Assembly: GCF_041765605.1 (NCBI RefSeq)
Contig: NZ_CP168900.1
Span: 1,318,001 to 1,382,000 of the forward strand
Reading direction: 5' to 3'
Source of the DNA: Listeria monocytogenes
GTDB taxonomy: Bacteria > Bacillota > Bacilli > Lactobacillales > Listeriaceae
DNA length: 64,000 nucleotides
This document shows, piece by piece, positions 1 through 64,000 of the stretch. Numbering within the stretch: the first letter of the stretch is position 1; every line of letters begins with the position of its first letter. Below the pieces are notes generated by a model that saw only the letters and a program-made list of their open reading frames with translations, was not told the DNA's origin and did no database searches. The position numbers and the translations under genes were made by a program.

Positions 1-1
1 A

Positions 2-433
2 CCATTAACGGATGGGACGACATTTGAAGATTATTATTTAGATTTCGGAACAGAAGAGAATTTAGAAACACTTTGTTTAGAAGGGCCATACCGTAGTGGC
101 GAAATTAAAAAAATTATCGATGAACCAGCACGATACTTACCACTGAGCTATGATTTATTTAAAAATGATGCACTTATTTTTGAAGCACTAAAACAAAAAG
201 AAATGACCATCAAATCAGATAAAACACCTCATTTTGTAAAAGTATCTTTCCCAGAATTCCCATTTGTAGGTGTTTGGACGGCAAAACCAGGGACCCCTTT
301 CTTATGTATTGAACCGTGGTACGGAATTGCAGATGGTGCTGGAGAATCTGTTGAACTGCGAGATAAAGCGGGGATAGAGCATTTAGAGCCAGAAGCTGTC
401 TTTGCTTCCGAATATGAAATTACAGTAGGTTAA
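2..433 (+). CDS. Aldose 1-epimerase-like protein (LacX type), C-terminal part only
   Basis: The reading frame is open from the window edge to a TAA at 431-433, so only the last 143 residues of a larger protein are visible. The segment FPEFPFVGVWTAKPG followed by FLCIEPWYG is typical of the C-terminal half of aldose 1-epimerase (mutarotase) family proteins, in particular the LacX-like branch. These fold as a beta-sandwich that binds hexoses; the precise sugar is not known for this branch. The start and N-terminal catalytic residues lie outside the window. It converges on plsY with a shared bidirectional hairpin between them. The family call is fairly firm; the substrate is not. Confidence 0.75.
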   Translation, partial: PLTDGTTFEDYYLDFGTEENLETLCLEGPYRSGEIKKIIDEPARYLPLSYDLFKNDALIFEALKQKEMTIKSDKTPHFVKVSFPEFPFVGVWTAKPGTPFLCIEPWYGIADGAGESVELRDKAGIEHLEPEAVFASEYEITVG

Positions 434-437
434 AACG

Positions 438-474
438 AAAACCCAGAAGAGCGAAATGCATCTTCTGGGTTTTA
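438..474. terminator. Bidirectional intrinsic terminator
   Basis: The inverted repeat AAACCCAGAAGA / TCTTCTGGGTTT has a ten-base loop and A/T tracts on both sides, so it can end both the epimerase-like gene and the convergent plsY. Confidence 0.85.
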
Positions 475-1071
475 TTACATCCATTTTATTTTGGGTTCTT
501 CGCCGTTACGAATCCGAGTGATATTTGCTCGGTGACGCCAGATGACAAAGAGTGCGATACAAGCAACAAGAATAATTAAAATCCAGTCTCCCATGAAAAG
601 AGAAATAATTAACGCTGCAAGTGCTCCAATCATCGAGCTGAGCGATACATATTTGCTGAGTTTAAGTGTAACTAAGAAGACTACAAGTGCGGCTACAAAG
701 AGTAATGGCGCATAGGCAAGGATGACACCTGCAGAAGTAGCAACTGCTTTTCCGCCTCTAAATCCTGCGAAAAGTGGGAAACTATGCCCGATAATAGCAA
801 ATGCTCCAGTTAGCAACCAGAAATGATGATCTACATTCAATTGAAAGAAAAACGGAAGTAACGTTGCGACAGTCCCTTTTAAAATATCCATCACTGTCAC
901 GATGCTACCGGCTTTGATTCCGAGAACTCGGAATGAATTCGTCGCGCCTAAATTACCGCTACCAAAATCGCGAATATCTTTTTTGTAAAAAATTTTGCCA
1001 ATCCATAAACCAGATGGTATCGAACCAATCACATAGGCTAATAAAGAAAGCAGAATTAAATTAATTGTCAT
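475..1071 (-). CDS. plsY: Glycerol-3-phosphate acyltransferase PlsY
   Basis: PlsY transfers the acyl group of acyl-phosphate to sn-glycerol-3-phosphate, the first step of phospholipid synthesis in Gram-positive bacteria, at the inner face of the membrane. The 198-residue protein has several hydrophobic segments and the family motifs [11 protein letters not shown] (about residues 16-26), [15 protein letters not shown] (about 38-52) and [13 protein letters not shown] (about 103-115). The frame extends five codons further upstream to a TTG, but the ATG at 1071 sits eight bases after a GAGGGG ribosome site that this TTG overlaps, so the ATG is chosen. Single-gene unit by orientation. Confidence 0.96.
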
Positions 1072-1169
1072 TTTTAAACCCCTCAAGAAGAAATGATGTT
1101 TTCCATAAAGAATTATAGCACAAAATGAAGAGAATTGGCTAAATTGTTGAGATAAATCACGATGAAAAG

Positions 1170-1198
1170 TTGAAAAAACCGCAAAAATAGCTTATGAT
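1170..1198 (+). promoter_or_regulatory. SigA-type promoter of the CoA-binding protein gene
   Basis: TTGAAA (1170-1175) and TATGAT (1193-1198) are separated by 17 bases, 31 bases before the start codon of the next gene. Confidence 0.75.
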
Positions 1199-1228
1199 TA
1201 GAAAGAATAGTAGGGGGCGATTAGACTA

Positions 1229-1636
1229 ATGCAAAATCCAACAAAAGAAGAAATCCAGCAGATCTTAAAGAAGGCAAAAGTAATCGCAGTCGTTGGTTTG
1301 AGTGATAAACCAGACCGCACAAGCTACCGAGTGAGTCAGATAATGCAACAAGCAGGGTACAAAATTATACCAGTGAACCCTAATGCAGACGAAATTCTTG
1401 GCGAAAAAGCCGTCAAGCGTTTAACGGATATCGAGGAACATGTGGATATTGTTAATGTCTTTCGTCGCTCAGAGTTTTTACCTGAAATAGCGGAGGCTTT
1501 TGACCAAATAGATGCAGATGTATTTTGGGCACAGCTTGGCATAGCTAATCAGGAAGCATTTGATTTTTTGACAGAAAAAGGATATCCTACTGTCATGGAT
1601 TATTGCATTAAGGTTGCTTATCAAGAAATGGATTAA
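1229..1636 (+). CDS. CoA-binding domain protein (YccU/YneT-like)
   Basis: A 135-residue stand-alone Rossmann-fold CoA-binding domain of the succinyl-CoA-synthetase-alpha type. The first strand and turn are visible as VIAVVGLSDKPDRTSYRVSQ (about residues 18-37), followed by GYKIIPVNP and a conserved VFWAQLGI segment. Members bind CoA or acyl-CoA in vitro but the physiological role is unsettled. The start is ATG after a TAGGGGGCGA ribosome site, and it has its own promoter and terminator, so it is a monocistronic gene immediately upstream of topoisomerase IV, an arrangement also seen in Bacillus (yneT near parE). Confidence 0.85.
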   Translation: MQNPTKEEIQQILKKAKVIAVVGLSDKPDRTSYRVSQIMQQAGYKIIPVNPNADEILGEKAVKRLTDIEEHVDIVNVFRRSEFLPEIAEAFDQIDADVFWAQLGIANQEAFDFLTEKGYPTVMDYCIKVAYQEMD

Positions 1637-1660
1637 TTAAAACACCATTTTTGAAGGAAG

Positions 1661-1690
1661 CAGGTTCTTATAGCAGAGCCTGTTTTTTTA
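1661..1690 (+). terminator. Intrinsic terminator after the CoA-binding protein gene
   Basis: CAGGTTCT / AGAGCCTG stem (one G-T pair) with a short loop and seven T residues. Confidence 0.8.
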
Positions 1691-1817
1691 TGAAAAGGAA
1701 TTTGTCACTAAACTATCACTTTATTAATCAGCTAGTTAATGCTATTCTGATAAGGTGGTTTTAAGCGAATAACAACGTGAAAGTTGTAGATTGACGGAAT
1801 GAAGGGAGTTTTGAAAT

Positions 1818-3785
1818 ATGAATCGGAATGAGTATAATGATGATTCTATTCAGGTGCTTGAAGGACTGGAAGCGGTCCGGAAACGCCCAGCGATGTATAT
1901 CGGTTCAACAGATGTACGCGGGCTGCACCATTTAGTATATGAAATAGTGGACAACTCGGTCGATGAGACCCTTGCAGGTTTTGGTAAGAAAATTGTTGTG
2001 ACACTTCACGTGGATGGCAGTGTTAGTGTTAGCGATGAAGGTCGTGGGATGCCTGTTGGGATGCACAAAACAGGTAAGTCTACGGTAGAAGTTATTTTAA
2101 CTGTTCTTCACGCCGGCGGTAAGTTCGGCCAAGAAGGCGGATATAAAACAAGTGGTGGGCTTCACGGTGTTGGTTCATCCGTTGTAAATGCGCTCTCAGA
2201 ATGGTTAGTAGTTACCATTAACCGTGACGGGGCAACCTATCAACAAAAATTTAAAGACGGCGGAAAGCCAGATGGAACACTGAAAAAAATCGGAAAATCA
2301 AAAGCTACTGGGACAACGATTCGCTTTAAACCAGATCCAGCGATTTTTCCAACGACCTCATTTAACTATGAAACATTATCTGAACGTTTAAGAGAATCAG
2401 CATTTCTTTTAAAAGGGATGTTAATTGAATTAATTGATGAGCGCGTTGGTATGGCAGAGGCTTTCCACTTTGAGGAAGGTGTGAAGAACTTTGTTGAATA
2501 CATTAACGAAGGCAAAGATGTGCTTCATCCAGTAGCTAGTTTTGAAGGGGAAAATGCGACCATTGAAGTAGAAATGGCGTTCCAATTCAACGATGGCTAC
2601 TCTGAAAATATCTTGAGTTTCGTTAATAACGTTCGGACTCGGGGCGCAGGTTCCCATGAATCAGGAATGAAAGCTGCCATGACGCGGATTTTCAACGACT
2701 ATGCTCGTCGAGTGAATCTTTTGAAAGAAAAAGATAAAAATCTCGAAGGTAGCGATATTCGTGAAGGTCTTTCAGCTGTACTTTCTATTCGTGTTCCAGA
2801 AAAAATCCTTCAATTCGAAGGTCAAACGAAAGAAAAACTAGGGACGCAGGAAGCTCGTCAGGCGGTTGATGCAGTTGTAGCAGAACATTTAGCTTACTTC
2901 CTTGCCGAAAACCCAGAAACAAGCTCTCTTCTTGTTAAAAAGGCAGTTAAAGCCCGCGAAGCAAGAGAAGCTGCAAGAAAAGCGCGTGAAGAAACACGTA
3001 ACGGCAAGAAAAAGAAACGTTCCGAAACACTTCTTTCTGGAAAGTTAACGCCGGCACAATCGCGAAATCCTAATAAAAATGAACTTTACCTAGTCGAAGG
3101 TGACTCGGCGGGAGGATCTGCCAAACAAGGTCGTGACCGTCGTTTCCAAGCAATTTTGCCACTTCGAGGAAAAGTAATCAATACAGAAAAAGCCAAATTA
3201 CAAGATATCTTAAAAAATGAAGAAATTAGCACGATTATCCATACAGTCGGCGCGGGAGTTGGTACGGAGTTCGATGTAGAAGATTGTAACTATGACAAAG
3301 TAGTTATCATGACCGATGCCGATACCGATGGCGCGCACATTCAAGTATTACTTCTGACATTTTTCTATCGTTATATGCGCCCACTAGTGGAAGCAGGTAA
3401 AGTTTTTATTGCGTTACCGCCACTTTATAAAGTAAGCCGTGGCTCTGGTAAAAAAGAAGTAATCGAATATGCATGGACAGATGAAGAATTAGATTCTGCT
3501 ATCCAAAAAATCGGTAAAGGCTACATGATTCAACGTTACAAAGGTCTTGGTGAGATGAACGCTGACCAACTTTGGGAAACAACGATGAATCCTGATACAC
3601 GTACGTTAATTCGTGTACGAGTGGATGATTCTGCGCGTGCTGAACGCCGCGTGGCAACACTGATGGGCGACAAAGTAGAACCAAGACGACAATGGATTGA
3701 AAAGCATGTCGAGTTTTCTATGGAAGATAGCCAAAATATTTTAGAAAATGAAAACATGATGGTTGAGGAGGCGAAAGACATTTGA
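1818..3785 (+). CDS. parE: DNA topoisomerase IV subunit B
   Basis: ParE is the ATPase subunit of topoisomerase IV, which unlinks daughter chromosomes together with ParC. The 655-residue protein has the GHKL ATPase start ([15 protein letters not shown], about 16-30, and [13 protein letters not shown], about 114-126), a transducer domain, and a TOPRIM/C-terminal part with [14 protein letters not shown] (about 429-442) and the metal-binding DADTDGAHI (about 501-509). The length is normal. ATG is preceded by GAAGGGAG. The stop overlaps the parC start by four bases. No perfect promoter is seen in the 130 bases upstream, although TTGTCA at 1702 is a possible -35. Confidence 0.98.
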
Positions 3786-6241
3786 GTAATCCAGAACAAC
3801 ATATCCAAGACTTAGCTCTAGAAGAAGTTATGGGCGATCGTTTTGGTAGATACAGTAAATATATTATTCAAGAACGTGCGCTTCCAGATGTTCGTGACGG
3901 ACTGAAACCAGTACAACGTCGTATATTATTCGCAATGAATGTCGAAGGAAATACTGCTGAGAAAGGTTTCCGCAAATCTGCCAAAACAGTCGGAAACGTT
4001 ATCGGTAACTACCATCCACATGGTGACTCTTCGGTTTACGAAGCAATGGTACGGATGAGTCAAGACTGGAAAGTACGTAACATGCTAATTGAAATGCATG
4101 GTAATAACGGTAGTGTCGACGGGGATCCACCGGCAGCAATGCGTTATACAGAAGCGCGACTTTCTCCAATTTCAGCAGAACTTTTACGCGATATTGAAAA
4201 AGAAACAGTCGATTTTATTCCTAACTTTGATGATACATCCAGTGAGCCAACTGTTTTACCAGCACGTTTTCCAAACCTTTTAGTGAATGGTTCTACTGGT
4301 ATCTCTGCGGGTTATGCAACAGATATTCCGCCGCATAATTTAACAGAAATCATCGAAGCTGTGATTAAACGATTAGATAACCCGATGTCCACAACGGATG
4401 ATATTATGAAAATTGTCAAAGGCCCAGATTTCCCTACAGGTGGGATTATTCAAGGGATTGATGGTATTCGAAAAGCCTATCAAACCGGCAAAGGACGCGT
4501 TGTTGTTCGTTCTAAAACAGAAATTGAAGATATTCGTGGCGGTAGAAAACAAATTACAATTCATGAAATTCCATATGAAGTAAATAAAGCTAATTTAGTT
4601 AAACGCATGGATGAACTTCGTATTGAGAAAAAAATTGAAGGTATTTCAGAAGTACGCGATGAAACTGACCGTACAGGACTTCGTATCGCTGTTGAGCTGA
4701 AAAAAGATGCCAATGCAGAAGGCGTTCTGAACTATCTATTCAAAAATACAGATTTACAAGTAAGTTATAATTTCAACATGGTAGCTATTAATAAAAAACG
4801 TCCAGAATTAATGGGTATTATCCCAATGCTTGACGCTTATATTGAACACCAAAAAGAAATTATTACGAAGCGCTCAGAATACGATATCCGTAAAGCACGC
4901 GCTCGCCAACATATTTTAGAAGGCTTAATTAAAGCACTTTCTATTTTAGATGAAGTCATCAAATTAATTCGTGGGTCAAAAGACAAACGCGATGCGAAAT
5001 TAAACCTTCAAACAAAATATGATTTCAGCGAAAAACAAGCAGAAGCAATTGTATCTTTACAACTGTATCGTTTAACAAATACAGATATACATGAACTTCA
5101 AAGTGAAGCAAAATCGCTAGCAGAACAAATTAGTGTTCTTGAAAAAATCCTAGGCGATGAAGCAGAACTTATTGCTGTTTTAAAAGAAGAACTAGCTGAA
5201 ATTAAGAAAAAATATAAAACAGCTCGCCGTACAGAAGTGCAAGCAGAAATCACAGAAATCAAAATCGATACAGAAGTACTTGTTGCGAATGAAGATGTGA
5301 TTGTTTCTGTGACAAAAGAAGGCTATGTGAAACGCACAAGTCAACGTTCTTACGCCGCTTCGAATGGAGCAGAACTAGCAATGAAAGAGCGAGACCATGC
5401 TATATTCATTCAAAAAATGAATTCGCTAGATACGTTACTTTTATTTACAAGCAAAGGGAATTTTATTTATCGACCAGTGCATGAACTGCCAGATATTCGC
5501 TGGAAAAATCTAGGAGATCATGTTAGCCACTTGGCGAGTGATTTATCTGCCGGAGAAGAAATTCGCGCAGCAATTGCTATCCAAGCATTCACAGAAGAGA
5601 AGCGGTTCCTGTTTGTTACTAAGAATGGCATGACGAAACAATCAGCTATTACGAATTACAAACCGCAGCGTTACTCTAAGTCAATGATGGCTATTAAACT
5701 AAAAGATGACGATGAACTGTTAAATGTCTATCTAATAGATGGAACAGAAGATATTTTCTTAGCGACACGTAATGGGTATGGATTACGTTACCCTATTGCT
5801 GAAATTCCAGAATCTGGCGCTAGAACTGCTGGTGTAAAAGCGATTAATCTGAAACAAGGAGATATCGTTGTTGGTGGTGTTGTTTTAAGAGAAGGCGATG
5901 CAAAACACATTTTACTTGCTACACAACGTGGTTCACTTAAACAAATGAAAGCAAGTGAGTTTGAACCAATTTCAAGGGCGAAACGTGGCTTGCTTATGTT
6001 GCGCGAACTGAAAAGTAACCCACATCGCTTCATAGATATAACGCTTGCTGATAACAATGACCGTTTATTGATTGAAACAAATAGCGAGCAAGTTGTCGAA
6101 ATTGAAGTAGCAAACCTTCGTGTAACAGACCGCTATTCAAACGGCTCCTTTGTATTAGATGAAACGATGGAAGGCGAACCGACGTCTATTTGGTTAGACA
6201 TACCAGAAATTAAAGATACAGCAGATGCTAAAGACGATTAA
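3782..6241 (+). CDS. parC: DNA topoisomerase IV subunit A
   Basis: ParC carries the DNA breakage-reunion activity of topoisomerase IV. The active-site tyrosine is Tyr122 in [11 protein letters not shown]. The quinolone-resistance-determining region reads [12 protein letters not shown]: Ser83 and Glu87, equivalent to E. coli Ser80 and Glu84, are both the susceptible-type residues. The C-terminal half contains the beta-pinwheel repeats (for example [17 protein letters not shown]). The start is TTG inside the parE stop (TTGA overlap) after a GAGGAGG site, implying translational coupling and stoichiometric production with ParE. The 819-residue length is usual. Confidence 0.98.
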
Positions 6242-6248
6242 TTAGGCA

Positions 6249-6288
6249 CGAATCCTTGTTTAGAAAATAGGCAGGGGTTCGTTTTTTT
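6249..6288 (+). terminator. Intrinsic terminator after parC
   Basis: CGAATCCTTG pairs with CAGGGGTTCG (with wobble pairs), followed by seven T residues. The loop region also holds the possible luxS -35 element. Confidence 0.75.
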
Positions 6289-6296
6289 GATATAAT
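6268..6296 (+). promoter_or_regulatory. Probable luxS promoter nested in the parC terminator
   Basis: A perfect TATAAT at 6291-6296 lies 17 bases after TAGGCA (6268-6273), a weak -35 inside the terminator hairpin. The -10 is convincing; the -35 is only a four-of-six match. Confidence 0.5.
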
Positions 6297-6323
6297 GACT
6301 AGGAATAAAAGGAGGGTGTTTAA

Positions 6324-6791
6324 ATGGCAGAAAAAATGAATGTGGAAAGTTTTAATTTAGATCATACGAAAGTGAAAGCACCATTTGTCAGACTAGCGGG
6401 GACAAAAGTTGGTTTACATGGGGATGAAATATATAAATATGACGTTCGCTTTAAACAGCCTAATAAAGAACATATGGAGATGCCAGCATTACATTCTTTA
6501 GAACACTTAATGGCAGAACTTGCACGTAATCACACGGATAAAGTAGTGGATATCAGCCCAATGGGATGCCAAACTGGTTTTTATATGTCCTTTATCAACT
6601 TTAGTGATTATGACGATGCACTAGATGTTTTAGCGAAGACTTTAGCCGATGTTTTAGAAGCGAAAGAAGTACCAGCATGTAATGAAGTTCAATGTGGTTG
6701 GGCTGCGAGTCATAGTTTAGAAGGCGCAAAAGAGCTTGCGGAAGAATTCCTAGCAAAGCGCAGTGAATGGAAAAATGTTTTCGGTGAATGA
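6324..6791 (+). CDS. luxS: S-ribosylhomocysteine lyase LuxS
   Basis: LuxS cleaves S-ribosylhomocysteine to homocysteine and DPD, the precursor of autoinducer-2, and so recycles the product of SAM-dependent methylation. The 155-residue protein has the metal site H57SLEH61 and Cys124, and the catalytic cysteine in GCQTGFYM (Cys82). The length is normal and ATG follows GGAGGGTG. It is monocistronic between two terminators; no pfs gene is adjacent. Confidence 0.98.
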
Positions 6792-6797
6792 ATGCCA

Positions 6798-6832
6798 CGC
6801 TCTATCTTATAGACAAGATAGAGCGTTTTTTC
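6798..6832 (+). terminator. Intrinsic terminator after luxS
   Basis: A perfect 11-base stem (CGCTCTATCTT / AAGATAGAGCG) followed by six T residues. Confidence 0.9.
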
Positions 6833-7006
6833 GTTTGTTTGAAAGCGGATACCAAGGAAATGCCATATTTCTGACATATTTTATGATTGTTTAGTAGTGG
6901 GGGAAGTATCTTTCTCCATCCTTATTATAAAGCTATTTTTCTTATTTAGAATTATTATTTTTTAGTTTTATGATTAAATAATCGCGAAAACTTCACAATT
7001 TATCCA

Positions 7007-7035
7007 TTGGTATTTGGTCTCTAGCGGACTATAAT
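7007..7035 (+). promoter_or_regulatory. Promoter of internalin-like gene 1
   Basis: TTGGTA (7007-7012), 17-base spacer, TATAAT (7030-7035). The same arrangement precedes the three paralogues. No PrfA box is present at this promoter. Confidence 0.75.
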
Positions 7036-7072
7036 TTAGTTTATTAAGACGAGCAAACAGCCGTTTTAGACA

Positions 7073-7086
7073 ATTACAATTGTAAT
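7073..7086. promoter_or_regulatory. Perfect 14-base palindrome in the leader of internalin-like gene 1
   Basis: ATTACAATTGTAAT lies in the untranslated leader about 35 bases after the expected transcription start. It could be an operator for a dimeric regulator or a weak RNA hairpin. It is conserved in gene 2 (9218-9233). Confidence 0.5.
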
Positions 7087-7115
7087 AAATCTAATTTAGA
7101 GAGGAACATCATTGT

Positions 7116-8909
7116 ATGTCAATTAAGTCTAAAATTATAAAAGTTGGAATTTGTGGAGTAATGGTCATGGTGCCGCTTTCACAAGTTTCTTTTCCGAGTT
7201 TTGCTGCCGAAGAACCAGGACTAAAAGCTAGCCAAGATGTCGTGAATATTCCAGATCCGGAATTAAAGAAACAGTTAAATGCACTTTTAACTGGCAAATC
7301 TGCTGATGCAGATATTACAGAAGCACAAATGGCCGGTTTCCAAAGTATCGCATTAAATAAAGGCGTTACTGATTTGACAGGTTTGGAGTATGCCAAAAAT
7401 GTTCAAACAGTGATGCTTACTGATGTAAATGCTTCTTTAGAACCCATCAAAAATCTATCTACCGTGAAAAATTTATCTATAAAAGGTGGAAATATCACTT
7501 CAAACCAATTTGCGGACCTTTCAGGGCTATCTAGTTTAGAGAATCTTACTGTAACTGAAACGAAGGTCGATAATGCCTTTCTTTCAAAAATTAATAATAT
7601 TCCTAATTTAACCACCCTTAATATTAGTTATAACCCAGGGATTACTAAAGTGGATGCATTAAAATCGTTGCCAAAATTAGCTACTTTAGATGCAACTTTT
7701 TGCCAAATTGATGATTTTGGTGGTATTGAGCAATTTCCAAGTTTAACGTCATTTAACGGTGAGCAGCAAAGGTTCGAAGCAGCGGAATTTAAGGATATTA
7801 AAAGTAGCCAATTAACCTTTAATGCAACAGCTCAAACACTATTTTTCCCATTCAATCTACTAACAAAGCAAACTATCTTAAATTTTGATGGTACACCACT
7901 AGCTTATAATACTAATGCAGCAGAGCAGCTTGTAGAAATGGATTCTAGTTACGTTCTTACTGATGATAAAATGACAGTGACGCAAGAAGGTATTACATTC
8001 AGTGGTTTCACTCAAGCGGATTTTGACAGTCTGAATGTTTTCTACATTATGGCGCAATTCGATGGACCTAATGCAGCCAAGCCAGCTAATTTAGCAAATG
8101 GAACATACGATATTAAGAATAACTTTTCTATTGAAGGCTTTAATATTGATCACTCTGTAAAAATCACTGCGGAAGACGCTTCTTATGTTCAAGGTGAGAC
8201 AGTGACACCAGAACAATTTTTAAAAGATATCAAAGCAGATGCAAATGGTGCGACCATTACGAGTGATTTCGCTGAAAAAGTCGATTTCTCTAAACCAGGC
8301 ACTTACACAGTTACATTAAATGCGGAAAACACAGCTGGTTTAAAAGGAGAACCTGTTCAAGTAACAGTTACCATCATTGAAAAAACAGTGATTACAGCAG
8401 AATCAGAAGTAAGCTACGATATGAATGCAACAAAATCAGAAGCAGACTTTTTAGCAGATATCAAAGCAGCTACCAACGATGGAACAGCAATTACAACGGA
8501 TTTCGCGACAGCAGTGGATTTAACAAAAGCTGGAGAATATACAGTTACGTTAAATGCCGAAAATGATAATCAAAAAGCAACAGCACTTAAAGTAACGGTG
8601 AAAGTGAAAGATACAACACCAACACCAGACCCAGATCCAACGCCGACGCCGGATCCAGACCCAACACCAGACCCAGATCCGACACCGACACCAGAACCAA
8701 GTACTGATCCAGCAGAAGGGCCTGTTTATTCCGATGATTCCTCCAAAGGAGAGCAAACAAGTGACCCAATACACTTCTTCTCGGCTTCAAAGGCACCAAA
8801 ATCTATAACAAAAACGCTCCCTAAAACAGGTGATTCACTACCTGCAACAGGAGTAGTAGCAGGATTCTTAGTCCTAGGATTAGGAGTTCTCATAGCTCGT
8901 AAAAAATAA
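7116..8909 (+). CDS. Internalin-like LPXTG surface protein 1
   Basis: A 597-residue cell-wall protein. In order: signal peptide (1-31, cleaved near SFAA/EE), an internalin-type N-cap (VNIPDPELKKQLN, about 42-54), about six or seven leucine-rich repeats to about residue 225, a spacer region, two Ig-like repeats of about 75 residues (about 348-423 and 424-498), an Asp-Pro-Thr-rich wall-spanning linker (about 499-530), and the sortase A signal LPKTG (568-572) with a second LPATG at 575-579, a hydrophobic stretch and the tail ARKK. LRR surface proteins of this type mediate host or surface contacts in Listeria; the ligand is unknown. The start is ATG after AGAGAGG. It is the first of four tandem paralogues, closest to gene 2. 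Confidence 0.9.
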   Translation: MSIKSKIIKVGICGVMVMVPLSQVSFPSFAAEEPGLKASQDVVNIPDPELKKQLNALLTGKSADADITEAQMAGFQSIALNKGVTDLTGLEYAKNVQTVMLTDVNASLEPIKNLSTVKNLSIKGGNITSNQFADLSGLSSLENLTVTETKVDNAFLSKINNIPNLTTLNISYNPGITKVDALKSLPKLATLDATFCQIDDFGGIEQFPSLTSFNGEQQRFEAAEFKDIKSSQLTFNATAQTLFFPFNLLTKQTILNFDGTPLAYNTNAAEQLVEMDSSYVLTDDKMTVTQEGITFSGFTQADFDSLNVFYIMAQFDGPNAAKPANLANGTYDIKNNFSIEGFNIDHSVKITAEDASYVQGETVTPEQFLKDIKADANGATITSDFAEKVDFSKPGTYTVTLNAENTAGLKGEPVQVTVTIIEKTVITAESEVSYDMNATKSEADFLADIKAATNDGTAITTDFATAVDLTKAGEYTVTLNAENDNQKATALKVTVKVKDTTPTPDPDPTPTPDPDPTPDPDPTPTPEPSTDPAEGPVYSDDSSKGEQTSDPIHFFSASKAPKSITKTLPKTGDSLPATGVVAGFLVLGLGVLIARKK

Positions 8910-8914
8910 TTAAG

Positions 8915-8957
8915 TAAAAAAACTATTCACTCATTCATGGAGTGGATAGTTTTTTTG
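8915..8957 (+). terminator. Intrinsic terminator after internalin-like gene 1
   Basis: AAACTATTCACTC / GAGTGGATAGTTT stem followed by a T tract. Confidence 0.88.
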
Positions 8958-9152
8958 TAGCTTGTTATATTAAATACGCTTTTTTTGAAAGCACTTTCTT
9001 GCAAATTGCCATATTTTTGCCATATTTTATGAGGCTTTTACTAGTAAGTAAAGTACTATTCAAACGCTTGTTCTAAAGCCATTTCCTTTATTTAGAATAA
9101 TTCTTTTTTAATTATGCGAATAAATAATCGTAAAATGTTCACAATTTGTCCA

Positions 9153-9181
9153 TTGGTATTTGGTCTATACCGGACTATAAT
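9153..9181 (+). promoter_or_regulatory. Promoter of internalin-like gene 2
   Basis: TTGGTA (9153-9158), 17-base spacer, TATAAT (9176-9181), as in gene 1. Confidence 0.75.
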
Positions 9182-9217
9182 TTAGGTTATTAAGACGAGC
9201 AAACAGCCGTTTTAGAC

Positions 9218-9233
9218 AATTACAATTGTAATT
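9218..9233. promoter_or_regulatory. Perfect 16-base palindrome in the leader of internalin-like gene 2
   Basis: AATTACAATTGTAATT, the same element as at 7073-7086 with one more matching pair. Confidence 0.5.
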
Positions 9234-9261
9234 AATCTAATTTAGAGAGGAACATCATTGT

Positions 9262-11127
9262 ATGTCAATTAAGTCTAAAATTATAAAAGTAGGAATTTGT
9301 GGAGTAATGGTCATGGTGCCCCTTTCACAAGTTTCTTTTCCGAGTTTTGCTGCCGAAGAAGTTGGAGTAGAAGCAGGTCAAGATATTGTTAATATTCCAG
9401 ATCCGGAATTAAAAAGAGTATTAAACGCATCTATAGAGCAAGCGCCAGATGCAGATATTACAGAGGCGCAATTGGCGAAATTTAAAAATCTCTCGTTAAA
9501 TACGGGAATTACTGATTTAACAGGATTAGAATATTTAAAAAATGTTGAAGTATTGCAGTTAGATAATATTAATGCATCCTATGAGCCAATCAAGTCGCTT
9601 GTAAATCTAAAAACTTTAACAATAAATGGAAAAAATGTTACTTCAGATAAAATTCCAGACCTTTCAGGACTATCAAACCTAACATCGCTAGAAGTAACTC
9701 AAACAAGTATTGATAACGCTGCTCTTTCTAAGTTTAGTAATATTCCAAATCTAGGTAAACTTAATATTAGTGAAAATACAGGTATTACTAAAATTAGTAA
9801 CTTAGAAAATCTACCAAATCTACAAGAGTTAAATGTGACGAACTGTCAAATTAATGATTTTAGAGGAATTGCAGAATTTCCAAGTTTAACGAGTTTTTAT
9901 GGTGGGAATCAAAGATTTGGATTTGATTCATTTGAAACGGATGGATTCAAGAATATTAAAAGTAGTGAACTGACATTTGATGCAGCCGCTCAAACTTTAT
10001 TTATTCCATTCAGCATTGTACCTGACACTACTGTTCTAAATTATGATGGAACGCCACTACCTGTTAATACGAGTCCTGATTATACCAATATAGGGCTAGG
10101 CGATAGTAGTTATGTTGTTTCAGATGATAAAACATCAAATAATCAGCAAGGTATGACATTAAGTGGCTTTTCACAAGCTGATTTTGATAGTTTAACAGTG
10201 TTCGAATTAGTAGTAGGATTAGATGGCGAGAATATTACTAAACCAGCTAATTTAGCGAATGGAACCTATGATTTAAAACAAATCGCAAGTTATAGAGCTT
10301 TTAGTGTCGATCATTCTGTAAATATTACAGCAGAAGATAACATTTCTTATATTCAAGGTGATGCAGTAACACCAGAAAAATTCTTAACGGATATCAAAGC
10401 AGATGCAAATGGTGGAACAATCACAAGTGATTTTGCCGAAAAAGTTGATTTCACGAAACCAGGAACATATACAGTTACGCTAAATGCTTCCAACACTGCA
10501 GGATTAAAAGCAGAACCCGTTCAAGTTACAGTTACTGTTATCGAAAAAACAATCATTACAGCAGAAGCAGAAGTAAGCTACGATATGAATGCAACAAAAT
10601 CAGAAGCAGACTTTTTAGCAGATATCAAAGCAGCTACCAACGATGGAACAGCAATTACAACAGATTTCGCTACAGCAGTAGATTTAACAAAAGCTGGAGA
10701 ATACACAGTTACGTTAAATGCCGAAAATGATAATCAAAAAGCAACAGCACTTAAAGTAACGGTGAAAGTGAAAGATACAACACCTGTACCTGATCCGACA
10801 CCAACACCGGACCCAGACCCAACACCAACTCCGGACCCGACACCGACACCGGATCCAGACCCAACACCGGAACCAAGTACTGATCCAGGAACAGATCCTG
10901 CAGAAGGTCCTATTTATTCTGCTGATTCCTCTGATTCAGTAGAAGAGCCTAGTGATTCCTCAGAAGTGAAGAAATCAAGCGATCCAATTCTCTTCTTCTC
11001 AGCTTCACCAGTGCCAAAAGCTACAACGAAAACACTCCCTAAAACAGGTGATTCACTACCTGCTACAGGAGTATTAGCAGGATTCTTAGTCCTAGGATTG
11101 GGTGTCCTCGTAGCTCGTAAAAAATAA
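9262..11127 (+). CDS. Internalin-like LPXTG surface protein 2
   Basis: A 621-residue paralogue of gene 1 with the same layout: signal peptide, cap VNIPDPELKRVLN, six or seven LRRs to about residue 225, spacer, Ig-like repeats at about 353-430 and 431-507, a longer Asp-Pro-Thr linker (about 508-550), LPKTG at 592-596 with LPATG seven residues on, and tail ARKK. The signal-peptide coding region and the second Ig repeat are almost identical in DNA to gene 1, whereas the LRR region is strongly diverged, pointing to a mosaic history. It has its own promoter and terminator. Confidence 0.9.
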   Translation: MSIKSKIIKVGICGVMVMVPLSQVSFPSFAAEEVGVEAGQDIVNIPDPELKRVLNASIEQAPDADITEAQLAKFKNLSLNTGITDLTGLEYLKNVEVLQLDNINASYEPIKSLVNLKTLTINGKNVTSDKIPDLSGLSNLTSLEVTQTSIDNAALSKFSNIPNLGKLNISENTGITKISNLENLPNLQELNVTNCQINDFRGIAEFPSLTSFYGGNQRFGFDSFETDGFKNIKSSELTFDAAAQTLFIPFSIVPDTTVLNYDGTPLPVNTSPDYTNIGLGDSSYVVSDDKTSNNQQGMTLSGFSQADFDSLTVFELVVGLDGENITKPANLANGTYDLKQIASYRAFSVDHSVNITAEDNISYIQGDAVTPEKFLTDIKADANGGTITSDFAEKVDFTKPGTYTVTLNASNTAGLKAEPVQVTVTVIEKTIITAEAEVSYDMNATKSEADFLADIKAATNDGTAITTDFATAVDLTKAGEYTVTLNAENDNQKATALKVTVKVKDTTPVPDPTPTPDPDPTPTPDPTPTPDPDPTPEPSTDPGTDPAEGPIYSADSSDSVEEPSDSSEVKKSSDPILFFSASPVPKATTKTLPKTGDSLPATGVLAGFLVLGLGVLVARKK

Positions 11128-11133
11128 TTAAAC

Positions 11134-11174
11134 AAAAAGCTATTCTCTCTTTTAAAAGGGGAATAGCTTTTTTT
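11134..11174 (+). terminator. Intrinsic terminator after internalin-like gene 2
   Basis: AAAAAGCTATTC / GAATAGCTTTTT stem followed by T residues. Confidence 0.88.
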
Positions 11175-11384
11175 GTTAATTGTTTAGTATTAAAAATTAA
11201 ATACAAATATGTCGAAAAATTGTAGCGATTTTTAAAGAAGACACATTTTGGACACAGTTTATGATTTGTTTATAAAAATGTTTTATTCGTTATAATCGCT
11301 GTTTTTAAGCCATCATTATTTTACTGGGTGGCTTTTTTGCATTTATATGATTAGAGAAATATCATATTATTCACAATTTGTACA
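11175..11384 (+). other. Intergenic stretch with an orphan hairpin
   Basis: No gene is seen. A TATAAT at 11291-11296 is followed by a short terminator-like hairpin AAGCCA / TGGCTT (11307-11332) with six T residues. They are too close together for a normal small RNA, so this may be a remnant of a lost promoter-leader unit from the duplication of the array. Confidence 0.4.
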
Positions 11385-11414
11385 TTGGTATTACGTGCTC
11401 CAACTACATATAAT
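11385..11414 (+). promoter_or_regulatory. Promoter of internalin-like gene 3
   Basis: TTGGTA (11385-11390), 18-base spacer, TATAAT (11409-11414), set in the same context (CACAATTTGTACATTGGTA) as the other three. Confidence 0.65.
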
Positions 11415-11429
11415 TTAACTTTGAACAGG

Positions 11430-11643
11430 GCAATAAAATAGGGGATTTAGGCAAGGAAATAAATTCCCGTTCACTAGTAATAATGGCTATATACAGGCTT
11501 TTTTATTGCGAATTACAAGCTAGGAATAACAGTAGGAACATTTCTTAAAAGAGAGAAAAACAGCTGTTTAGGCTGTTGCATATTTTTCGGTAAATTGCTT
11601 ATTGAAATAATACATACAAAGTTCTGATTACCAAGGAATTGGT
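11430..11643 (+). promoter_or_regulatory. Long structured 5' leader of internalin-like gene 3
   Basis: Between the promoter and the start codon lie about 250 untranslated bases, against about 70 in genes 1, 2 and 4. The outer inverted repeat GCAATAAAA (11430-11438) / TTTTATTGC (11501-11509) can close a domain of 80 bases, and ACCAA-GGAA-TTGGT (11630-11643) forms a small hairpin with a GNRA-type loop just before the ribosome site. No riboswitch class was recognised. Confidence 0.4.
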
Positions 11644-11670
11644 ACGAAGAAATAGAGAGGACGAAAATTT

Positions 11671-13452
11671 ATGCTGAGCAAGTCACTTTTAGTAAAAATA
11701 GGAGTTTGTTGTGCCATTATTATGACATCCATCATGCAATCTGCTTTACCGGTATATGCAGAGGAGCAAACAACAGAACAGAATATTGTAGATATACCTG
11801 ATCCACAGTTGAAACAATATTTGAATGAATATCTAAAACAAGAAATTACGGCTGATATTACGCAAGAACAGATGGATAGTATTAAGGAGGTCAAATTAGC
11901 TGGTATAGATATTACAGATTTAACAGGGCTTGAATACGCACATAATTTAAGAATTGTAAATATCAGTTCTATTAAAGCTACGAATTTTGATTTCATAAAG
12001 AACCTTTCCAATTTAGAAAAATTAACGATTATGGGCTATGATGTAACTTCTGATGGTATACCGGACTTAAATCATCTTCAAAAGTTAGAATACATTGATT
12101 TGGCACGTAGTAGACATAATAATACGATTTTAACAAAAATTTCCGAAGCCCCTAAACTAAAAACCGTTAATCTTAGTTACAATGCCTCGATAACGGAATT
12201 TATGCCATTAAAAAACATGCCAGCATTAGAGGATTTAAACATTCAATTTTGTGGTGTCCATGATTTTCGTGGTATAGAAGAGTTCGCTAAATTAACGAAC
12301 TTTGCAGCATTTGGTCAAACAGTTGGTGCGGTGGAAAGGCTTCGGTCAACCATTAAACCCAGCCAGTTGACCTATGATGAGGAAAAAGAAACCATGTACG
12401 TACCATTTAGTTTAATGACAAATCGCCTTATCAATTTTGATGGTTATAAACCTAATTTTACAAAGTCTACTAAGAAGAACTATACTGACTTTGTGATGAA
12501 TAACAAACGAATAGATGGTAGCAGATTGTTGATAACAGATGAAGGATTTACTGTTAGTGACGTTAGTAAAACAGATTTTGACAACTTAAAAACAATGGAT
12601 TATTATGCACTTTTTGATGTCAATGCGGGAACATACAATGAGCCGAAACAATTTTTGAATGGTGGATTTTATGCGATATCAGGTGCTACTTATCAGCATT
12701 ACTTTACGATTGAGGATTCCGTCGCAATTACTTCTGATAAGGAGATCACTTACATAGCAACAGAACCCAAATCAGAAGCTGCGTTTTTAGCAGATATCCA
12801 TGCGACAACAGATGATGGTTCAAAGATCACCACTGATTTTACCGAAAAAGTAGATAGGAATAAACCCGGAGAATACGATGTAACTTTACAAGCAGAAAAT
12901 GGTAAAGGAATAAAAGCAACGCCTGTTCAAGTAAAAGTTACTATTATTGCTAAAACAGTTATTACAGCGGATGAAAAAATAACTTACAAAATGAACGTGA
13001 CGAAATCAGCGGTGGATTTCTTAAAAGATGTTCAAGCGAAAACAAATGATAGTACAGAGGTCACGAGTAATTTTCAAGAAGTTGTCGATTTTTCGAAATC
13101 TGGGGAATATGTGGTGATATTGAATGCGAAGAATGATAAACAGGAAGCAAAACCGATGAAAGTTACCGTTATTATTGAAAAGGAAGCATCGGCAGTAGAG
13201 CCGGTTGTACTTCCTTCTCAAAAGCCAAAACCAGTTCTAAAAGCTGAGCCGGAACTAACTTTAATAGAAGATCCCGAAAAAATACCAAATCCCCAAAAAG
13301 AGACAGCCGCTACAGAAATTTCTATCACGGCTTCTACACCAGAAACGAAAGCAAAAGTATTGCCAAAAACAGGTGATTCATTGCCGATACCAAGTGTCTT
13401 ATTAGGATGTTTCGTTCTAGGATTAAGTGCTCTAGTCATACGTAAAAGATGA
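11671..13452 (+). CDS. Internalin-like LPXTG surface protein 3
   Basis: A 593-residue paralogue, most diverged at both ends. The signal peptide starts MLSKSLLVKIGVCC rather than MSIKSKI. The cap is VDIPDPQLKQYLN and the LRR region is closest to gene 4 (shared YAHN and LTIMG/LRIMG segments, VTSD, GVHDFRGIE/GVHDYRGIE). Ig-like repeats lie at about 351-428 and 429-505. The Asp-Pro-Thr linker is replaced by a Lys/Pro/Glu-rich segment. The sorting signal is LPKTG at 564-568 with tail IRKR and no second LPXTG. It is intact, with a ribosome site AGAGAGG ten bases before ATG. Confidence 0.88.
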   Translation: MLSKSLLVKIGVCCAIIMTSIMQSALPVYAEEQTTEQNIVDIPDPQLKQYLNEYLKQEITADITQEQMDSIKEVKLAGIDITDLTGLEYAHNLRIVNISSIKATNFDFIKNLSNLEKLTIMGYDVTSDGIPDLNHLQKLEYIDLARSRHNNTILTKISEAPKLKTVNLSYNASITEFMPLKNMPALEDLNIQFCGVHDFRGIEEFAKLTNFAAFGQTVGAVERLRSTIKPSQLTYDEEKETMYVPFSLMTNRLINFDGYKPNFTKSTKKNYTDFVMNNKRIDGSRLLITDEGFTVSDVSKTDFDNLKTMDYYALFDVNAGTYNEPKQFLNGGFYAISGATYQHYFTIEDSVAITSDKEITYIATEPKSEAAFLADIHATTDDGSKITTDFTEKVDRNKPGEYDVTLQAENGKGIKATPVQVKVTIIAKTVITADEKITYKMNVTKSAVDFLKDVQAKTNDSTEVTSNFQEVVDFSKSGEYVVILNAKNDKQEAKPMKVTVIIEKEASAVEPVVLPSQKPKPVLKAEPELTLIEDPEKIPNPQKETAATEISITASTPETKAKVLPKTGDSLPIPSVLLGCFVLGLSALVIRKR

Positions 13453-13460
13453 TAACTCAT

Positions 13461-13500
13461 AAAAGCTATTCGCCCCTGAGACGGGTGGGTAGCTTTTTTT
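13461..13500 (+). terminator. Intrinsic terminator after internalin-like gene 3
   Basis: AAAAGCTA pairs with TAGCTTTT around an inner GC-rich stem, followed by T residues. Confidence 0.82.
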
Positions 13501-13667
13501 GTTTAACATGATTCTCAATGTTCATATTTTATACACAAATAAAGCCGTTAATTCCAAGGTCACTTTGCTAGTTAGAAAACCGCATAAACCAACAGTTTCA
13601 TTGGCAAAAAGTATCGAAAAAGTAGTAAATTTCACCTTTTCCGCGATTTATGTACATATTTTGTCCA

Positions 13668-13696
13668 TTGGTCTTAAACGTTAGTGGAGCTATAAT
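13668..13696 (+). promoter_or_regulatory. Promoter of internalin-like gene 4
   Basis: TTGGTC (13668-13673), 17-base spacer, TATAAT (13691-13696), again preceded by TTGTCCA. The rest of the 265-base gap before the gene (13501-13765) holds nothing else that I recognise. Confidence 0.7.
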
Positions 13697-13765
13697 AACA
13701 ACGTTAAGTTCGATTGAGAAACATTAACAAAAGAAGCAATCATAGAGCGGAGAGGATCATGATTT

Positions 13766-15580
13766 ATGTCAATTAAGTCTAAAATAGTAAAAATTGGTGT
13801 TTGTTGTGCGATTGTAACAGTGCCAGTAACTCAAACTACTTTACCAGTTTTTGCTGCCGAGCAAACTGGAGCAACAGCAAGTCAAGATAATGTGAATATC
13901 CCAGATTCAACTTTTAAAGCGTACTTAAATGGACTACTAGGACAAGCGAGTACAGCGAATATTACCGAAGCACAAATGGATTCATTAACATACATTACTT
14001 TAGCAAATATAAATGTTACTGATCTAACAGGTATTGAATATGCCCATAATATAAAAGATTTAACCATAAATAATATTCATGCAACAAATTATAATCCAAT
14101 AAGTGGACTGAGTAATCTTGAACGATTAAGAATTATGGGAAAAGATGTTACATCCGATAAAATTCCAAATTTAAGTGGGCTGACTAGTTTAACTCTGCTG
14201 GATCTTTCGCACAGTGCGCATGATGATTCTATTTTAACTAAAATAAACACACTTCCTAAAGTAAATAGTATTGACCTTAGTTATAATGGTGCAATAACGG
14301 ATATCTTGCCACTTAAAACGCTGCCAGAACTTAAGAGCTTGAATATTCAATACGATGGAGTGCATGATTATCGTGGGATAGAAGACTTTCCTAAATTGAA
14401 TCAACTGTATGCATATGGCCAAGTCATAGGTGGTAAAAAACTAATTAACTCTGATATTAAAGGTAGTGTATTAACTTATAATGCAGAAAATCAAACATTA
14501 TACGTCCCATTCAGCTTGATGACGGAACGAACTGTTAATTATGATGGCTATGTACCAGATTTCGTAAAATCAACTGCAGGTAGCGACACTTACTTTTCAA
14601 TGAATGAGAAACAAGTGAATGGTAGTCGCCTAACAATTACAAGCGATGGTTTAACAGTGAGTGCTGTTAGTAAAGCAGATTTTGATAATCTTGAAAAAAT
14701 GGAATTCAACGCTAGAATCGATTTGAGTTATCAATCTTACAATATTCCGGAACAGTTCCAAAATGGTGGCTCTTACACTATATCAATGCCAATCTATGAT
14801 CATTACTTCACTGTAGACCATTCGTTGAACATCTCAGCTGACAGTGGAAAAACATATATAGAAAATCAACCAGTGACAGAAGCAGAATTTTTAGTAGATA
14901 TTCATGCAAAAACAGATGACGGATCAACCGTTACAAGTGATTTCGCTGATAAAGTAGATTTCAAGACTCCTGGAACGTACACAGTTACTTTACAATCTGA
15001 GAATAATTCCGGATTAAAGGCAGCCCCAGTTCAAGTAAACGTAACAATTAAAGAGAAGACAGCGATTACGGCAGATGAAAAAATCAGTTATAAAGTGGAC
15101 ACATCTAAAACAGAAGCAGAATTTTTAGCAGATATTAAAGCAAAAACAAATGATGGAACCGCGATTACAAGTGATTTTGCGACTGCTGTAGATCTTTCTA
15201 AACCAGGAAAATATGTCGTAACATTAAATGCGGAAAATGATTTGCAAAAAGCTGCACCAATGCAAGTGACGGTTACTGTGGAAAAAGAAACACCAATACC
15301 AGATCCGACACCAGACCCAACACCAGATCCAACACCAACGCCAGATCCGAGTCCAACACCGACACCTGAGCCGACACCAAGCCCAGTTATCAATCCAAAC
15401 GTAAATAAACCAGAAGTTCCAAGTTATAAAATTCCATCGATAACTGTTAAAGAAAATAATGTAAAAGCGGAAACAAGTAAAAATGCTTTACCTAAAACAG
15501 GAGATTCTTTACCTGTTGGAGGGATTTCTGTAGGATTCCTACTAATCGGATTAAGCTTTATTGTTTCAAGGAGAAAATAA
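13766..15580 (+). CDS. Internalin-like LPXTG surface protein 4
   Basis: A 604-residue paralogue: signal peptide MSIKSKIVKIGVCC with cleavage near VFAA/EQ, cap VNIPDSTFKAYLN, six or seven LRRs to about residue 225, a spacer, Ig-like repeats at about 354-431 and 432-507, a Pro-Asp-Thr-rich linker (about 508-538), sorting signal LPKTG at 575-579 and tail SRRK. The LRR region groups with gene 3, while the start of the signal peptide and the linker resemble genes 1 and 2. The ribosome site is GGAGAGG before ATG. Confidence 0.9.
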   Translation: MSIKSKIVKIGVCCAIVTVPVTQTTLPVFAAEQTGATASQDNVNIPDSTFKAYLNGLLGQASTANITEAQMDSLTYITLANINVTDLTGIEYAHNIKDLTINNIHATNYNPISGLSNLERLRIMGKDVTSDKIPNLSGLTSLTLLDLSHSAHDDSILTKINTLPKVNSIDLSYNGAITDILPLKTLPELKSLNIQYDGVHDYRGIEDFPKLNQLYAYGQVIGGKKLINSDIKGSVLTYNAENQTLYVPFSLMTERTVNYDGYVPDFVKSTAGSDTYFSMNEKQVNGSRLTITSDGLTVSAVSKADFDNLEKMEFNARIDLSYQSYNIPEQFQNGGSYTISMPIYDHYFTVDHSLNISADSGKTYIENQPVTEAEFLVDIHAKTDDGSTVTSDFADKVDFKTPGTYTVTLQSENNSGLKAAPVQVNVTIKEKTAITADEKISYKVDTSKTEAEFLADIKAKTNDGTAITSDFATAVDLSKPGKYVVTLNAENDLQKAAPMQVTVTVEKETPIPDPTPDPTPDPTPTPDPSPTPTPEPTPSPVINPNVNKPEVPSYKIPSITVKENNVKAETSKNALPKTGDSLPVGGISVGFLLIGLSFIVSRRK

Positions 15581-15613
15581 AAAAAGCATCTGCCCGAGAA
15601 AGGGCAGATGCTT
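15581..15613 (-). terminator. Terminator between internalin-like gene 4 and oatA
   Basis: AAGCATCTGCCC / GGGCAGATGCTT, 12 perfect pairs. The T tract is good on the minus strand and poor on the plus strand, so it is mainly the oatA terminator, though the hairpin would protect both messages. Confidence 0.85.
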
Positions 15614-17498
15614 ACTTATTCATAACGCTAGTTAACATTGCTACATATGCTTGTGCGCCAGTTTTAGTTAAATGAACGCCATCAGGAGCAAAGTATTGTG
15701 ATTGGCCGCTAGATCTTGAATACCAATCAACAACGGTTACATTAGGTCGTGAGTCAGCATTAGCAATGCTTTTGTTTACTTCCGATTGCCAACCACGAGG
15801 TACGCGCGTATTTACTAAATAAATAGTTGCTTTATCAAATTGATCTAATAAATCATTTAATTGATCTTCTGTGAAAGGACCATTTGTACCAAGTTCGAGT
15901 ATGACAGAACTATTTTCGCTATTGAATTTCTTATAACCAGTAGCTGTCGTAATAGCATCCCGTAATTGACGTCCAACAAGACCATCAATAGTGACATTAG
16001 GAACAGCTTCTTTCAAGTAAGGTTCAATATCAAGCATGACCGAATCGCCAATCGCCACAGTTTGGGTAATCGTTGGTGTAGGAGTGGCGGCTGATTTATC
16101 TTTATTGTCCGGTTCTGGCGTTTCGTCTTGTCCGCTAGCTTTATTAGAGTCAGTTTCTTTCGAGTTTTCTTTTTCCTTCGCTGCTTTATCTTCTGCTTCC
16201 TTTTTCGTATCTTTCTTCGTTTCTGCAGTGGAAGTAGTCGTTTTAACAGAAGTTTGTTGTTTTTCTGCATTGGTATTGACGGAAAGAACATTGGTCATAC
16301 CAAGCGTGAATATCGCTAAAACAGCCACAACGCCAGCAATGCTTAACCATTTGCCGATAGGTTTGTTTTTCCAGACGAAATAGTTTTTATCTTTGAAGCC
16401 TTTAAAGTAGTTAATGAAACCATTTTTTCGAATTGGAGTTTCAATAAAGCGGAACGATAATTCTGCAATAATAAATGTTGCGGCAACTTGTAAGATAGCG
16501 CGCCAAATATTTGGTTGCGTAAGTTCTAATACAGGTGTTGTTAATGTAATAATTGGATAGTGCCATAGATAAATACCGTAAGACCTTGTGCCAATCCATC
16601 TAAGTGGTTTAAAACTGAATATTTTGCTTAGATAAGAAGCAGGGTGAGAGATTGTTGCAATCATGATAACGCCAAGAATTGCAACGAACAACAAGCCGCC
16701 ACGATATAAGAATGGTTGATATTCACTTACAAAAGCAGTGAATAGAATAAAACAAAGAATACTGATTGTTCCGGCAATATTAAGAACTGCCTTACTTTTC
16801 TTAGGAACTACAGGGCTAAGACGATTGAAAGGCCACACAAATGCAAGTGCGCAACCTGCCAGTAAATCAAATGCTCTTGTATCCGTGCCGTAGTAGACAC
16901 GACTCGGATCTGTTCCTGGAACGTATAAAATCGTCATCCAAATTGCGGATAGTAGACCGAGGCCAATAACGATTTTTAAAAGTAATTTCGGATTTTTGAC
17001 CCATTTGAGAAATACAAGCAAAAAAGCGGGCCAAATCATATAAAATTGTTCCTCGATTGCTAGTGACCATAAGTTTTTAAGTGGTGATGGAAGTCCAAAT
17101 GAATCGAAATAAGAAACATTGTGGAAAATAAACCACCAGTTACTTACATAAAAGAAAGAAGCAATTGCATCGCCACGTAAGTTTTTTAAGATTTCTGGAT
17201 GGAAGAATACGGAGTAGATAACAACTACGACGACCATTACATAAACGGCAGGTATGAGTCGCCGAAAACGTCTAATCCAAAATTGTTTTAATTGCAGTGA
17301 TTGCGTTTTTTCCCATTGTGTTAATAAAATGTTCGTAATTAAATAACCAGATAAGACGAAAAATATGTCTACGCCGATGAATCCACCTTTTGCCCAGCTG
17401 AAATTCAAGTGGTAGGCGATTACAGCAATAACAGCGAGTGCTCGAAGTCCATCAATACTCGGAACATATTTTCTACTGTAGCGAGTAGTCCTTTTCAA
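15612..17498 (-). CDS. oatA: Peptidoglycan O-acetyltransferase OatA
   Basis: OatA O-acetylates N-acetylmuramic acid on the outer face of the membrane, giving lysozyme resistance. The 628-residue protein has an N-terminal acyltransferase-3 membrane domain (PSIDGLRALAVIAVIAYHL, about 13-31; GGFIGVDIFFVLSGYLI) with about ten or eleven membrane segments to about residue 410, a Lys/Glu/Thr-rich linker, and an extracellular SGNH esterase-like domain with AIGDSVMLD (serine near 484), ELGTNGP and the Asp-His pair in APDGVHLT near 609. The start is TTG eight bases after AGGAG. It is divergent from the glycerophosphodiesterase gene and lies directly beside the internalin array, as I remember for oatA in L. 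monocytogenes. Confidence 0.93.
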   Translation of the reverse strand: MKRTTRYSRKYVPSIDGLRALAVIAVIAYHLNFSWAKGGFIGVDIFFVLSGYLITNILLTQWEKTQSLQLKQFWIRRFRRLIPAVYVMVVVVVIYSVFFHPEILKNLRGDAIASFFYVSNWWFIFHNVSYFDSFGLPSPLKNLWSLAIEEQFYMIWPAFLLVFLKWVKNPKLLLKIVIGLGLLSAIWMTILYVPGTDPSRVYYGTDTRAFDLLAGCALAFVWPFNRLSPVVPKKSKAVLNIAGTISILCFILFTAFVSEYQPFLYRGGLLFVAILGVIMIATISHPASYLSKIFSFKPLRWIGTRSYGIYLWHYPIITLTTPVLELTQPNIWRAILQVAATFIIAELSFRFIETPIRKNGFINYFKGFKDKNYFVWKNKPIGKWLSIAGVVAVLAIFTLGMTNVLSVNTNAEKQQTSVKTTTSTAETKKDTKKEAEDKAAKEKENSKETDSNKASGQDETPEPDNKDKSAATPTPTITQTVAIGDSVMLDIEPYLKEAVPNVTIDGLVGRQLRDAITTATGYKKFNSENSSVILELGTNGPFTEDQLNDLLDQFDKATIYLVNTRVPRGWQSEVNKSIANADSRPNVTVVDWYSRSSGQSQYFAPDGVHLTKTGAQAYVAMLTSVMNK

Positions 17499-17650
17499 AA
17501 TAACATCTCCTATTTGTGATAAGTAAATATATATGTGTGTAAACCTAGACAGAGATAGTAAAGAGATCTGTTTTTAGCTCCATACTATAATACCATACAT
17601 AAATCAAGAAGTAATTTAAAATGCTGAATTAATTGATAGATTTTAAAAAT

Positions 17651-17689
17651 TTGAGTATATTTGCTTATTTTTGTTATAGTAAATATAAG
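17651..17689 (+). promoter_or_regulatory. Promoter region of the glycerophosphodiesterase gene
   Basis: Two overlapping possibilities: TTGAGT (17651) with 18 bases to TATAGT (17675-17680), or TTGCTT (17661) with 17 bases to TATAAG (17684-17689). Confidence 0.5.
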
Positions 17690-17712
17690 TAAATAGTTTG
17701 GGGGGAAGCATT

Positions 17713-18411
17713 TTGACGGAAATATTTGCCCATCGAGGCAGTAGTGGAACACATCCGGAAAATACGATACCGGCGATGAAAGCAGCCATTTTATCAGGTG
17801 CGGATGGCATTGAGTTAGATATTCATGTACTAAAAAGCGGAGAATTAATCGTTATGCACGATGAGCGGGTTGATAGAACAACAAATGGAAGTGGTTTTTT
17901 GAAAGATCACACTCTTTCAGAAGTGAAAAAACTAGTGATTGGCAAACGTTTTTTTCGGAAAATCCGCGTGCCGACTTTGGAAGAAATTTTTAAGCTAGTG
18001 AGCGGTTCCGATATTATATTAAATATCGAACTTAAAACGGACGTCTTTGAATATGAAGGAATAGAACAAAAAGTTTTAAAATTAGCGGGAAAATTTCCTC
18101 AAGTCAAACGGATGTATTCTTCTTTTAATCCAGATACCCTCGTTCGGTTGAGAGAGCTAGATCCAACCGCCAAACTAGCTTTAATCACACATGAGAACTT
18201 AGAAGAAGTATTGCCTCTACATGAAAAAATCCAACTTGACGCTGTGCATCCACCAGTAAAGGCAATGAAAAATCCTGTCTTGAAGCAAATTGCAGCGCGC
18301 TACTGGACGGTGAATAAGGAAGAAGCTATCGTGCGTTTTCTAGATGCTAATGCAAAAGGAATGATGACAGATTTCCCTGAGAGAGCAGTAGCATTACGGA
18401 ATAACCGCTAA
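17713..18411 (+). CDS. Cytoplasmic glycerophosphodiester phosphodiesterase
   Basis: A 232-residue GDPD-family TIM barrel that hydrolyses deacylated phospholipids to glycerol-3-phosphate and an alcohol. Visible motifs are FAHRGSSGTHPENT at the N-terminus, then ELDIHVLKSGELIVMHDERVDR with the catalytic metal-binding Glu-x-Asp and His, and a C-terminal YWTVNKEEA segment. There is no signal peptide, so it acts in the cytoplasm. The longest frame begins at a TTG within the ribosome site; the TTG at 17713, five bases after GGGGGGAAG, is preferred. It lies just upstream of glpD, which would oxidise the glycerol-3-phosphate released. Confidence 0.9.
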   Translation: MTEIFAHRGSSGTHPENTIPAMKAAILSGADGIELDIHVLKSGELIVMHDERVDRTTNGSGFLKDHTLSEVKKLVIGKRFFRKIRVPTLEEIFKLVSGSDIILNIELKTDVFEYEGIEQKVLKLAGKFPQVKRMYSSFNPDTLVRLRELDPTAKLALITHENLEEVLPLHEKIQLDAVHPPVKAMKNPVLKQIAARYWTVNKEEAIVRFLDANAKGMMTDFPERAVALRNNR

Positions 18412-18420
18412 ATTCCATGA

Positions 18421-18458
18421 GCAAAACGCTTTCATTATTCATCGTTAAAAGCTATAAT
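18421..18458 (+). promoter_or_regulatory. glpD promoter with a cre-like CcpA site
   Basis: TATAAT at 18453-18458 is preceded by TTCATT (18431-18436) with a 16-base spacer. GCAAAACGCTTTCA (18421-18434) matches 12 of 14 positions of the cre consensus and overlaps the -35, which would suit carbon catabolite repression of glycerol use. Confidence 0.6.
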
Positions 18459-18495
18459 CGTAGTAAGTTAATAAATATTATTGTCTGAGATTCGG

Positions 18496-18547
18496 AGAGA
18501 CTGCAAAAGGCGAGCGCAATCGCCTTACTTTGCAGTCTCTTTTTTTG
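18496..18547 (+). promoter_or_regulatory. glpD leader terminator, probable GlpP antitermination target
   Basis: AGAGACTGCAAA (18496-18507) pairs perfectly with TTTGCAGTCTCT (18529-18540), enclosing an inner AGGCGA / TCGCCT stem, followed by seven T residues. It lies between the glpD promoter and its start codon. In Bacillus subtilis glpD, GlpP with glycerol-3-phosphate prevents termination at such an inverted repeat; the assignment here is by position and analogy. Confidence 0.7.
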
Positions 18548-18643
18548 TTTTTAAACTTAAAGCGTTTCAGTTAGATTGAAAAGTGGAAAAGTAACGAAGA
18601 AGGCATAATTCAGATGATAAACAATTTGAAGGGGGCAAACAAA

Positions 18644-20320
18644 ATGGTACAATTATTTTCAGCATTTGACAGAGAAACAATCGAACGAAATCTACAAGAG
18701 GAAAAATTTGATTTAGTCATCATCGGTGGCGGGATTACAGGAGCGGGAATCGCTTTAGATGCAACTTCACGAGGAATGAGCGTTGCGCTTGTTGAAATGG
18801 GTGATTTTGCAAGTGGTACATCAAGCCGTTCGACAAAACTAGTCCACGGAGGACTGCGCTATTTACAACAATTCGAAATCAAGGAAGTAGCAGATTTAGG
18901 AAAAGAACGTGCAATTGTCTACGAAAATGGACCTCACGTAACAACTCCTGAATGGATGATGCTCCCATTCCATAAAGGCGGCAACATGGGCAAAACAACT
19001 GCTTCATTCGGAATTCGTTTATATGATTATTTAGCAGGTGTAAAGAAAAATGAACGCCGCAAAATTTTAAGCGCAAAAGAAACTTTAGCTAAAAATCCTT
19101 TCGTGAAAAAAGATGGATTAAAAGGCTCTGGTTACTACGTAGAGTACCGTACAGATGATGCGCGTTTAACAATAGAAGTCATGAAGAAAGCGGTAGAACT
19201 CGGTGCAAATGCCATTAACTATACAAAAGCAGAGCATTTCTTATACGATGACAATAAACAAGTAGTCGGCGTAACTGTAACAGACCGTTTGTCAGGTAAA
19301 GCATATGACATTAAAGGCCACCGCGTTATTAATGCAGCCGGCCCGTGGGTGGATAAAGTAAGAAAATTAGATTATGCAACAAACAACAAACATTTACGCT
19401 TAACAAAAGGAATTCATTTAGTTATTGATAAACAAAAATTCCCGATGGAACAAGCAGTATACTTTGATACGCCTGATGGCCGCATGGTTTTTGCTATTCC
19501 GCGTGATAAAAAAGTATACGTAGGGACAACGGATACAGTCTATGACGAAGCAGTAATCAATCCAAAAGCACTCGAATCCGATCATAACTATGTGATTAAA
19601 GCGATTAATTATATGTTCCCTGATGTGCATATTACCGAAAAAGACATTGAATCAAGTTGGGCTGGAGTTCGTCCACTTATTTATGAAGAAGGGAAAGATC
19701 CATCCGAAATTTCTCGTAAAGATGAAGTTTGGTTTTCTGAAAGTGGCTTAATTACAATGGCTGGTGGTAAACTCACTGGATACAGAAAAATGGCCGAAAA
19801 ATTATTAGATGATGTTTCTAAATCACTAGCAAAAGAAACCGGTAAAAAATACAAACCAGTTCAAACAAAACATTTGCCTATTTCTGGTGGGGATATTGGT
19901 GGCTCAGAACAATTAGAAGCATTCCTATCGAAGAAAGCGAAAGAAGGAAATAATCGCTTTGGTTGGACATTAGAAGAGGGTCGCGAGATGGCAAAACGTT
20001 TTGGTAGCAATATCGATCAATTGTTTACGTATGCGCAAGAACACAAAGAGCAAAACGAAACCACTTTGCCAAACAGTTTATATGCGGAACTACGTTATTC
20101 GATTCAACACGAAGCAGTAACAACGCCGATTGATTTCTTATTACGTCGTACAGGCTACTTACTTTTCGATATGCCATACTTGCTTGAATGGAAAGATGCG
20201 GTTGTAGATGAAATGGCTAAACAATTCCACTGGAGTGACGATGTAAAACAAACTTATATAGAAGAATTAAATATCCAAATTAATGATGCTAGAGAGCCAG
20301 CTGATTGGCACGATAGATAA
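18644..20320 (+). CDS. glpD: Aerobic glycerol-3-phosphate dehydrogenase
   Basis: GlpD oxidises sn-glycerol-3-phosphate to dihydroxyacetone phosphate with FAD, feeding electrons to menaquinone at the membrane. The 558-residue protein has the dinucleotide-binding start [22 protein letters not shown] (about residues 22-43; motif GxGxxG), then [18 protein letters not shown] and, later, GTTDTVYD and [17 protein letters not shown], all family signatures. The longer frame starts at 18614, but ATG at 18644 follows AAGGGGG with eight bases, so it is chosen. It is controlled by the leader hairpin and the cre-like site. Confidence 0.97.
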
Positions 20321-20330
20321 TAATAAACCA

Positions 20331-20369
20331 AAAAGAGCGCATATCTTCCAAGGATTTGCGCTTTTTTTA
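20331..20369 (+). terminator. Intrinsic terminator after glpD
   Basis: AAGAGCGCA pairs with TGCGCTTTT around an imperfect inner stem, followed by T residues. Confidence 0.78.
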
Positions 20370-20446
20370 TGAAAAAAATCATTTTCGCTATTTTCAAGAA
20401 ACCTTTTTCATGGTACATTGATTACAGACGAAAAGGAGGTTTTTTT

Positions 20447-21364
20447 TTGAGCAAGATTCCTGTCATCGTCATTGTTGGCCCAACTGCTGTCGGCAAGACA
20501 AGTTTAAGTATTGAACTAGCGAAGCGTTTGGATGGAGAAATTATTAGTGGTGACTCTATGCAAGTTTATCGCGGATTAGATATTGGTACAGCAAAAATCA
20601 CGCCAGAAGAAATGGGTGGAATCAAACATTACCTTATTGATGTGACCGATCCTTCTGTACCGTTCACCGCAGCAAAATTCCAATCAGAAACAAGGAAAGC
20701 AATTGAAACAATACATCAAGCTGGAAAATTACCAATTATTGTTGGTGGCACAGGACTTTATATTCAATCTGTTTTTTATGATTATGATTTTGGGAACGCA
20801 AGCGAAGATAAGGCTTACCGAGCGAAATTAGAACAATTAGATAAAGTTATATTATGGCAAATGCTCGAGCAACAAGATCCGGAAAGTGCACGTCAGATTC
20901 ATGAAAACAATAAGCGTCGAGTGATTAGAGCGTTAGAAGTAATGCATCTAACAGGAAAGCCTTTCTCGGAATATCAAGTGCATAATGTACTTAATGATAC
21001 ATATAAACCACTTTTTCTAGGGCTTGACTTGGATAGAGAACTACTTTATGAAAGAATAAATCAGCGAGTGAATCTAATGTTTGAGCAAGGCTTAATTACA
21101 GAAGCAAAAAAATTATATGAGCAACATTTAGTGGATGTTCCAGCGGTTCGCGGCATCGGCTACAAAGAATTATTTCCTTATTTTGAAAGAAAGAGCTCAC
21201 TAGAAGAAGCAAAAGAATTAATTCAAAAGAACTCAAGGCATTTCGCGAAAAGACAGTTAACCTGGTTTAGAAATAGAATGGATATTGACTGGATTCAGGC
21301 GGGTGTTAGCAGTACAGAATCAGAAGCATTAAATAAAGCAACAACCTTTTTAACAGCTAAATAA
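20447..21364 (+). CDS. miaA: tRNA dimethylallyltransferase
   Basis: MiaA adds the dimethylallyl group to A37 of tRNAs that read codons starting with U. The 305-residue protein opens with the P-loop [13 protein letters not shown] and then has [26 protein letters not shown] and [10 protein letters not shown], all characteristic. The start is TTG after AAAGGAGG and eight T residues; the longer frame upstream overlaps the glpD terminator and is rejected. It is followed by hfq and hflX, the conserved miaA-hfq-hflX order. Confidence 0.97.
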
Positions 21365-21486
21365 CGCTTTTCTGTTTGGTAGGAAGAAATAAAGGGTATT
21401 TGAAATTAGCCAACCAATTGCACAATGGAATTTCATTGGGGTTTGGGGAATTTTTTAGTATAAGATAGAGATTGGAGAGGGAAATT

Positions 21487-21720
21487 ATGAAACAAGGTGG
21501 ACAAGGGTTACAGGACTATTACTTAAATCAATTGCGTAAGGAGAAAATTCTTGCAACTGTATTTTTAACAAACGGCTTTCAGTTAAGAGGACGCGTTGTA
21601 AGTTTTGACAATTTTACCGTACTACTAGATGTCGAAGGAAAACAACAACTTGTATTTAAACACGCAATTTCAACTTTCTCCCCGCAGAAGAACGTCGCTT
21701 TAAATCCTGATGCGGAATAA
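21487..21720 (+). CDS. hfq: RNA chaperone Hfq
   Basis: A 77-residue Sm-like hexameric RNA chaperone. The Sm1 region is about residues 10-45 and includes the [16 protein letters not shown] stretch; the Sm2 motif is VFKHAISTF. The C-terminal tail is short, as in other Gram-positive Hfq proteins. The start is ATG after GGAGAGGG, not the TTG at 21472 inside that site. It lies 122 bases after miaA and 110 before hflX; no clear terminator separates it from either. Confidence 0.97.
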
Positions 21721-21830
21721 GTACTTTACTTGAAAGGCAGGGAACTCGCTTTTTTTGCGATGTTTCATGTCTTTTTTTTATGCAGAAAATATGCTACGAT
21801 TAGTCTTGTCTGAAAAAGGGAGAAATGCTT

Positions 21831-23054
21831 GTGGAACGAGAAAAAATAATACTTGTAGGCGTAATTTTGCCAAATAAAACAGAAGAAGCTTTCTGGAATT
21901 CCATGAATGAACTACATAGCCTAGCTAAAACGGCAAACGGTGAAGTAGTAGATGAATTAATTCAAAAATTAGAACGAGTAAATCAAGCGTCGTTCATTGG
22001 TTCTGGTAAACTGGAAGAACTTGCTGCTTTAGTGGAAATGCATGAGGCAGACGTTGTTATATTTAATAGTGAACTTAGTGCGACGCAGGTACGCAATATT
22101 TCTAAGGTAGTTGAGGCGCGAATAATTGACCGAACACAATTAATCCTAGACATTTTTGCCATGCGCGCAAAATCCAAAGAAGGAAAACTGCAAGTCGCAT
22201 ATGCGCAATATAAATATCTTTTGCCAAGGCTTAGTGGACAAGGTGTTTCCTTATCAAAACTTGGAGGAGGTATCGGTTCAAGAGGGCCTGGTGAATCCAA
22301 ACTAGAAATGGACAAACGTCATATTCGCGAAAAAATGCATGATATTAAAGCGCAATTAAGACATGTCGAACAGCATCGCAAACGAATCATTGAACGAAGA
22401 AATACACAATCCGTTTTTCGGTTTGGTTTAATCGGTTATACAAACGCTGGGAAATCAACTATTTTCAACCGTTTAACGAATGAAACGACATTACAAGAAG
22501 ATAAATTATTTGCAACGCTTGACCCAACCACACGAAAAATTCGTTTTTCGGGTGGATTTCAAGCGCTTTTGACAGATACAGTAGGTTTTATTCAAGATTT
22601 GCCAACAACTTTGATTGCAGCGTTTCGCTCTACTTTAGAGGAAACTGCCAACGTAGATGTGTTAATTCATGTAGTTGATGCATCAAATCCAGACTATTTG
22701 CAACACGAAACAACGGTACTTTCTTTATTAGAGGAACTGGAAATGAACCATCTGCCAACGTTGGTCATTTACAATAAAATGGATCAGGCACCAGCCACGT
22801 TTGTACCCGATCAACCAGAAAATTTGCTTATATCAGCTTTAGATCAAGAGGCTCCAGATACGATTAAACAGCGAATGATACAATTAATTGAAAAAAATTG
22901 GACTTTCTTTACACTAGAACTTTCAGAGGAAAAAGGAAAAGAATTAGCGCAAATAAAGCAACAAGCATGGGTAACGAAACTAGAATATATTGAAAGTAAA
23001 CAGAGTTACCACATAGAGGGGTACAAACCGAGAAAGGAGCTAAATAATGAATAA
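21831..23054 (+). CDS. hflX: GTPase HflX
   Basis: HflX is a ribosome-binding GTPase that splits stalled 70S ribosomes. The N-terminal HflX domain (GSGKLEELAAL at about 55-65, then SKLGGGIGSRGPGESKLE) is followed by the G domain with G1 GYTNAGKSTIF, G3 DTVGFIQDLP and G4 NKMD. The protein is about 407 residues, normal for the family. An ATG at 21825 is only two bases from the AGGGAG ribosome site; the GTG at 21831 has an eight-base gap and is preferred, but the difference is two residues. It overlaps the next gene by eight bases. Confidence 0.96.
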   Translation: MEREKIILVGVILPNKTEEAFWNSMNELHSLAKTANGEVVDELIQKLERVNQASFIGSGKLEELAALVEMHEADVVIFNSELSATQVRNISKVVEARIIDRTQLILDIFAMRAKSKEGKLQVAYAQYKYLLPRLSGQGVSLSKLGGGIGSRGPGESKLEMDKRHIREKMHDIKAQLRHVEQHRKRIIERRNTQSVFRFGLIGYTNAGKSTIFNRLTNETTLQEDKLFATLDPTTRKIRFSGGFQALLTDTVGFIQDLPTTLIAAFRSTLEETANVDVLIHVVDASNPDYLQHETTVLSLLEELEMNHLPTLVIYNKMDQAPATFVPDQPENLLISALDQEAPDTIKQRMIQLIEKNWTFFTLELSEEKGKELAQIKQQAWVTKLEYIESKQSYHIEGYKPRKELNNE

Positions 23055-24273
23055 TATTCAAGCGATACGAAAAAAAGTGGAAACACAAATTGACGATTTG
23101 CAAAATAAAACAGACGAAATTGCTGAATTTAATCAAGCGAAAGTTTTAGATGCGTTTCAAGAGAATAAAGTAAGTGATTTTCATTTTCATCCTTCCACTG
23201 GGTATGGTTATGATGATGAAGGTAGAGATACATTAGAACGTGTATATGCGACTGTATTTAAGACAGAGGCGGCCCTAGTTCGCCCACAAATAATTTCAGG
23301 AACACATGCAATTTCAACCGTATTATTTGGTATCCTTCGTCCGGACGATGAATTACTTTATATTACTGGTCAACCTTATGATACATTAGAAGAAATTGTA
23401 GGTGTGCGAAATCAAGGACAAGGATCTTTAAAAGATTTTCATATTGGTTATAGCTCTGTACCGCTTCTGGGAAATGGTGATGTAGACTTTCCGAGAATAG
23501 CGGAAAAAATGACGCCAAAAACAAAGATGATTGGAATTCAGCGTTCACGAGGTTATGCGGATAGACCTTCTTTTACAATAGAAAAGATTAAAGAAATGAT
23601 TGTGTTTGTAAAAAATATCAATCCGGAAGTAATTATTTTTGTAGATAATTGTTACGGAGAATTCGCGGAATATCAGGAGCCGCCAGAAGTTGGAGCAGAT
23701 ATTATCGCGGGTTCATTAATCAAAAATCCTGGTGGTGGCTTAGCGAAAACAGGCGGTTATATTGCAGGAAAAGAAGCATTAGTAGATTTATGTGGTTATC
23801 GCTTAACTACACCTGGAATTGGCAGAGAAGCAGGTGCATCACTCTATAGTTTATTAGAAATGTATCAAGGTTTCTTTTTAGCTCCCCATGTGACAGCTCA
23901 GGCAATTAAAGGAGCAAGATTCACGGCTGCCATGCTTGCGGAGTTTGGTATAGAAGCTGACCCAGTTTGGGATGCGCCAAGAACGGATTTAATTCAAAGT
24001 GTTTCCTTCCATAACAAAGAGAAGATGGTTGCATTTGCGCAAGCTATTCAAGCAGCCTCGCCGGTTAATGCGCATGTTTTGCCAATCGGTGCATATATGC
24101 CAGGTTATGAAGATGACGTGATAATGGCAGCTGGGACATTTATACAAGGCGCGAGTTTAGAACTAACAGCAGATGGGCCTATTAGAGAACCCTATCAACT
24201 CTATGTTCAAGGCGGTTTGACCTATGAACACATCAAAATTGCAGTTACTAGAGCAATCCAAAAAATATTATAA
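23047..24273 (+). CDS. PLP-dependent enzyme, methionine gamma-lyase/aluminium resistance family (YnbB)
   Basis: A 408-residue fold-type I PLP enzyme. Family signs are DFHFHPSTGYGYDDEGRDTLE, VRPQIISGTHAI, VDNCYGEF and SLIKNPGGGLAKTGGYIAG with the lysine that would bind PLP. The family is annotated as methionine gamma-lyase-like or 'aluminium resistance protein'; the real reaction is not established. It overlaps hflX by eight bases, so it is translationally coupled, and it sits between hflX and glnR as ynbB does in Bacillus. Confidence 0.88.
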   Translation: MNNIQAIRKKVETQIDDLQNKTDEIAEFNQAKVLDAFQENKVSDFHFHPSTGYGYDDEGRDTLERVYATVFKTEAALVRPQIISGTHAISTVLFGILRPDDELLYITGQPYDTLEEIVGVRNQGQGSLKDFHIGYSSVPLLGNGDVDFPRIAEKMTPKTKMIGIQRSRGYADRPSFTIEKIKEMIVFVKNINPEVIIFVDNCYGEFAEYQEPPEVGADIIAGSLIKNPGGGLAKTGGYIAGKEALVDLCGYRLTTPGIGREAGASLYSLLEMYQGFFLAPHVTAQAIKGARFTAAMLAEFGIEADPVWDAPRTDLIQSVSFHNKEKMVAFAQAIQAASPVNAHVLPIGAYMPGYEDDVIMAAGTFIQGASLELTADGPIREPYQLYVQGGLTYEHIKIAVTRAIQKIL

Positions 24274-24313
24274 AAAAGTAACATTTATTTGCAAAAAAAT
24301 ATTTTTAATTTTT

Positions 24314-24342
24314 ACCGCGATGGTTTTAATCGCGGTTTTTTT
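24314..24342 (+). terminator. Intrinsic terminator before glnR
   Basis: ACCGCGAT / ATCGCGGT stem followed by seven T residues. Confidence 0.88.
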
Positions 24343-24379
24343 ATGTGGAATGCATTGGTATACAACGGATTAAGCTGTA

Positions 24380-24396
24380 TGTTAGATTATCTTACA
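24380..24396. promoter_or_regulatory. GlnR/TnrA-type operator
   Basis: TGTTA-N7-TTACA, an exact fit to the TGTNAN7TNACA consensus, just upstream of the glnR promoter. It implies autoregulation of glnRA by nitrogen status. Confidence 0.88.
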
Positions 24397-24401
24397 TAAA
24401 T

Positions 24402-24430
24402 TTGACAAAACATCTGACGTACATTATAAT
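24402..24430 (+). promoter_or_regulatory. glnRA promoter, consensus SigA type
   Basis: TTGACA (24402-24407), 17 bases, TATAAT (24425-24430): both hexamers are perfect, as expected for a promoter held down by a repressor. Confidence 0.92.
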
Positions 24431-24475
24431 GCTACTATCATCAAAAAAATAATTATGTTTTGAGGGGGAATTGTC

Positions 24476-24844
24476 GTGAGTGAAAAGGAAATCCGGAGAT
24501 CGATGCCGCTGTTTCCAATTGGGCCTGTGATGAAGCTAACTGATCTCACCGCTAGACAAATTCGCTACTATGAAGACCAAGGATTAATCCATCCGGCACG
24601 AAATCAAGGAAATCACCGTTTGTATTCACTCCAAGACATTGATGTTTTGCTAGAGATAAAAGATTATTTGAATGATGGTCTGAATATTGCGGGAATTAAG
24701 AAAATGTATCAAATGCAGCAAAAAGAATCCAAAGAACCTTTGACAGATGATGATGTACGCAAAATACTTAGAAAAGAAATGCAACAAGCTGGCCGTTTTG
24801 TAAAGCAAGATGCGACAGGGAAACAACAATTACCAAGGTTTTAA
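24476..24844 (+). CDS. glnR: Nitrogen regulator GlnR
   Basis: A 122-residue MerR-family repressor of glnRA and other nitrogen genes, activated by feedback-inhibited glutamine synthetase. The winged-helix region reads LTDLTARQIRYYEDQGLIHPARNQGNHRLY (about residues 21-50; key RQIRYYE and HRLYS). The C-terminal tail is the part that senses glutamine synthetase in Bacillus. The start is GTG after GAGGGGGAA. It is followed 70 bases on by glnA with no terminator between. Confidence 0.96.
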   Translation: MSEKEIRRSMPLFPIGPVMKLTDLTARQIRYYEDQGLIHPARNQGNHRLYSLQDIDVLLEIKDYLNDGLNIAGIKKMYQMQQKESKEPLTDDDVRKILRKEMQQAGRFVKQDATGKQQLPRF

Positions 24845-24914
24845 AAAGACAAGAAGAGGTATTTACTTTATTTAGAAGTTAATATAATTAGATTATTTAG
24901 GAGGAATTTAGATT

Positions 24915-26249
24915 ATGGCAAAATATACAAAAGAAGACATTTTCCGCTTCGCAGATGAACAAAATGTAAAATTTATTCGTTTACAGTTCACGGATATCCT
25001 AGGGATTATTAAGAATGTGGAAATTCCTGTTAGCCAACTAAAGAAAGCACTAGATAACAAAATCATGTTTGATGGTTCCTCCATTGAAGGCTTCGTACGA
25101 ATTGAAGAGTCTGATATGTATTTATTCCCAGATTTAGACACTTGGGTGGTATTCCCATGGACAGCTGAAAAAGGAAAAGTTGCAAGAATGATCTGTGATA
25201 TTTATAATCCTGACATGACTCCTTTTGCTGGAGACCCACGTGCTAACTTAAAACGTGTACTTAAAGAAATGGAAGAACTAGGTTTCACAGAGTTCAACTT
25301 AGGACCTGAGCCAGAATTTTTCCTATTCAAATTAGATGAAAATCGTCGTCCGACACTTGAACTAAATGATAGTGGTGGTTACTTCGATTTAGCACCAACC
25401 GACTTAGGTGAAAACTGTCGTCGTGATATCGTGCTTGAATTAGAAGAAATGGGCTTTGAAATCGAAGCGTCTCACCATGAAGTAGCACCAGGACAACACG
25501 AAATTGACTTTAAATATGAAGATGCAATTACAGCGTGTGACAGCATCCAAACATTTAAGCTTGTTGTTAAAACAATTGCTCGTAAACATGGTCTGCACGC
25601 AACATTTATGCCGAAACCACTTTTTGGTGTCAATGGTTCCGGAATGCATTTCAATATGTCACTATTTAATGAAAAAGGAAATGCTTTCTTCGATGAAAGT
25701 GGTGAACTTGAATTAAGTCAAACTGCTTATCATTTCTTAGCTGGGATGTTAAAACATGCTCGTGGATATACGGCTGTTACAAACCCAACAATCAACTCAT
25801 TCAAACGTTTAGTTCCTGGTTATGAAGCACCTTGTTACATCGCTTGGTCAGGTAAAAACCGTAGCCCGCTTGTACGTGTTCCGAGCTCTCGTGGACTAAG
25901 TACTCGTCTAGAATTACGTAGTGTTGATCCATCAGCTAACCCATATTTAGCAATGGCTGTGTTACTAAAAGCTGGTTTATCAGGAATTAAAGATGAATTA
26001 ACTCCTCCAGCACCAGTTGATCGTAACATCTACGGAATGAACGAAGAAGAACGTGAAGCAACTGGGATTTATGATCTTCCAGAAAGCTTAGGTCACGCTC
26101 TGATCGAACTTGAAAAAGATGAAATTATCAAAGATGGTTTAGGTGAACACATTTTTGAACACTTTATTGAAGCGAAAACAATTGAGTGTGATATGTTCCG
26201 TACAGCGGTTCATCCGTGGGAACGCGAACAATATCTTGAAATTTATTAA
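24915..26249 (+). CDS. glnA: Glutamine synthetase, type I-alpha
   Basis: GlnA makes glutamine from glutamate, ammonia and ATP. The 444-residue protein is the short GSI-alpha form without an adenylylation loop. Visible features: [18 protein letters not shown] with Arg62, the residue needed for glutamine feedback inhibition in Bacillus; GPEPEFFLF; the [12 protein letters not shown] loop; [17 protein letters not shown]; and RVPSSRG. It forms an operon with glnR and also serves as the nitrogen sensor that controls GlnR. Confidence 0.98.
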
Positions 26250-26254
26250 TAGTC

Positions 26255-26292
26255 AAAAGCACGTTTCCTATAAATGGAAACGTGCTTTTTTA
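26255..26292 (+). terminator. Intrinsic terminator after glnA
   Basis: AAAAGCACGTTTCC / GGAAACGTGCTTTT, 14 perfect pairs, with a T tract. Confidence 0.92.
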
Positions 26293-26392
26293 TTGGAAAA
26301 TCGGTTTCAAATGTTTGATGTTTGGCAAATAGAGGCATATATTTAAAAATGTGCTAGTGAAAGGGAGGTTTTCATTAGAGAAAGGGGAAGAA

Positions 26393-27688
26393 ATGCAGAT
26401 TACTTTAGCTATTTTAGTATTTGCCTTCACGTTATTTTTGGTGATTTGGCAACCAAGAAAATTATCAATCGGATGGTCAGCTTGTGGAGGTGCGATAATT
26501 GCCTTATTACTTGGCGTCGTCACTTTATCAGATGTCGCAACAGTTACAGGAATTGTTTGGAATGCGACGCTCGCTTTTATTGCTATTATAATTATTTCAT
26601 TGATTTTAGATAAAATTGGCTTTTTTGAGTGGGCGGCTTTACATATGGCGCGATTAGCAAGAGGTAATGGCTTATTAATGTTCATTCTTATTTCTATTTT
26701 GGGAGCTTTCGTTGCTGCGTTGTTTGCTAATGACGGGGCGGCGCTAATTTTGACACCAATTGTTCTAGCGATGGTGCGAGCGCTGAATTTTGATGAGAAA
26801 AAGGTATTTCCATTTATTATTGCTAGCGGTTTTATAGCGGATACGACGTCCTTACCGCTCGTAGTTAGTAATTTAGTCAATATAGTTTCGGCTGATTTTT
26901 TCGGTATTAGTTTTTCGCAGTATGCGCTTATTATGTGGATTCCAACGGTTTTCTCTTTAGTTGCGAGTATTTTAATCTTATATTTTTATTTTCGGAAAGC
27001 ATTACCTAAAAAATATGATACGCGAGTGATTCGAGAGCCGGCTTCTGCAATTAAAGATAAAAAGATGTTTCGTGTTTCTTGGGGAATACTTATCATCCTT
27101 GTAGCAGGCTATTTTTTGAGTAGTTTTTTAGACATTCCAGTGTCATTTATTGCCTTGCTAGTTGCTGTTATCTTTTTGTTAGTCAGTGCAAAAAGTCATG
27201 CCGTCTCGACAAAAGCTATTTTAAAAGGAGCACCTTGGAATATTGTGTTTTTCTCGGTTGGTATGTATGTAGTTGTATATGGTTTGCAAAATGTCGGTAT
27301 CACAAAATTATTATCAGAAGCAATTACATATGTTGCGCACTTTGGATTATTTGCGGGAACAGTTGGAATGGGATTTATTGCTGCAATACTGTCTTCTGTC
27401 ATGAATAATTTGCCAACAGTAATGATAAACGCACTTGCAATCGATCATACGTCATTTACAGGCGTGATGAAAGAAGCGTTAGTCTATGCAAATGTCATTG
27501 GTTCTGATTTAGGTCCGAAAATAACACCAATTGGCTCGCTAGCAACTTTACTTTGGCTACATGTTCTAGCGCAGAAAGGGATAAAGATAAGCTGGGGCTC
27601 TTATTTCAAAATTGGCATTGTGATTACTATTCCAGTTTTATTCATAACGCTCGTCGGACTATATTTTTCACTACTTATTTGGAATTAA
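26393..27688 (+). CDS. ArsB-like arsenite/anion efflux transporter
   Basis: A 431-residue membrane protein with about 11 hydrophobic segments, matching the ArsB/NhaD (ion transporter) superfamily: [45 protein letters not shown] and a C-terminal [17 protein letters not shown] are the recognisable segments. ArsB exports arsenite with proton exchange, but no arsR, arsC or arsA lies nearby, so the substrate cannot be assumed. The start is ATG after AAAGGGGAAG; the longer frame at 26351 starts with a GTG lacking a site. It is monocistronic between two strong terminators. Confidence 0.82.
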
Positions 27689-27722
27689 AACCCCCTGTAC
27701 CAGAATGTACAGGGGGTTTTAT
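27687..27722. terminator. Bidirectional terminator between the transporter and GNAT genes
   Basis: AAAACCCCCTGTAC / GTACAGGGGGTTTT, 14 perfect pairs with a six-base loop, T-rich on both sides; it serves both convergent genes. Confidence 0.92.
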
Positions 27723-28246
27723 TATGCCTTCTTATAAAGAACATGGGGCTTTAGTGGATCGCCATTTACTAAAGCGGGATGTTCAAAAGTAGCTATTTTT
27801 GTTAAATGGATTTTTTTCATGACATTTTCTGAAGGTTTATTGAGTACGGCGGTAAAACTGTATATTTCGTTAATAGTGTTGATTTCTTCAGCAAATGCTA
27901 ACGCGCCAAGTGCGGCTTCAGTGGCATAGCCTTGGTTCCAAGCGCTAAGTTTTAATCGCCAACCTATCTCCGTGCAAGGAGTGAATGTAGCTTCAAAAGT
28001 AGCCTCATGAAATCCAGTAAAACCGATGAATTCGCCCGTTGATTTAACTTCAATGGCAAAGAGGCCATATCCAAGTGACTTTAGTTCTTCTTGAATCCTA
28101 TCAAGAAATGCATTACTTTCGTTTTGAGTTAATCTGGCTGGGAAGTATTTCATTACTTGCTCATCTGCATTCATTTGACTAAAAGGAAGATAATCACTTG
28201 CTAAATAATCTCTTGCAATAAGCCGTTCAGTTTCAAAATAAATCAT
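27722..28246 (-). CDS. GNAT-family N-acetyltransferase (RimJ/RimL-like)
   Basis: A 174-residue acetyltransferase of the Acetyltransf_3 type: starts with the family opening YFETERLIARDYLASDYLPF, then GFTGFHEATFEATFTPCTEIGW and the acetyl-CoA loop region NQGYATEAALGALAFA. Such proteins acetylate the amino group of a protein or small molecule; the target is unknown. The ATG at 28246 is eight bases after AGGTGG, while the longer frame begins at a GTG inside that site. Only 30 bases separate it from lexA with no terminator, so it is probably co-transcribed and SOS-controlled. Confidence 0.85.
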   Translation of the reverse strand: MIYFETERLIARDYLASDYLPFSQMNADEQVMKYFPARLTQNESNAFLDRIQEELKSLGYGLFAIEVKSTGEFIGFTGFHEATFEATFTPCTEIGWRLKLSAWNQGYATEAALGALAFAEEINTINEIYSFTAVLNKPSENVMKKIHLTKIATFEHPALVNGDPLKPHVLYKKA

Positions 28247-28276
28247 GTTCTCAACCACCTGTTCAAACGAATAAAA

Positions 28277-28891
28277 TTAGCGAATATCTCGATAAAGTCC
28301 GATTACTTTTCCTAGAATCGTTACGTTGTTTAAAAGGATAGGTTCCAAAGCATCGTTTTCGGGTTGTAATCTAAAATGATTAGCTTCTTTGTAGAATCGT
28401 TTACATGTAGCTTCATTTTCATCTGTCATCGCTACAACGATTTCGCCATTGATTGCAGAACTTTGTTGTCTAACGATTACTTTATCGCCATCAAGGATTC
28501 CGGCATTAATCATACTTTCGCCGTCGATTTCTAACATGAAGACATTGGTTTCGCCAGCTGCCATGTATTCTGGTAGTGGGAAATATTCATCAATGTTCTC
28601 AATTGCAGTGATGGGCATTCCAGCGGTTACTTTCCCGATAATAGGAATATTTACAACGTTGGGTGTCTCTGCTTCGTCTTCTAAAGATAATATTTCAATC
28701 GCACGAGGCTTTGTTGGGTCCCGTCTAATTAAGCCTTTACCTTCAAGGCGAGCAAGATGTCCATGAACAGTAGAGCTGGAAGCAAGGCCAACTGCTTCAC
28801 CGATTTCGCGGACGGAAGGCGGATAACCTTTTTCTTTTACTTCTGATTTTATAAATTCATATATATCTTGTTGGCGTTTAGATATTTTCAT
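28277..28891 (-). CDS. lexA: SOS repressor LexA
   Basis: LexA represses DNA-damage genes and cleaves itself when RecA filaments form. The 204-residue protein has an N-terminal winged helix ([25 protein letters not shown], key recognition helix 38-50), the cleavage site Ala90-Gly91 (KVTAGMP) and the Ser126/Lys164 dyad (EIDGESMI and TCKRF). It is divergent from yneA, and three LexA boxes lie between them. The start is ATG after GAGGTGAAACC. Confidence 0.97.
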
Positions 28892-28930
28892 GGTTTCACC
28901 TCATTGATTTAATGGTTATTTTATAATTCA

Positions 28931-28959
28931 AGTATAGCAAAAGAAAAACCAATATGCAA
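28931..28959 (-). promoter_or_regulatory. lexA promoter
   Basis: On the minus strand TTGCAT (28954-28959) and TATACT (28931-28936) are 17 bases apart. The first LexA box overlaps the -35. Confidence 0.75.
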
Positions 28960-28970
28960 ACAAAGGTTCG
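28957..28970. promoter_or_regulatory. LexA box 1
   Basis: CAAACAAAGGTTCG (minus strand CGAACCTTTGTTTG), a Gram-positive SOS box overlapping the lexA -35. Confidence 0.85.
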
Positions 28971-28977
28971 TTTTTTA

Positions 28978-29006
28978 TTGACATATGCGAACGGTTGTTC
29001 TATAAT
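28978..29006 (+). promoter_or_regulatory. yneA promoter
   Basis: Perfect TTGACA (28978-28983) and TATAAT (29001-29006) with a 17-base spacer occupied by LexA box 2. Confidence 0.9.
28988..29001. promoter_or_regulatory. LexA box 2
   Basis: CGAACGGTTGTTCT, a near-perfect match to CGAAC-N4-GTTCG, between the -35 and -10 of yneA. Confidence 0.9.
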
Positions 29007-29015
29007 ATAGAAAAG

Positions 29016-29029
29016 CGAACATACATTCT
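29016..29029. promoter_or_regulatory. LexA box 3
   Basis: CGAACATACATTCT, just after the expected yneA transcription start; one mismatch in the second half-site relative to box 2. Confidence 0.78.
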
Positions 29030-29045
29030 TTTGGAGGGATTATTA

Positions 29046-29375
29046 ATGACTATGAAATTAATTTGGGATAAATTTTATGTTTCTATTATATTTGTACTTA
29101 CTTGCATCGTATTAGGAATCATTTTAATGTGTACTGTAGTTGGCGGGGGAAACGACTATTCAGAAGTGAATGTAAGTGAAGGGGATTCTTTATGGGCATT
29201 AGCAGATCAATATGCAGGTAAAAGTGATATGGCAAAAGCAGATTTTGTTAGCTGGGTAGAAAAAGAAAATAATTTAGCTGACGGTCATGTGGAAGCAGGA
29301 GAATCAGTAGTTATTCCTGTACACAAAACAAAATTAATAAAGAGTGATAGTACGATTCAACTAGCAAACCAGTAA
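29046..29375 (+). CDS. yneA: SOS cell-division suppressor YneA
   Basis: YneA delays septation during the SOS response. The 109-residue protein has one N-terminal membrane segment (about residues 10-33) and an extracytoplasmic LysM domain ([13 protein letters not shown] to GESVVIPV, about 45-95). The start is ATG seven bases after GGAGGG; a second ATG two codons on is possible. It is divergent from lexA under a strongly LexA-controlled consensus promoter. Confidence 0.93.
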
Positions 29376-29468
29376 GGTCGATTTAGTGACCGTTTATGAT
29401 ATAATATTAGAAAGTAGCGATTATGCTGCTTTCTTATTTTTATTCTATAGAAGAAAAGGAGAATAACG

Positions 29469-29696
29469 ATGCTAGAAAAAGCTAAAATAGATCGTATTAA
29501 TGAGCTTTCTAAAAAGAAAAAAGCCGGAACATTAACTGCCGCAGAAAAAGTGGAGCAAGATAAATTACGAAAAGAATATATAAAATCTTTCCGTACGCAT
29601 ATGAAAGGGACAATTGAAAATACAACGATTATTGACCCTAACGGAAAAGATGTAACTCCGCATAAAGTGAAACAACTTAGAAAAAATAAGCACTAA
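29469..29696 (+). CDS. ynzC: DUF896 protein YnzC
   Basis: A 75-residue highly charged protein of the DUF896 family: an N-terminal helical hairpin ([20 protein letters not shown]), then [18 protein letters not shown] and [12 protein letters not shown]. Its biochemical role is not known; in Bacillus ynzC belongs to the yneA SOS operon. Here the middle gene of that operon, the resolvase-like yneB, is absent and 93 bases separate ynzC from yneA. A TATAAT at 29400-29405 may give it an extra promoter, though without a good -35. Confidence 0.9.
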
Positions 29697-29759
29697 TAAT
29701 TAGTACCAAATAAACATTAATGAGCAAATGAACAAAAATACCAATCAATTAAGCAATTT

Positions 29760-29792
29760 AAAGCAATTATTAGTTGTGTTAATTGCTTTTTA
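29760..29792 (+). terminator. Intrinsic terminator after ynzC
   Basis: AAAGCAATTA / TAATTGCTTT stem followed by T residues. Confidence 0.78.
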
Positions 29793-29842
29793 GGCTTATT
29801 ATTAAAAGTAGTTAAAATTATATTGAAGAGAGGATGTTTCAT

Positions 29843-31837
29843 TTGTTCGATAACACAGATAGTTTAGCAGTGAATACAATTCGTACATTATCAATGGACG
29901 CAATTCAAAAAGCAAATTCTGGTCATCCAGGATTACCAATGGGAGCAGCACCAATGGCTTACGCACTTTGGTCGCGTGTTTTAAATACTAACCCTAAGAA
30001 TTCACATTGGTTTAACCGAGATCGTTTTGTACTTTCTGCTGGGCATGGCTCAATGCTTTTATATAGTTTATTACACTTAAGTGGGTTCAAATTAGAATTA
30101 GAAGATCTTAAAAATTTCCGTCAATGGGAAAGTAAAACTCCAGGTCACCCGGAATATCGTTATACAGACGGTGTAGACGCAACTACTGGTCCGCTTGGTC
30201 AAGGTATTGCGATGGCTGTTGGTATGGCTATGGCAGAAAGACATTTAGAAGCGAAATATAATAAAGATGGTTTCCCAGTGGTGGATCATTATACTTACGC
30301 ACTATGCGGAGATGGTGACTTAATGGAAGGTGTTGCTTCAGAAGCGGCTTCTTATGCAGGTCATCAACAATTAGGAAGATTAGTTGTTCTCTATGATTCC
30401 AATGATATCTCTCTTGATGGTGATTTAGACAAATCTTTCTCTGAAAATGTAAAACAACGCTTTGAAGCTTATGGCTGGGAACATTTATTAGTAAAAGACG
30501 GTAATGATACAGCTGAAATTTTAGCTGCAATCGAAAAAGCGAAACAAAACACTTCTCAACCTACTATGATCGAAGTGAAAACTGTTATCGGTTTTGGTGC
30601 TCCAAATGCCGGTACAAGTAAAGTTCACGGTGCTCCACTAGGCGATGAAGGTATTTTAGAAGCGAAAAAAGCTTATGGTTGGAACTACGAAGAGAAATTC
30701 TTTGTTCCTGAAGAAGTTACTGCTCGCTTTAAAGAAACAATTGGCGAACGTGGTGAAAAAGCAGAAACAGCTTGGAATGAGCTATTTGCTTCCTATAAAG
30801 CAGAATATCCAGAGCTTGCTAAACAATTAGAAGATAGCTTGAACAATAAGTTACCAGCTGATTGGGATGAGGATCTTCCAGTATATGATGAATCGAAAGC
30901 ACTTGCTAGTCGTGCTTCAAGTGGAGAAGTAATCAATGCGTTAGCTGGGAAAATCCCAACAATCTTTGGTGGATCTGCTGACCTTGCAGGTTCGAATAAT
31001 ACAACAATTAAAACAGACGGTGAATTTACAAAAGCGACTCCAGCTGAAAGAAACATTTGGTTTGGCGTTCGTGAATTTGCGATGGGTGCTGCATTAAATG
31101 GTATGGCGCTTCACGGCGGATTACAAGTATACGGCGGAACATTCTTCGTATTCTCTGATTATGTACGTGCTGCCATTCGTTTATCTGCCATTCAACATTT
31201 ACCTGTAACATACGTAATGACGCATGATAGTATTGCTGTAGGGGAAGATGGCCCAACGCATGAGCCAATCGAACAACTTGCAAGCTTACGTGCAATGCCA
31301 GGGCTTTCTGTCATTCGTCCTGCTGATGGAAATGAAGTAGTGGAAGCATGGAAACTTGCTATCACTTCTACATCTACACCACATGTACTTGTTCTTACTC
31401 GTCAAGGCCTACCAACACTACCAAATTCTGCTAAATTAACTGCAGAAGGCGTTAAGAAAGGTGCTTACGTAATTTCACCTGCAAAAGGAGAAGTACCGGA
31501 AGCGATCATTCTTGCGAGTGGTTCTGAAGTTAACTTAGCTATCGAAGCGCAAAAAGAACTTCAAGCTCAAGGAACGGATGTATCAGTTGTCAGTGTGCCA
31601 TCATTTGATCTATTCGAGCAACAATCTGCGGAGTACAAAGAAAGTGTATTACCGAATGCTGTTAGAAAACGTGTAGCAGTAGAGATGGGCGCTAGCTTTG
31701 GATGGGAACGTTATGTTGGTTTAGATGGTAAAGTTATCGGAATCGACAAATTTGGTGCTTCTGCTCCAGGTGAAACAGTTATTAAAAATTATGGCTTTAC
31801 TGTAGAGAACGTCGTTAATACAGTAAAATCACTTTAA
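29843..31837 (+). CDS. tkt: Transketolase
   Basis: Transketolase moves two-carbon units between sugars of the pentose phosphate pathway with thiamine diphosphate. The 664-residue protein has the N-terminal [19 protein letters not shown], the ThDP-Mg motif GDGDLMEG to [11 protein letters not shown] (about 150-185), the Pyr domain near [18 protein letters not shown], and [17 protein letters not shown] at 29843 follows GAGAGG by eight bases; the in-frame ATG at 29834 touches that site and is less likely. It is monocistronic between terminators. Confidence 0.96.
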
Positions 31838-31844
31838 TTAAACA

Positions 31845-31886
31845 AACAGACCGTTGCTAGTTTTTCTAGAGCGGTCTGTTTTTTTA
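31845..31886 (+). terminator. Intrinsic terminator after tkt
   Basis: AACAGACCG pairs with CGGTCTGTT, with a CTAG/CTAG extension inside, followed by seven T residues. Confidence 0.88.
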
Positions 31887-31991
31887 TGCTTTTTTTAGAT
31901 TGCGCAGTGGTGCCATTAATGTTATAATTACGAGGTTGTTTGCAACTTTTATTGATAAATTAATCAAGATGATATGTTTTCTTGAAAAGTA

Positions 31992-32020
31992 TTGTCTGTT
32001 TAATATAAATCAAGTACAAT
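31992..32020 (+). promoter_or_regulatory. yneF promoter
   Basis: TTGTCT (31992-31997), 17 bases, TACAAT (32015-32020). Confidence 0.65.
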
Positions 32021-32057
32021 AAAAGAGGATTTTGTTTCAAGGAGGAGAAAAGAGACT

Positions 32058-32297
32058 ATGTGGATTTACATTCTTGTCGGCATTATTTGTTTACTAGCTG
32101 GTCTTGCGGGAGGATTCTTTATTGCAAGACGTTACATGATGAGCTATTTAAAAAACAATCCGCCAATTAACGAACAAATGTTACAAATGATGATGGCGCA
32201 AATGGGTCAAAAACCATCACAAAAGAAAATCAATCAAATGATGAGTGCGATGAACAAACAGCAAGAAAAAGAAAAACCGAAAAAAGCTAAGAAATAA
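32058..32297 (+). CDS. yneF: UPF0154 membrane protein YneF
   Basis: A 79-residue protein with one N-terminal membrane segment containing the small-residue motif [12 protein letters not shown], followed by [23 protein letters not shown] and a basic tail. It is a family of unknown function conserved in Firmicutes and usually next to tkt. The start is ATG after AAGGAGGA. Confidence 0.92.
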
Positions 32298-32312
32298 TCT
32301 TTTAACAAGAGT

Positions 32313-32364
32313 AAAACCCTTTAAAATTAGTTTGTAAAAAGCTAATTTTAAAGGGTTTTTTTAT
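32313..32364. terminator. Terminator between yneF and the accessory cluster
   Basis: A stem of about 16 pairs (AACCCTTTAAAATTAG / CTAATTTTAAAGGGTT) followed by seven T residues on the plus strand. The right arm overlaps the last codons of the convergent DUF2785 gene; the minus-strand T tract is short. Confidence 0.88.
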
Positions 32365-33190
32365 TAGTAGCATTATCATCATTTTTTCTTATATAGCGAG
32401 TTACAATAGGAAATAAATTAAAATCTACATCATAATTTAAAACAGTTAATTTTATTAGAAGTGTTTGAGTAAACTGTTTAATATTTATAAGAGGTATTTC
32501 TGGAAGATGATTTGGAATTGTTTCTGAAAGGGAATTTAACCAGTTTTTTACTTCTTCGATATTTATTTTTTGCTCAAAAAGGGCTGTTATTAATATATTA
32601 CTCAGGCGTTCATCTTCTTCGCCAGTTAGTATGTTAGGGTTGGTCTTATAAAAAAACGTAATTGCAGTCATTATTTTTTTTACGTCTATTTCACTAATTG
32701 TACTTTGGTAAATTAGTTCGTCTAGAGAATCTGCTGTATGGGCGATGCAATGTGCCCAACCTTTTTCTTCAATAAAAGAATGCGTATTTTTTTCTTTTTC
32801 TAGTAGCTCAATAAGTAAATTCAAAGTTTTTCTAATTTCATTATCAGTTAAGAAATTATGAACCTTATTATTTTCTAGTAATAATGCAATAATTAATGCT
32901 AAAAATGAGCGTTGAAATACTGCATCTGAGTCAATAATGTTAATCTTGAATAGTAAATTATTCTTATTGACTGCGTAATTATAAATTCTCCTTTTTTGAT
33001 CTGTAGTTAAATTATCTTGACCAACAAACCATTCGAAAAAAATGTTGTAAGCAATATTATCTCTCAATTCACTATCAACGGAAGAAAGATAGGACAACAT
33101 AGTATCAATTATTTCATTAGATGCGTCTGGGTCTTTAGGTAAGATATAATTATTTTGTTTTAATATGTTGAATAAATTAGAATCATGCAC
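32348..33190 (-). CDS. DUF2785 family protein
   Basis: A 280-residue, very AT-rich, mostly helical protein. The segment EEKGWAHCIAHTADSLDELIYQ (key GWAHxIAHxADxLDEL, about residues 141-161) is the signature of the DUF2785 family, whose function is unknown. No signal peptide or membrane segment is visible. It is last in the minus-strand cluster, 18 bases after the methyltransferase gene, and its 3' end is embedded in the yneF terminator. It may be a passenger rather than part of the helicase system. Confidence 0.72.
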   Translation of the reverse strand: MHDSNLFNILKQNNYILPKDPDASNEIIDTMLSYLSSVDSELRDNIAYNIFFEWFVGQDNLTTDQKRRIYNYAVNKNNLLFKINIIDSDAVFQRSFLALIIALLLENNKVHNFLTDNEIRKTLNLLIELLEKEKNTHSFIEEKGWAHCIAHTADSLDELIYQSTISEIDVKKIMTAITFFYKTNPNILTGEEDERLSNILITALFEQKINIEEVKNWLNSLSETIPNHLPEIPLINIKQFTQTLLIKLTVLNYDVDFNLFPIVTRYIRKNDDNATNKKTL

Positions 33191-33208
33191 AATACTACCA
33201 ACTTTCTT

Positions 33209-33940
33209 TTAGTTTTTAGTTGCAGATATTAGCAGCATCATTGGTCGGCGGTATTCATCTTGCATTTCGGATAACGCTTTTAATTCGGGAGCTGGTTCGG
33301 GTTCGATTACGCTATTAATTCGGAAGCCGTTTTGTAGTAATGTTTGGATGTAAGTGGTAAGCGTACGATGATATTTTTGGACGTCCTCTCCTAGGAAGTG
33401 ACTTGTGCGCACAGATTCATTGAAGTAACGGTCGACGGGCCAGTGCAACTTATTCCCGGCTTCATCGGTATACCAATCTTGACGTCCGTCTGCTGTAAAT
33501 ACTGGATGCTCTACGGAAAAAATGAAAGAGCCGCCTGATTTTAAATTAGCACGGACTTTCTGACAGATTTCGTCAAAGGAAGCTACGTAATGGAGTGCCA
33601 GTGAGCTTAAAACAACATCGTAGGTTTCTGGCTCTAAATCTATATCTTCTATGGCTTTTTGCTCGTAATGAACTACCGGGGAGGTTGTTTTTTGTTTGGC
33701 TTCAGCAAGCATTCGTTTGGATAAATCGATTCCAAGCACTTTTTGTGCGCCATGATCAGCGGCATAAATGCAGTGCCAACCAAATCCACAACCTAAATCA
33801 AGGACTACTTTTTGGTGGAAATCAGGGAGTAGCTTTTTAAATTCATGCCATTCACCGGCTGCTTTTAATCCTTCTTTGGAGCGGGGCATTTGGCTATATT
33901 GTTCAAAAAAATGTTTGTCATCATATTTATTTTCTTTCAT
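33209..33940 (-). CDS. Class I SAM-dependent methyltransferase
   Basis: A 243-residue Rossmann-fold methyltransferase. Motif I is VVLDLGCGFGWHCIYAA (about residues 45-61), then VLGIDLSKRML for the ribose contact, and SSLALHYV as motif IV. The overall form resembles the UbiE/YcgJ small-molecule group; there is no DNA-methyltransferase motif such as DPPY or PCQ, so DNA methylation is unlikely. It has its own AGAGGAATAAGAA ribosome site 22 bases after the ParB-fold gene. Its base composition is nearer the core genes than that of its neighbours, so it may have a separate origin. Confidence 0.82.
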   Translation of the reverse strand: MKENKYDDKHFFEQYSQMPRSKEGLKAAGEWHEFKKLLPDFHQKVVLDLGCGFGWHCIYAADHGAQKVLGIDLSKRMLAEAKQKTTSPVVHYEQKAIEDIDLEPETYDVVLSSLALHYVASFDEICQKVRANLKSGGSFIFSVEHPVFTADGRQDWYTDEAGNKLHWPVDRYFNESVRTSHFLGEDVQKYHRTLTTYIQTLLQNGFRINSVIEPEPAPELKALSEMQDEYRRPMMLLISATKN

Positions 33941-33962
33941 TTCTTATTCCTCTTTTCATCAA

Positions 33963-34469
33963 TTAATCAGATGCATGACTAAATTCTTTTTCTAAGAAGA
34001 GGTGAGCAAGTCCGCTCACTTGTTTTAAGCGTAAGATTTCGTTGGCATCCATTCCAATGTTTTTCATGATCCAGCTATCGGACATTCCACTATCGACAAG
34101 TTCACTAACAATGTTGGACATTAATTCTACGTTATGGAATCCACGTGCGCGATTATGACGTATGGTAGAGGCCATTCGATTCACGGTATCTTTTTCGAGA
34201 ATGACAACTGGCAGGTATTCGTTTTCTCGTTCGCGAATTCGTTTGGAGGTGGTCATGATTGTGTAACGGTGGAACCCGTCTATTATTTCATATTTATCGC
34301 TGCCTTCCAAGGGATAACAAACAATGGGTTGCGTAAATCCATCTTCCCAAATTGATTTTTCAAGCAATTTGAGTTCAAGTGCGGGGACTGTGTTCGGATT
34401 ATAATTATTTGCTTGTAGTTTTGTGTAGTGGATTGGAGTGACGCTATATACTGGGCTTTTGTAATTCAT
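33963..34469 (-). CDS. ParB/sulfiredoxin-fold protein, IbrB-like
   Basis: A 168-residue protein with the ParB N-terminal fold: an opening LLEKSIWEDGFTQPIVCYP, the core motif YEIIDGFHRYTIM (about 63-75) and IRHNRARGFHNVE (about 107-119) corresponding to the ParB box II-like region, then a helix-turn-helix-like SWIMKNIGMDANEILRLKQVSGL. It pairs with the PAPS-reductase-like gene nine bases upstream, as IbrB pairs with IbrA in E. coli. ParB-fold proteins may bind or hydrolyse nucleotides (CTPase); whether this one does is unknown. It is not chromosome-partitioning ParB: it lacks the C-terminal domains and has no parA partner. Confidence 0.78.
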   Translation of the reverse strand: MNYKSPVYSVTPIHYTKLQANNYNPNTVPALELKLLEKSIWEDGFTQPIVCYPLEGSDKYEIIDGFHRYTIMTTSKRIRERENEYLPVVILEKDTVNRMASTIRHNRARGFHNVELMSNIVSELVDSGMSDSWIMKNIGMDANEILRLKQVSGLAHLFLEKEFSHASD

Positions 34470-34478
34470 TATTTCACC

Positions 34479-35783
34479 TCATAAAATATTATTATATTTC
34501 TCTAATGCGTTTTTTCGCTTCTCTAGTTCTAATTTCGTTTGACCGAATCCCATATATTTACATGTATAATCATTTTTCAAAATGGCGATACACATCCGTT
34601 TGTAAGTAGGGACGCTTGCGAATTCTTTAATTTTCAAATCGTCTGGATATTCTTTAAAGCGAACGATTTCCATCGGATTGGTATAAACACGGTTGTTTTG
34701 TGGTTTACCAAGGAAATCTGCTTGGACATCTAAATTTTTCAATTCCTCGACGGTTTCTACTTTTAAAGCACCGCCTTTTTCGGTCCAGTATGTAATGCTC
34801 GTTTTGAATTTTTTTAAATAGCGTTCTCTCGTGTAGCTTGGCAAAGTCGTGAGTAGAAACTCTAAATACGATTTCCACGTATGGTTTTTTGGCAATTTAA
34901 TTTCTTTCCAAGCCATTGCGGAGGTACCGCCGTATATTGCTGTGAAATTGGCGCCGTTCACACGACCGACTAGTTTGGACCAAAGAGCGGGTTCGATAAC
35001 ACGATATAATTTAAGACTTTCTGTAGCAGAATCGTTAAAAGGGCTTGCAACGCGCATATCGTGCACAGTTAGACCAGCATGATAGAATAAATCATAAATT
35101 TTATTATAGGACCAATGGAACTTAGCGTTAGCAATCCAAATATCTTCTACTCGCCAGTCATGGATAGGATAGGCATTATAGATGTTTTTGGAAATTTCAG
35201 TTGTCCAATTGTACTTTTTATACATTCGTTCTTTTTTGTGAATCGCGTTATAACGATTAAGAGATTCTTGTTGTCTTATGCCTATTAAAGCAATCGTTTT
35301 TTTGGCGTTATTTTTAGTATGTAGCCAGTGAATGATTTTTTTATTAAATTCGTAATCCCAAAGATTTTCAAAATCAAAGTCGAAAGGGGCATTATCTTCA
35401 TTGATGACGGATGGAAAGGAGGGCATATCTCTAACCCAAATGTCTCGTTTGGACTTTTCCCAAGGTTTCCAGTGGTCGGTAAACATCGAAACGGCGGATT
35501 GAGCGGCGATTGGCAGACAGCACCAAAGCGGCTCAATAATATCTAAATTACTGGTTAACATTTCGGTAACGAAGTCAGTTGTAGCGCTGTACTGACCTTC
35601 GTAGTCTAAATGATACACGTAGATTTTCTTTTGAATATTATTTTTCCGCATGTAATCAATCATGAGATGAAGCATTACTGCACTATCTTTACCGCCTGAA
35701 AAAGAAACGATAATATTGTCAAATTCGGAAAAAATTACTTCCATTCGTTCTTGGGAAGCATCAAAGACTGTTCTAGAAAGCAT
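34479..35783 (-). CDS. PP-loop PAPS-reductase-like protein, IbrA-like (DUF3440)
   Basis: A 434-residue protein. The N-terminal PP-loop ATPase has NIIVSFSGGKDSAVMLHLM (SGGKDS at about residues 30-35), the hallmark of PAPS reductases and related sulfurtransferases, and ALIGIRQQESLNRY, the second nucleotide contact. The C-terminal half, with SATESLKLYRVIEP and a DUF3440-like region, is typical of the COG3969/IbrA group often carried by phages and genomic islands. It probably activates a substrate with ATP by adenylation; whether it handles sulfur is unknown. It has no CysH-type C-terminal catalytic cysteine motif that I can see. The start overlaps the helicase gene end by 11 bases. Confidence 0.82.
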   Translation of the reverse strand: MLSRTVFDASQERMEVIFSEFDNIIVSFSGGKDSAVMLHLMIDYMRKNNIQKKIYVYHLDYEGQYSATTDFVTEMLTSNLDIIEPLWCCLPIAAQSAVSMFTDHWKPWEKSKRDIWVRDMPSFPSVINEDNAPFDFDFENLWDYEFNKKIIHWLHTKNNAKKTIALIGIRQQESLNRYNAIHKKERMYKKYNWTTEISKNIYNAYPIHDWRVEDIWIANAKFHWSYNKIYDLFYHAGLTVHDMRVASPFNDSATESLKLYRVIEPALWSKLVGRVNGANFTAIYGGTSAMAWKEIKLPKNHTWKSYLEFLLTTLPSYTRERYLKKFKTSITYWTEKGGALKVETVEELKNLDVQADFLGKPQNNRVYTNPMEIVRFKEYPDDLKIKEFASVPTYKRMCIAILKNDYTCKYMGFGQTKLELEKRKNALEKYNNIL

Positions 35784-36972
35784 CCATTATCACCTCAAAA
35801 GAATTTTTTTGTGAGAGCTCTTTTTTGAATTCTTGCAATAGGTTGGTTTTCTTAGAAATATTTACATCAATAAGAGAATCAAGCCCGACGTTGCCACTTA
35901 AATCATGGTAGTAGCAGTCTTGCGTTTGCCCAGTCCGGTAAATACGCCTTTCTGATTGATCGCGCTGAGAATAATCAAACGTTTTATCAAAGTAAATAAT
36001 TTGATTATAAAATTGCAAATTGAGTCCGTAAGAAGATTTAGCAAAAGTTGTAATTTTTACATTAGGAAATGCTTTTTGTAGTGCTTCTTCAGATCGTTTA
36101 TATTTACAGAAAATAATCGTCGTTTCTTCTTTTCCGGCGACTAACGATTCGGTAATAGTAAATTTTTCAGAGGAGAGACAGTAACAGTGTTGCATCACTT
36201 GAGACATTTCTAAAAAATTAATATTGATGGTGTAGGCAGCCGCTTTTTGGAGATAGTCTTCTTTTATTTCATAATATTGCTTTAAAAGTTCCTCATCAAT
36301 TGAAAAATCATGACGAATATAATGCCACTTAACGGCTATTTCATGCGAAGAAGTAAAAATAAAAGGTGTGATTAATTTATATAAGTACTCTAAATTATGA
36401 TACTTTTTGATGATGTCCATTGACTGTTGCTTGCTTTGGGTTAGTTGTGTAATTGTTACGTATTCACAAAACGTCTTTTTAAACTGCGAAAAACTTAGAT
36501 TTAATATTTTAGGAGATAAAAACTCTAGTTGAGACCAAAGATCTAAAATATTTCGGCTAAGCGGTGTGCCATTCATAATTAATTTGTAGGTAGCTAGTCG
36601 TGAAAGTTTGATTGCTCGCTGCGTTCGAAGGGCATGGACGTTTTTAATTTTTAAGCTTTCATCCATAATAATGTAGCTATTGTTTGAGTTTTTAAGTTTG
36701 TCACGACAGTAGAGGTATAGACGATCTGAGTTGGAAAGGGATTCAATGCCGATGATTTCTTGTGGGAATTTATAACCCCATTTGTTTATTTCTGCTTCGA
36801 GATTTGCTTTTGTTTGAAAAGGAGTAATCCATAACACATAATCTGGTTTTGCATCATTGATTAATTCACATGCTACCCGCGTCTTCCCGCTACCCGGTTT
36901 CATAAACAGAGCACCGACTTTATATTTTTTGAGCTTTATTAATGCTTGTTGCTGGCTATCTAATAAGGTCAT
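35773..36972 (-). CDS. SNF2-like superfamily 2 helicase
   Basis: A compact protein of about 399 residues with both RecA-like lobes of an SNF2-type ATPase: Walker A FMKPGSGKTRVA (about 23-34), Walker B YIIMDESLKIKN (DES in place of DEAH), motif III IMNGTPLSRNILDLWSQLEFL, and motif VI DQSERRIYRTGQTQDCYYHDL with the SNF2-type R-x-x-R-x-GQ. It lacks added recognition or nuclease domains, as in small phage-type SNF2 proteins, so it most likely translocates on DNA for a partner. Start: ATG at 36972, eight bases after a weak GTGAT; TTG two codons upstream is possible. It overlaps the upstream gene and the IbrA-like gene. Confidence 0.82.
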   Translation of the reverse strand: MTLLDSQQQALIKLKKYKVGALFMKPGSGKTRVACELINDAKPDYVLWITPFQTKANLEAEINKWGYKFPQEIIGIESLSNSDRLYLYCRDKLKNSNNSYIIMDESLKIKNVHALRTQRAIKLSRLATYKLIMNGTPLSRNILDLWSQLEFLSPKILNLSFSQFKKTFCEYVTITQLTQSKQQSMDIIKKYHNLEYLYKLITPFIFTSSHEIAVKWHYIRHDFSIDEELLKQYYEIKEDYLQKAAAYTININFLEMSQVMQHCYCLSSEKFTITESLVAGKEETTIIFCKYKRSEEALQKAFPNVKITTFAKSSYGLNLQFYNQIIYFDKTFDYSQRDQSERRIYRTGQTQDCYYHDLSGNVGLDSLIDVNISKKTNLLQEFKKELSQKNSFEVIMDAF

Positions 36973-37330
36973 TTTCAATTATCACATCTTTTTCTATTTT
37001 TTTAGGGACATGTGTACGTACTTTGATAATGCAATCGTTTACTTTTTTTGTATGAAAAAACTGCATTATTTCGTCACTTTCATGTTTAAAGGTATGTATC
37101 ATTTTGGCTGTACTTAGTTCTTTTTTTTCTGTATGTTTTTTTAGAAAGAAGTTCCACGTATCTGGGAAATAAAAATAGCTGTATTCAGATGTGAGTGAAA
37201 ACACCATTTTTTTAGGCAGTAAGAAAAAATAACCTTGATATTCACTTTCTGAGGGCATTTCAATAATTGTTTGCTTATCCCATTGTTCAATTCGTTCACT
37301 ATATGTATATATTTTGTGCCATTTTACCAT
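36956..37330 (-). CDS. Unknown 124-residue protein, first gene of the accessory cluster
   Basis: I do not recognise this protein. It is rich in aromatic and charged residues (YQGYFFLLPKKMVFSL, YSYFYFPDTWNFF), has no signal peptide or membrane segment, and ends in a Lys/Ile-rich helix-prone region. The start is ATG 12 bases after AGGAG. The stop overlaps the start of the helicase gene by 17 to 23 bases, depending on the helicase start, which argues for a translated gene coupled to the helicase. It could be a DNA- or target-recognition partner, but nothing in the sequence shows that. Confidence 0.6.
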   Translation of the reverse strand: MVKWHKIYTYSERIEQWDKQTIIEMPSESEYQGYFFLLPKKMVFSLTSEYSYFYFPDTWNFFLKKHTEKKELSTAKMIHTFKHESDEIMQFFHTKKVNDCIIKVRTHVPKKIEKDVIIENDLIR

Positions 37331-37622
37331 TTATATCTAATACTCCTATGCGTTTTGTCTTTTTCGTTCATTTTTAACTATTTATGCGTTTATTTTATCA
37401 CAAATAATGTTAAAGTAGCGGATAAAACTATTTAGAATCGGTGGAAAATTAGTATTAACAATAAAAATTATCTTAAAAATAAGGAAGGTTTGGAGCGATT
37501 TTAAATGTTTTTTTATTTTTTGGTAGAAAACACTTTTGTAATAGCCAGCTTTTTAGTAGAATAGATAATGGTGGATGGAAAACTTTTCTATCTATGAATA
37601 GAATATGAAATTGGAGGCTATT
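37331..37622 (+). other. Divergent intergenic region between the accessory cluster and pyrH
   Basis: 292 AT-rich bases with no gene. For pyrH a possible promoter is TTAAAG (37411) with a 17-base gap to TAGAAT. For the minus-strand cluster no consensus promoter is clear; the octamer AACGCATA occurs twice on the minus strand shortly before the ribosome site. rpsB and tsf, which precede pyrH in Bacillus, are not here. Confidence 0.45.
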
Positions 37623-38351
37623 ATGGATACCCCAGATTATAAACGAGTTGTATTAAAATTAAGCGGTGAAGCACTTGCCGGAAATGATGGCTTTGGAATT
37701 AACCCGAGCGTGGTCAATTTGATTTCTGCTCAAATCAAAGAAGTAGTAGAACTAGGAGTAGAGGTAGCTATCGTTGTTGGCGGCGGAAATATCTGGCGCG
37801 GTAAACTTGGTAGTGAAATGGGAATGGACCGTGCAGCAGCTGACCAAATGGGTATGCTTGCGACTATCATGAATTCCTTATCTTTACAAGATTCCCTTGA
37901 AAATATTGGAGTAGCAACACGTGTGCAAACTTCTATTGATATGCGTCAAATTGCGGAACCGTACATTCGTCGTAAAGCGATTCGTCATTTAGAAAAGGGT
38001 CGTGTCGTTATTTTTGCAGGTGGAACAGGTAATCCTTATTTCTCCACAGATACAGCGGCAGCACTTAGAGCGGCTGAAATCGAAGCAGATGTTATCTTAA
38101 TGGCGAAAAATAATGTAGATGGTGTCTACAATGCCGATCCAAAACTAGATGAAAATGCGAAAAAATACGAAGAATTATCTTACCTTGATGTAATTAAAGA
38201 AGGTTTAGAAGTAATGGATACTACTGCATCGTCTCTAAGTATGGACAATGATATTCCATTAATCGTCTTCTCATTTACAGAACAAGGCAATAATATTAAA
38301 CGTGTTATTTTAGGTGAAAAAATTGGGACTACTGTTAGGGGGAAAAAATAA
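37623..38351 (+). CDS. pyrH: Uridylate kinase
   Basis: PyrH phosphorylates UMP to UDP and is the hexameric bacterial enzyme of the amino-acid kinase fold. The 242-residue protein shows [12 protein letters not shown] (about 9-20), [10 protein letters not shown] (about 58-67), [14 protein letters not shown], and [20 protein letters not shown]. The frame extends six codons upstream to an ATG inside the ribosome site; ATG at 37623 follows TTGGAGG by five bases and is chosen. Its stop codon shares one base with the frr start. Confidence 0.97.
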
Positions 38352-38908
38352 TGAGTAAAGAAGTATTATCGAAATCCAAAGAAAAAATGGAAAAAGCAGA
38401 ACAAGCGTTAACAAGACAATTAGGTACAATCCGCGCTGGTCGTGCGAATGCATCACTACTTGACCGTTTATCTGTAGATTATTACGGAGCAGCTACTCCA
38501 GTTAACCAAATGGCTTCTATCAGCGTTCCTGAAGCTAGAATGTTGCTAATTACACCTTATGATAAAACCATTTTAGGTGAAATTGAAAAAGCAATTTTGA
38601 AATCAGATTTAGGTTTAACACCTAATAATGATGGTTCTGTACTACGTTTATCTATTCCACAATTAACGGAAGAACGTCGTAAAGAGTTGGTTAAAGAAGT
38701 GAAAAAAGAAGCGGAAGAAGCGAAAGTTGCGGTTCGTAACATTCGTCGTGAAGCTAATGAAGAATTGAAAAAATTAGAAAAAAGTGGCGATATCACAGAA
38801 GACGATTTGCGTTCTTACGGTGAAGACGTTCAAAAATTAACAGATGAAAGCATCAAAAACATCGATAGCATCACGAAAGACAAAGAAGCGGAAATCTTAG
38901 AAGTTTAA
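38351..38908 (+). CDS. frr: Ribosome recycling factor
   Basis: RRF, with EF-G, splits the post-termination ribosome. The 185-residue protein is of normal length with a three-helix bundle; characteristic segments are [15 protein letters not shown] (about 26-40), [13 protein letters not shown] and the C-terminal [19 protein letters not shown]. It is translationally coupled to pyrH by a one-base overlap (TAATG), with AGGGGG as ribosome site. Confidence 0.98.
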
Positions 38909-38964
38909 TTGATACTTTTACAAATAGTAACAAATAGGGTTAAAGACCTTTTAAGTTGAAGTGA

Positions 38965-39008
38965 CATTCCTAATTCTTTCCATATGTGTTGGGTTAGGAA
39001 TGTTTTTT
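38965..39008 (+). terminator. Intrinsic terminator after frr
   Basis: CATTCCTAA / TTAGGAATG stem with a loop of about 20 bases and six T residues. Confidence 0.78.
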
Positions 39009-39138
39009 AATGGGCAATTCCATCGCTCTCATGAAACTCTCATCTGTTCACATGGAATTTTTAGTACATTAATTGATTCTTTTTTGTTATTATAGGTATA
39101 GACATGCTCTAAGAAGTGTATCAATTGGAGGATTTATG

Positions 39139-39897
39139 ATGTTTAAAAAGCTATTTCGACAAGATGAAAATATATTAAATAGTGAACTTGCAGAAGATTT
39201 ACCGATTCCACGCCATGTTGCTATTATTATGGACGGTAATGGAAGATGGGCAAAGAAACGTTTCTTACCGCGCATTGCTGGGCATAAGGAAGGTATGGAT
39301 GTCGTGAAACGAGTGACACGTTATGCTAATGCAATGGGTATTGATGTATTAACACTTTATGCATTTTCAACTGAAAATTGGAAGCGACCTACAGATGAAG
39401 TGGATTTTTTAATGAAACTACCTGTAGAATTTTTTGACTCTTTTGTACCAGAGTTGATTGAAGAAAATGTTCGTGTTAATGTGATGGGGTACAGAGAAAA
39501 TCTACCTGATCATACGATGCGTGCAGTAGAAAAAGCCATTGCGGATACAGCACATTGTACAGGCCTAACGCTTAATTTTGCGCTTAACTACGGTGGACGT
39601 TCAGAAATCATTACGGCTGCCAAAGAAGCAATGAAAGAGCTAGAACGTGAAGGTAAAAGTGCAGAAAATTTAACAGAAGAAATGTTAAATGACCATTTGA
39701 TGAGTAGCGGCTTAGGGGATCCAGACTTGCTGATTCGAACGAGCGGTGAGCTTAGATTAAGTAATTTTATGCTTTGGCAACTTGCTTATAGCGAGTTTTA
39801 TTTTACGGATACACATTGGCCTGATTTTTCAAAAGAAGATTTTTTACAGGCAATTATTGAATATCAAAACCGGTCACGTCGTTTTGGAGGGCTCTAG
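39139..39897 (+). CDS. uppS: Undecaprenyl diphosphate synthase
   Basis: UppS condenses eight isopentenyl units onto farnesyl diphosphate to make the C55 lipid carrier of cell-wall synthesis. The 252-residue cis-prenyltransferase has HVAIIMDGNGRWAKKR (catalytic Asp at about residue 32), TLYAFSTENWKRP, and the C-terminal DLLIRTSGELRLSNFMLWQ. Two adjacent ATGs follow GGAGGA; the second has the better seven-base gap. It heads the run uppS-cdsA-dxr-rseP-proS-polC. Confidence 0.97.
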   Translation: MFKKLFRQDENILNSELAEDLPIPRHVAIIMDGNGRWAKKRFLPRIAGHKEGMDVVKRVTRYANAMGIDVLTLYAFSTENWKRPTDEVDFLMKLPVEFFDSFVPELIEENVRVNVMGYRENLPDHTMRAVEKAIADTAHCTGLTLNFALNYGGRSEIITAAKEAMKELEREGKSAENLTEEMLNDHLMSSGLGDPDLLIRTSGELRLSNFMLWQLAYSEFYFTDTHWPDFSKEDFLQAIIEYQNRSRRFGGL

Positions 39898-39910
39898 GGA
39901 GGAAAAAAGA

Positions 39911-40699
39911 TTGAAAACGAGAATTATTACTGCAGTTGTTGCGCTTATATTTTTTATTCCATTCGTTGTTTACGGGGGAATTCCATTTGAACTATTAAGT
40001 ATTTTACTAGCAACGATTGCTTTATATGAAGTACTTGTAATGACAAAACAACGAATTTTTTCGATGAATGGGATAATTACTTTACTATTAATGTGGTTAG
40101 TTGTCGTGCCAGATAGATATTTGGACTTTTTAGATACACTGCATATTACTGAAATGGAAGTTATTTTTATTTTAATGGCTTTATTACTCGCTAATACTGT
40201 GTTTTCACGAAATAAATTCCATTTTGATCAAGTTGGTATTTGTATGGTTGCCGCTTTTTATACAGGGTTTGGTTTCCATTACTTAGCGTTAACTCGTGAA
40301 GCTGGATTAATGTATGTACTTTTTGCTTTATTTATTGTTTGGTCTACTGATACAGGGGCTTATTTTATTGGAAAAGCAATTGGGAAGCATAAATTAGCTC
40401 CAAATGTTAGTCCGAACAAAACGGTGGAAGGGTTTATCGGCGGGATTGTATGTGCACTTGTCATTGCTGGGGGCTTTTATTATTTTGCTGAGCTGCCAGG
40501 AAATATTGCACTCGTACTAGCGCTTTTAGTCTTTCTATCTATTTTTGGACAGTTGGGAGACTTGGTCGAATCTGCTTTGAAACGCTTTTATGGTGTAAAA
40601 GATTCTGGGAAAATCTTACCAGGGCATGGTGGTATTTTAGACCGCTTTGATAGCTTGTTGTTCGTTTTACCTCTGCTACATATACTTCAAATTATTTAA
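39911..40699 (+). CDS. cdsA: Phosphatidate cytidylyltransferase
   Basis: CdsA makes CDP-diacylglycerol from phosphatidic acid and CTP. The 262-residue integral membrane protein has about seven hydrophobic segments, and near the C-terminus the family signature [19 protein letters not shown] followed by [15 protein letters not shown] at 39911 lies seven bases after AGGGAGGA; the longer frame overlapping uppS is rejected. It is 13 bases after uppS. Confidence 0.96.
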
Positions 40700-40713
40700 T
40701 TGGAGATGGGATA

Positions 40714-43132
<2,419 letters not shown>

Positions 43133-43170
43133 AAAGAGAAAAATAATAAAGGGAAAAAGGGGTGTTTTAA

Positions 43171-44877
<1,707 letters not shown>

Positions 44878-44982
44878 TTTATTGAGCTATTCGTGCCAGA
44901 TGAAACTCCACTCGTTCCTATAAAAACGGGTCATGAGGGACATCTGGCTTTTATAAATTTGAATGAAGGGGTGTTATTCGGA

Positions 44983-47900
44983 ATGACTGCAAAAGAGGAA
45001 GAAAAACAAGAACGATTTCAGCTGTTAATGACACAAATCGGTTTACAAGATGTAACAACTTACGAAGAATTTACAAAAGATGCCAAAATCGAAAAACTCG
45101 TTGCCGATAAGAAAAATAAAACATGGCAATTTCATTTACATGTTCCACAAATTTTTCCAGCAGCACTTTTCCATATGATGGATGTTGGGATGAAGCGCGC
45201 ATTCAGCCAAATTGCGGAAACAGAAATGCAAATAGTTCCAGAAAATCAAACAATCAATGAAGCACTCATTCAAGATTATTGGAACCTTATTGTAGAGCCG
45301 ATTGGAAAGCAGTCACCGATGATTGGAAAACTTTTGATGGAGCAAAAACCTACATTTAAAGAACCTCATTTTATTGAGTTAGCGGTTCATAATGATATGG
45401 AAGAAGCAACAATCCAACAACGATTCCAAGCAAAAATTATTGAAAGTTATGGGAAAGCTGGTTTTCCGCGCTTGGCAATGAAAATGCATATGCTAGATCA
45501 ATCTGAGACAGAAGAATACAAAGCTTTTGCACAAGCCAAACAAGAAGAAGATCAGAAAAAAGCTGCAGAAGCTGTTCAAGTTATGCAAAAACGACAAGCA
45601 GAAGGACAAAGTGGCGGTGGAGCAGCTCCATTAACTGGTCCGTTCCAAATTGGTTACAAAATTAAAGATGATGAAGAAGTGAAGCGTCTTGGTGATATTT
45701 ACGATGAAGAACGTCGTATTACCGTTCAAGGCCTAATCTTCGCGACGGAAATTAGAGAGCTACGCAGTGGTCGTAGTTTATTACAATTCAAAATTACCGA
45801 CTATACTAGTTCGATGATTATAAAAATGTTTTCTCGTGATAATGAAGATGCAGCAATGTTCCAGAACTTAAAAAAAGGTATGTGGGTTAAAGTACGAGGA
45901 AGTGTTCAAAATGATACTTTCGTTCGAGATTTAATTATGATGGCCCAAGATGTGAATGAAATTGCAGGAGTAAAACGCCTCGATACGGCGGAAGAAAAAC
46001 GAGCAGAACTACATCTCCATTCTCCAATGAGTCAAATGGATGCTACTTCATCTGTTGATTCTCTGTTCAAACAAGCTGCTGATTGGGGGCACAAAGCAAT
46101 TGCTATTACCGACCACTCTGTTGCGCAATCTTTCCCAGAAGCATATGGGGCAGGTCAAAAGTATGGCTTGAAAGTTATTTTTGGTATCGAAGCCAATCTA
46201 ATAGATGATGGTGTTCCAATCGCTTATAACGATCAACATATCGCCTTGCAAGATGCAACATATTGCGTATTTGACGTTGAGACAACAGGTTTGTCCGCGG
46301 TTTATGATACGATTATCGAGCTTGCTGGTGTAAAAATGAAAAACGGTGAGATTATTGATAAATTTGAAGCCTTTATTGATCCTGGACACCCGCTTTCTGC
46401 AACTACCATTAATCTAACTGGTATTACAGATGATATGGTCAAAGGTTCTGATCCTATTGATGTTGTTTTAAAACGATTTAAAGAATGGAGCGGCGATGAT
46501 ATTCTTGTGGCTCACAACGCTTCATTTGACATGGGCTTTATTAACACTGCTTATGAAAAAGTTGGGCTAGAAAAGGCAGAAAATGCGGTTGTCGATACAT
46601 TGGAATTAGCTCGTTTTCTTTACCCACATTTTAAAAATCATCGCTTGAATACCTTAACCAAGAAATTCAATATTATTCTTGAACAACATCACCGAGCTGT
46701 TTTTGATGCGGAAGCTACAGCATATTTGGCTTGGAAGTTAATTAAAGATGCAAAAGAAATGCACGATATTGATTTCCATGATTCTCTAAATGATTATATG
46801 GGAGAAGGCGATGCATACAAACGTGCGCGACCATTCCATGCGACGATTTATGCACAAACAGCTGTTGGTTTGAAGAATCTTTTCAAATTAATTACGATGT
46901 CCAATATTAATTACTTTTACCGGGTGCCACGTATTCCTCGCTCGCAGCTAAAGAAATTACGCGAAGGTTTAATAATTGGAACTGCTTGTAGCCAAGGAGA
47001 ACTATTTGAAGCAATGATGCAAAAAGGGATGCAAGCGGCAGAAAAGGTTGCGGAGTTCTATGATTTCATTGAAGTTCAACCGAAGCCAGTCTATGCGCCA
47101 CTGATTGAGCGGGAACTTGTTCGTGATGAAAAAGCGTTAGAAGAAATCTTGAAAAACATTGTTCGTGTTGGTGAGAAAACTGGAAAACCCGTTGTTGCAA
47201 CCGGTAACGTTCATTACAAAGACCCAGTGGATAAAATTTATCGTAAAATCTTGATTCATTCGCAAGGTGGAGCCAACCCTCTAAATCGTGCTGAATTACC
47301 AGATGTCCATTTCCGTACAACAGATGAAATGTTGAAAGAATTCGCTTTCCTCGGTGAAGAAAAAGCAAAAGAAATTGTTGTAACGAATTCGAATTTAGTG
47401 GTCGATTGGATGGAAGATCTTAAACCAATCAAAGACGAATTATACACACCGAAGATTGATGGCGCAGAAGATGAAGTTCGTAATATGAGTTATGAAATGG
47501 CACACCAATTGTACGGTGAGAATTTACCAGAAATTGTTGAAGCTCGACTTGAAAAAGAACTGAAAAGTATTATTGGCCACGGATTTGCGGTTATTTATCT
47601 TATCTCACATAAACTTGTTAAGAAATCGCTTGTGGACGGCTATCTCGTAGGTTCGCGGGGATCGGTCGGTTCTTCTTTCGTTGCTACAATGACGGAAATT
47701 ACCGAAGTAAACCCACTTCCACCACATTATCTTTGCCCGAATTGTAAGGATTCAGAGTTCTTTGATGATGGTTCGGTTGGTTCCGGTTTTGACTTACCTG
47801 ATAAAGATTGCCCACACTGCGGAACCGCTTATCAAAAAGAAGGACAAGATATTCCTTTCGAAACTTTCTTAGGATTTAAAGGGGATAAAGTACCCGATAT

Positions 47901-49314
47901 TGACTTGAACTTCTCAGGAGATTATCAACCGGTAGCCCATGCGTATACAAAAGAAATTTTTGGTGAGGATTACGTTTTCCGTGCAGGTACGATTGGTACT
48001 GTTGCAGAGAAAACCGCTTTTGGTTATGTTCGAAATTATGAGCGCGATATGAATATGACTATTCGCGGGGCAGAAATTGATCGCCTAGTAGCCGGTTGTA
48101 CAGGCGTTAAACGTACTACTGGGCAGCATCCAGGTGGTATTATCGTTATTCCTGATTATATGGATGTATACGATTTTACACCGGTACAGTTCCCAGCAGA
48201 TGCGACGGATTCGGAATGGAAAACGACCCATTTTGACTTCCACTCGATTCATGATAACGTGTTAAAACTCGATATACTTGGACACGATGATCCGACTGCT
48301 ATCCGGATGTTACAGGATTTAAGCGGTATCGATCCAAAAACAATTCCAACCGATGATCCAGATGTAATGAAACTTTTTGGATCGACTGAGTCACTTGGTG
48401 TTAAACCAGCAGACATTGATTCCAAAACAGGGACGCTCGGAATTCCCGAATTTGGGACGCGTTTCGTACGACAAATGTTAGAACAAACAAAGCCAACAAC
48501 ATTTTCTGAGCTAGTCCAAATCTCTGGTCTTTCCCACGGGACGGACGTTTGGCTTGGAAATGCAGAAGAATTAATCAAAAATAAAACCTGCGAACTGCCA
48601 GATGTAATTGGTTGTCGTGATGATATTATGGTTTTCCTAATTTACCAAGGACTCGAAAGCTCATTAGCCTTTAAAATTATGGAGTCTGTACGTAAAGGTA
48701 AAGGGCTAACAGATGAAATGGAAGAAGCGATGATGGCGAATAAAGTGCCGCTTTGGTACATTGAATCATGTAAAAAAATCAAGTACATGTTCCCGAAAGC
48801 CCATGCTGCAGCCTATGTTTTAATGGCAGTCCGGATTGCTTATTTCAAAGTGCATCATCCACTATTTTTCTATGCAACTTATTTCACCGTTCGTGCCGAT
48901 GATTTCGATTTAACATCGATGGTAAACGGAAAAGAAGCTGTGAAAGCAACCATGAAAGAAGTAAATGATAAAGGAATGGAAGCTTCGACGAAAGAGAAAA
49001 ACTTATTAACCGTTTTAGAAATTGCGAATGAAATGCTTGCTCGTGGTTTCCATTTCCAAAAAGTCGATTTATACAAATCGTCTGCAGATGAATTCCTGAT
49101 TGACGGAGACTCACTCATTCCGCCATTTAATGCGATTCCAAGTCTTGGAACAAACGTAGCGAAACAAATCGTTGCTGCACGTGAAAATGGTGAATTTTTA
49201 TCCAAAGAAGACTTACAACAACGCGGAAAAGTATCAAAAACAATCATTCAGTACATGGATGATCAAGGATGCTTGGAAGGATTGCCTGATCAAAATCAGT
49301 TGTCACTATTCTAA
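44983..49314 (+). CDS. polC: DNA polymerase III alpha subunit, PolC type
   Basis: PolC is the replicative polymerase of low-GC Gram-positives, with built-in proofreading. In the 1,443-residue protein: OB-fold region (about 230-330), PHP domain starting [13 protein letters not shown] (about 341) interrupted by the 3'-5' exonuclease ([20 protein letters not shown], catalytic Asp and Glu at about 430-432), PHP continuation to about 800, a Cys4 zinc finger CPNCK to CPHCG (about 915-946) and the polymerase palm with [12 protein letters not shown] (about 970). The frame extends 30 codons upstream without a ribosome site; ATG at 44983 follows AAGGGGTG. Confidence 0.97.
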
Positions 49315-49385
49315 AAATGGGCAAAACTTGCTTGTAGTCACAATTTGTGATAAACTTATTTAAGAAATACTACGATAACTCAGCC

Positions 49386-49416
49386 AAGCGTGGGCCAATG
49401 CCCACGCTTTCGTTTT
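49386..49416 (+). terminator. Intrinsic terminator after polC
   Basis: AAGCGTGGGC / GCCCACGCTT, ten perfect pairs, with a CAAT loop, followed by TCGTTTT. It stands about 70 bases after polC and 80 before rimP, so it could also serve as an attenuator of the nusA operon if that operon's promoter lies upstream (a weak TTGCTT-17-TAAACT begins near 49329). Confidence 0.75.
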
Positions 49417-49495
49417 GCAAATCTGTCAAAGAGTCACCTGTGGCAGAAGTAGGGGACGAATTAGCTGGAAAAGCGTATCTCTTAAGGAGGCTGAA

Positions 49496-49963
49496 ATGAG
49501 TAAAGTACTAGAACAAGTAGAAGCAATTGTTGCGCCAATCACGGACGAACTTCAACTAGAACTCGTAGATATTGTCTTTGAAAAAGAAGGCCCAAATTGG
49601 TTTTTACGAATTTTTATTGACAAAGATGGTGGCGTAGATATCGATGAATGCGCAGCCGTGAGCGAAAAAGTTAGTGAGAAAATGGACGAAAATGACCCCA
49701 TTACACAAAACTACTTTTTAGAAGTATCTTCACCGGGGGCTGAACGTCCACTGAAGAAAGAACAAGATTTTGAAAATGCGGTAAGTAAATATGTTCATGT
49801 CACTTCTTATGAGCCAATTGACGGTCGTAAAATGTGGGAAGGAACGCTTGTTAGTTATGACGGCACAACACTCGTTATTACTATCACGGACAAAACACGC
49901 AAAATCACTTGTGAAATTCCTAAAGACAAAGTAGCCAAAGCAAGACTTGCAATTCAATTTTAA
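49496..49963 (+). CDS. rimP: Ribosome maturation factor RimP
   Basis: RimP helps assemble the 30S subunit. The 155-residue protein has the N-terminal [23 protein letters not shown], the [17 protein letters not shown] segment, [14 protein letters not shown] (the family signature) and a C-terminal SH3-like domain. ATG at 49496 lies six bases after AAGGAGG; 27 further upstream codons in frame have no ribosome site. It is the first gene of rimP-nusA-rnpM-ylxQ-infB-ylxP-rbfA. Confidence 0.96.
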
Positions 49964-49992
49964 AAAGCAAAAAATAAGGAGCTGAATAAAAA

Positions 49993-51111
49993 ATGAGCAC
50001 AGAATTATTAGATGCTCTTCATGTGTTAGAACATGATAAAGGTATTTCAAGAGAGGTTTTAGTAGAAGCAATTGAAGCTGCTCTTACATCCGCATATAAA
50101 AGAAACTTCAAAGATGCACAAAACGTACGTGTAGATTTAAATATGGAAAACGGTTCTATCCGTGTTTTAGCTAGAAAAGAAGCAGTAGAACAAGTATTTG
50201 ATTCTCGCCTTGAAATCTCTATGGAAGAAGCACACAAACTGAATCCAGTATACAAGCCAGGTGACGTAGTGGAGCTTGAAGTAACACCAAAAGATTTTGG
50301 ACGTATCGCAGCTCAAACTGCAAAACAAGTTGTAACCCAACGTGTTCGTGAAGCGGAACGTGGCATCATTTACGATGAATTTATTGACCGCGAAGATGAC
50401 ATTATGACTGGTATTGTTGAACGTCAAGATTCTCGTTTTATCTATGTAAATCTTGGTAAAATCGAAGCTATCTTGTCTCAAAACGAACAAATGCCAAACG
50501 AAACTTATCATGCACATGACCGCATCAAAGTATATTTAACAAAAGTAGAGAAGACGACAAAAGGGCCGCAAATTTTTGTATCCCGTACACACCCTGGCTT
50601 ACTGAAACGTCTTTTTGAAATGGAAGTACCTGAAATCTATGACGGCGTTGTAGAAATCAAGTCTGTTGCACGTGAAGCAGGAGATCGTTCTAAAATCTCT
50701 GTTTACACTGCAAATGAAGAAGTGGATCCAGTTGGCGCATGTGTAGGACCAAAAGGCGCACGTGTCCAAACGATCGTCAACGAACTTAAAGGCGAAAAAA
50801 TCGATATCGTGGAATGGTCAGAAGATCCTTTCACATTCGTAGCCAATGCACTTAGCCCTTCCAAAGTGTTAGATGTTATTGTGAACGAAGCAGACCAAGC
50901 AACAACTGTAATCGTACCAGACTACCAGTTATCACTAGCAATTGGTAAACGTGGTCAAAATGCTCGTTTAGCAGCAAAACTAACTGGTTGGAAAATTGAT
51001 ATTAAAAGTGAAACAGTTGCAACTGAACTAGGCATCTATCCTCGTAATGACGTAGAAGCGCCAGAAGTGGAAGATGCAGAGAGCGAAACTTTTACAGAAG
51101 ATGAAGAGTAA
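49993..51111 (+). CDS. nusA: Transcription termination/antitermination factor NusA
   Basis: NusA binds RNA polymerase and modulates pausing and termination. The 372-residue protein has the N-terminal polymerase-binding domain (to about 125), an S1 domain (about 130-200) and two KH domains; KH motifs are CVGPKGARVQTIVNELKGEK (GPKGAR) and LSLAIGKRGQNARLAAKLTGW (GKRGQN). The C-terminal tail is short and acidic, as in other Firmicutes, without the E. coli acidic repeats. Confidence 0.98.
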   Translation: MSTELLDALHVLEHDKGISREVLVEAIEAALTSAYKRNFKDAQNVRVDLNMENGSIRVLARKEAVEQVFDSRLEISMEEAHKLNPVYKPGDVVELEVTPKDFGRIAAQTAKQVVTQRVREAERGIIYDEFIDREDDIMTGIVERQDSRFIYVNLGKIEAILSQNEQMPNETYHAHDRIKVYLTKVEKTTKGPQIFVSRTHPGLLKRLFEMEVPEIYDGVVEIKSVAREAGDRSKISVYTANEEVDPVGACVGPKGARVQTIVNELKGEKIDIVEWSEDPFTFVANALSPSKVLDVIVNEADQATTVIVPDYQLSLAIGKRGQNARLAAKLTGWKIDIKSETVATELGIYPRNDVEAPEVEDAESETFTEDEE

Positions 51112-51125
51112 AAAGGAGAATTATC

Positions 51126-51410
51126 ATGCGTAATAAAAAAATCCCCCTTCGAAAATGTATTATTACCGGTGAACGCTTGCCAAAAGGCGAACTTCTTCGT
51201 ATTGCGTATTCGAAAGACGGAGCGCTTACGATAGATCCTACAGGCAAAGCACCTGGACGCGGTTTCTACATTGTTAAAAGTGTAGAAGCATGTGAAAAAG
51301 CGAAAAAGAAAAACGCTATTTTTCATCAACTAAAAATGCCGGAACAAGAGTCCTTTTATGATGAGTTAATTACTTATGTGAAGTCTCTCGAGGAACCAAC
51401 GAATGGATAA
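51126..51410 (+). CDS. rnpM: RNase P modulator RnpM (YlxR)
   Basis: A 94-residue basic protein of the YlxR family, which in Bacillus binds RNase P RNA and reduces its activity. Visible signatures are RKCIITGERLPKGELLRIAY and PGRGFYIVKSVEACEKAKKK (key GRGFYI). ATG follows AAAAGGAGAATT. It overlaps ylxQ by eight bases. Confidence 0.94.
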   Translation: MRNKKIPLRKCIITGERLPKGELLRIAYSKDGALTIDPTGKAPGRGFYIVKSVEACEKAKKKNAIFHQLKMPEQESFYDELITYVKSLEEPTNG

Positions 51411-51702
51411 AAAAGCACTTTCCTTATTAGGCCTCGCTAACCGAGCACGTAAAATTACCACTGGTGAAGAATTAGTACTAAAAGCAGTTAGAAATGGGAA
51501 AGCAAAAATGGTTCTCATTTCAGAAGATATATCCGAAAAAACCGAGAAAACAATCCGCAACAAGTGTGAATACTATAATGTTGTCGTGAAAAAAGCCGGT
51601 ACCCGGGAAATGATAGGGGGTGCAATCGGCAAAGACACACGTGCAATCGTTGCAATACTTGATAAAGGATTTGCTATTAAATTAGCAGAATTACTCGGTT
51701 GA
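51403..51702 (+). CDS. ylxQ: YlxQ, L7Ae-family RNA-binding protein
   Basis: A 99-residue L7Ae/L30e-fold protein: [22 protein letters not shown] at the start, then [15 protein letters not shown] and a central [18 protein letters not shown]. Bacterial members bind kink-turn RNAs, but YlxQ's partner is not established. It overlaps rnpM by eight bases and uses a GAGG site within that gene. Confidence 0.93.
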
Positions 51703-51724
51703 ATCTTATACGGAGGTGTACGAC

Positions 51725-54070
51725 ATGAGTAAAGTTCGTGTATATGAATATGCAAAAGAACATCAAGTATCAAGCAAAAAAGTCATTGAAGCATTAAAAG
51801 ACTTAGGTATTGAAGTGGCAAACCATATGTCCACTATTAATGAAAATGCATTAAGACAATTAGATAATGCCGTTGATGGCACAAATAAAAAAGCCGAAGC
51901 ACCAAAGAAAGAAACTACTAGCAACGAAAATGGAAATAGTAAGGGGCCAAACAAACCAAATATGACAAATAGTAATGAAAAGTCGAATAAACCAAATAAA
52001 CCAGCAGGACAAGCTAATAAACCAGCAACTGCAAACAAAAGCCAAGGTGCAAAACCAGCGACAAACAAACCAGCAAACACAGGTAACCAAACACAAGCAA
52101 GTGGGAACCAACAAGCTGGCGGACAAAAACGTAACAACAATAACAACAGTAATCGTCCAGGCGGCGGCAATCCAAACCGTCCAGGCGGTAACAATCGTCC
52201 GAATCGCGGCGGCAATTTTAACAATAAAGGCCGTAACACGAAGAAAAAAGGTAAACTAAACCACAGTACCGTACCGCCAACTCCGCCAAAACCAAAAGAA
52301 CTTCCTGAAAAAATTGTTTTCAGCGAATCTCTAACTGTAGCGGAATTAGCGAAAAAATTATACAGAGAACCATCTGAACTAATCAAAAAATTATTTATGC
52401 TTGGTGTTGTTGCGACAATTAACCAATCATTAGATAAAGATGCAATCGAACTAATTTGTGATGACTACGGTGTGCAAGTAGAAGAAGAAATTAAAGTCGA
52501 TGTAACAGATTTAGATGTGTACTTTGAAAATGAACTAAATGAAGCGGTTGACGAGTCTAAACTTGTTGAACGCCCACCAGTTGTTACTATTATGGGACAC
52601 GTTGACCATGGTAAAACAACATTACTAGATTCCCTTCGTAATACAAAAGTTACTTTAGGAGAAGCTGGTGGTATCACCCAACATATCGGTGCTTACCAAC
52701 TTGAAATCCATAACAAAAAAATCACTTTCCTTGATACACCGGGACATGCTGCCTTTACAGCAATGCGTGCTCGTGGTGCGCAAATCACGGACATTACGAT
52801 TTTAGTTGTAGCAGCAGATGATGGTGTTATGCCACAAACAATTGAAGCAATCAACCACGCGAAAGCTGCGGGAATGCCGATTATTGTTGCTGTCAACAAA
52901 ATTGATAAACCACAAGCAAACCCTGACCGCGTGATGCAAGAACTAACAGAATATGAATTAGTTCCTGAAGCATGGGGTGGCGATACAATTTTCGCGCCAA
53001 TCTCAGCTAAATTCGGTGAAGGTCTTGAAAACTTGTTAGATATGATTTTACTTGTTTCTGAAGTAGAAGAATTAAAAGCAAACCCTGACCGTCGTGCTAT
53101 CGGTTCTGTCATCGAAGCAGAACTTGATAAAGGCCGTGGTCCAGTTGCGACTTTACTAGTACAAGACGGAACACTTAATATCGGAGATCCAATTGTTGTT
53201 GGTAACACATTCGGTCGTGTTCGTGCAATGGTCAATGATTTAGGTCGTCGCGTGAAAAAAGTTGGTCCAAGTACACCGGTTGAAATCACTGGATTAAATG
53301 ATGTGCCGCAAGCCGGCGATCGCTTTGTTGTTTTTGAAGATGAAAAAACAGCAAGAAATATCGGCGAAACTCGTGCAAGCCGTGCGTTAGTAGCGCAACG
53401 TTCCGCAACAAACCGCGTAAGTTTAGACAACTTATTTGAACATATGAAAGCTGGCGAAATGAAAGAAGTTAACGTTATTATTAAAGCAGACGTTCAAGGT
53501 TCTGTAGAGGCTCTTGCCGCATCTCTTCGTAAAATTGATGTAGAAGGCGTTAACGTAAAAATCATTCATACTGCCGTTGGTGCTATCAATGAATCAGATA
53601 TCACACTTGCTGCAGCTTCTAATGCAATTATTATCGGATTTAACGTTCGTCCAACAACACAAGCGCGTGAAGCAGCAGAAAACGAAAGTGTAGACATTCG
53701 TTTACACCGTGTTATCTATAAAGCCATTGATGAAATTGAAGCAGCGATGAAAGGGATGCTTGATCCAGAATTCCAAGAAAAAATTATTGGTCAAGCGCAA
53801 GTTCGTCAAACAATCAATGTTTCTAAAGTGGGTACAATTGCCGGCTGTTACGTAACAGATGGTAAAATTACTCGTGATAGTGGCGTTCGTATTATCCGTG
53901 ACGGAATCGTTGTCTTTGAAGGCGAAATTGCTACACTTAAACGCTTTAAAGATGATGCGAAAGAAGTTGCTAAAGGTTACGAATGTGGTATCACAGTACA
54001 AAACTTCAACGATATCAAAGAAGACGATGTTATTGAAGCGTACGTTATGGAAGAAATTGAAAGAAAATGA
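51725..54070 (+). CDS. infB: Translation initiation factor IF-2
   Basis: IF-2 is the GTPase that delivers initiator tRNA. The 781-residue protein has an N-terminal IF2_N helix domain (1-50), a low-complexity Asn/Lys/Gln/Gly-rich linker (about 55-180), a second IF2_N region, then the G domain with [27 protein letters not shown] and NKIDK, followed by the beta-barrel and C-terminal initiator-tRNA-binding domains. ATG at 51725 lies eight bases after GGAGG; a GTG three codons earlier overlaps the site. The stop overlaps ylxP (ATGA). Confidence 0.98.
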
Positions 54071-54345
54071 TTCAATCAGTCGTTAGTGAATTTTTCATGC
54101 AGGAACCGCAAAACCTCAAAGAAAAACGAGCTATCCTGAAACGAATTGTAACGAGAGCAAAACAAAAATTCAATATCTCCATTGCTGAAACGGATTATCA
54201 GGATTTATGGCAGCGAGCGGAAATTAGCTTTGCTATCGTATCTTCCTCGCACATCCAAGCAGAAAAAGAAGTCAGAGAAGTACTTGCTTTTCTCGATTCT
54301 TTTCCTGAATGGGAACGCGCCGAGACAGTTATGGAGAAGTTATAA
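54067..54345 (+). CDS. ylxP: DUF503 protein YlxP
   Basis: A 92-residue DUF503-family protein with the pattern [20 protein letters not shown] near residues 17-36, then [23 protein letters not shown]. Its role is unknown, though the constant position between infB and rbfA suggests ribosome assembly. ATG overlaps the infB stop by four bases. Confidence 0.92.
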
Positions 54346-54360
54346 AAGAGGTGAATACAC

Positions 54361-54705
54361 TTGAACGTAAGAGCAAATCGTGTCAGTGAGCAAATGAAAA
54401 AAGAATTGGGCGATATTTTAAATCGTAAAATTAAAGACCCGCGCTTAGGTTTTGTTACTGTAACGGGAGTAGATGTTACTGGTGACTTACAAGAAGCTAA
54501 GGTGTTCATTTCCATTCTTGGTACCGATAAGGAAAAAGAAAATACGTTACTCGCACTTGCGAAAGCGCATGGATTTATCCGCTCTGAAATCGGTCGTCGT
54601 ATTCGACTTCGTAAAGTTCCAGAAATGTCTTTTGAAATAGATAATTCCATCGCTTACGGAAATCGAATCGATGAATTGCTTCGCGACTTAAATAACGATC
54701 AATAA
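54361..54705 (+). CDS. rbfA: 30S ribosome-binding factor RbfA
   Basis: RbfA is a KH-fold factor for late 16S rRNA 5'-end maturation and cold adaptation. The 114-residue protein has [22 protein letters not shown] (about 8-29), [21 protein letters not shown] and [21 protein letters not shown], all typical. The start is TTG after AAAGAGGTGAATACAC. Confidence 0.96.
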
Positions 54706-54710
54706 TCATA

Positions 54711-54785
54711 AAAGTTTAAGGCAGTCCCTTTATCTTCTCAGTCAAACGGGATGTAAGTGGGTCATTGCCTTAAACTTTTTTTCTT
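54711..54785 (+). terminator. Terminator after rbfA with an unusually long loop
   Basis: AAAGTTTAAGGCA (54711-54723) pairs with TGCCTTAAACTTT (54766-54778) and is followed by further T residues, closing the nusA-infB operon. The loop is about 42 bases, much longer than elsewhere in the window, and may contain its own small stem. Confidence 0.75.
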
Positions 54786-54800
54786 AGAAGGAGGAGCCGG

Positions 54801-55715
54801 ATGAACGGTATTATCCCACTGTGGAAAGAACGCGGGATGACAAGTCATGATTGCGTTTTTAAATTAAGAAAAATCCTACATACAAAAAAAGTTGGACACA
54901 CTGGCACGCTGGATCCAGAAGTAGAGGGTGTACTTCCAATTTGTATCGGCCGTGCGACAAAACTCGCAGAATACGTAACAGATGAAGGAAAAGTCTACGT
55001 AGCAGAAATAACATTAGGTAAATCGACTACAACGGAAGATGCGACTGGTGAAACGGTTATGACCAAGGAATTAGCAGACATTTCCGCTGATGAACTTCAA
55101 GCCGCGCTCACTAAATTGACTGGAAAAATTACTCAAATTCCCCCTATGTTTTCTGCTGTAAAAGTCAATGGCAAGAAATTGTATGAATATGCAAGAACTG
55201 GTATAGAGGTAGAACGCCCATCCAGGCAAGTGGATATTTATTCGTTAACTCGCTTAGATGGTTCGGCTACGCTAAATGAAGCGAATCCGACTTTTCAGTT
55301 AGAAATATCTTGTGGGAAAGGTACTTATATTCGCACGCTTGCAGTTATGGTTGGCGAATTATTAGGATATCCAGCGCACATGTCCAAACTAGAACGGACT
55401 CGTAGTGGTTTTTTCAAAAAAGAAGATTGCTTAAAGCTGGCAGAAATTGACGAAATGATGCAAGCGAGTGATAGCAGCTTTTTATATCCGCTTGAAAAAG
55501 GCATTGAATCCATGGCCAAATTAGTGATTGATGAAGAAATCCATGCGAAAGTTTTAAATGGTGGCCTTTTACCAAAATCATTATTTATAGAGGTAGAGAA
55601 TGAGCCTCGTGCCGCGCTTATTTTCAAAGATAAATTAACAGCAATTTACAAACCTCATCCAGAGAAAAATGACCTTTGGAAACCAGAAAAAGTCATCGAG
55701 TTACATCAAGCATAG
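54801..55715 (+). CDS. truB: tRNA pseudouridine(55) synthase
   Basis: TruB makes pseudouridine 55 in the T-loop of tRNAs. The 304-residue protein has GHTGTLDPEVEGVLPICIGRATK with catalytic Asp38, then YVAEITLGKSTTTEDATG, IPPMFSAVKVNGKKLYEYAR and GTYIRTLAVMVGELL. It carries the usual C-terminal extension. ATG follows AAGGAGGAGCCGG. Confidence 0.97.
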   Translation: MNGIIPLWKERGMTSHDCVFKLRKILHTKKVGHTGTLDPEVEGVLPICIGRATKLAEYVTDEGKVYVAEITLGKSTTTEDATGETVMTKELADISADELQAALTKLTGKITQIPPMFSAVKVNGKKLYEYARTGIEVERPSRQVDIYSLTRLDGSATLNEANPTFQLEISCGKGTYIRTLAVMVGELLGYPAHMSKLERTRSGFFKKEDCLKLAEIDEMMQASDSSFLYPLEKGIESMAKLVIDEEIHAKVLNGGLLPKSLFIEVENEPRAALIFKDKLTAIYKPHPEKNDLWKPEKVIELHQA

Positions 55716-55718
55716 TTA

Positions 55719-55747
55719 TTGCGACCATAGCTTTCTTATATTATGAT
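55719..55747 (+). promoter_or_regulatory. ribF promoter
   Basis: TTGCGA (55719-55724), 17 bases, TATGAT (55742-55747), so ribF is probably transcribed separately from truB as well as with it. Confidence 0.7.
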
Positions 55748-55784
55748 ATGAGAGGAATTCGAATTTAGAGGAGAAGTGGCAAAA

Positions 55785-56729
55785 ATGAAGACGATATACT
55801 TACATCATCCGATTACAACAGATGAATGGACTAGCATAAAAAAAGTAATGGCGCTTGGCTTTTTCGATGGCGTGCATTTAGGTCATCAAGCAGTCATTAA
55901 AAAAGCGAAACAAATTGCCGAACAAAAAGGCCTTCAAACAGCAGTATTAACTTTTGATCCGCACCCGTCTGTCGTTTTAAGCAATATCCGCAAACAAGTA
56001 AAATATCTTACACCACTTGAAGATAAAGCGGAAAAAATGGCTGAGCTTGGCGTAGATATTATGTATGTAGTCCGCTTTACTACGCAATTTTCCGAATTAT
56101 CACCGCAATCTTTTGTCGATAATTACTTAGTCGCTTTAAATGTGGAACATGTGGTAGCTGGTTTCGATTATTCTTACGGTAAAAAAGGCGAAGGTAAAAT
56201 GACTGATTTGGCTCAATATGCTGATGGTCGTTTTGAAGTTACGATTGTTGATAAACAAACTGCTGCAAGTGATAAAATTAGCTCGACAAATATCAGACGT
56301 GCGATTACAGAAGGTGAGCTAGAAGAAGCAAATCAACTACTAGGCTATCCATATACAACGAAAGGAACCGTCATTCACGGAGATAAACGCGGTAGAACAA
56401 TTGGTTTTCCAACAGCGAATATCCGTGTAAATGAAGATTACTTGATTCCAAAGCTTGGTGTCTATGCAGTGAAATTCCGCGTGAACGGGGAAACTCATTT
56501 GGGGATGGCTAGCATTGGCTACAATATCACGTTTAAAGACGATCAAGCGCTGTCCATTGAAGTGTATATTCTAGATTTTCACCGCGAAATTTACGGCGAA
56601 GAAGCAGAGATTGAATGGTATCAATTTTTCCGTCCAGAACTTAAATTTAACGGCGTAGAAGGTTTGATTGCTCAGTTAGAAAAAGACGAACAAGATACAA
56701 GAGCTTATTTTGCGGATTTAGAAGATTAA
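55785..56729 (+). CDS. ribF: Bifunctional riboflavin kinase/FAD synthetase
   Basis: RibF (RibC in Bacillus) phosphorylates riboflavin to FMN and adenylylates FMN to FAD. The 314-residue protein has the nucleotidyltransferase domain (ALGFFDGVHLGHQAVI, about 24-39; ISSTNIRRAI, about 165-174) and the C-terminal flavokinase domain (TKGTVIHGDKRGRTIGFPTANI). It begins GAKTIYLH-like in relatives; ATG at 55785 is preferred to the GTG three codons upstream, which is too near the AGAGGAG site. Confidence 0.96.
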   Translation: MKTIYLHHPITTDEWTSIKKVMALGFFDGVHLGHQAVIKKAKQIAEQKGLQTAVLTFDPHPSVVLSNIRKQVKYLTPLEDKAEKMAELGVDIMYVVRFTTQFSELSPQSFVDNYLVALNVEHVVAGFDYSYGKKGEGKMTDLAQYADGRFEVTIVDKQTAASDKISSTNIRRAITEGELEEANQLLGYPYTTKGTVIHGDKRGRTIGFPTANIRVNEDYLIPKLGVYAVKFRVNGETHLGMASIGYNITFKDDQALSIEVYILDFHREIYGEEAEIEWYQFFRPELKFNGVEGLIAQLEKDEQDTRAYFADLED

Positions 56730-56793
56730 ACGACTATTTTTGCTTGCTTTTGGAGGCTAAATAGTGTATCTTTAAATCTGTACGAACAGAACC

Positions 56794-56835
56794 ATTACTT
56801 GGCTTTTGCGACTCACCGACGCTTGGCTCAGTAAT
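56794..56835 (+). promoter_or_regulatory. rpsO leader hairpin, possible S15 autoregulatory element
   Basis: ATTACT (56794-56799) pairs with AGTAAT (56830-56835) around TTGGC/CTTGGC segments, 30 bases before the rpsO start codon. S15 represses its own mRNA through leader structures in several bacteria; this one is placed suitably, but I could not match it to a specific described class. Confidence 0.4.
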
Positions 56836-56865
56836 TGGGGATATTTTAGAAGGAGGTGGAAAGAA

Positions 56866-57135
56866 ATGGCTTTAACTCAAGAACGCAAAAATGAAATTAT
56901 TGCAGAGTACCGTGTCCATGATACAGATACTGGTTCACCAGAAGTACAAATCGCTGTATTAACTGCTGAAATCAATAGCTTAAATGAACACGTTCGCGTA
57001 CACAAAAAAGATCATCACTCTTACCGTGGATTAATGAAAATGGTAGGTCACCGTCGTAACCTATTAACTTACCTACGTAAAAAAGATGTTCAACGTTACC
57101 GCGAACTTATCAAACGTTTAGGTTTACGTCGATAA
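56866..57135 (+). CDS. rpsO: 30S ribosomal protein S15
   Basis: An 89-residue primary-binding 16S rRNA protein. Typical features are [22 protein letters not shown] (about 22-43), [22 protein letters not shown] and the C-terminal [15 protein letters not shown] follows GAAGGAGGTGGAAAGAA, a very strong ribosome site; the longer upstream frame runs through the leader and is rejected. Confidence 0.98.
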
Positions 57136-57145
57136 AAACCAGACG

Positions 57146-57178
57146 AAAGCGGGATACCAAAAGTTCCCGCTTTTTTTT
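57146..57178 (+). terminator. Intrinsic terminator after rpsO
   Basis: AAAGCGGGA / TCCCGCTTT stem followed by T residues. Confidence 0.88.
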
Positions 57179-57233
57179 GAGTATTAACTATACTAAATTT
57201 TGGAAAACACGCCGAAGAAATGAAACTTTATCG

Positions 57234-57291
57234 CATGAATCCAAAAACGTGCTTCAAAAATCGCTATTTTTAGCAGGTTTTTGGATTCATG
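57234..57291 (+). promoter_or_regulatory. Long double hairpin in the pnp leader
   Basis: CATGAATCCAAAAAC (57234-57248) is perfectly complementary to GTTTTTGGATTCATG (57277-57291), and the loop holds a second stem AAAAAT-CGCT-ATTTTT (57256-57271). It is not followed by a T tract, so it is not a terminator. Long stems in pnp leaders are RNase III and PNPase autoregulation sites in E. coli; a similar role is inferred. Confidence 0.6.
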
Positions 57292-57380
57292 TGTGCTTTA
57301 GAAAATCTAAAGTGTGCGTGAACATTCTTATGCATGGTAAAGTTTCTGGTTCGTGTTTCCTAAACAAAGGAGATTAAATT

Positions 57381-59552
57381 ATGTCTGAAAAACAAGTGTT
57401 TTCAACAGAATGGGCAGGTAAAACATTATCTGTTGAAGTAGGTCAATTAGCAAAACAAGCAAGTGGAGCAGCATTAATTCGTTACGGAGATACGGTCGTT
57501 TTAACAGCGGCAGTAGGTTCTAAAAAACCACGTCCAGGCGACTTTTTCCCATTAACAGTTAACTATGAAGAAAAAATGTACTCCGTTGGTAAAGTTCCCG
57601 GTGGATTCTTAAAACGTGAAGGACGTCCAAGTGACCGTGCAACATTAACAGCACGCCTAATTGACCGTCCAATCCGTCCATTATTTGCAGAAGGTTTCCG
57701 TAATGAAGTTCAAATTACATCTACTGTATTCAGTGTGGATCAAGATTGTTCTCCAGAAATGGCAGCAATGCTTGGCTCTTCTGTTGCATTAGTTATTTCC
57801 GATATTCCATTTGAAGGACCAATCGCTGGTGTGGATGTTGGCCGTATTGACGGAAAATACGTTATCAACCCAACTATCGAACAAGCAGAAAAAAGTGATA
57901 TTAGCTTAACCGTTGCAGGAACTTATGATGCAATCAACATGGTAGAAGCTGGAGCAAAAGAAGTTTCAGAAGAAGCAATGCTTGAAGCAATCATGTTTGG
58001 TCACGAAGAAATTAAACGTCTTTGTGAATTCCAACAACAAATTATCGCTGCAGTTGGTAAAGAAAAACGCGAAATCGAACTTTTCGTAAGCGATCCTGAA
58101 CTTGAAGCAGAAGTAAAAGCAGCAAGTGAAGGTAAAATGAAAGCAGCTATCAAAACAGAAGAGAAAAAAGCACGTGAAGCTGCTATTGAAGAAGTAAAAG
58201 AAGAAATTTTAGAAAGCTATAAAGCAAAAGAATTAGAAAATGAAGCAGAAATTCTTGGTGAAGTAGCTCATATTCTTGAAATGATTGAAAAAGACGAAAT
58301 GCGTCGTTTAATTTCTCAAGATAAAATCCGTCCAGATGGTCGTAAAGTAAACGAAATTCGTCCACTTTCTTCTGAAGTTGGTATGCTTCCTCGTGTCCAT
58401 GGCTCTGGTTTATTCACTCGTGGCCAAACACAAGCTCTAAGTGTATGTACACTGGCACCGCTTCGTGAACACCAAATCATTGATGGTTTAGGGACAGAAG
58501 AATACAAACGTTTTATGCATCATTATAACTTCCCACAATTTAGTGTTGGGGAAACAGGTCCTCGTCGTGCTCCAGGCCGTCGTGAAATCGGTCATGGTGC
58601 GTTAGGTGAACGTGCGTTACAATATGTTATTCCTTCCGAAGAGGAATTCCCGTACACAATCCGTCTAGTATCAGAAGTGCTTGAATCAAACGGATCTAGT
58701 TCTCAAGCAAGTATTTGTGGTTCTACACTTGCAATGCTTGATGCTGGTGTTCCAATTAAAGCGCCAGTTGCAGGTATCGCAATGGGTCTTGTAAAACTTG
58801 GCGATGATTACACAATTCTTTCTGATATCCAAGGTATGGAAGATCACTTTGGCGATATGGACTTTAAAGTTGCTGGAACAAAAGATGGTATCACAGCACT
58901 TCAAATGGACATCAAAATTGATGGCTTAAGCCGCCAAATTTTGGACGAAGCACTAACACAAGCAAAAGAAGGGCGCCTACACATTCTAGAACACTTAACT
59001 AGCACTATTAGCGCGCCACGTGAAGAACTTTCTGCTTATGCTCCAAAAATCATTACACTTAACATCAAACCTGAGAAAATCAAAGATGTTATCGGACCTG
59101 GTGGAAAACAAATCAATGCAATTATTGATGAAACTGGCGTAAAAATTGATATCGAACAAGATGGTACAGTATACATTGCTTCTCAAGATCAAGCAATGAA
59201 CCGTAAAGCAATTGCTATCATCGAAGACATCGTTCGTGAAGTAGAAGTGGGAGAAGTTTACACTGGTAAAGTTCGTCGTATCGAAAAATTTGGCGCATTT
59301 GTTGAATTATTCAAAGGTACAGATGGCTTAGTTCACATTTCTGAATTAGCACATGAACGTGTTGGTAAAGTAGAAGATATCCTAAAACTAGGTGATGAAG
59401 TTACTGTTAAAGTTATCGAAGTAGACCAACAAGGTCGCGTTAACTTATCACGTAAAGCTTTGCTTGAGAAAAAAGAACAACCAGAAGGCGATAAAAAACC
59501 ACAAGCAGAGAAAAAATTCTATCCTAAAACGAAAAAACCAGAATCTAAATAA
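57381..59552 (+). CDS. pnp: Polynucleotide phosphorylase
   Basis: PNPase degrades RNA 3' to 5' using phosphate. The 723-residue protein has two RNase PH domains (first about 10-140 with [14 protein letters not shown]; second about 310-530 with [15 protein letters not shown] and [17 protein letters not shown]), a helical domain between them, then KH ([16 protein letters not shown]) and S1 ([20 protein letters not shown]) domains and a Lys-rich tail. ATG follows AAAGGAGATTAAATT. It is preceded by a long leader with a strong hairpin. Confidence 0.98.
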
Positions 59553-59555
59553 TAC

Positions 59556-59590
59556 AAAAAGCAAGTAGCCCAAGCTACTTGCTTTTTTTA
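59556..59590. terminator. Bidirectional terminator between pnp and rsgA
   Basis: AAAAAGCAAGTAG / CTACTTGCTTTTT, 13 pairs with a six-base loop and T residues on both sides. Confidence 0.9.
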
Positions 59591-59591
59591 A

Positions 59592-60632
59592 CTATTTTTT
59601 TGGACGTGTTTTTAAATGTGTCCGAAGTGATTTTTGAATAACTTTCCAGCGATCACGTTCTTGTCTTGCGAGAGCAGGGCTATTTTTTCGGGCGTGATAA
59701 GCCATTTCTCGCTGCAATTTCAACCAATTTTCGTAGTGTTGCATAGTTAAGGTGCCATCTTCTAATGCTGCTTGGACAGCGCAACCTGGTTCTTGTGTAT
59801 GAGAGCAATCGTGAAAACGACATCCTTCAGCCAATTCCTCTACATCCGAGAAAGTGGTTTCTAATCCAGCTTGGTTAAAACCAACACCGAATTCACGCAT
59901 TCCAGGTGTATCTATCACAATCCACCCATTCGTAAGCAAATGCATTTCTCTATGTGTCGTCGTATGTTTTCCTTTACTATCATCTTCGCGGATACCAGCA
60001 GTTTTCATTAAATCAGTACCTGCAAGCGAATTAATAAAAGAAGATTTTCCGACACCAGAAGAGCCAAGCAAAACAAGCGTACTATTCGGCTTTAAATCGC
60101 GTTCTAAAGCTTCAAAACCACGATGTGATAAATTATCCACATAGTATGCTGGAACGCCATAAGCAACTGTCTCGAGCTGCTGAGCATAGGCTGTTAAATC
60201 CTCCACTAAATCTGCTTTTGTTAAAATGATAATCGGTGTTGCACCACTATCCCAAGCAACCGTCAAATAACGCTCTAATCGATTCAAATTAAAGTCATGA
60301 TTCAAACTCATCACAATGAGAGCATAATCAAAATTCGCTGCAATCAATTGTTCTTCTGAATCTTTATTCATCCGAGAAAAGACCGTTTTACGCTCAAGTA
60401 CAGAGAGTATTTGGGCATCACTACTGACCTCTACAAAATCACCAACAGCGGGAAGGGAAGTAGAGGATAGTTCATAAAAATTTCCACGTTTCAATGATGC
60501 TAAAAATTCTTCATTCTCCGTAATAACGCGATAATAATCTCTAAATACCGCCGTAACTCTACCATAAGAGGAGGTAGCAGCTATCTTTTGTTCTTTAAAA
60601 AAATTTGTAAAACCGTATTGTTCTAATGTCAA
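59592..60632 (-). CDS. rsgA: Ribosome small-subunit-dependent GTPase RsgA
   Basis: A 346-residue circularly permuted GTPase that checks 30S subunit maturation. Order: OB-fold domain (about 1-95), G4 LTKADL, G1 LLGSSGVGKSSFINSLAG (about 193-210), G3 DTPGMREFG, then the zinc site CRFHDCSHTQEPGC (Cys-x-x-x-Asp-Cys-x-His pattern, about 277-290). It is longer than the RsgA in the Bacillus rsgA-rpe cluster and is probably the second Listeria copy. The start is TTG eight bases after AGGAG. Confidence 0.93.
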   Translation of the reverse strand: MTLEQYGFTNFFKEQKIAATSSYGRVTAVFRDYYRVITENEEFLASLKRGNFYELSSTSLPAVGDFVEVSSDAQILSVLERKTVFSRMNKDSEEQLIAANFDYALIVMSLNHDFNLNRLERYLTVAWDSGATPIIILTKADLVEDLTAYAQQLETVAYGVPAYYVDNLSHRGFEALERDLKPNSTLVLLGSSGVGKSSFINSLAGTDLMKTAGIREDDSKGKHTTTHREMHLLTNGWIVIDTPGMREFGVGFNQAGLETTFSDVEELAEGCRFHDCSHTQEPGCAVQAALEDGTLTMQHYENWLKLQREMAYHARKNSPALARQERDRWKVIQKSLRTHLKTRPKK

Positions 60633-60662
60633 TGTTTTCGCTCCTTTGTAGTTGGGAGCATT

Positions 60663-60719
60663 CTATAGGTAAAATACCCCCGTATTAATTATGAGGTTTT
60701 CCATTTTTACAATTGCCAT
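60663..60719 (-). CDS. Possible 18-residue small ORF upstream of rsgA
   Basis: ATG at 60719 with AAAGGATG seven bases before it opens a short frame (MAIVKMENLIINTGVFYL) ending 30 bases before the rsgA start. It might be a leader peptide or a micro-protein. The evidence is only the ribosome site and position. Confidence 0.25.
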   Translation of the reverse strand: MAIVKMENLIINTGVFYL

Positions 60720-60753
60720 AATTCATCATCCTTTCTTTCTTAAATAATAACAT

Positions 60754-60790
60754 AAAAAAGGAAACAAGCTCTATACTTGTTTCCTTTTTT
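60754..60790. terminator. Terminator of the small membrane protein pair
   Basis: AAAAAAGGAAACAAG / CTTGTTTCCTTTTTT, 15 pairs with a seven-base loop. It follows the minus-strand gene at 60792 directly. Confidence 0.88.
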
Positions 60791-60791
60791 A

Positions 60792-61271
60792 TTAGTTTTT
60801 ATGTGTTAAAATTTTTGCGATAGTTTCATAGCTCATGTCGCTTTTGAGGGTATAGCTACCATCACGAATGTATTTTTCGTAATTATTATCTCGTAAGTAT
60901 TTATCGAACTCCGAGGAATTTTTAACAATACCGTTTGCATGAAGTTCATCACCAGCTTTAGAAGAAGGATCTCCTTTAGAAATCGTTAAAGTATAACTTT
61001 TTACTTTCTTTGCTTCTTCCGCTTTCTTTTTAGCATCGGCTTCTGCTTTTTTCTTTGCTTCTGTTTCCGCTGCTTTGTCCATTTCTTGCTGAGCTAATAA
61101 TTTTTCATATTTGGTTTTCCATGTACTTGAGTTTTCATCAGAACCAGTTTTTGTTGATGTGGCTTTTGTTTCATCTGCTTTGGTCTGAGTTGAAAAAAAC
61201 TGATTATACACCAGTAAGACAACGGCAGATATTAAGAAACCTAGTGCCAACATCCGTAAGTTTTTCTTCAC
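60792..61271 (-). CDS. Membrane-anchored protein with an MltG-like LysM-type domain, no catalytic domain
   Basis: A 159-residue protein: one N-terminal membrane anchor (about 7-26), a Thr/Ser/Lys-rich stretch, a charged coiled-coil segment (about 52-90, rich in KKKAEEAKK repeats), and a C-terminal domain (about 92-156) with SYTLTISKGDPSSKAGDELHANGIV and SDMSYETIAKIL, which resembles the LysM-like N-terminal subdomain of endolytic transglycosylase MltG/YceG. The catalytic YceG domain with its glutamate is missing. The start is GTG after AAAGGAGGAG. Probably an operon with the gene 27 bases upstream. The function is unknown; it may bind peptidoglycan. Confidence 0.65.
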   Translation of the reverse strand: MKKNLRMLALGFLISAVVLLVYNQFFSTQTKADETKATSTKTGSDENSSTWKTKYEKLLAQQEMDKAAETEAKKKAEADAKKKAEEAKKVKSYTLTISKGDPSSKAGDELHANGIVKNSSEFDKYLRDNNYEKYIRDGSYTLKSDMSYETIAKILTHKN

Positions 61272-61298
61272 AGATAGGCTCCTCCTTTAAATTTTAAA

Positions 61299-61655
61299 TC
61301 AATGTTTTAAATATTCTTCAATGATTTTTTCTACTTCTTCTTTAGGCAATGATGACTGTTCGGCAATTTCTGAAGTTACGATTCCAGAAGTATAAAGGGT
61401 AATCACTTGTTTTTTCATTAATTCGCGAACTTTGGGACTATCAGGAACTTGCTCAGCCTCAACGCTTGGGCTATCCATTTTCATTGCTTTTTCTAGTTCA
61501 GTGATACGTTGTTTTAGTTCAAAGTTTTCTTGCATCCACTGAGCAGCAACATCTTCCAGTTCTTTTTCTAATTGTTTATTGTCGCCTTTTTGTAGAAACG
61601 AAATAACAAACATCGCAATAGCAGCAATTAGTAAGATAATTATGACTGTGGTCAT
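61299..61655 (-). CDS. Small membrane protein with C-terminal helix-turn-helix-like segment
   Basis: A 118-residue protein: N-terminal membrane segment (about 2-22), a coiled-coil region (about 27-60), and a C-terminal segment VITLYTSGIVTSEIAEQSSLPKEEVEKIIEEYL that looks like the DUF6115/SwrB-type or resolvase-like helix-turn-helix. The first 37 codons of the longest frame precede any ribosome site; ATG at 61655 follows AGAGAGGTG at about 12 bases. Function not known. It is the first gene of the minus-strand pair. Confidence 0.65.
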   Translation of the reverse strand: MTTVIIILLIAAIAMFVISFLQKGDNKQLEKELEDVAAQWMQENFELKQRITELEKAMKMDSPSVEAEQVPDSPKVRELMKKQVITLYTSGIVTSEIAEQSSLPKEEVEKIIEEYLKH

Positions 61656-61773
61656 GGGTTTTATACACACCTCTCTTCCATAAACTCTACTACTAGTTAT
61701 AGCATAATTTAGCTCAAAACACCATCCGAAATAAGGTTTTGTAAAGAAAATAAAAAGAAAATGCATAGAGTCC

Positions 61774-61802
61774 TTGCAACAACTGATTAAAAATGATATT
61801 AT
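61774..61802 (+). promoter_or_regulatory. rpmG promoter
   Basis: TTGCAA (61774-61779), 17 bases, TATTAT (61797-61802). Confidence 0.7.
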
Positions 61803-61852
61803 TATACAGGTTTAGTAAATAAATTCGTCAGTCGGAGTTGGAGGGAAAAATA

Positions 61853-62002
61853 ATGCGCGTTAATATTACTTTAGAATGCACTGAATGCGGTGATCGTAAT
61901 TACATCACTACTAAAAATAAGCGTGAAAATCCGGAACGTATTGAATTAAAAAAATATTGTCCAAGATTACGCCGTGTAACTTTACACCGCGAAACTAAGT
62001 AA
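61853..62002 (+). CDS. rpmG: 50S ribosomal protein L33
   Basis: A 49-residue protein, [20 protein letters not shown] at its N-terminus and [15 protein letters not shown] at its end. The zinc ligands are the CxxC pair at residues 9 and 12, but only one cysteine (Cys36) is present in the C-terminal half where zinc-binding L33 has a second CxxC pair, so zinc binding is probably lost or incomplete. ATG follows TTGGAGGG. It is followed by a terminator and the folate gene. Confidence 0.95.
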
Positions 62003-62034
62003 GCAGCAGGATCTCCATTCTGTTGCTTTTTTTA
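62001..62034 (+). terminator. Intrinsic terminator after rpmG
   Basis: AGCAGCAGGA pairs with TTCTGTTGCT (with a G-T pair), followed by seven T residues; it overlaps the rpmG stop codon. Confidence 0.82.
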
Positions 62035-62057
62035 TTAACAAAAAGGGGGAAGTCGAA

Positions 62058-62597
62058 ATGGAAGATAAACGCCTACTACGCGAGCAAGTTTTACGGAATT
62101 TGAATAGCATTGATAGAGTGGAACATCGCGAACGTTCTATTAAATTAGCAGAAAAACTATTTTTATTACCAGAATGGAAAAACGCAAAGGTTGTTGGTAT
62201 TACATTAGCAAGACACCCTGAAATTGAAACGGAAGCAATCATCCTTCAAGCAAAAAAAGAAGGAAAAACCGTTTTAATCCCAAAAACATACTATCCCAGC
62301 AGGAAAATGGAATTTAAAAAAATGGATTCTGTACATCCTTTAATAAAATCTAAGTTTGGTATTTTAGAACCAAATGAATTAGCGGAAACAGTAGATAAGA
62401 AAGTCATTGATTTATTAATCGTTCCTGGAGTTGTTTTTAATAAAGAACATTATAGAATTGGTTTTGGTGGGGGATTTTATGATAGATTCCTAACGGATTT
62501 TCAAGGGCAAACAGTATCTTTGTATCTTTATGAACAACAAATAGCGTTTACACCTGAAACACATGATAAACCAGTTTCTATCCTAATTGGAGGATAA
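62058..62597 (+). CDS. 5-Formyltetrahydrofolate cyclo-ligase
   Basis: The enzyme converts 5-formyl-THF to 5,10-methenyl-THF with ATP. The 179-residue protein has LREQVLRNLNSI at the start, VGITLARHPEIETEAII, the phosphate-binding KTVLIPKTYYPSRKM and the family signature VPGVVFNKEHYRIGFGGGFYDRFL (about 122-145). ATG follows AAAAGGGGGAAGTCGAA. It lies between rpmG and gluP as yqgN does in Bacillus. Confidence 0.95.
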   Translation: MEDKRLLREQVLRNLNSIDRVEHRERSIKLAEKLFLLPEWKNAKVVGITLARHPEIETEAIILQAKKEGKTVLIPKTYYPSRKMEFKKMDSVHPLIKSKFGILEPNELAETVDKKVIDLLIVPGVVFNKEHYRIGFGGGFYDRFLTDFQGQTVSLYLYEQQIAFTPETHDKPVSILIGG

Positions 62598-62620
62598 GAA
62601 AAAATAATTCTATAGAAAAT

Positions 62621-62652
62621 AGGGTGGATTGTTTACAACACCCTTTTTTTTG
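62621..62652 (+). terminator. Intrinsic terminator overlapping the gluP promoter
   Basis: AGGGTG (62621-62626) pairs with CACCCT (62639-62644), with an inner TTGT/ACAA pair, followed by T residues. The right arm contains part of the gluP -35. Confidence 0.72.
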
Positions 62653-62660
62653 CGTATAGT
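62632..62660 (+). promoter_or_regulatory. gluP promoter
   Basis: TTTACA (62632-62637), 17 bases including the T tract of the terminator, then TATAGT (62655-62660). Confidence 0.7.
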
Positions 62661-62695
62661 AGTAAATATAATTTGTAATGAAAGCAGGGAATTTT

Positions 62696-64000
62696 TTGAG
62701 CTTCCAAGAACAATATGTCTTCTGGCGCCTAACTAATTATTTCTTGGGTGTTGAAAAATACCGTTTAATCCATCTTCATGAGGAGAAACAAGAACTTTGG
62801 TTGGAAAATACAAGCCAGAAAAAAAGACCAGTCATCCGTATTCAGATGAAAGAATTAAGTTGGGCTAATGTGGTGGAACGCGATGTGACACACACTTTAC
62901 ATGTAACTGAAAATCTTCGTAAGCAAATGGGGCGTTTAAAATTGCCTCTTGTGAATATTTATATAACACCATTTGAACCAATGGGTGATATTTCGCCTTT
63001 TTTTGGACATTCAATCGCTTCTCCAAATGAAAAAGTGAAATTAGAAAATATTTTACTCGCGAACGAACAAATGAGAGAGCATCTAGATATACTTATTAAA
63101 ACGTTAGAATTACCCGAAGAAGCGTTTGTTCTTCCAACCGAAATAACAAAAGAGCTAGTAGCGAAAGAGCGAGAGCAAGTAATTGCTTATATCACTACTA
63201 AAGTAAATGAAGAACAAAAAGTTGCTAGAAATTCCAAACCAATTGTTACGTATACATTCTTAGGGCTTTTAGTTGCAGCGTTTTTGTGGCTTTCTTTCCA
63301 AGGTGGAACGACCAATTCATTTAACTTAATTAAATGGGGCGGGAAATTTAATCCACTTATTTATGCCGGAGAATGGTGGCGCTTTATTTCACCAATTTTT
63401 CTTCATAGTGGATTAATGCATTTAGCTTCCAATGCAGTTATGCTATATATTGTTGGTGCATGGGCAGAGCGTATTTATGGTAAATGGCGCTATGTTCTAA
63501 TTCTTCTCTTAGGAGGAATATGCGGGAACATAGCCAGTTTTGCACTAAACATGAATTTATCTGTTGGTGCGAGTACTGCCGTTTTTGCAGTAATGGGCGC
63601 GCTACTTTATTTGGTTGTTTTAAAACCGAATCTTTATGCAAAAACCATTGGTGTCAGCATTGCTTCACTTGTCGCAATCAATTTACTAATTGACGTATTT
63701 TCTAGTCAAATTGATATTGCTGGCCATATTGGTGGTTTAGTAGGTGGCTTTTTACTTGCAGGAGCATTGTCATTACCGAAGCAATTCTTTCATTGGCGCC
63801 GCCTCGCATATGGTATTTCACTTTTTGCTGTAGCTATTTTATTTTTGTATTTTGGCTACCAAAAAGGAGAACAACCATATGATCCGATGCAAGCTAACGT
63901 AGCAGTACAACAATATCTTCAAGAACAAAATAAAAAAGAAGCAACAAAAATTACCGATAATTTAATTTCTAGCGGAAGTGCGGATGGCTATTCGTTTACG
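62696..64000 (+). CDS. gluP: Rhomboid intramembrane serine protease GluP (3' end outside window)
   Basis: GluP cleaves membrane proteins within their transmembrane helices. 435 codons are present before the window edge, without a stop. An N-terminal cytoplasmic region (about 1-180) precedes the six-helix rhomboid core: WWRFISPIFLHSGLMHLASNAVML, the catalytic serine in NLSVGASTAVFAVMGALL (GxS form), and the catalytic histidine in DIAGHIGGLVGGFL. A seventh hydrophobic segment follows at about 370-390, and the start of a TPR-like C-terminal region (ANVAVQQYLQEQNKKEA) is visible. The start is TTG after AAAGCAGGGA. The Bacillus homologue is about 507 residues, so perhaps 70 residues are missing. 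Confidence 0.93.
   Translation, partial: MSFQEQYVFWRLTNYFLGVEKYRLIHLHEEKQELWLENTSQKKRPVIRIQMKELSWANVVERDVTHTLHVTENLRKQMGRLKLPLVNIYITPFEPMGDISPFFGHSIASPNEKVKLENILLANEQMREHLDILIKTLELPEEAFVLPTEITKELVAKEREQVIAYITTKVNEEQKVARNSKPIVTYTFLGLLVAAFLWLSFQGGTTNSFNLIKWGGKFNPLIYAGEWWRFISPIFLHSGLMHLASNAVMLYIVGAWAERIYGKWRYVLILLLGGICGNIASFALNMNLSVGASTAVFAVMGALLYLVVLKPNLYAKTIGVSIASLVAINLLIDVFSSQIDIAGHIGGLVGGFLLAGALSLPKQFFHWRRLAYGISLFAVAILFLYFGYQKGEQPYDPMQANVAVQQYLQEQNKKEATKITDNLISSGSADGYSFT

Follow-up and report, generated by a model that had tools for sequence, protein, structure and literature searches.

Four coupled genes on the minus strand of the Listeria monocytogenes chromosome, encoding a 124-residue protein (ORF124), an SNF2-type motor, an IbrA-like PP-loop enzyme and an IbrB-like ParB-fold protein, make up a phage module, and we infer, direction of capture included, that the Listeria locus is a captured, domesticated version of it. 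The module is marked by a C-terminal tail shared among small proteins whose heads differ, which is a new observation of the present analysis. Annotation calls IbrA and IbrB, which many phages carry, 'co-activators of prophage gene expression', with no mechanism attached. In one phage lineage the pair goes with a bare SNF2 motor and with proteins that have a constant tail and variable heads, which provides a concrete, testable architecture and would recast an unexplained conserved Listeria locus as a captured phage machine.

The ORF list of the window, i.e., the whole stretch of 64,000 nucleotides analysed, contains the four genes coupled as the earlier note had described them. ORF124 and SNF2 overlap by 23 or 17 nt, depending on the SNF2 start, SNF2 and IbrA overlap by 11 nt, and a gap of 9 nt separates IbrA from IbrB. 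The features of the locus are:

37330-36956, minus strand: ORF124, 124 aa, the adaptor candidate, with a predicted folded N-terminal domain, flexible linker and C-terminal tail
36959..37012, minus strand: segment encoding ORF124 residues 107-124, the common C-terminal tail HVPKKIEKDVIIENDLIR, from the tail profile
36972 (ATG)-35773, minus strand: SNF2-type motor, core only, 399 aa; the alternative TTG start at 36978 gives 401 aa
35783-34479, minus strand: IbrA-like PP-loop enzyme with DUF3440, 434 aa
35682..35699, minus strand: PP-loop signature SGGKDS, IbrA residues 29-34, every position 100% conserved in 129 dereplicated sequences, window included
34469-33963, minus strand: IbrB-like ParB-fold protein, 168 aa
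34266..34280, minus strand: IbrB DGFHR motif, residues 64-68, with D64, G65, H67 and R68 at 100% in 116 sequences, window included
33940-33209, minus strand: class I methyltransferase, from the domain search, 22 nt after IbrB
33190-32348, minus strand: DUF2785 gene (PF10978, 7.9e-48), accessory to the locus, 18 nt after the methyltransferase
32313..32359, listed on the plus strand: terminator-like hairpin in the interval between yneF and the minus-strand unit, with a 20-pair stem and a T run

Because the methyltransferase and DUF2785 genes, neither of which the earlier note included in the cluster, follow at such short distances, the transcription unit may be longer than four genes, and the methyltransferase gene probably shares one transcript with the four-gene set. 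Judged by its flanking A run, the hairpin would serve the minus strand.

Profile searches assign the motor to SNF2-rel_dom (PF00176, 1.9e-12) and phrog_62 (3.4e-64); its closest PDB relative is 1z63 (6.1e-29), and the motor motifs are conserved across 81 sequences. The IbrA-like protein matches DUF3440 (5.5e-85) and PAPS_reduct (6.9e-13), with R170, E173, S174 and R177 at 100% and cysteines C89, C408 and C398 conserved at approximately 97, 92 and 86%. Among PP-loop enzymes it falls into the CysD/FAD-synthase/PAPS-reductase class, and its fold is one of the supports for our best explanation. The adjoining IbrB-like protein matches ParB_N (4.8e-07) and phrog_2159 (3.1e-71), with weak PDB matches to Noc, ParB, SbnI and 1vk1. 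These domain matches, together with the adjacency of the two genes, bear out the earlier view of an IbrA/IbrB-like pair.

ORF124, which the earlier note left as an unrecognised protein, does match phrog_27058 (1.7e-9), a phage family for which no function is known. Structure prediction of this protein was one of the checks proposed there. The AF2 block means lie above 90 for residues 1-90 and below 50 for residues 95-107, and the model suggests a domain followed by a flexible or disordered linker and a tail. A profile of this tail, whose training tails include Listeria copies, scored at least 12 bits on 142 of 21,058 ORF C-termini and on none when shuffled. The tail was present in 73 of 110 dereplicated SNF2 loci as compared with 0 of 72 SNF2-less loci, the tail ORFs lay on the strand of SNF2 in 84 out of 84 cases, and by SNF2 type the tail was present in 72/83 loci with a close SNF2 versus 1/27 with a distant one. 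The tail-bearing protein is encoded by the gene upstream of SNF2, which is the usual state in the close-SNF2 loci. When five loci outside the training set were scored, the top three of 407 C-termini belonged to the expected adaptors, with scores of 37.2, 17.2 and 6.2 bits. The heads fall into seven sequence clusters, and where a locus holds several tail ORFs the heads differ in 10 of 11 pairs. The small proteins are thus probably adaptors, in which a common docking tail is joined to differing heads that steer the motor and IbrA/IbrB. The window locus has a subfamily SNF2, adjacent IbrA and IbrB, and a small tailed protein upstream, and so belongs to the tail-adaptor SNF2-IbrAB module as defined in the present analysis, with Listeria sequences in the tail profile.

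One of the head classes, cluster 4, matches the Cas8c C terminus/Cas11c in Pfam, NCBIfam, PADLOC and the PDB, with approximately 100 aa aligned to the Cas8c C terminus; its best PDB matches are chains of 116-124 aa, which we take to be Cas11c. These matches show a kinship with Cas11c and the Cas8c C terminus for this one class of phage heads. The class was found only in loci L186/L231, L194, L225, L227 and L255, and no other cas gene was recognised in L194. ORF124 itself had no Cas match in Pfam, NCBIfam or PADLOC.

The phage character of the set is apparent from its distribution. It is carried by isolated phages of Streptococcus, Lactobacillus, Fusobacterium and Flavobacterium, and in 73 of 80 viral loci anchored on SNF2 the IbrA and IbrB genes both lie no more than 3 kb away, with one of them so placed in five loci and neither in two; all seven incomplete loci lie near a contig end. 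The alternative raised in the earlier note, that the genes occur independently of each other, is correct for one part of the set only: in 51 of 80 bacterial loci IbrA-IbrB have no SNF2 with them, so the pair can stand independently of the motor, whereas the SNF2 subfamily is accompanied by both genes in 37/37 viral loci with 2.5 kb of flank on both sides. Phage origin and the adaptor tail both lie beyond the reading given in that note.

Within the genus, the four-gene set precedes pyrH, with order and place constant, in 15 of 25 genomes, the same number in which ORF124 is found. Mean pN/pS against the window was 0.066 for IbrA, 0.077 for IbrB, 0.086 for SNF2 and 0.198 for ORF124 (14 sequences per gene, window included, L029 excluded), values which indicate that the four genes evolve under purifying selection; one IbrA copy carries a frameshift. 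Such recurrence and constraint go beyond a coincidental arrangement. Conservation of the set is therefore borne out, and the suspicion that it might be an unconserved, decayed prophage fragment is not. The methyltransferase gene follows IbrB in 15/15 Listeria loci, disrupted in three, and the DUF2785 gene is present in six of the 15, window included; no methyltransferase stands beside IbrB in the phage modules L017-L020 and L305-L307, as annotated. Listeria SNF2 sequences form a single clade whose nearest outside sequence by path is viral, and Listeria sensu stricto has one adaptor type only.

We tentatively propose, at roughly even chances, that the locus encodes an adaptor-targeted SNF2 motor coupled to an IbrA/IbrB reaction within a domesticated phage module. 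The N-terminal domain of the adaptor would recognise a target, while its conserved C-terminal tail would dock on the motor or on a motor-IbrA-IbrB complex. Brought to the target, the SNF2-type dsDNA motor could remodel or clear DNA-bound protein, and IbrA, with IbrB as a ParB-fold partner bearing an invariant active-site-like motif, could use ATP for a reaction of the adenylylation type, with the DNA or the bound complex as substrate. Since the heads vary and one of them resembles Cas11c, phages may use the module for counter-defence or host takeover; in Listeria the set may be kept for a chromosomal job, perhaps the control of foreign DNA or prophages. A bolder version, which we regard as rather doubtful, holds that the module is a general phage counter-defence engine, in which interchangeable adaptors sharing one motor-docking tail aim the motor and IbrA/IbrB at different DNA-bound host complexes. 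Some adaptors would mimic a subunit of their target, e.g., the Cas11c look-alike acting against type I-C CRISPR, and Listeria sensu stricto would have captured the module and adopted one version for a purpose of its own. The Cas11c-like head yields a specific CRISPR prediction.

DNA modification, the idea put forward in the earlier note, is a possible function. In a DndBCDE-like scheme, IbrA would use ATP to activate a group on DNA, IbrB would regulate or complete the reaction, SNF2 would carry the enzymes along the DNA and ORF124 would serve as a small subunit that binds it, with phages masking and Listeria marking their own DNA. The parts list parallels that of Dnd (PP-loop, ParB-fold, motor and small protein), PMC10853773 describes Dnd as pairing PP-loop with ParB-family proteins, and the invariance of the IbrA PP-loop and R170/E173/S174/R177, with its three cysteines mostly kept, is consistent with such chemistry. 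However, IbrA scores far under the DndC cut-off, neither a cysteine desulfurase nor a restriction partner is present among the six genes scanned, and a general modification has no need of a tail that bears variable heads, including a Cas11c-like one; we consider this scheme unlikely.

The set might instead switch prophage or host promoters, with a RapA-like SNF2 and adaptors that pick the promoters. E. coli IbrAB reportedly act as activators of the eib genes of prophages (work ascribed to Sandt in 2002), to our knowledge their sole experimental function, and in CR28 and CHPC877 the module genes lie shortly upstream of Cro-like and antirepressor genes. Yet we know of no SNF2 motor or tail-bearing adaptor with the E. 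coli pair, and the module is also held by phage FCL-2, which is described as lacking clear signs of an integrase or repressor (PMC4541368); we regard such a remodeller as decidedly unlikely. Very unlikely, in our estimation, is an antitoxin-like role, in which the small protein, with folded head and disordered tail, would restrain an SNF2-IbrAB effector whose toxic activity is freed upon its loss. A small, overlapping upstream gene with a variable head, disordered linker and constant tail is compatible with type II toxin-antitoxin architecture, and lmo1309-1310, which have co-varying residues, appear in PMC7020466 among possible toxin-antitoxin pairs. That pair, however, is IbrB-IbrA, with the small protein not part of it, and neither the occurrence within a single locus of tandem adaptors that differ in their heads nor the Cas11c-like head fits antitoxins well.

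Parts of the set had been published before, with lmo1309-1310 given as IbrB/IbrA and lmo1311 as SNF2 in PMC5736727. We found no description of the four-gene set in the open-access literature, a scope that leaves subscription journals and preprints aside. Individual features of the set are shared with several known systems. IbrA/IbrB are known from the E. coli ECOR-9 island, with YbdN/YbdM as K-12 counterparts, and likewise consist of a PP-loop enzyme with DUF3440 adjoining a ParB-fold protein; SNF2 and the adaptor, by contrast, regularly accompany one lineage of IbrAB, that of phages and Listeria. Likeness to Cas11c, which is the small subunit in the CRISPR effector of type I-C, was seen in one phage adaptor class and not in the searches with ORF124, and that class differs in carrying the SNF2-linked tail and adjoining SNF2-IbrAB. 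ZorD, DrmD and DpdE share the SNF2 core motifs, whereas the present SNF2 is a bare 400-aa core; it scores 52.2 bits against ZorD (cut-off 1500) and 31.8 against DrmD (cut-off 950), and no Zorya, DISARM or Dpd partner proteins were found among the six genes scanned. A Dnd system, already set aside in the earlier note, can be rejected, given that IbrA reaches 31.2 bits against the DndC model TIGR03183 (cut-off 290.4) and the six cluster genes scanned include no DndA, DndD, DndE or desulfurase. DndABCDE, Ssp and BREX type 4 nevertheless resemble the set in joining a PP-loop enzyme to a DNA motor, with a ParB-family protein in Dnd, and the set is distinguished from these phosphorothioation systems by an SNF2 motor in place of an ABC-type ATPase and by its swappable adaptors.

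The four minus-strand open reading frames (33963..37330) lie where the earlier note had placed them. In reading order the genes overlap by 17 or 23 nt, depending on an ATG or a TTG start, and then by 11 nt, and 9 nt separate the last pair. In Pfam, the IbrA-like PP-loop enzyme matches DUF3440 (5.5e-85), the IbrB-like protein ParB_N (4.8e-07) and the motor SNF2 (1.9e-12), and the 124-residue protein, ORF124, matches nothing above the cut-off. PADLOC returned distant matches only for the set, and all four genes match PHROGs phage families (phrog_2159, phrog_2302, phrog_62 and phrog_27058), the last being the match of ORF124 (1.7e-9). The predicted structure of ORF124 (mean pLDDT 83.3) comprises a confidently modelled domain, followed by a linker that is disordered (95-107) and by a C-terminal tail of modest confidence, and comparison of the domain with the PDB gave no trustworthy match. 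Elsewhere in this window of a 2.98 Mb genome, the Listeria sRNA rliD (57234-57558, minus strand) is the sole Rfam match at gathering score and marks the DNA as Listeria-like.

The set is a chromosomal feature under maintenance in Listeria. Of 25 genus genomes, 15, that of the window among them, have a relative of ORF124, and at all 15 loci (14 fetched and the window) the four genes and a methyltransferase gene stand in identical order between yneF and pyrH; a DUF2785 gene is present in six, and in one (L029) a frameshift splits IbrA. Mean pN/pS against the window was 0.066 for IbrA, 0.077 for IbrB, 0.086 for SNF2 and 0.198 for ORF124 (14 sequences each), with 0.125 for the methyltransferase (11 sequences) and 0.010 for pyrH (14). 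Two 3-kb phage-collection records titled Listeria phage LM 4-14-1 (OR848903.1, OR848947.1) carry part of the chromosomal gene set, with IbrA at 96-97%, and are probably fragments of host DNA, not phage.

IbrA-like genes are found in 18 of the 25 genomes, the 15 with ORF124 and three others (L291, L292 and L294). L291 and L292 carry the module in another form, located at a different site (IbrA 73-74%, IbrB 71-72%), in which SNF2 is divergent, with just 28% identity, and the small upstream gene is weakly HTH-like and lacks the tail, which suggests a different targeting subunit. L294, in a genome lacking an ORF124 relative, has an IbrA of 33-34% with IbrB and without SNF2, and a second pair of this kind (L293) occurs in the genome whose set IbrA is frameshifted. 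Across these stretches (L293:3711-6041 and L294:2687-4952; IbrA 33-35%) no SNF2 was seen, and the gene after the pair resembles by eye a GNAT acetyltransferase.

The earlier note had treated the four genes as one coupled module, a view that holds for the SNF2 subfamily and fails for IbrA-IbrB. Among the best 80 of 187 viral SNF2 relatives, with partners counted within 3 kb, 73 loci have both IbrA and IbrB, five have one and two have neither; in each of the seven incomplete loci the contig ends no more than 2.5 kb away, both partners are present wherever the flanks are long enough on either side (37 of 37 loci), and the partners share the SNF2 strand in all 80. Anchored on IbrA, the best 80 viral loci divide into 61 with IbrB and SNF2, 16 with IbrB only, one with SNF2 only and two with neither, and the best 80 bacterial loci into 25, 51, one and three, respectively. 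The two kinds of count together indicate that IbrA-IbrB is independent of SNF2 and that this SNF2 subfamily was not seen away from the pair. At 1e-3 the SNF2 profile matches 272 of 398 phylum genomes. Two of these matches are set apart, that of the window's genome (2e-212) and a second one (1.9e-59), and the remainder are at 5.5e-17 or weaker. Distances correlate well between IbrA and IbrB (r 0.641), moderately between SNF2 and IbrA (r 0.329) and weakly between SNF2 and IbrB (r 0.149, p 0.016), indicating that partners get exchanged.

Phages carry the set as well. Streptococcus equinus phage Pika, S. thermophilus phage CHPC877 and Lactobacillus phage CR28 have all four genes in the Listeria order; Fusobacterium phage phiFN37 has the order IbrA-IbrB-small-SNF2, and Flavobacterium phages FCL-2 and 1H have small-SNF2-IbrB-IbrA with a diverged IbrA, an extra small gene separating the adaptor from SNF2 in 1H. 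With CHPC877 SNF2 as query, 122 phage records matched, 90 of them Flavobacterium, in two of which the gene neighbourhoods were inspected. A tree of 90 SNF2 rows places the five Listeria rows in a single clade, and, by path, the closest neighbour of that clade is the row of a viral contig. For FCL-2, a passage of PMC4541368 describes clear integrase or repressor signs as absent. Close to the phiFN37 module (L019:10742-13051), a second ParB-like gene adjoins genes for a queuine tRNA-ribosyltransferase and a queuosine precursor transporter. Two IbrB frames (L181:3588-4679 and L229:10368-11456) have a long N-terminal stretch, HNH homing endonuclease-like by eye, which may have inserted between IbrA and IbrB.

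The ORF directly before SNF2 is highly variable, and the majority end in H-x-P-x-x-[VI]...[DE]-L-x-[RK]. A strict tail pattern preceded SNF2 at 55 of the 105 dereplicated loci that had room; among 6,316 other ORFs it was found in 25, of which about ten resemble further tail ORFs. A profile made from strict-pattern tails matched 142 of 21,058 ORF C-termini at 12 bits or more, training sequences and near-copies included, and none after shuffling. On this measure a tail ORF is present at 73 of 110 dereplicated SNF2 loci and ten carry two or three, all 84 such ORFs being on the SNF2 strand; the scan found none in the 72 SNF2-less loci that remained once L240 and L248, first counted among them, proved to carry SNF2 at the contig end. 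The tail tracks the SNF2 clade: where SNF2 scores at least 380 bits, 72 of 83 loci have it, and below that score one of 27 does. The 11 close-SNF2 loci without a match comprise two truncated ones (L132, L185), eight in which the tail is by eye diverged, and L247, which encodes a 341-aa protein whose tail is clear by eye.

At several loci of the distant clade, proteins of 330-440 aa lie upstream. Those before SNF2 in L174, L121, L173, L179, L192, L115 and L075, several of which start with a zinc-ribbon-like CGHEG, bear an LTGTEKQxAWAExIR-type motif, and no Pfam family was found in the four scanned (L174, L121, L179, L075).

Among 407 C-termini from outside the training set (CHPC877, FCL-2, 1H, L291 and L292), three matches exceeded 5 bits, all expected adaptors (37.2, 17.2 and 6.2 bits, the last under the 12-bit line), in a test that is not independent, since these adaptors are homologous to those of the training set. 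The tail is more than an effect of overlap with SNF2, because it is retained on ORFs ending 300-2,000 nt upstream. Synonymous change in the Listeria tail stretch is low (pS 0.122, the domain having 0.57), which means that constraint at the nucleotide level plays a part there.

Trimmed of their tails, 139 N-terminal heads form seven sequence clusters (67, 34, 18, 8, 6, 4 and 2). Because an ETxKA...PK pattern is, by eye, common to four of these, we limit the claim to at least three unrelated-looking head types, not seven folds. Where a dereplicated locus has several tail ORFs (ten loci), the heads belong to different clusters in 10 of 11 comparable pairs, the random expectation for same-cluster pairs being 35%.

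One head cluster is related in sequence to the C-terminus of Cas8c, a region that also gives rise to Cas11c. Pfam Cas_Csd1 is matched over its curated cut-off by L186/L231 (2.7e-13) and L225 (2.5e-12) and under it by L227, L194 and L255 (2.8e-4 to 7.3e-4). NCBIfam TIGR01863 matches all five heads (3.5e-12 to 6.2e-4), each under a cut-off that is set for the full-length protein, and PADLOC Cas8c was matched by all four heads submitted. The top PDB matches of a five-sequence head profile, 7kha_K (124 aa, 4.8e-6), 9jhb_B (6.9e-6) and 9jhc_A (1.1e-5), are labelled CT1133 family and are presumably Cas11c; 8g9s_H, a chain named Cas11, scored 0.0043. As L186 and L225 are 92% alike, the relation is drawn from about four independent sequences. 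L194 encodes, in order, a KCYSVRL-type adaptor, a Cas11c-like adaptor, SNF2, IbrA and IbrB.

Tail, head and motor together fit an adaptor model. For Listeria our claim goes no further than that it keeps one type of adaptor along with the entire set. We take the window's IbrB, IbrA and SNF2 genes to be lmo1309, lmo1310 and lmo1311, matched by annotation and gene order. The three are so named in the sensu stricto/sensu lato comparison table of PMC5736727; a passage of PMC7020466 presents lmo1309-1310, in which residues co-vary, as a possible toxin-antitoxin pair, and one of PMC9068703 places E. coli ybdNM under YbdO. For phages we place counter-defence first, because the Cas11c-like head suggests CRISPR-complex targeting, in which some adaptors may be aimed at DNA-bound host CRISPR complexes.
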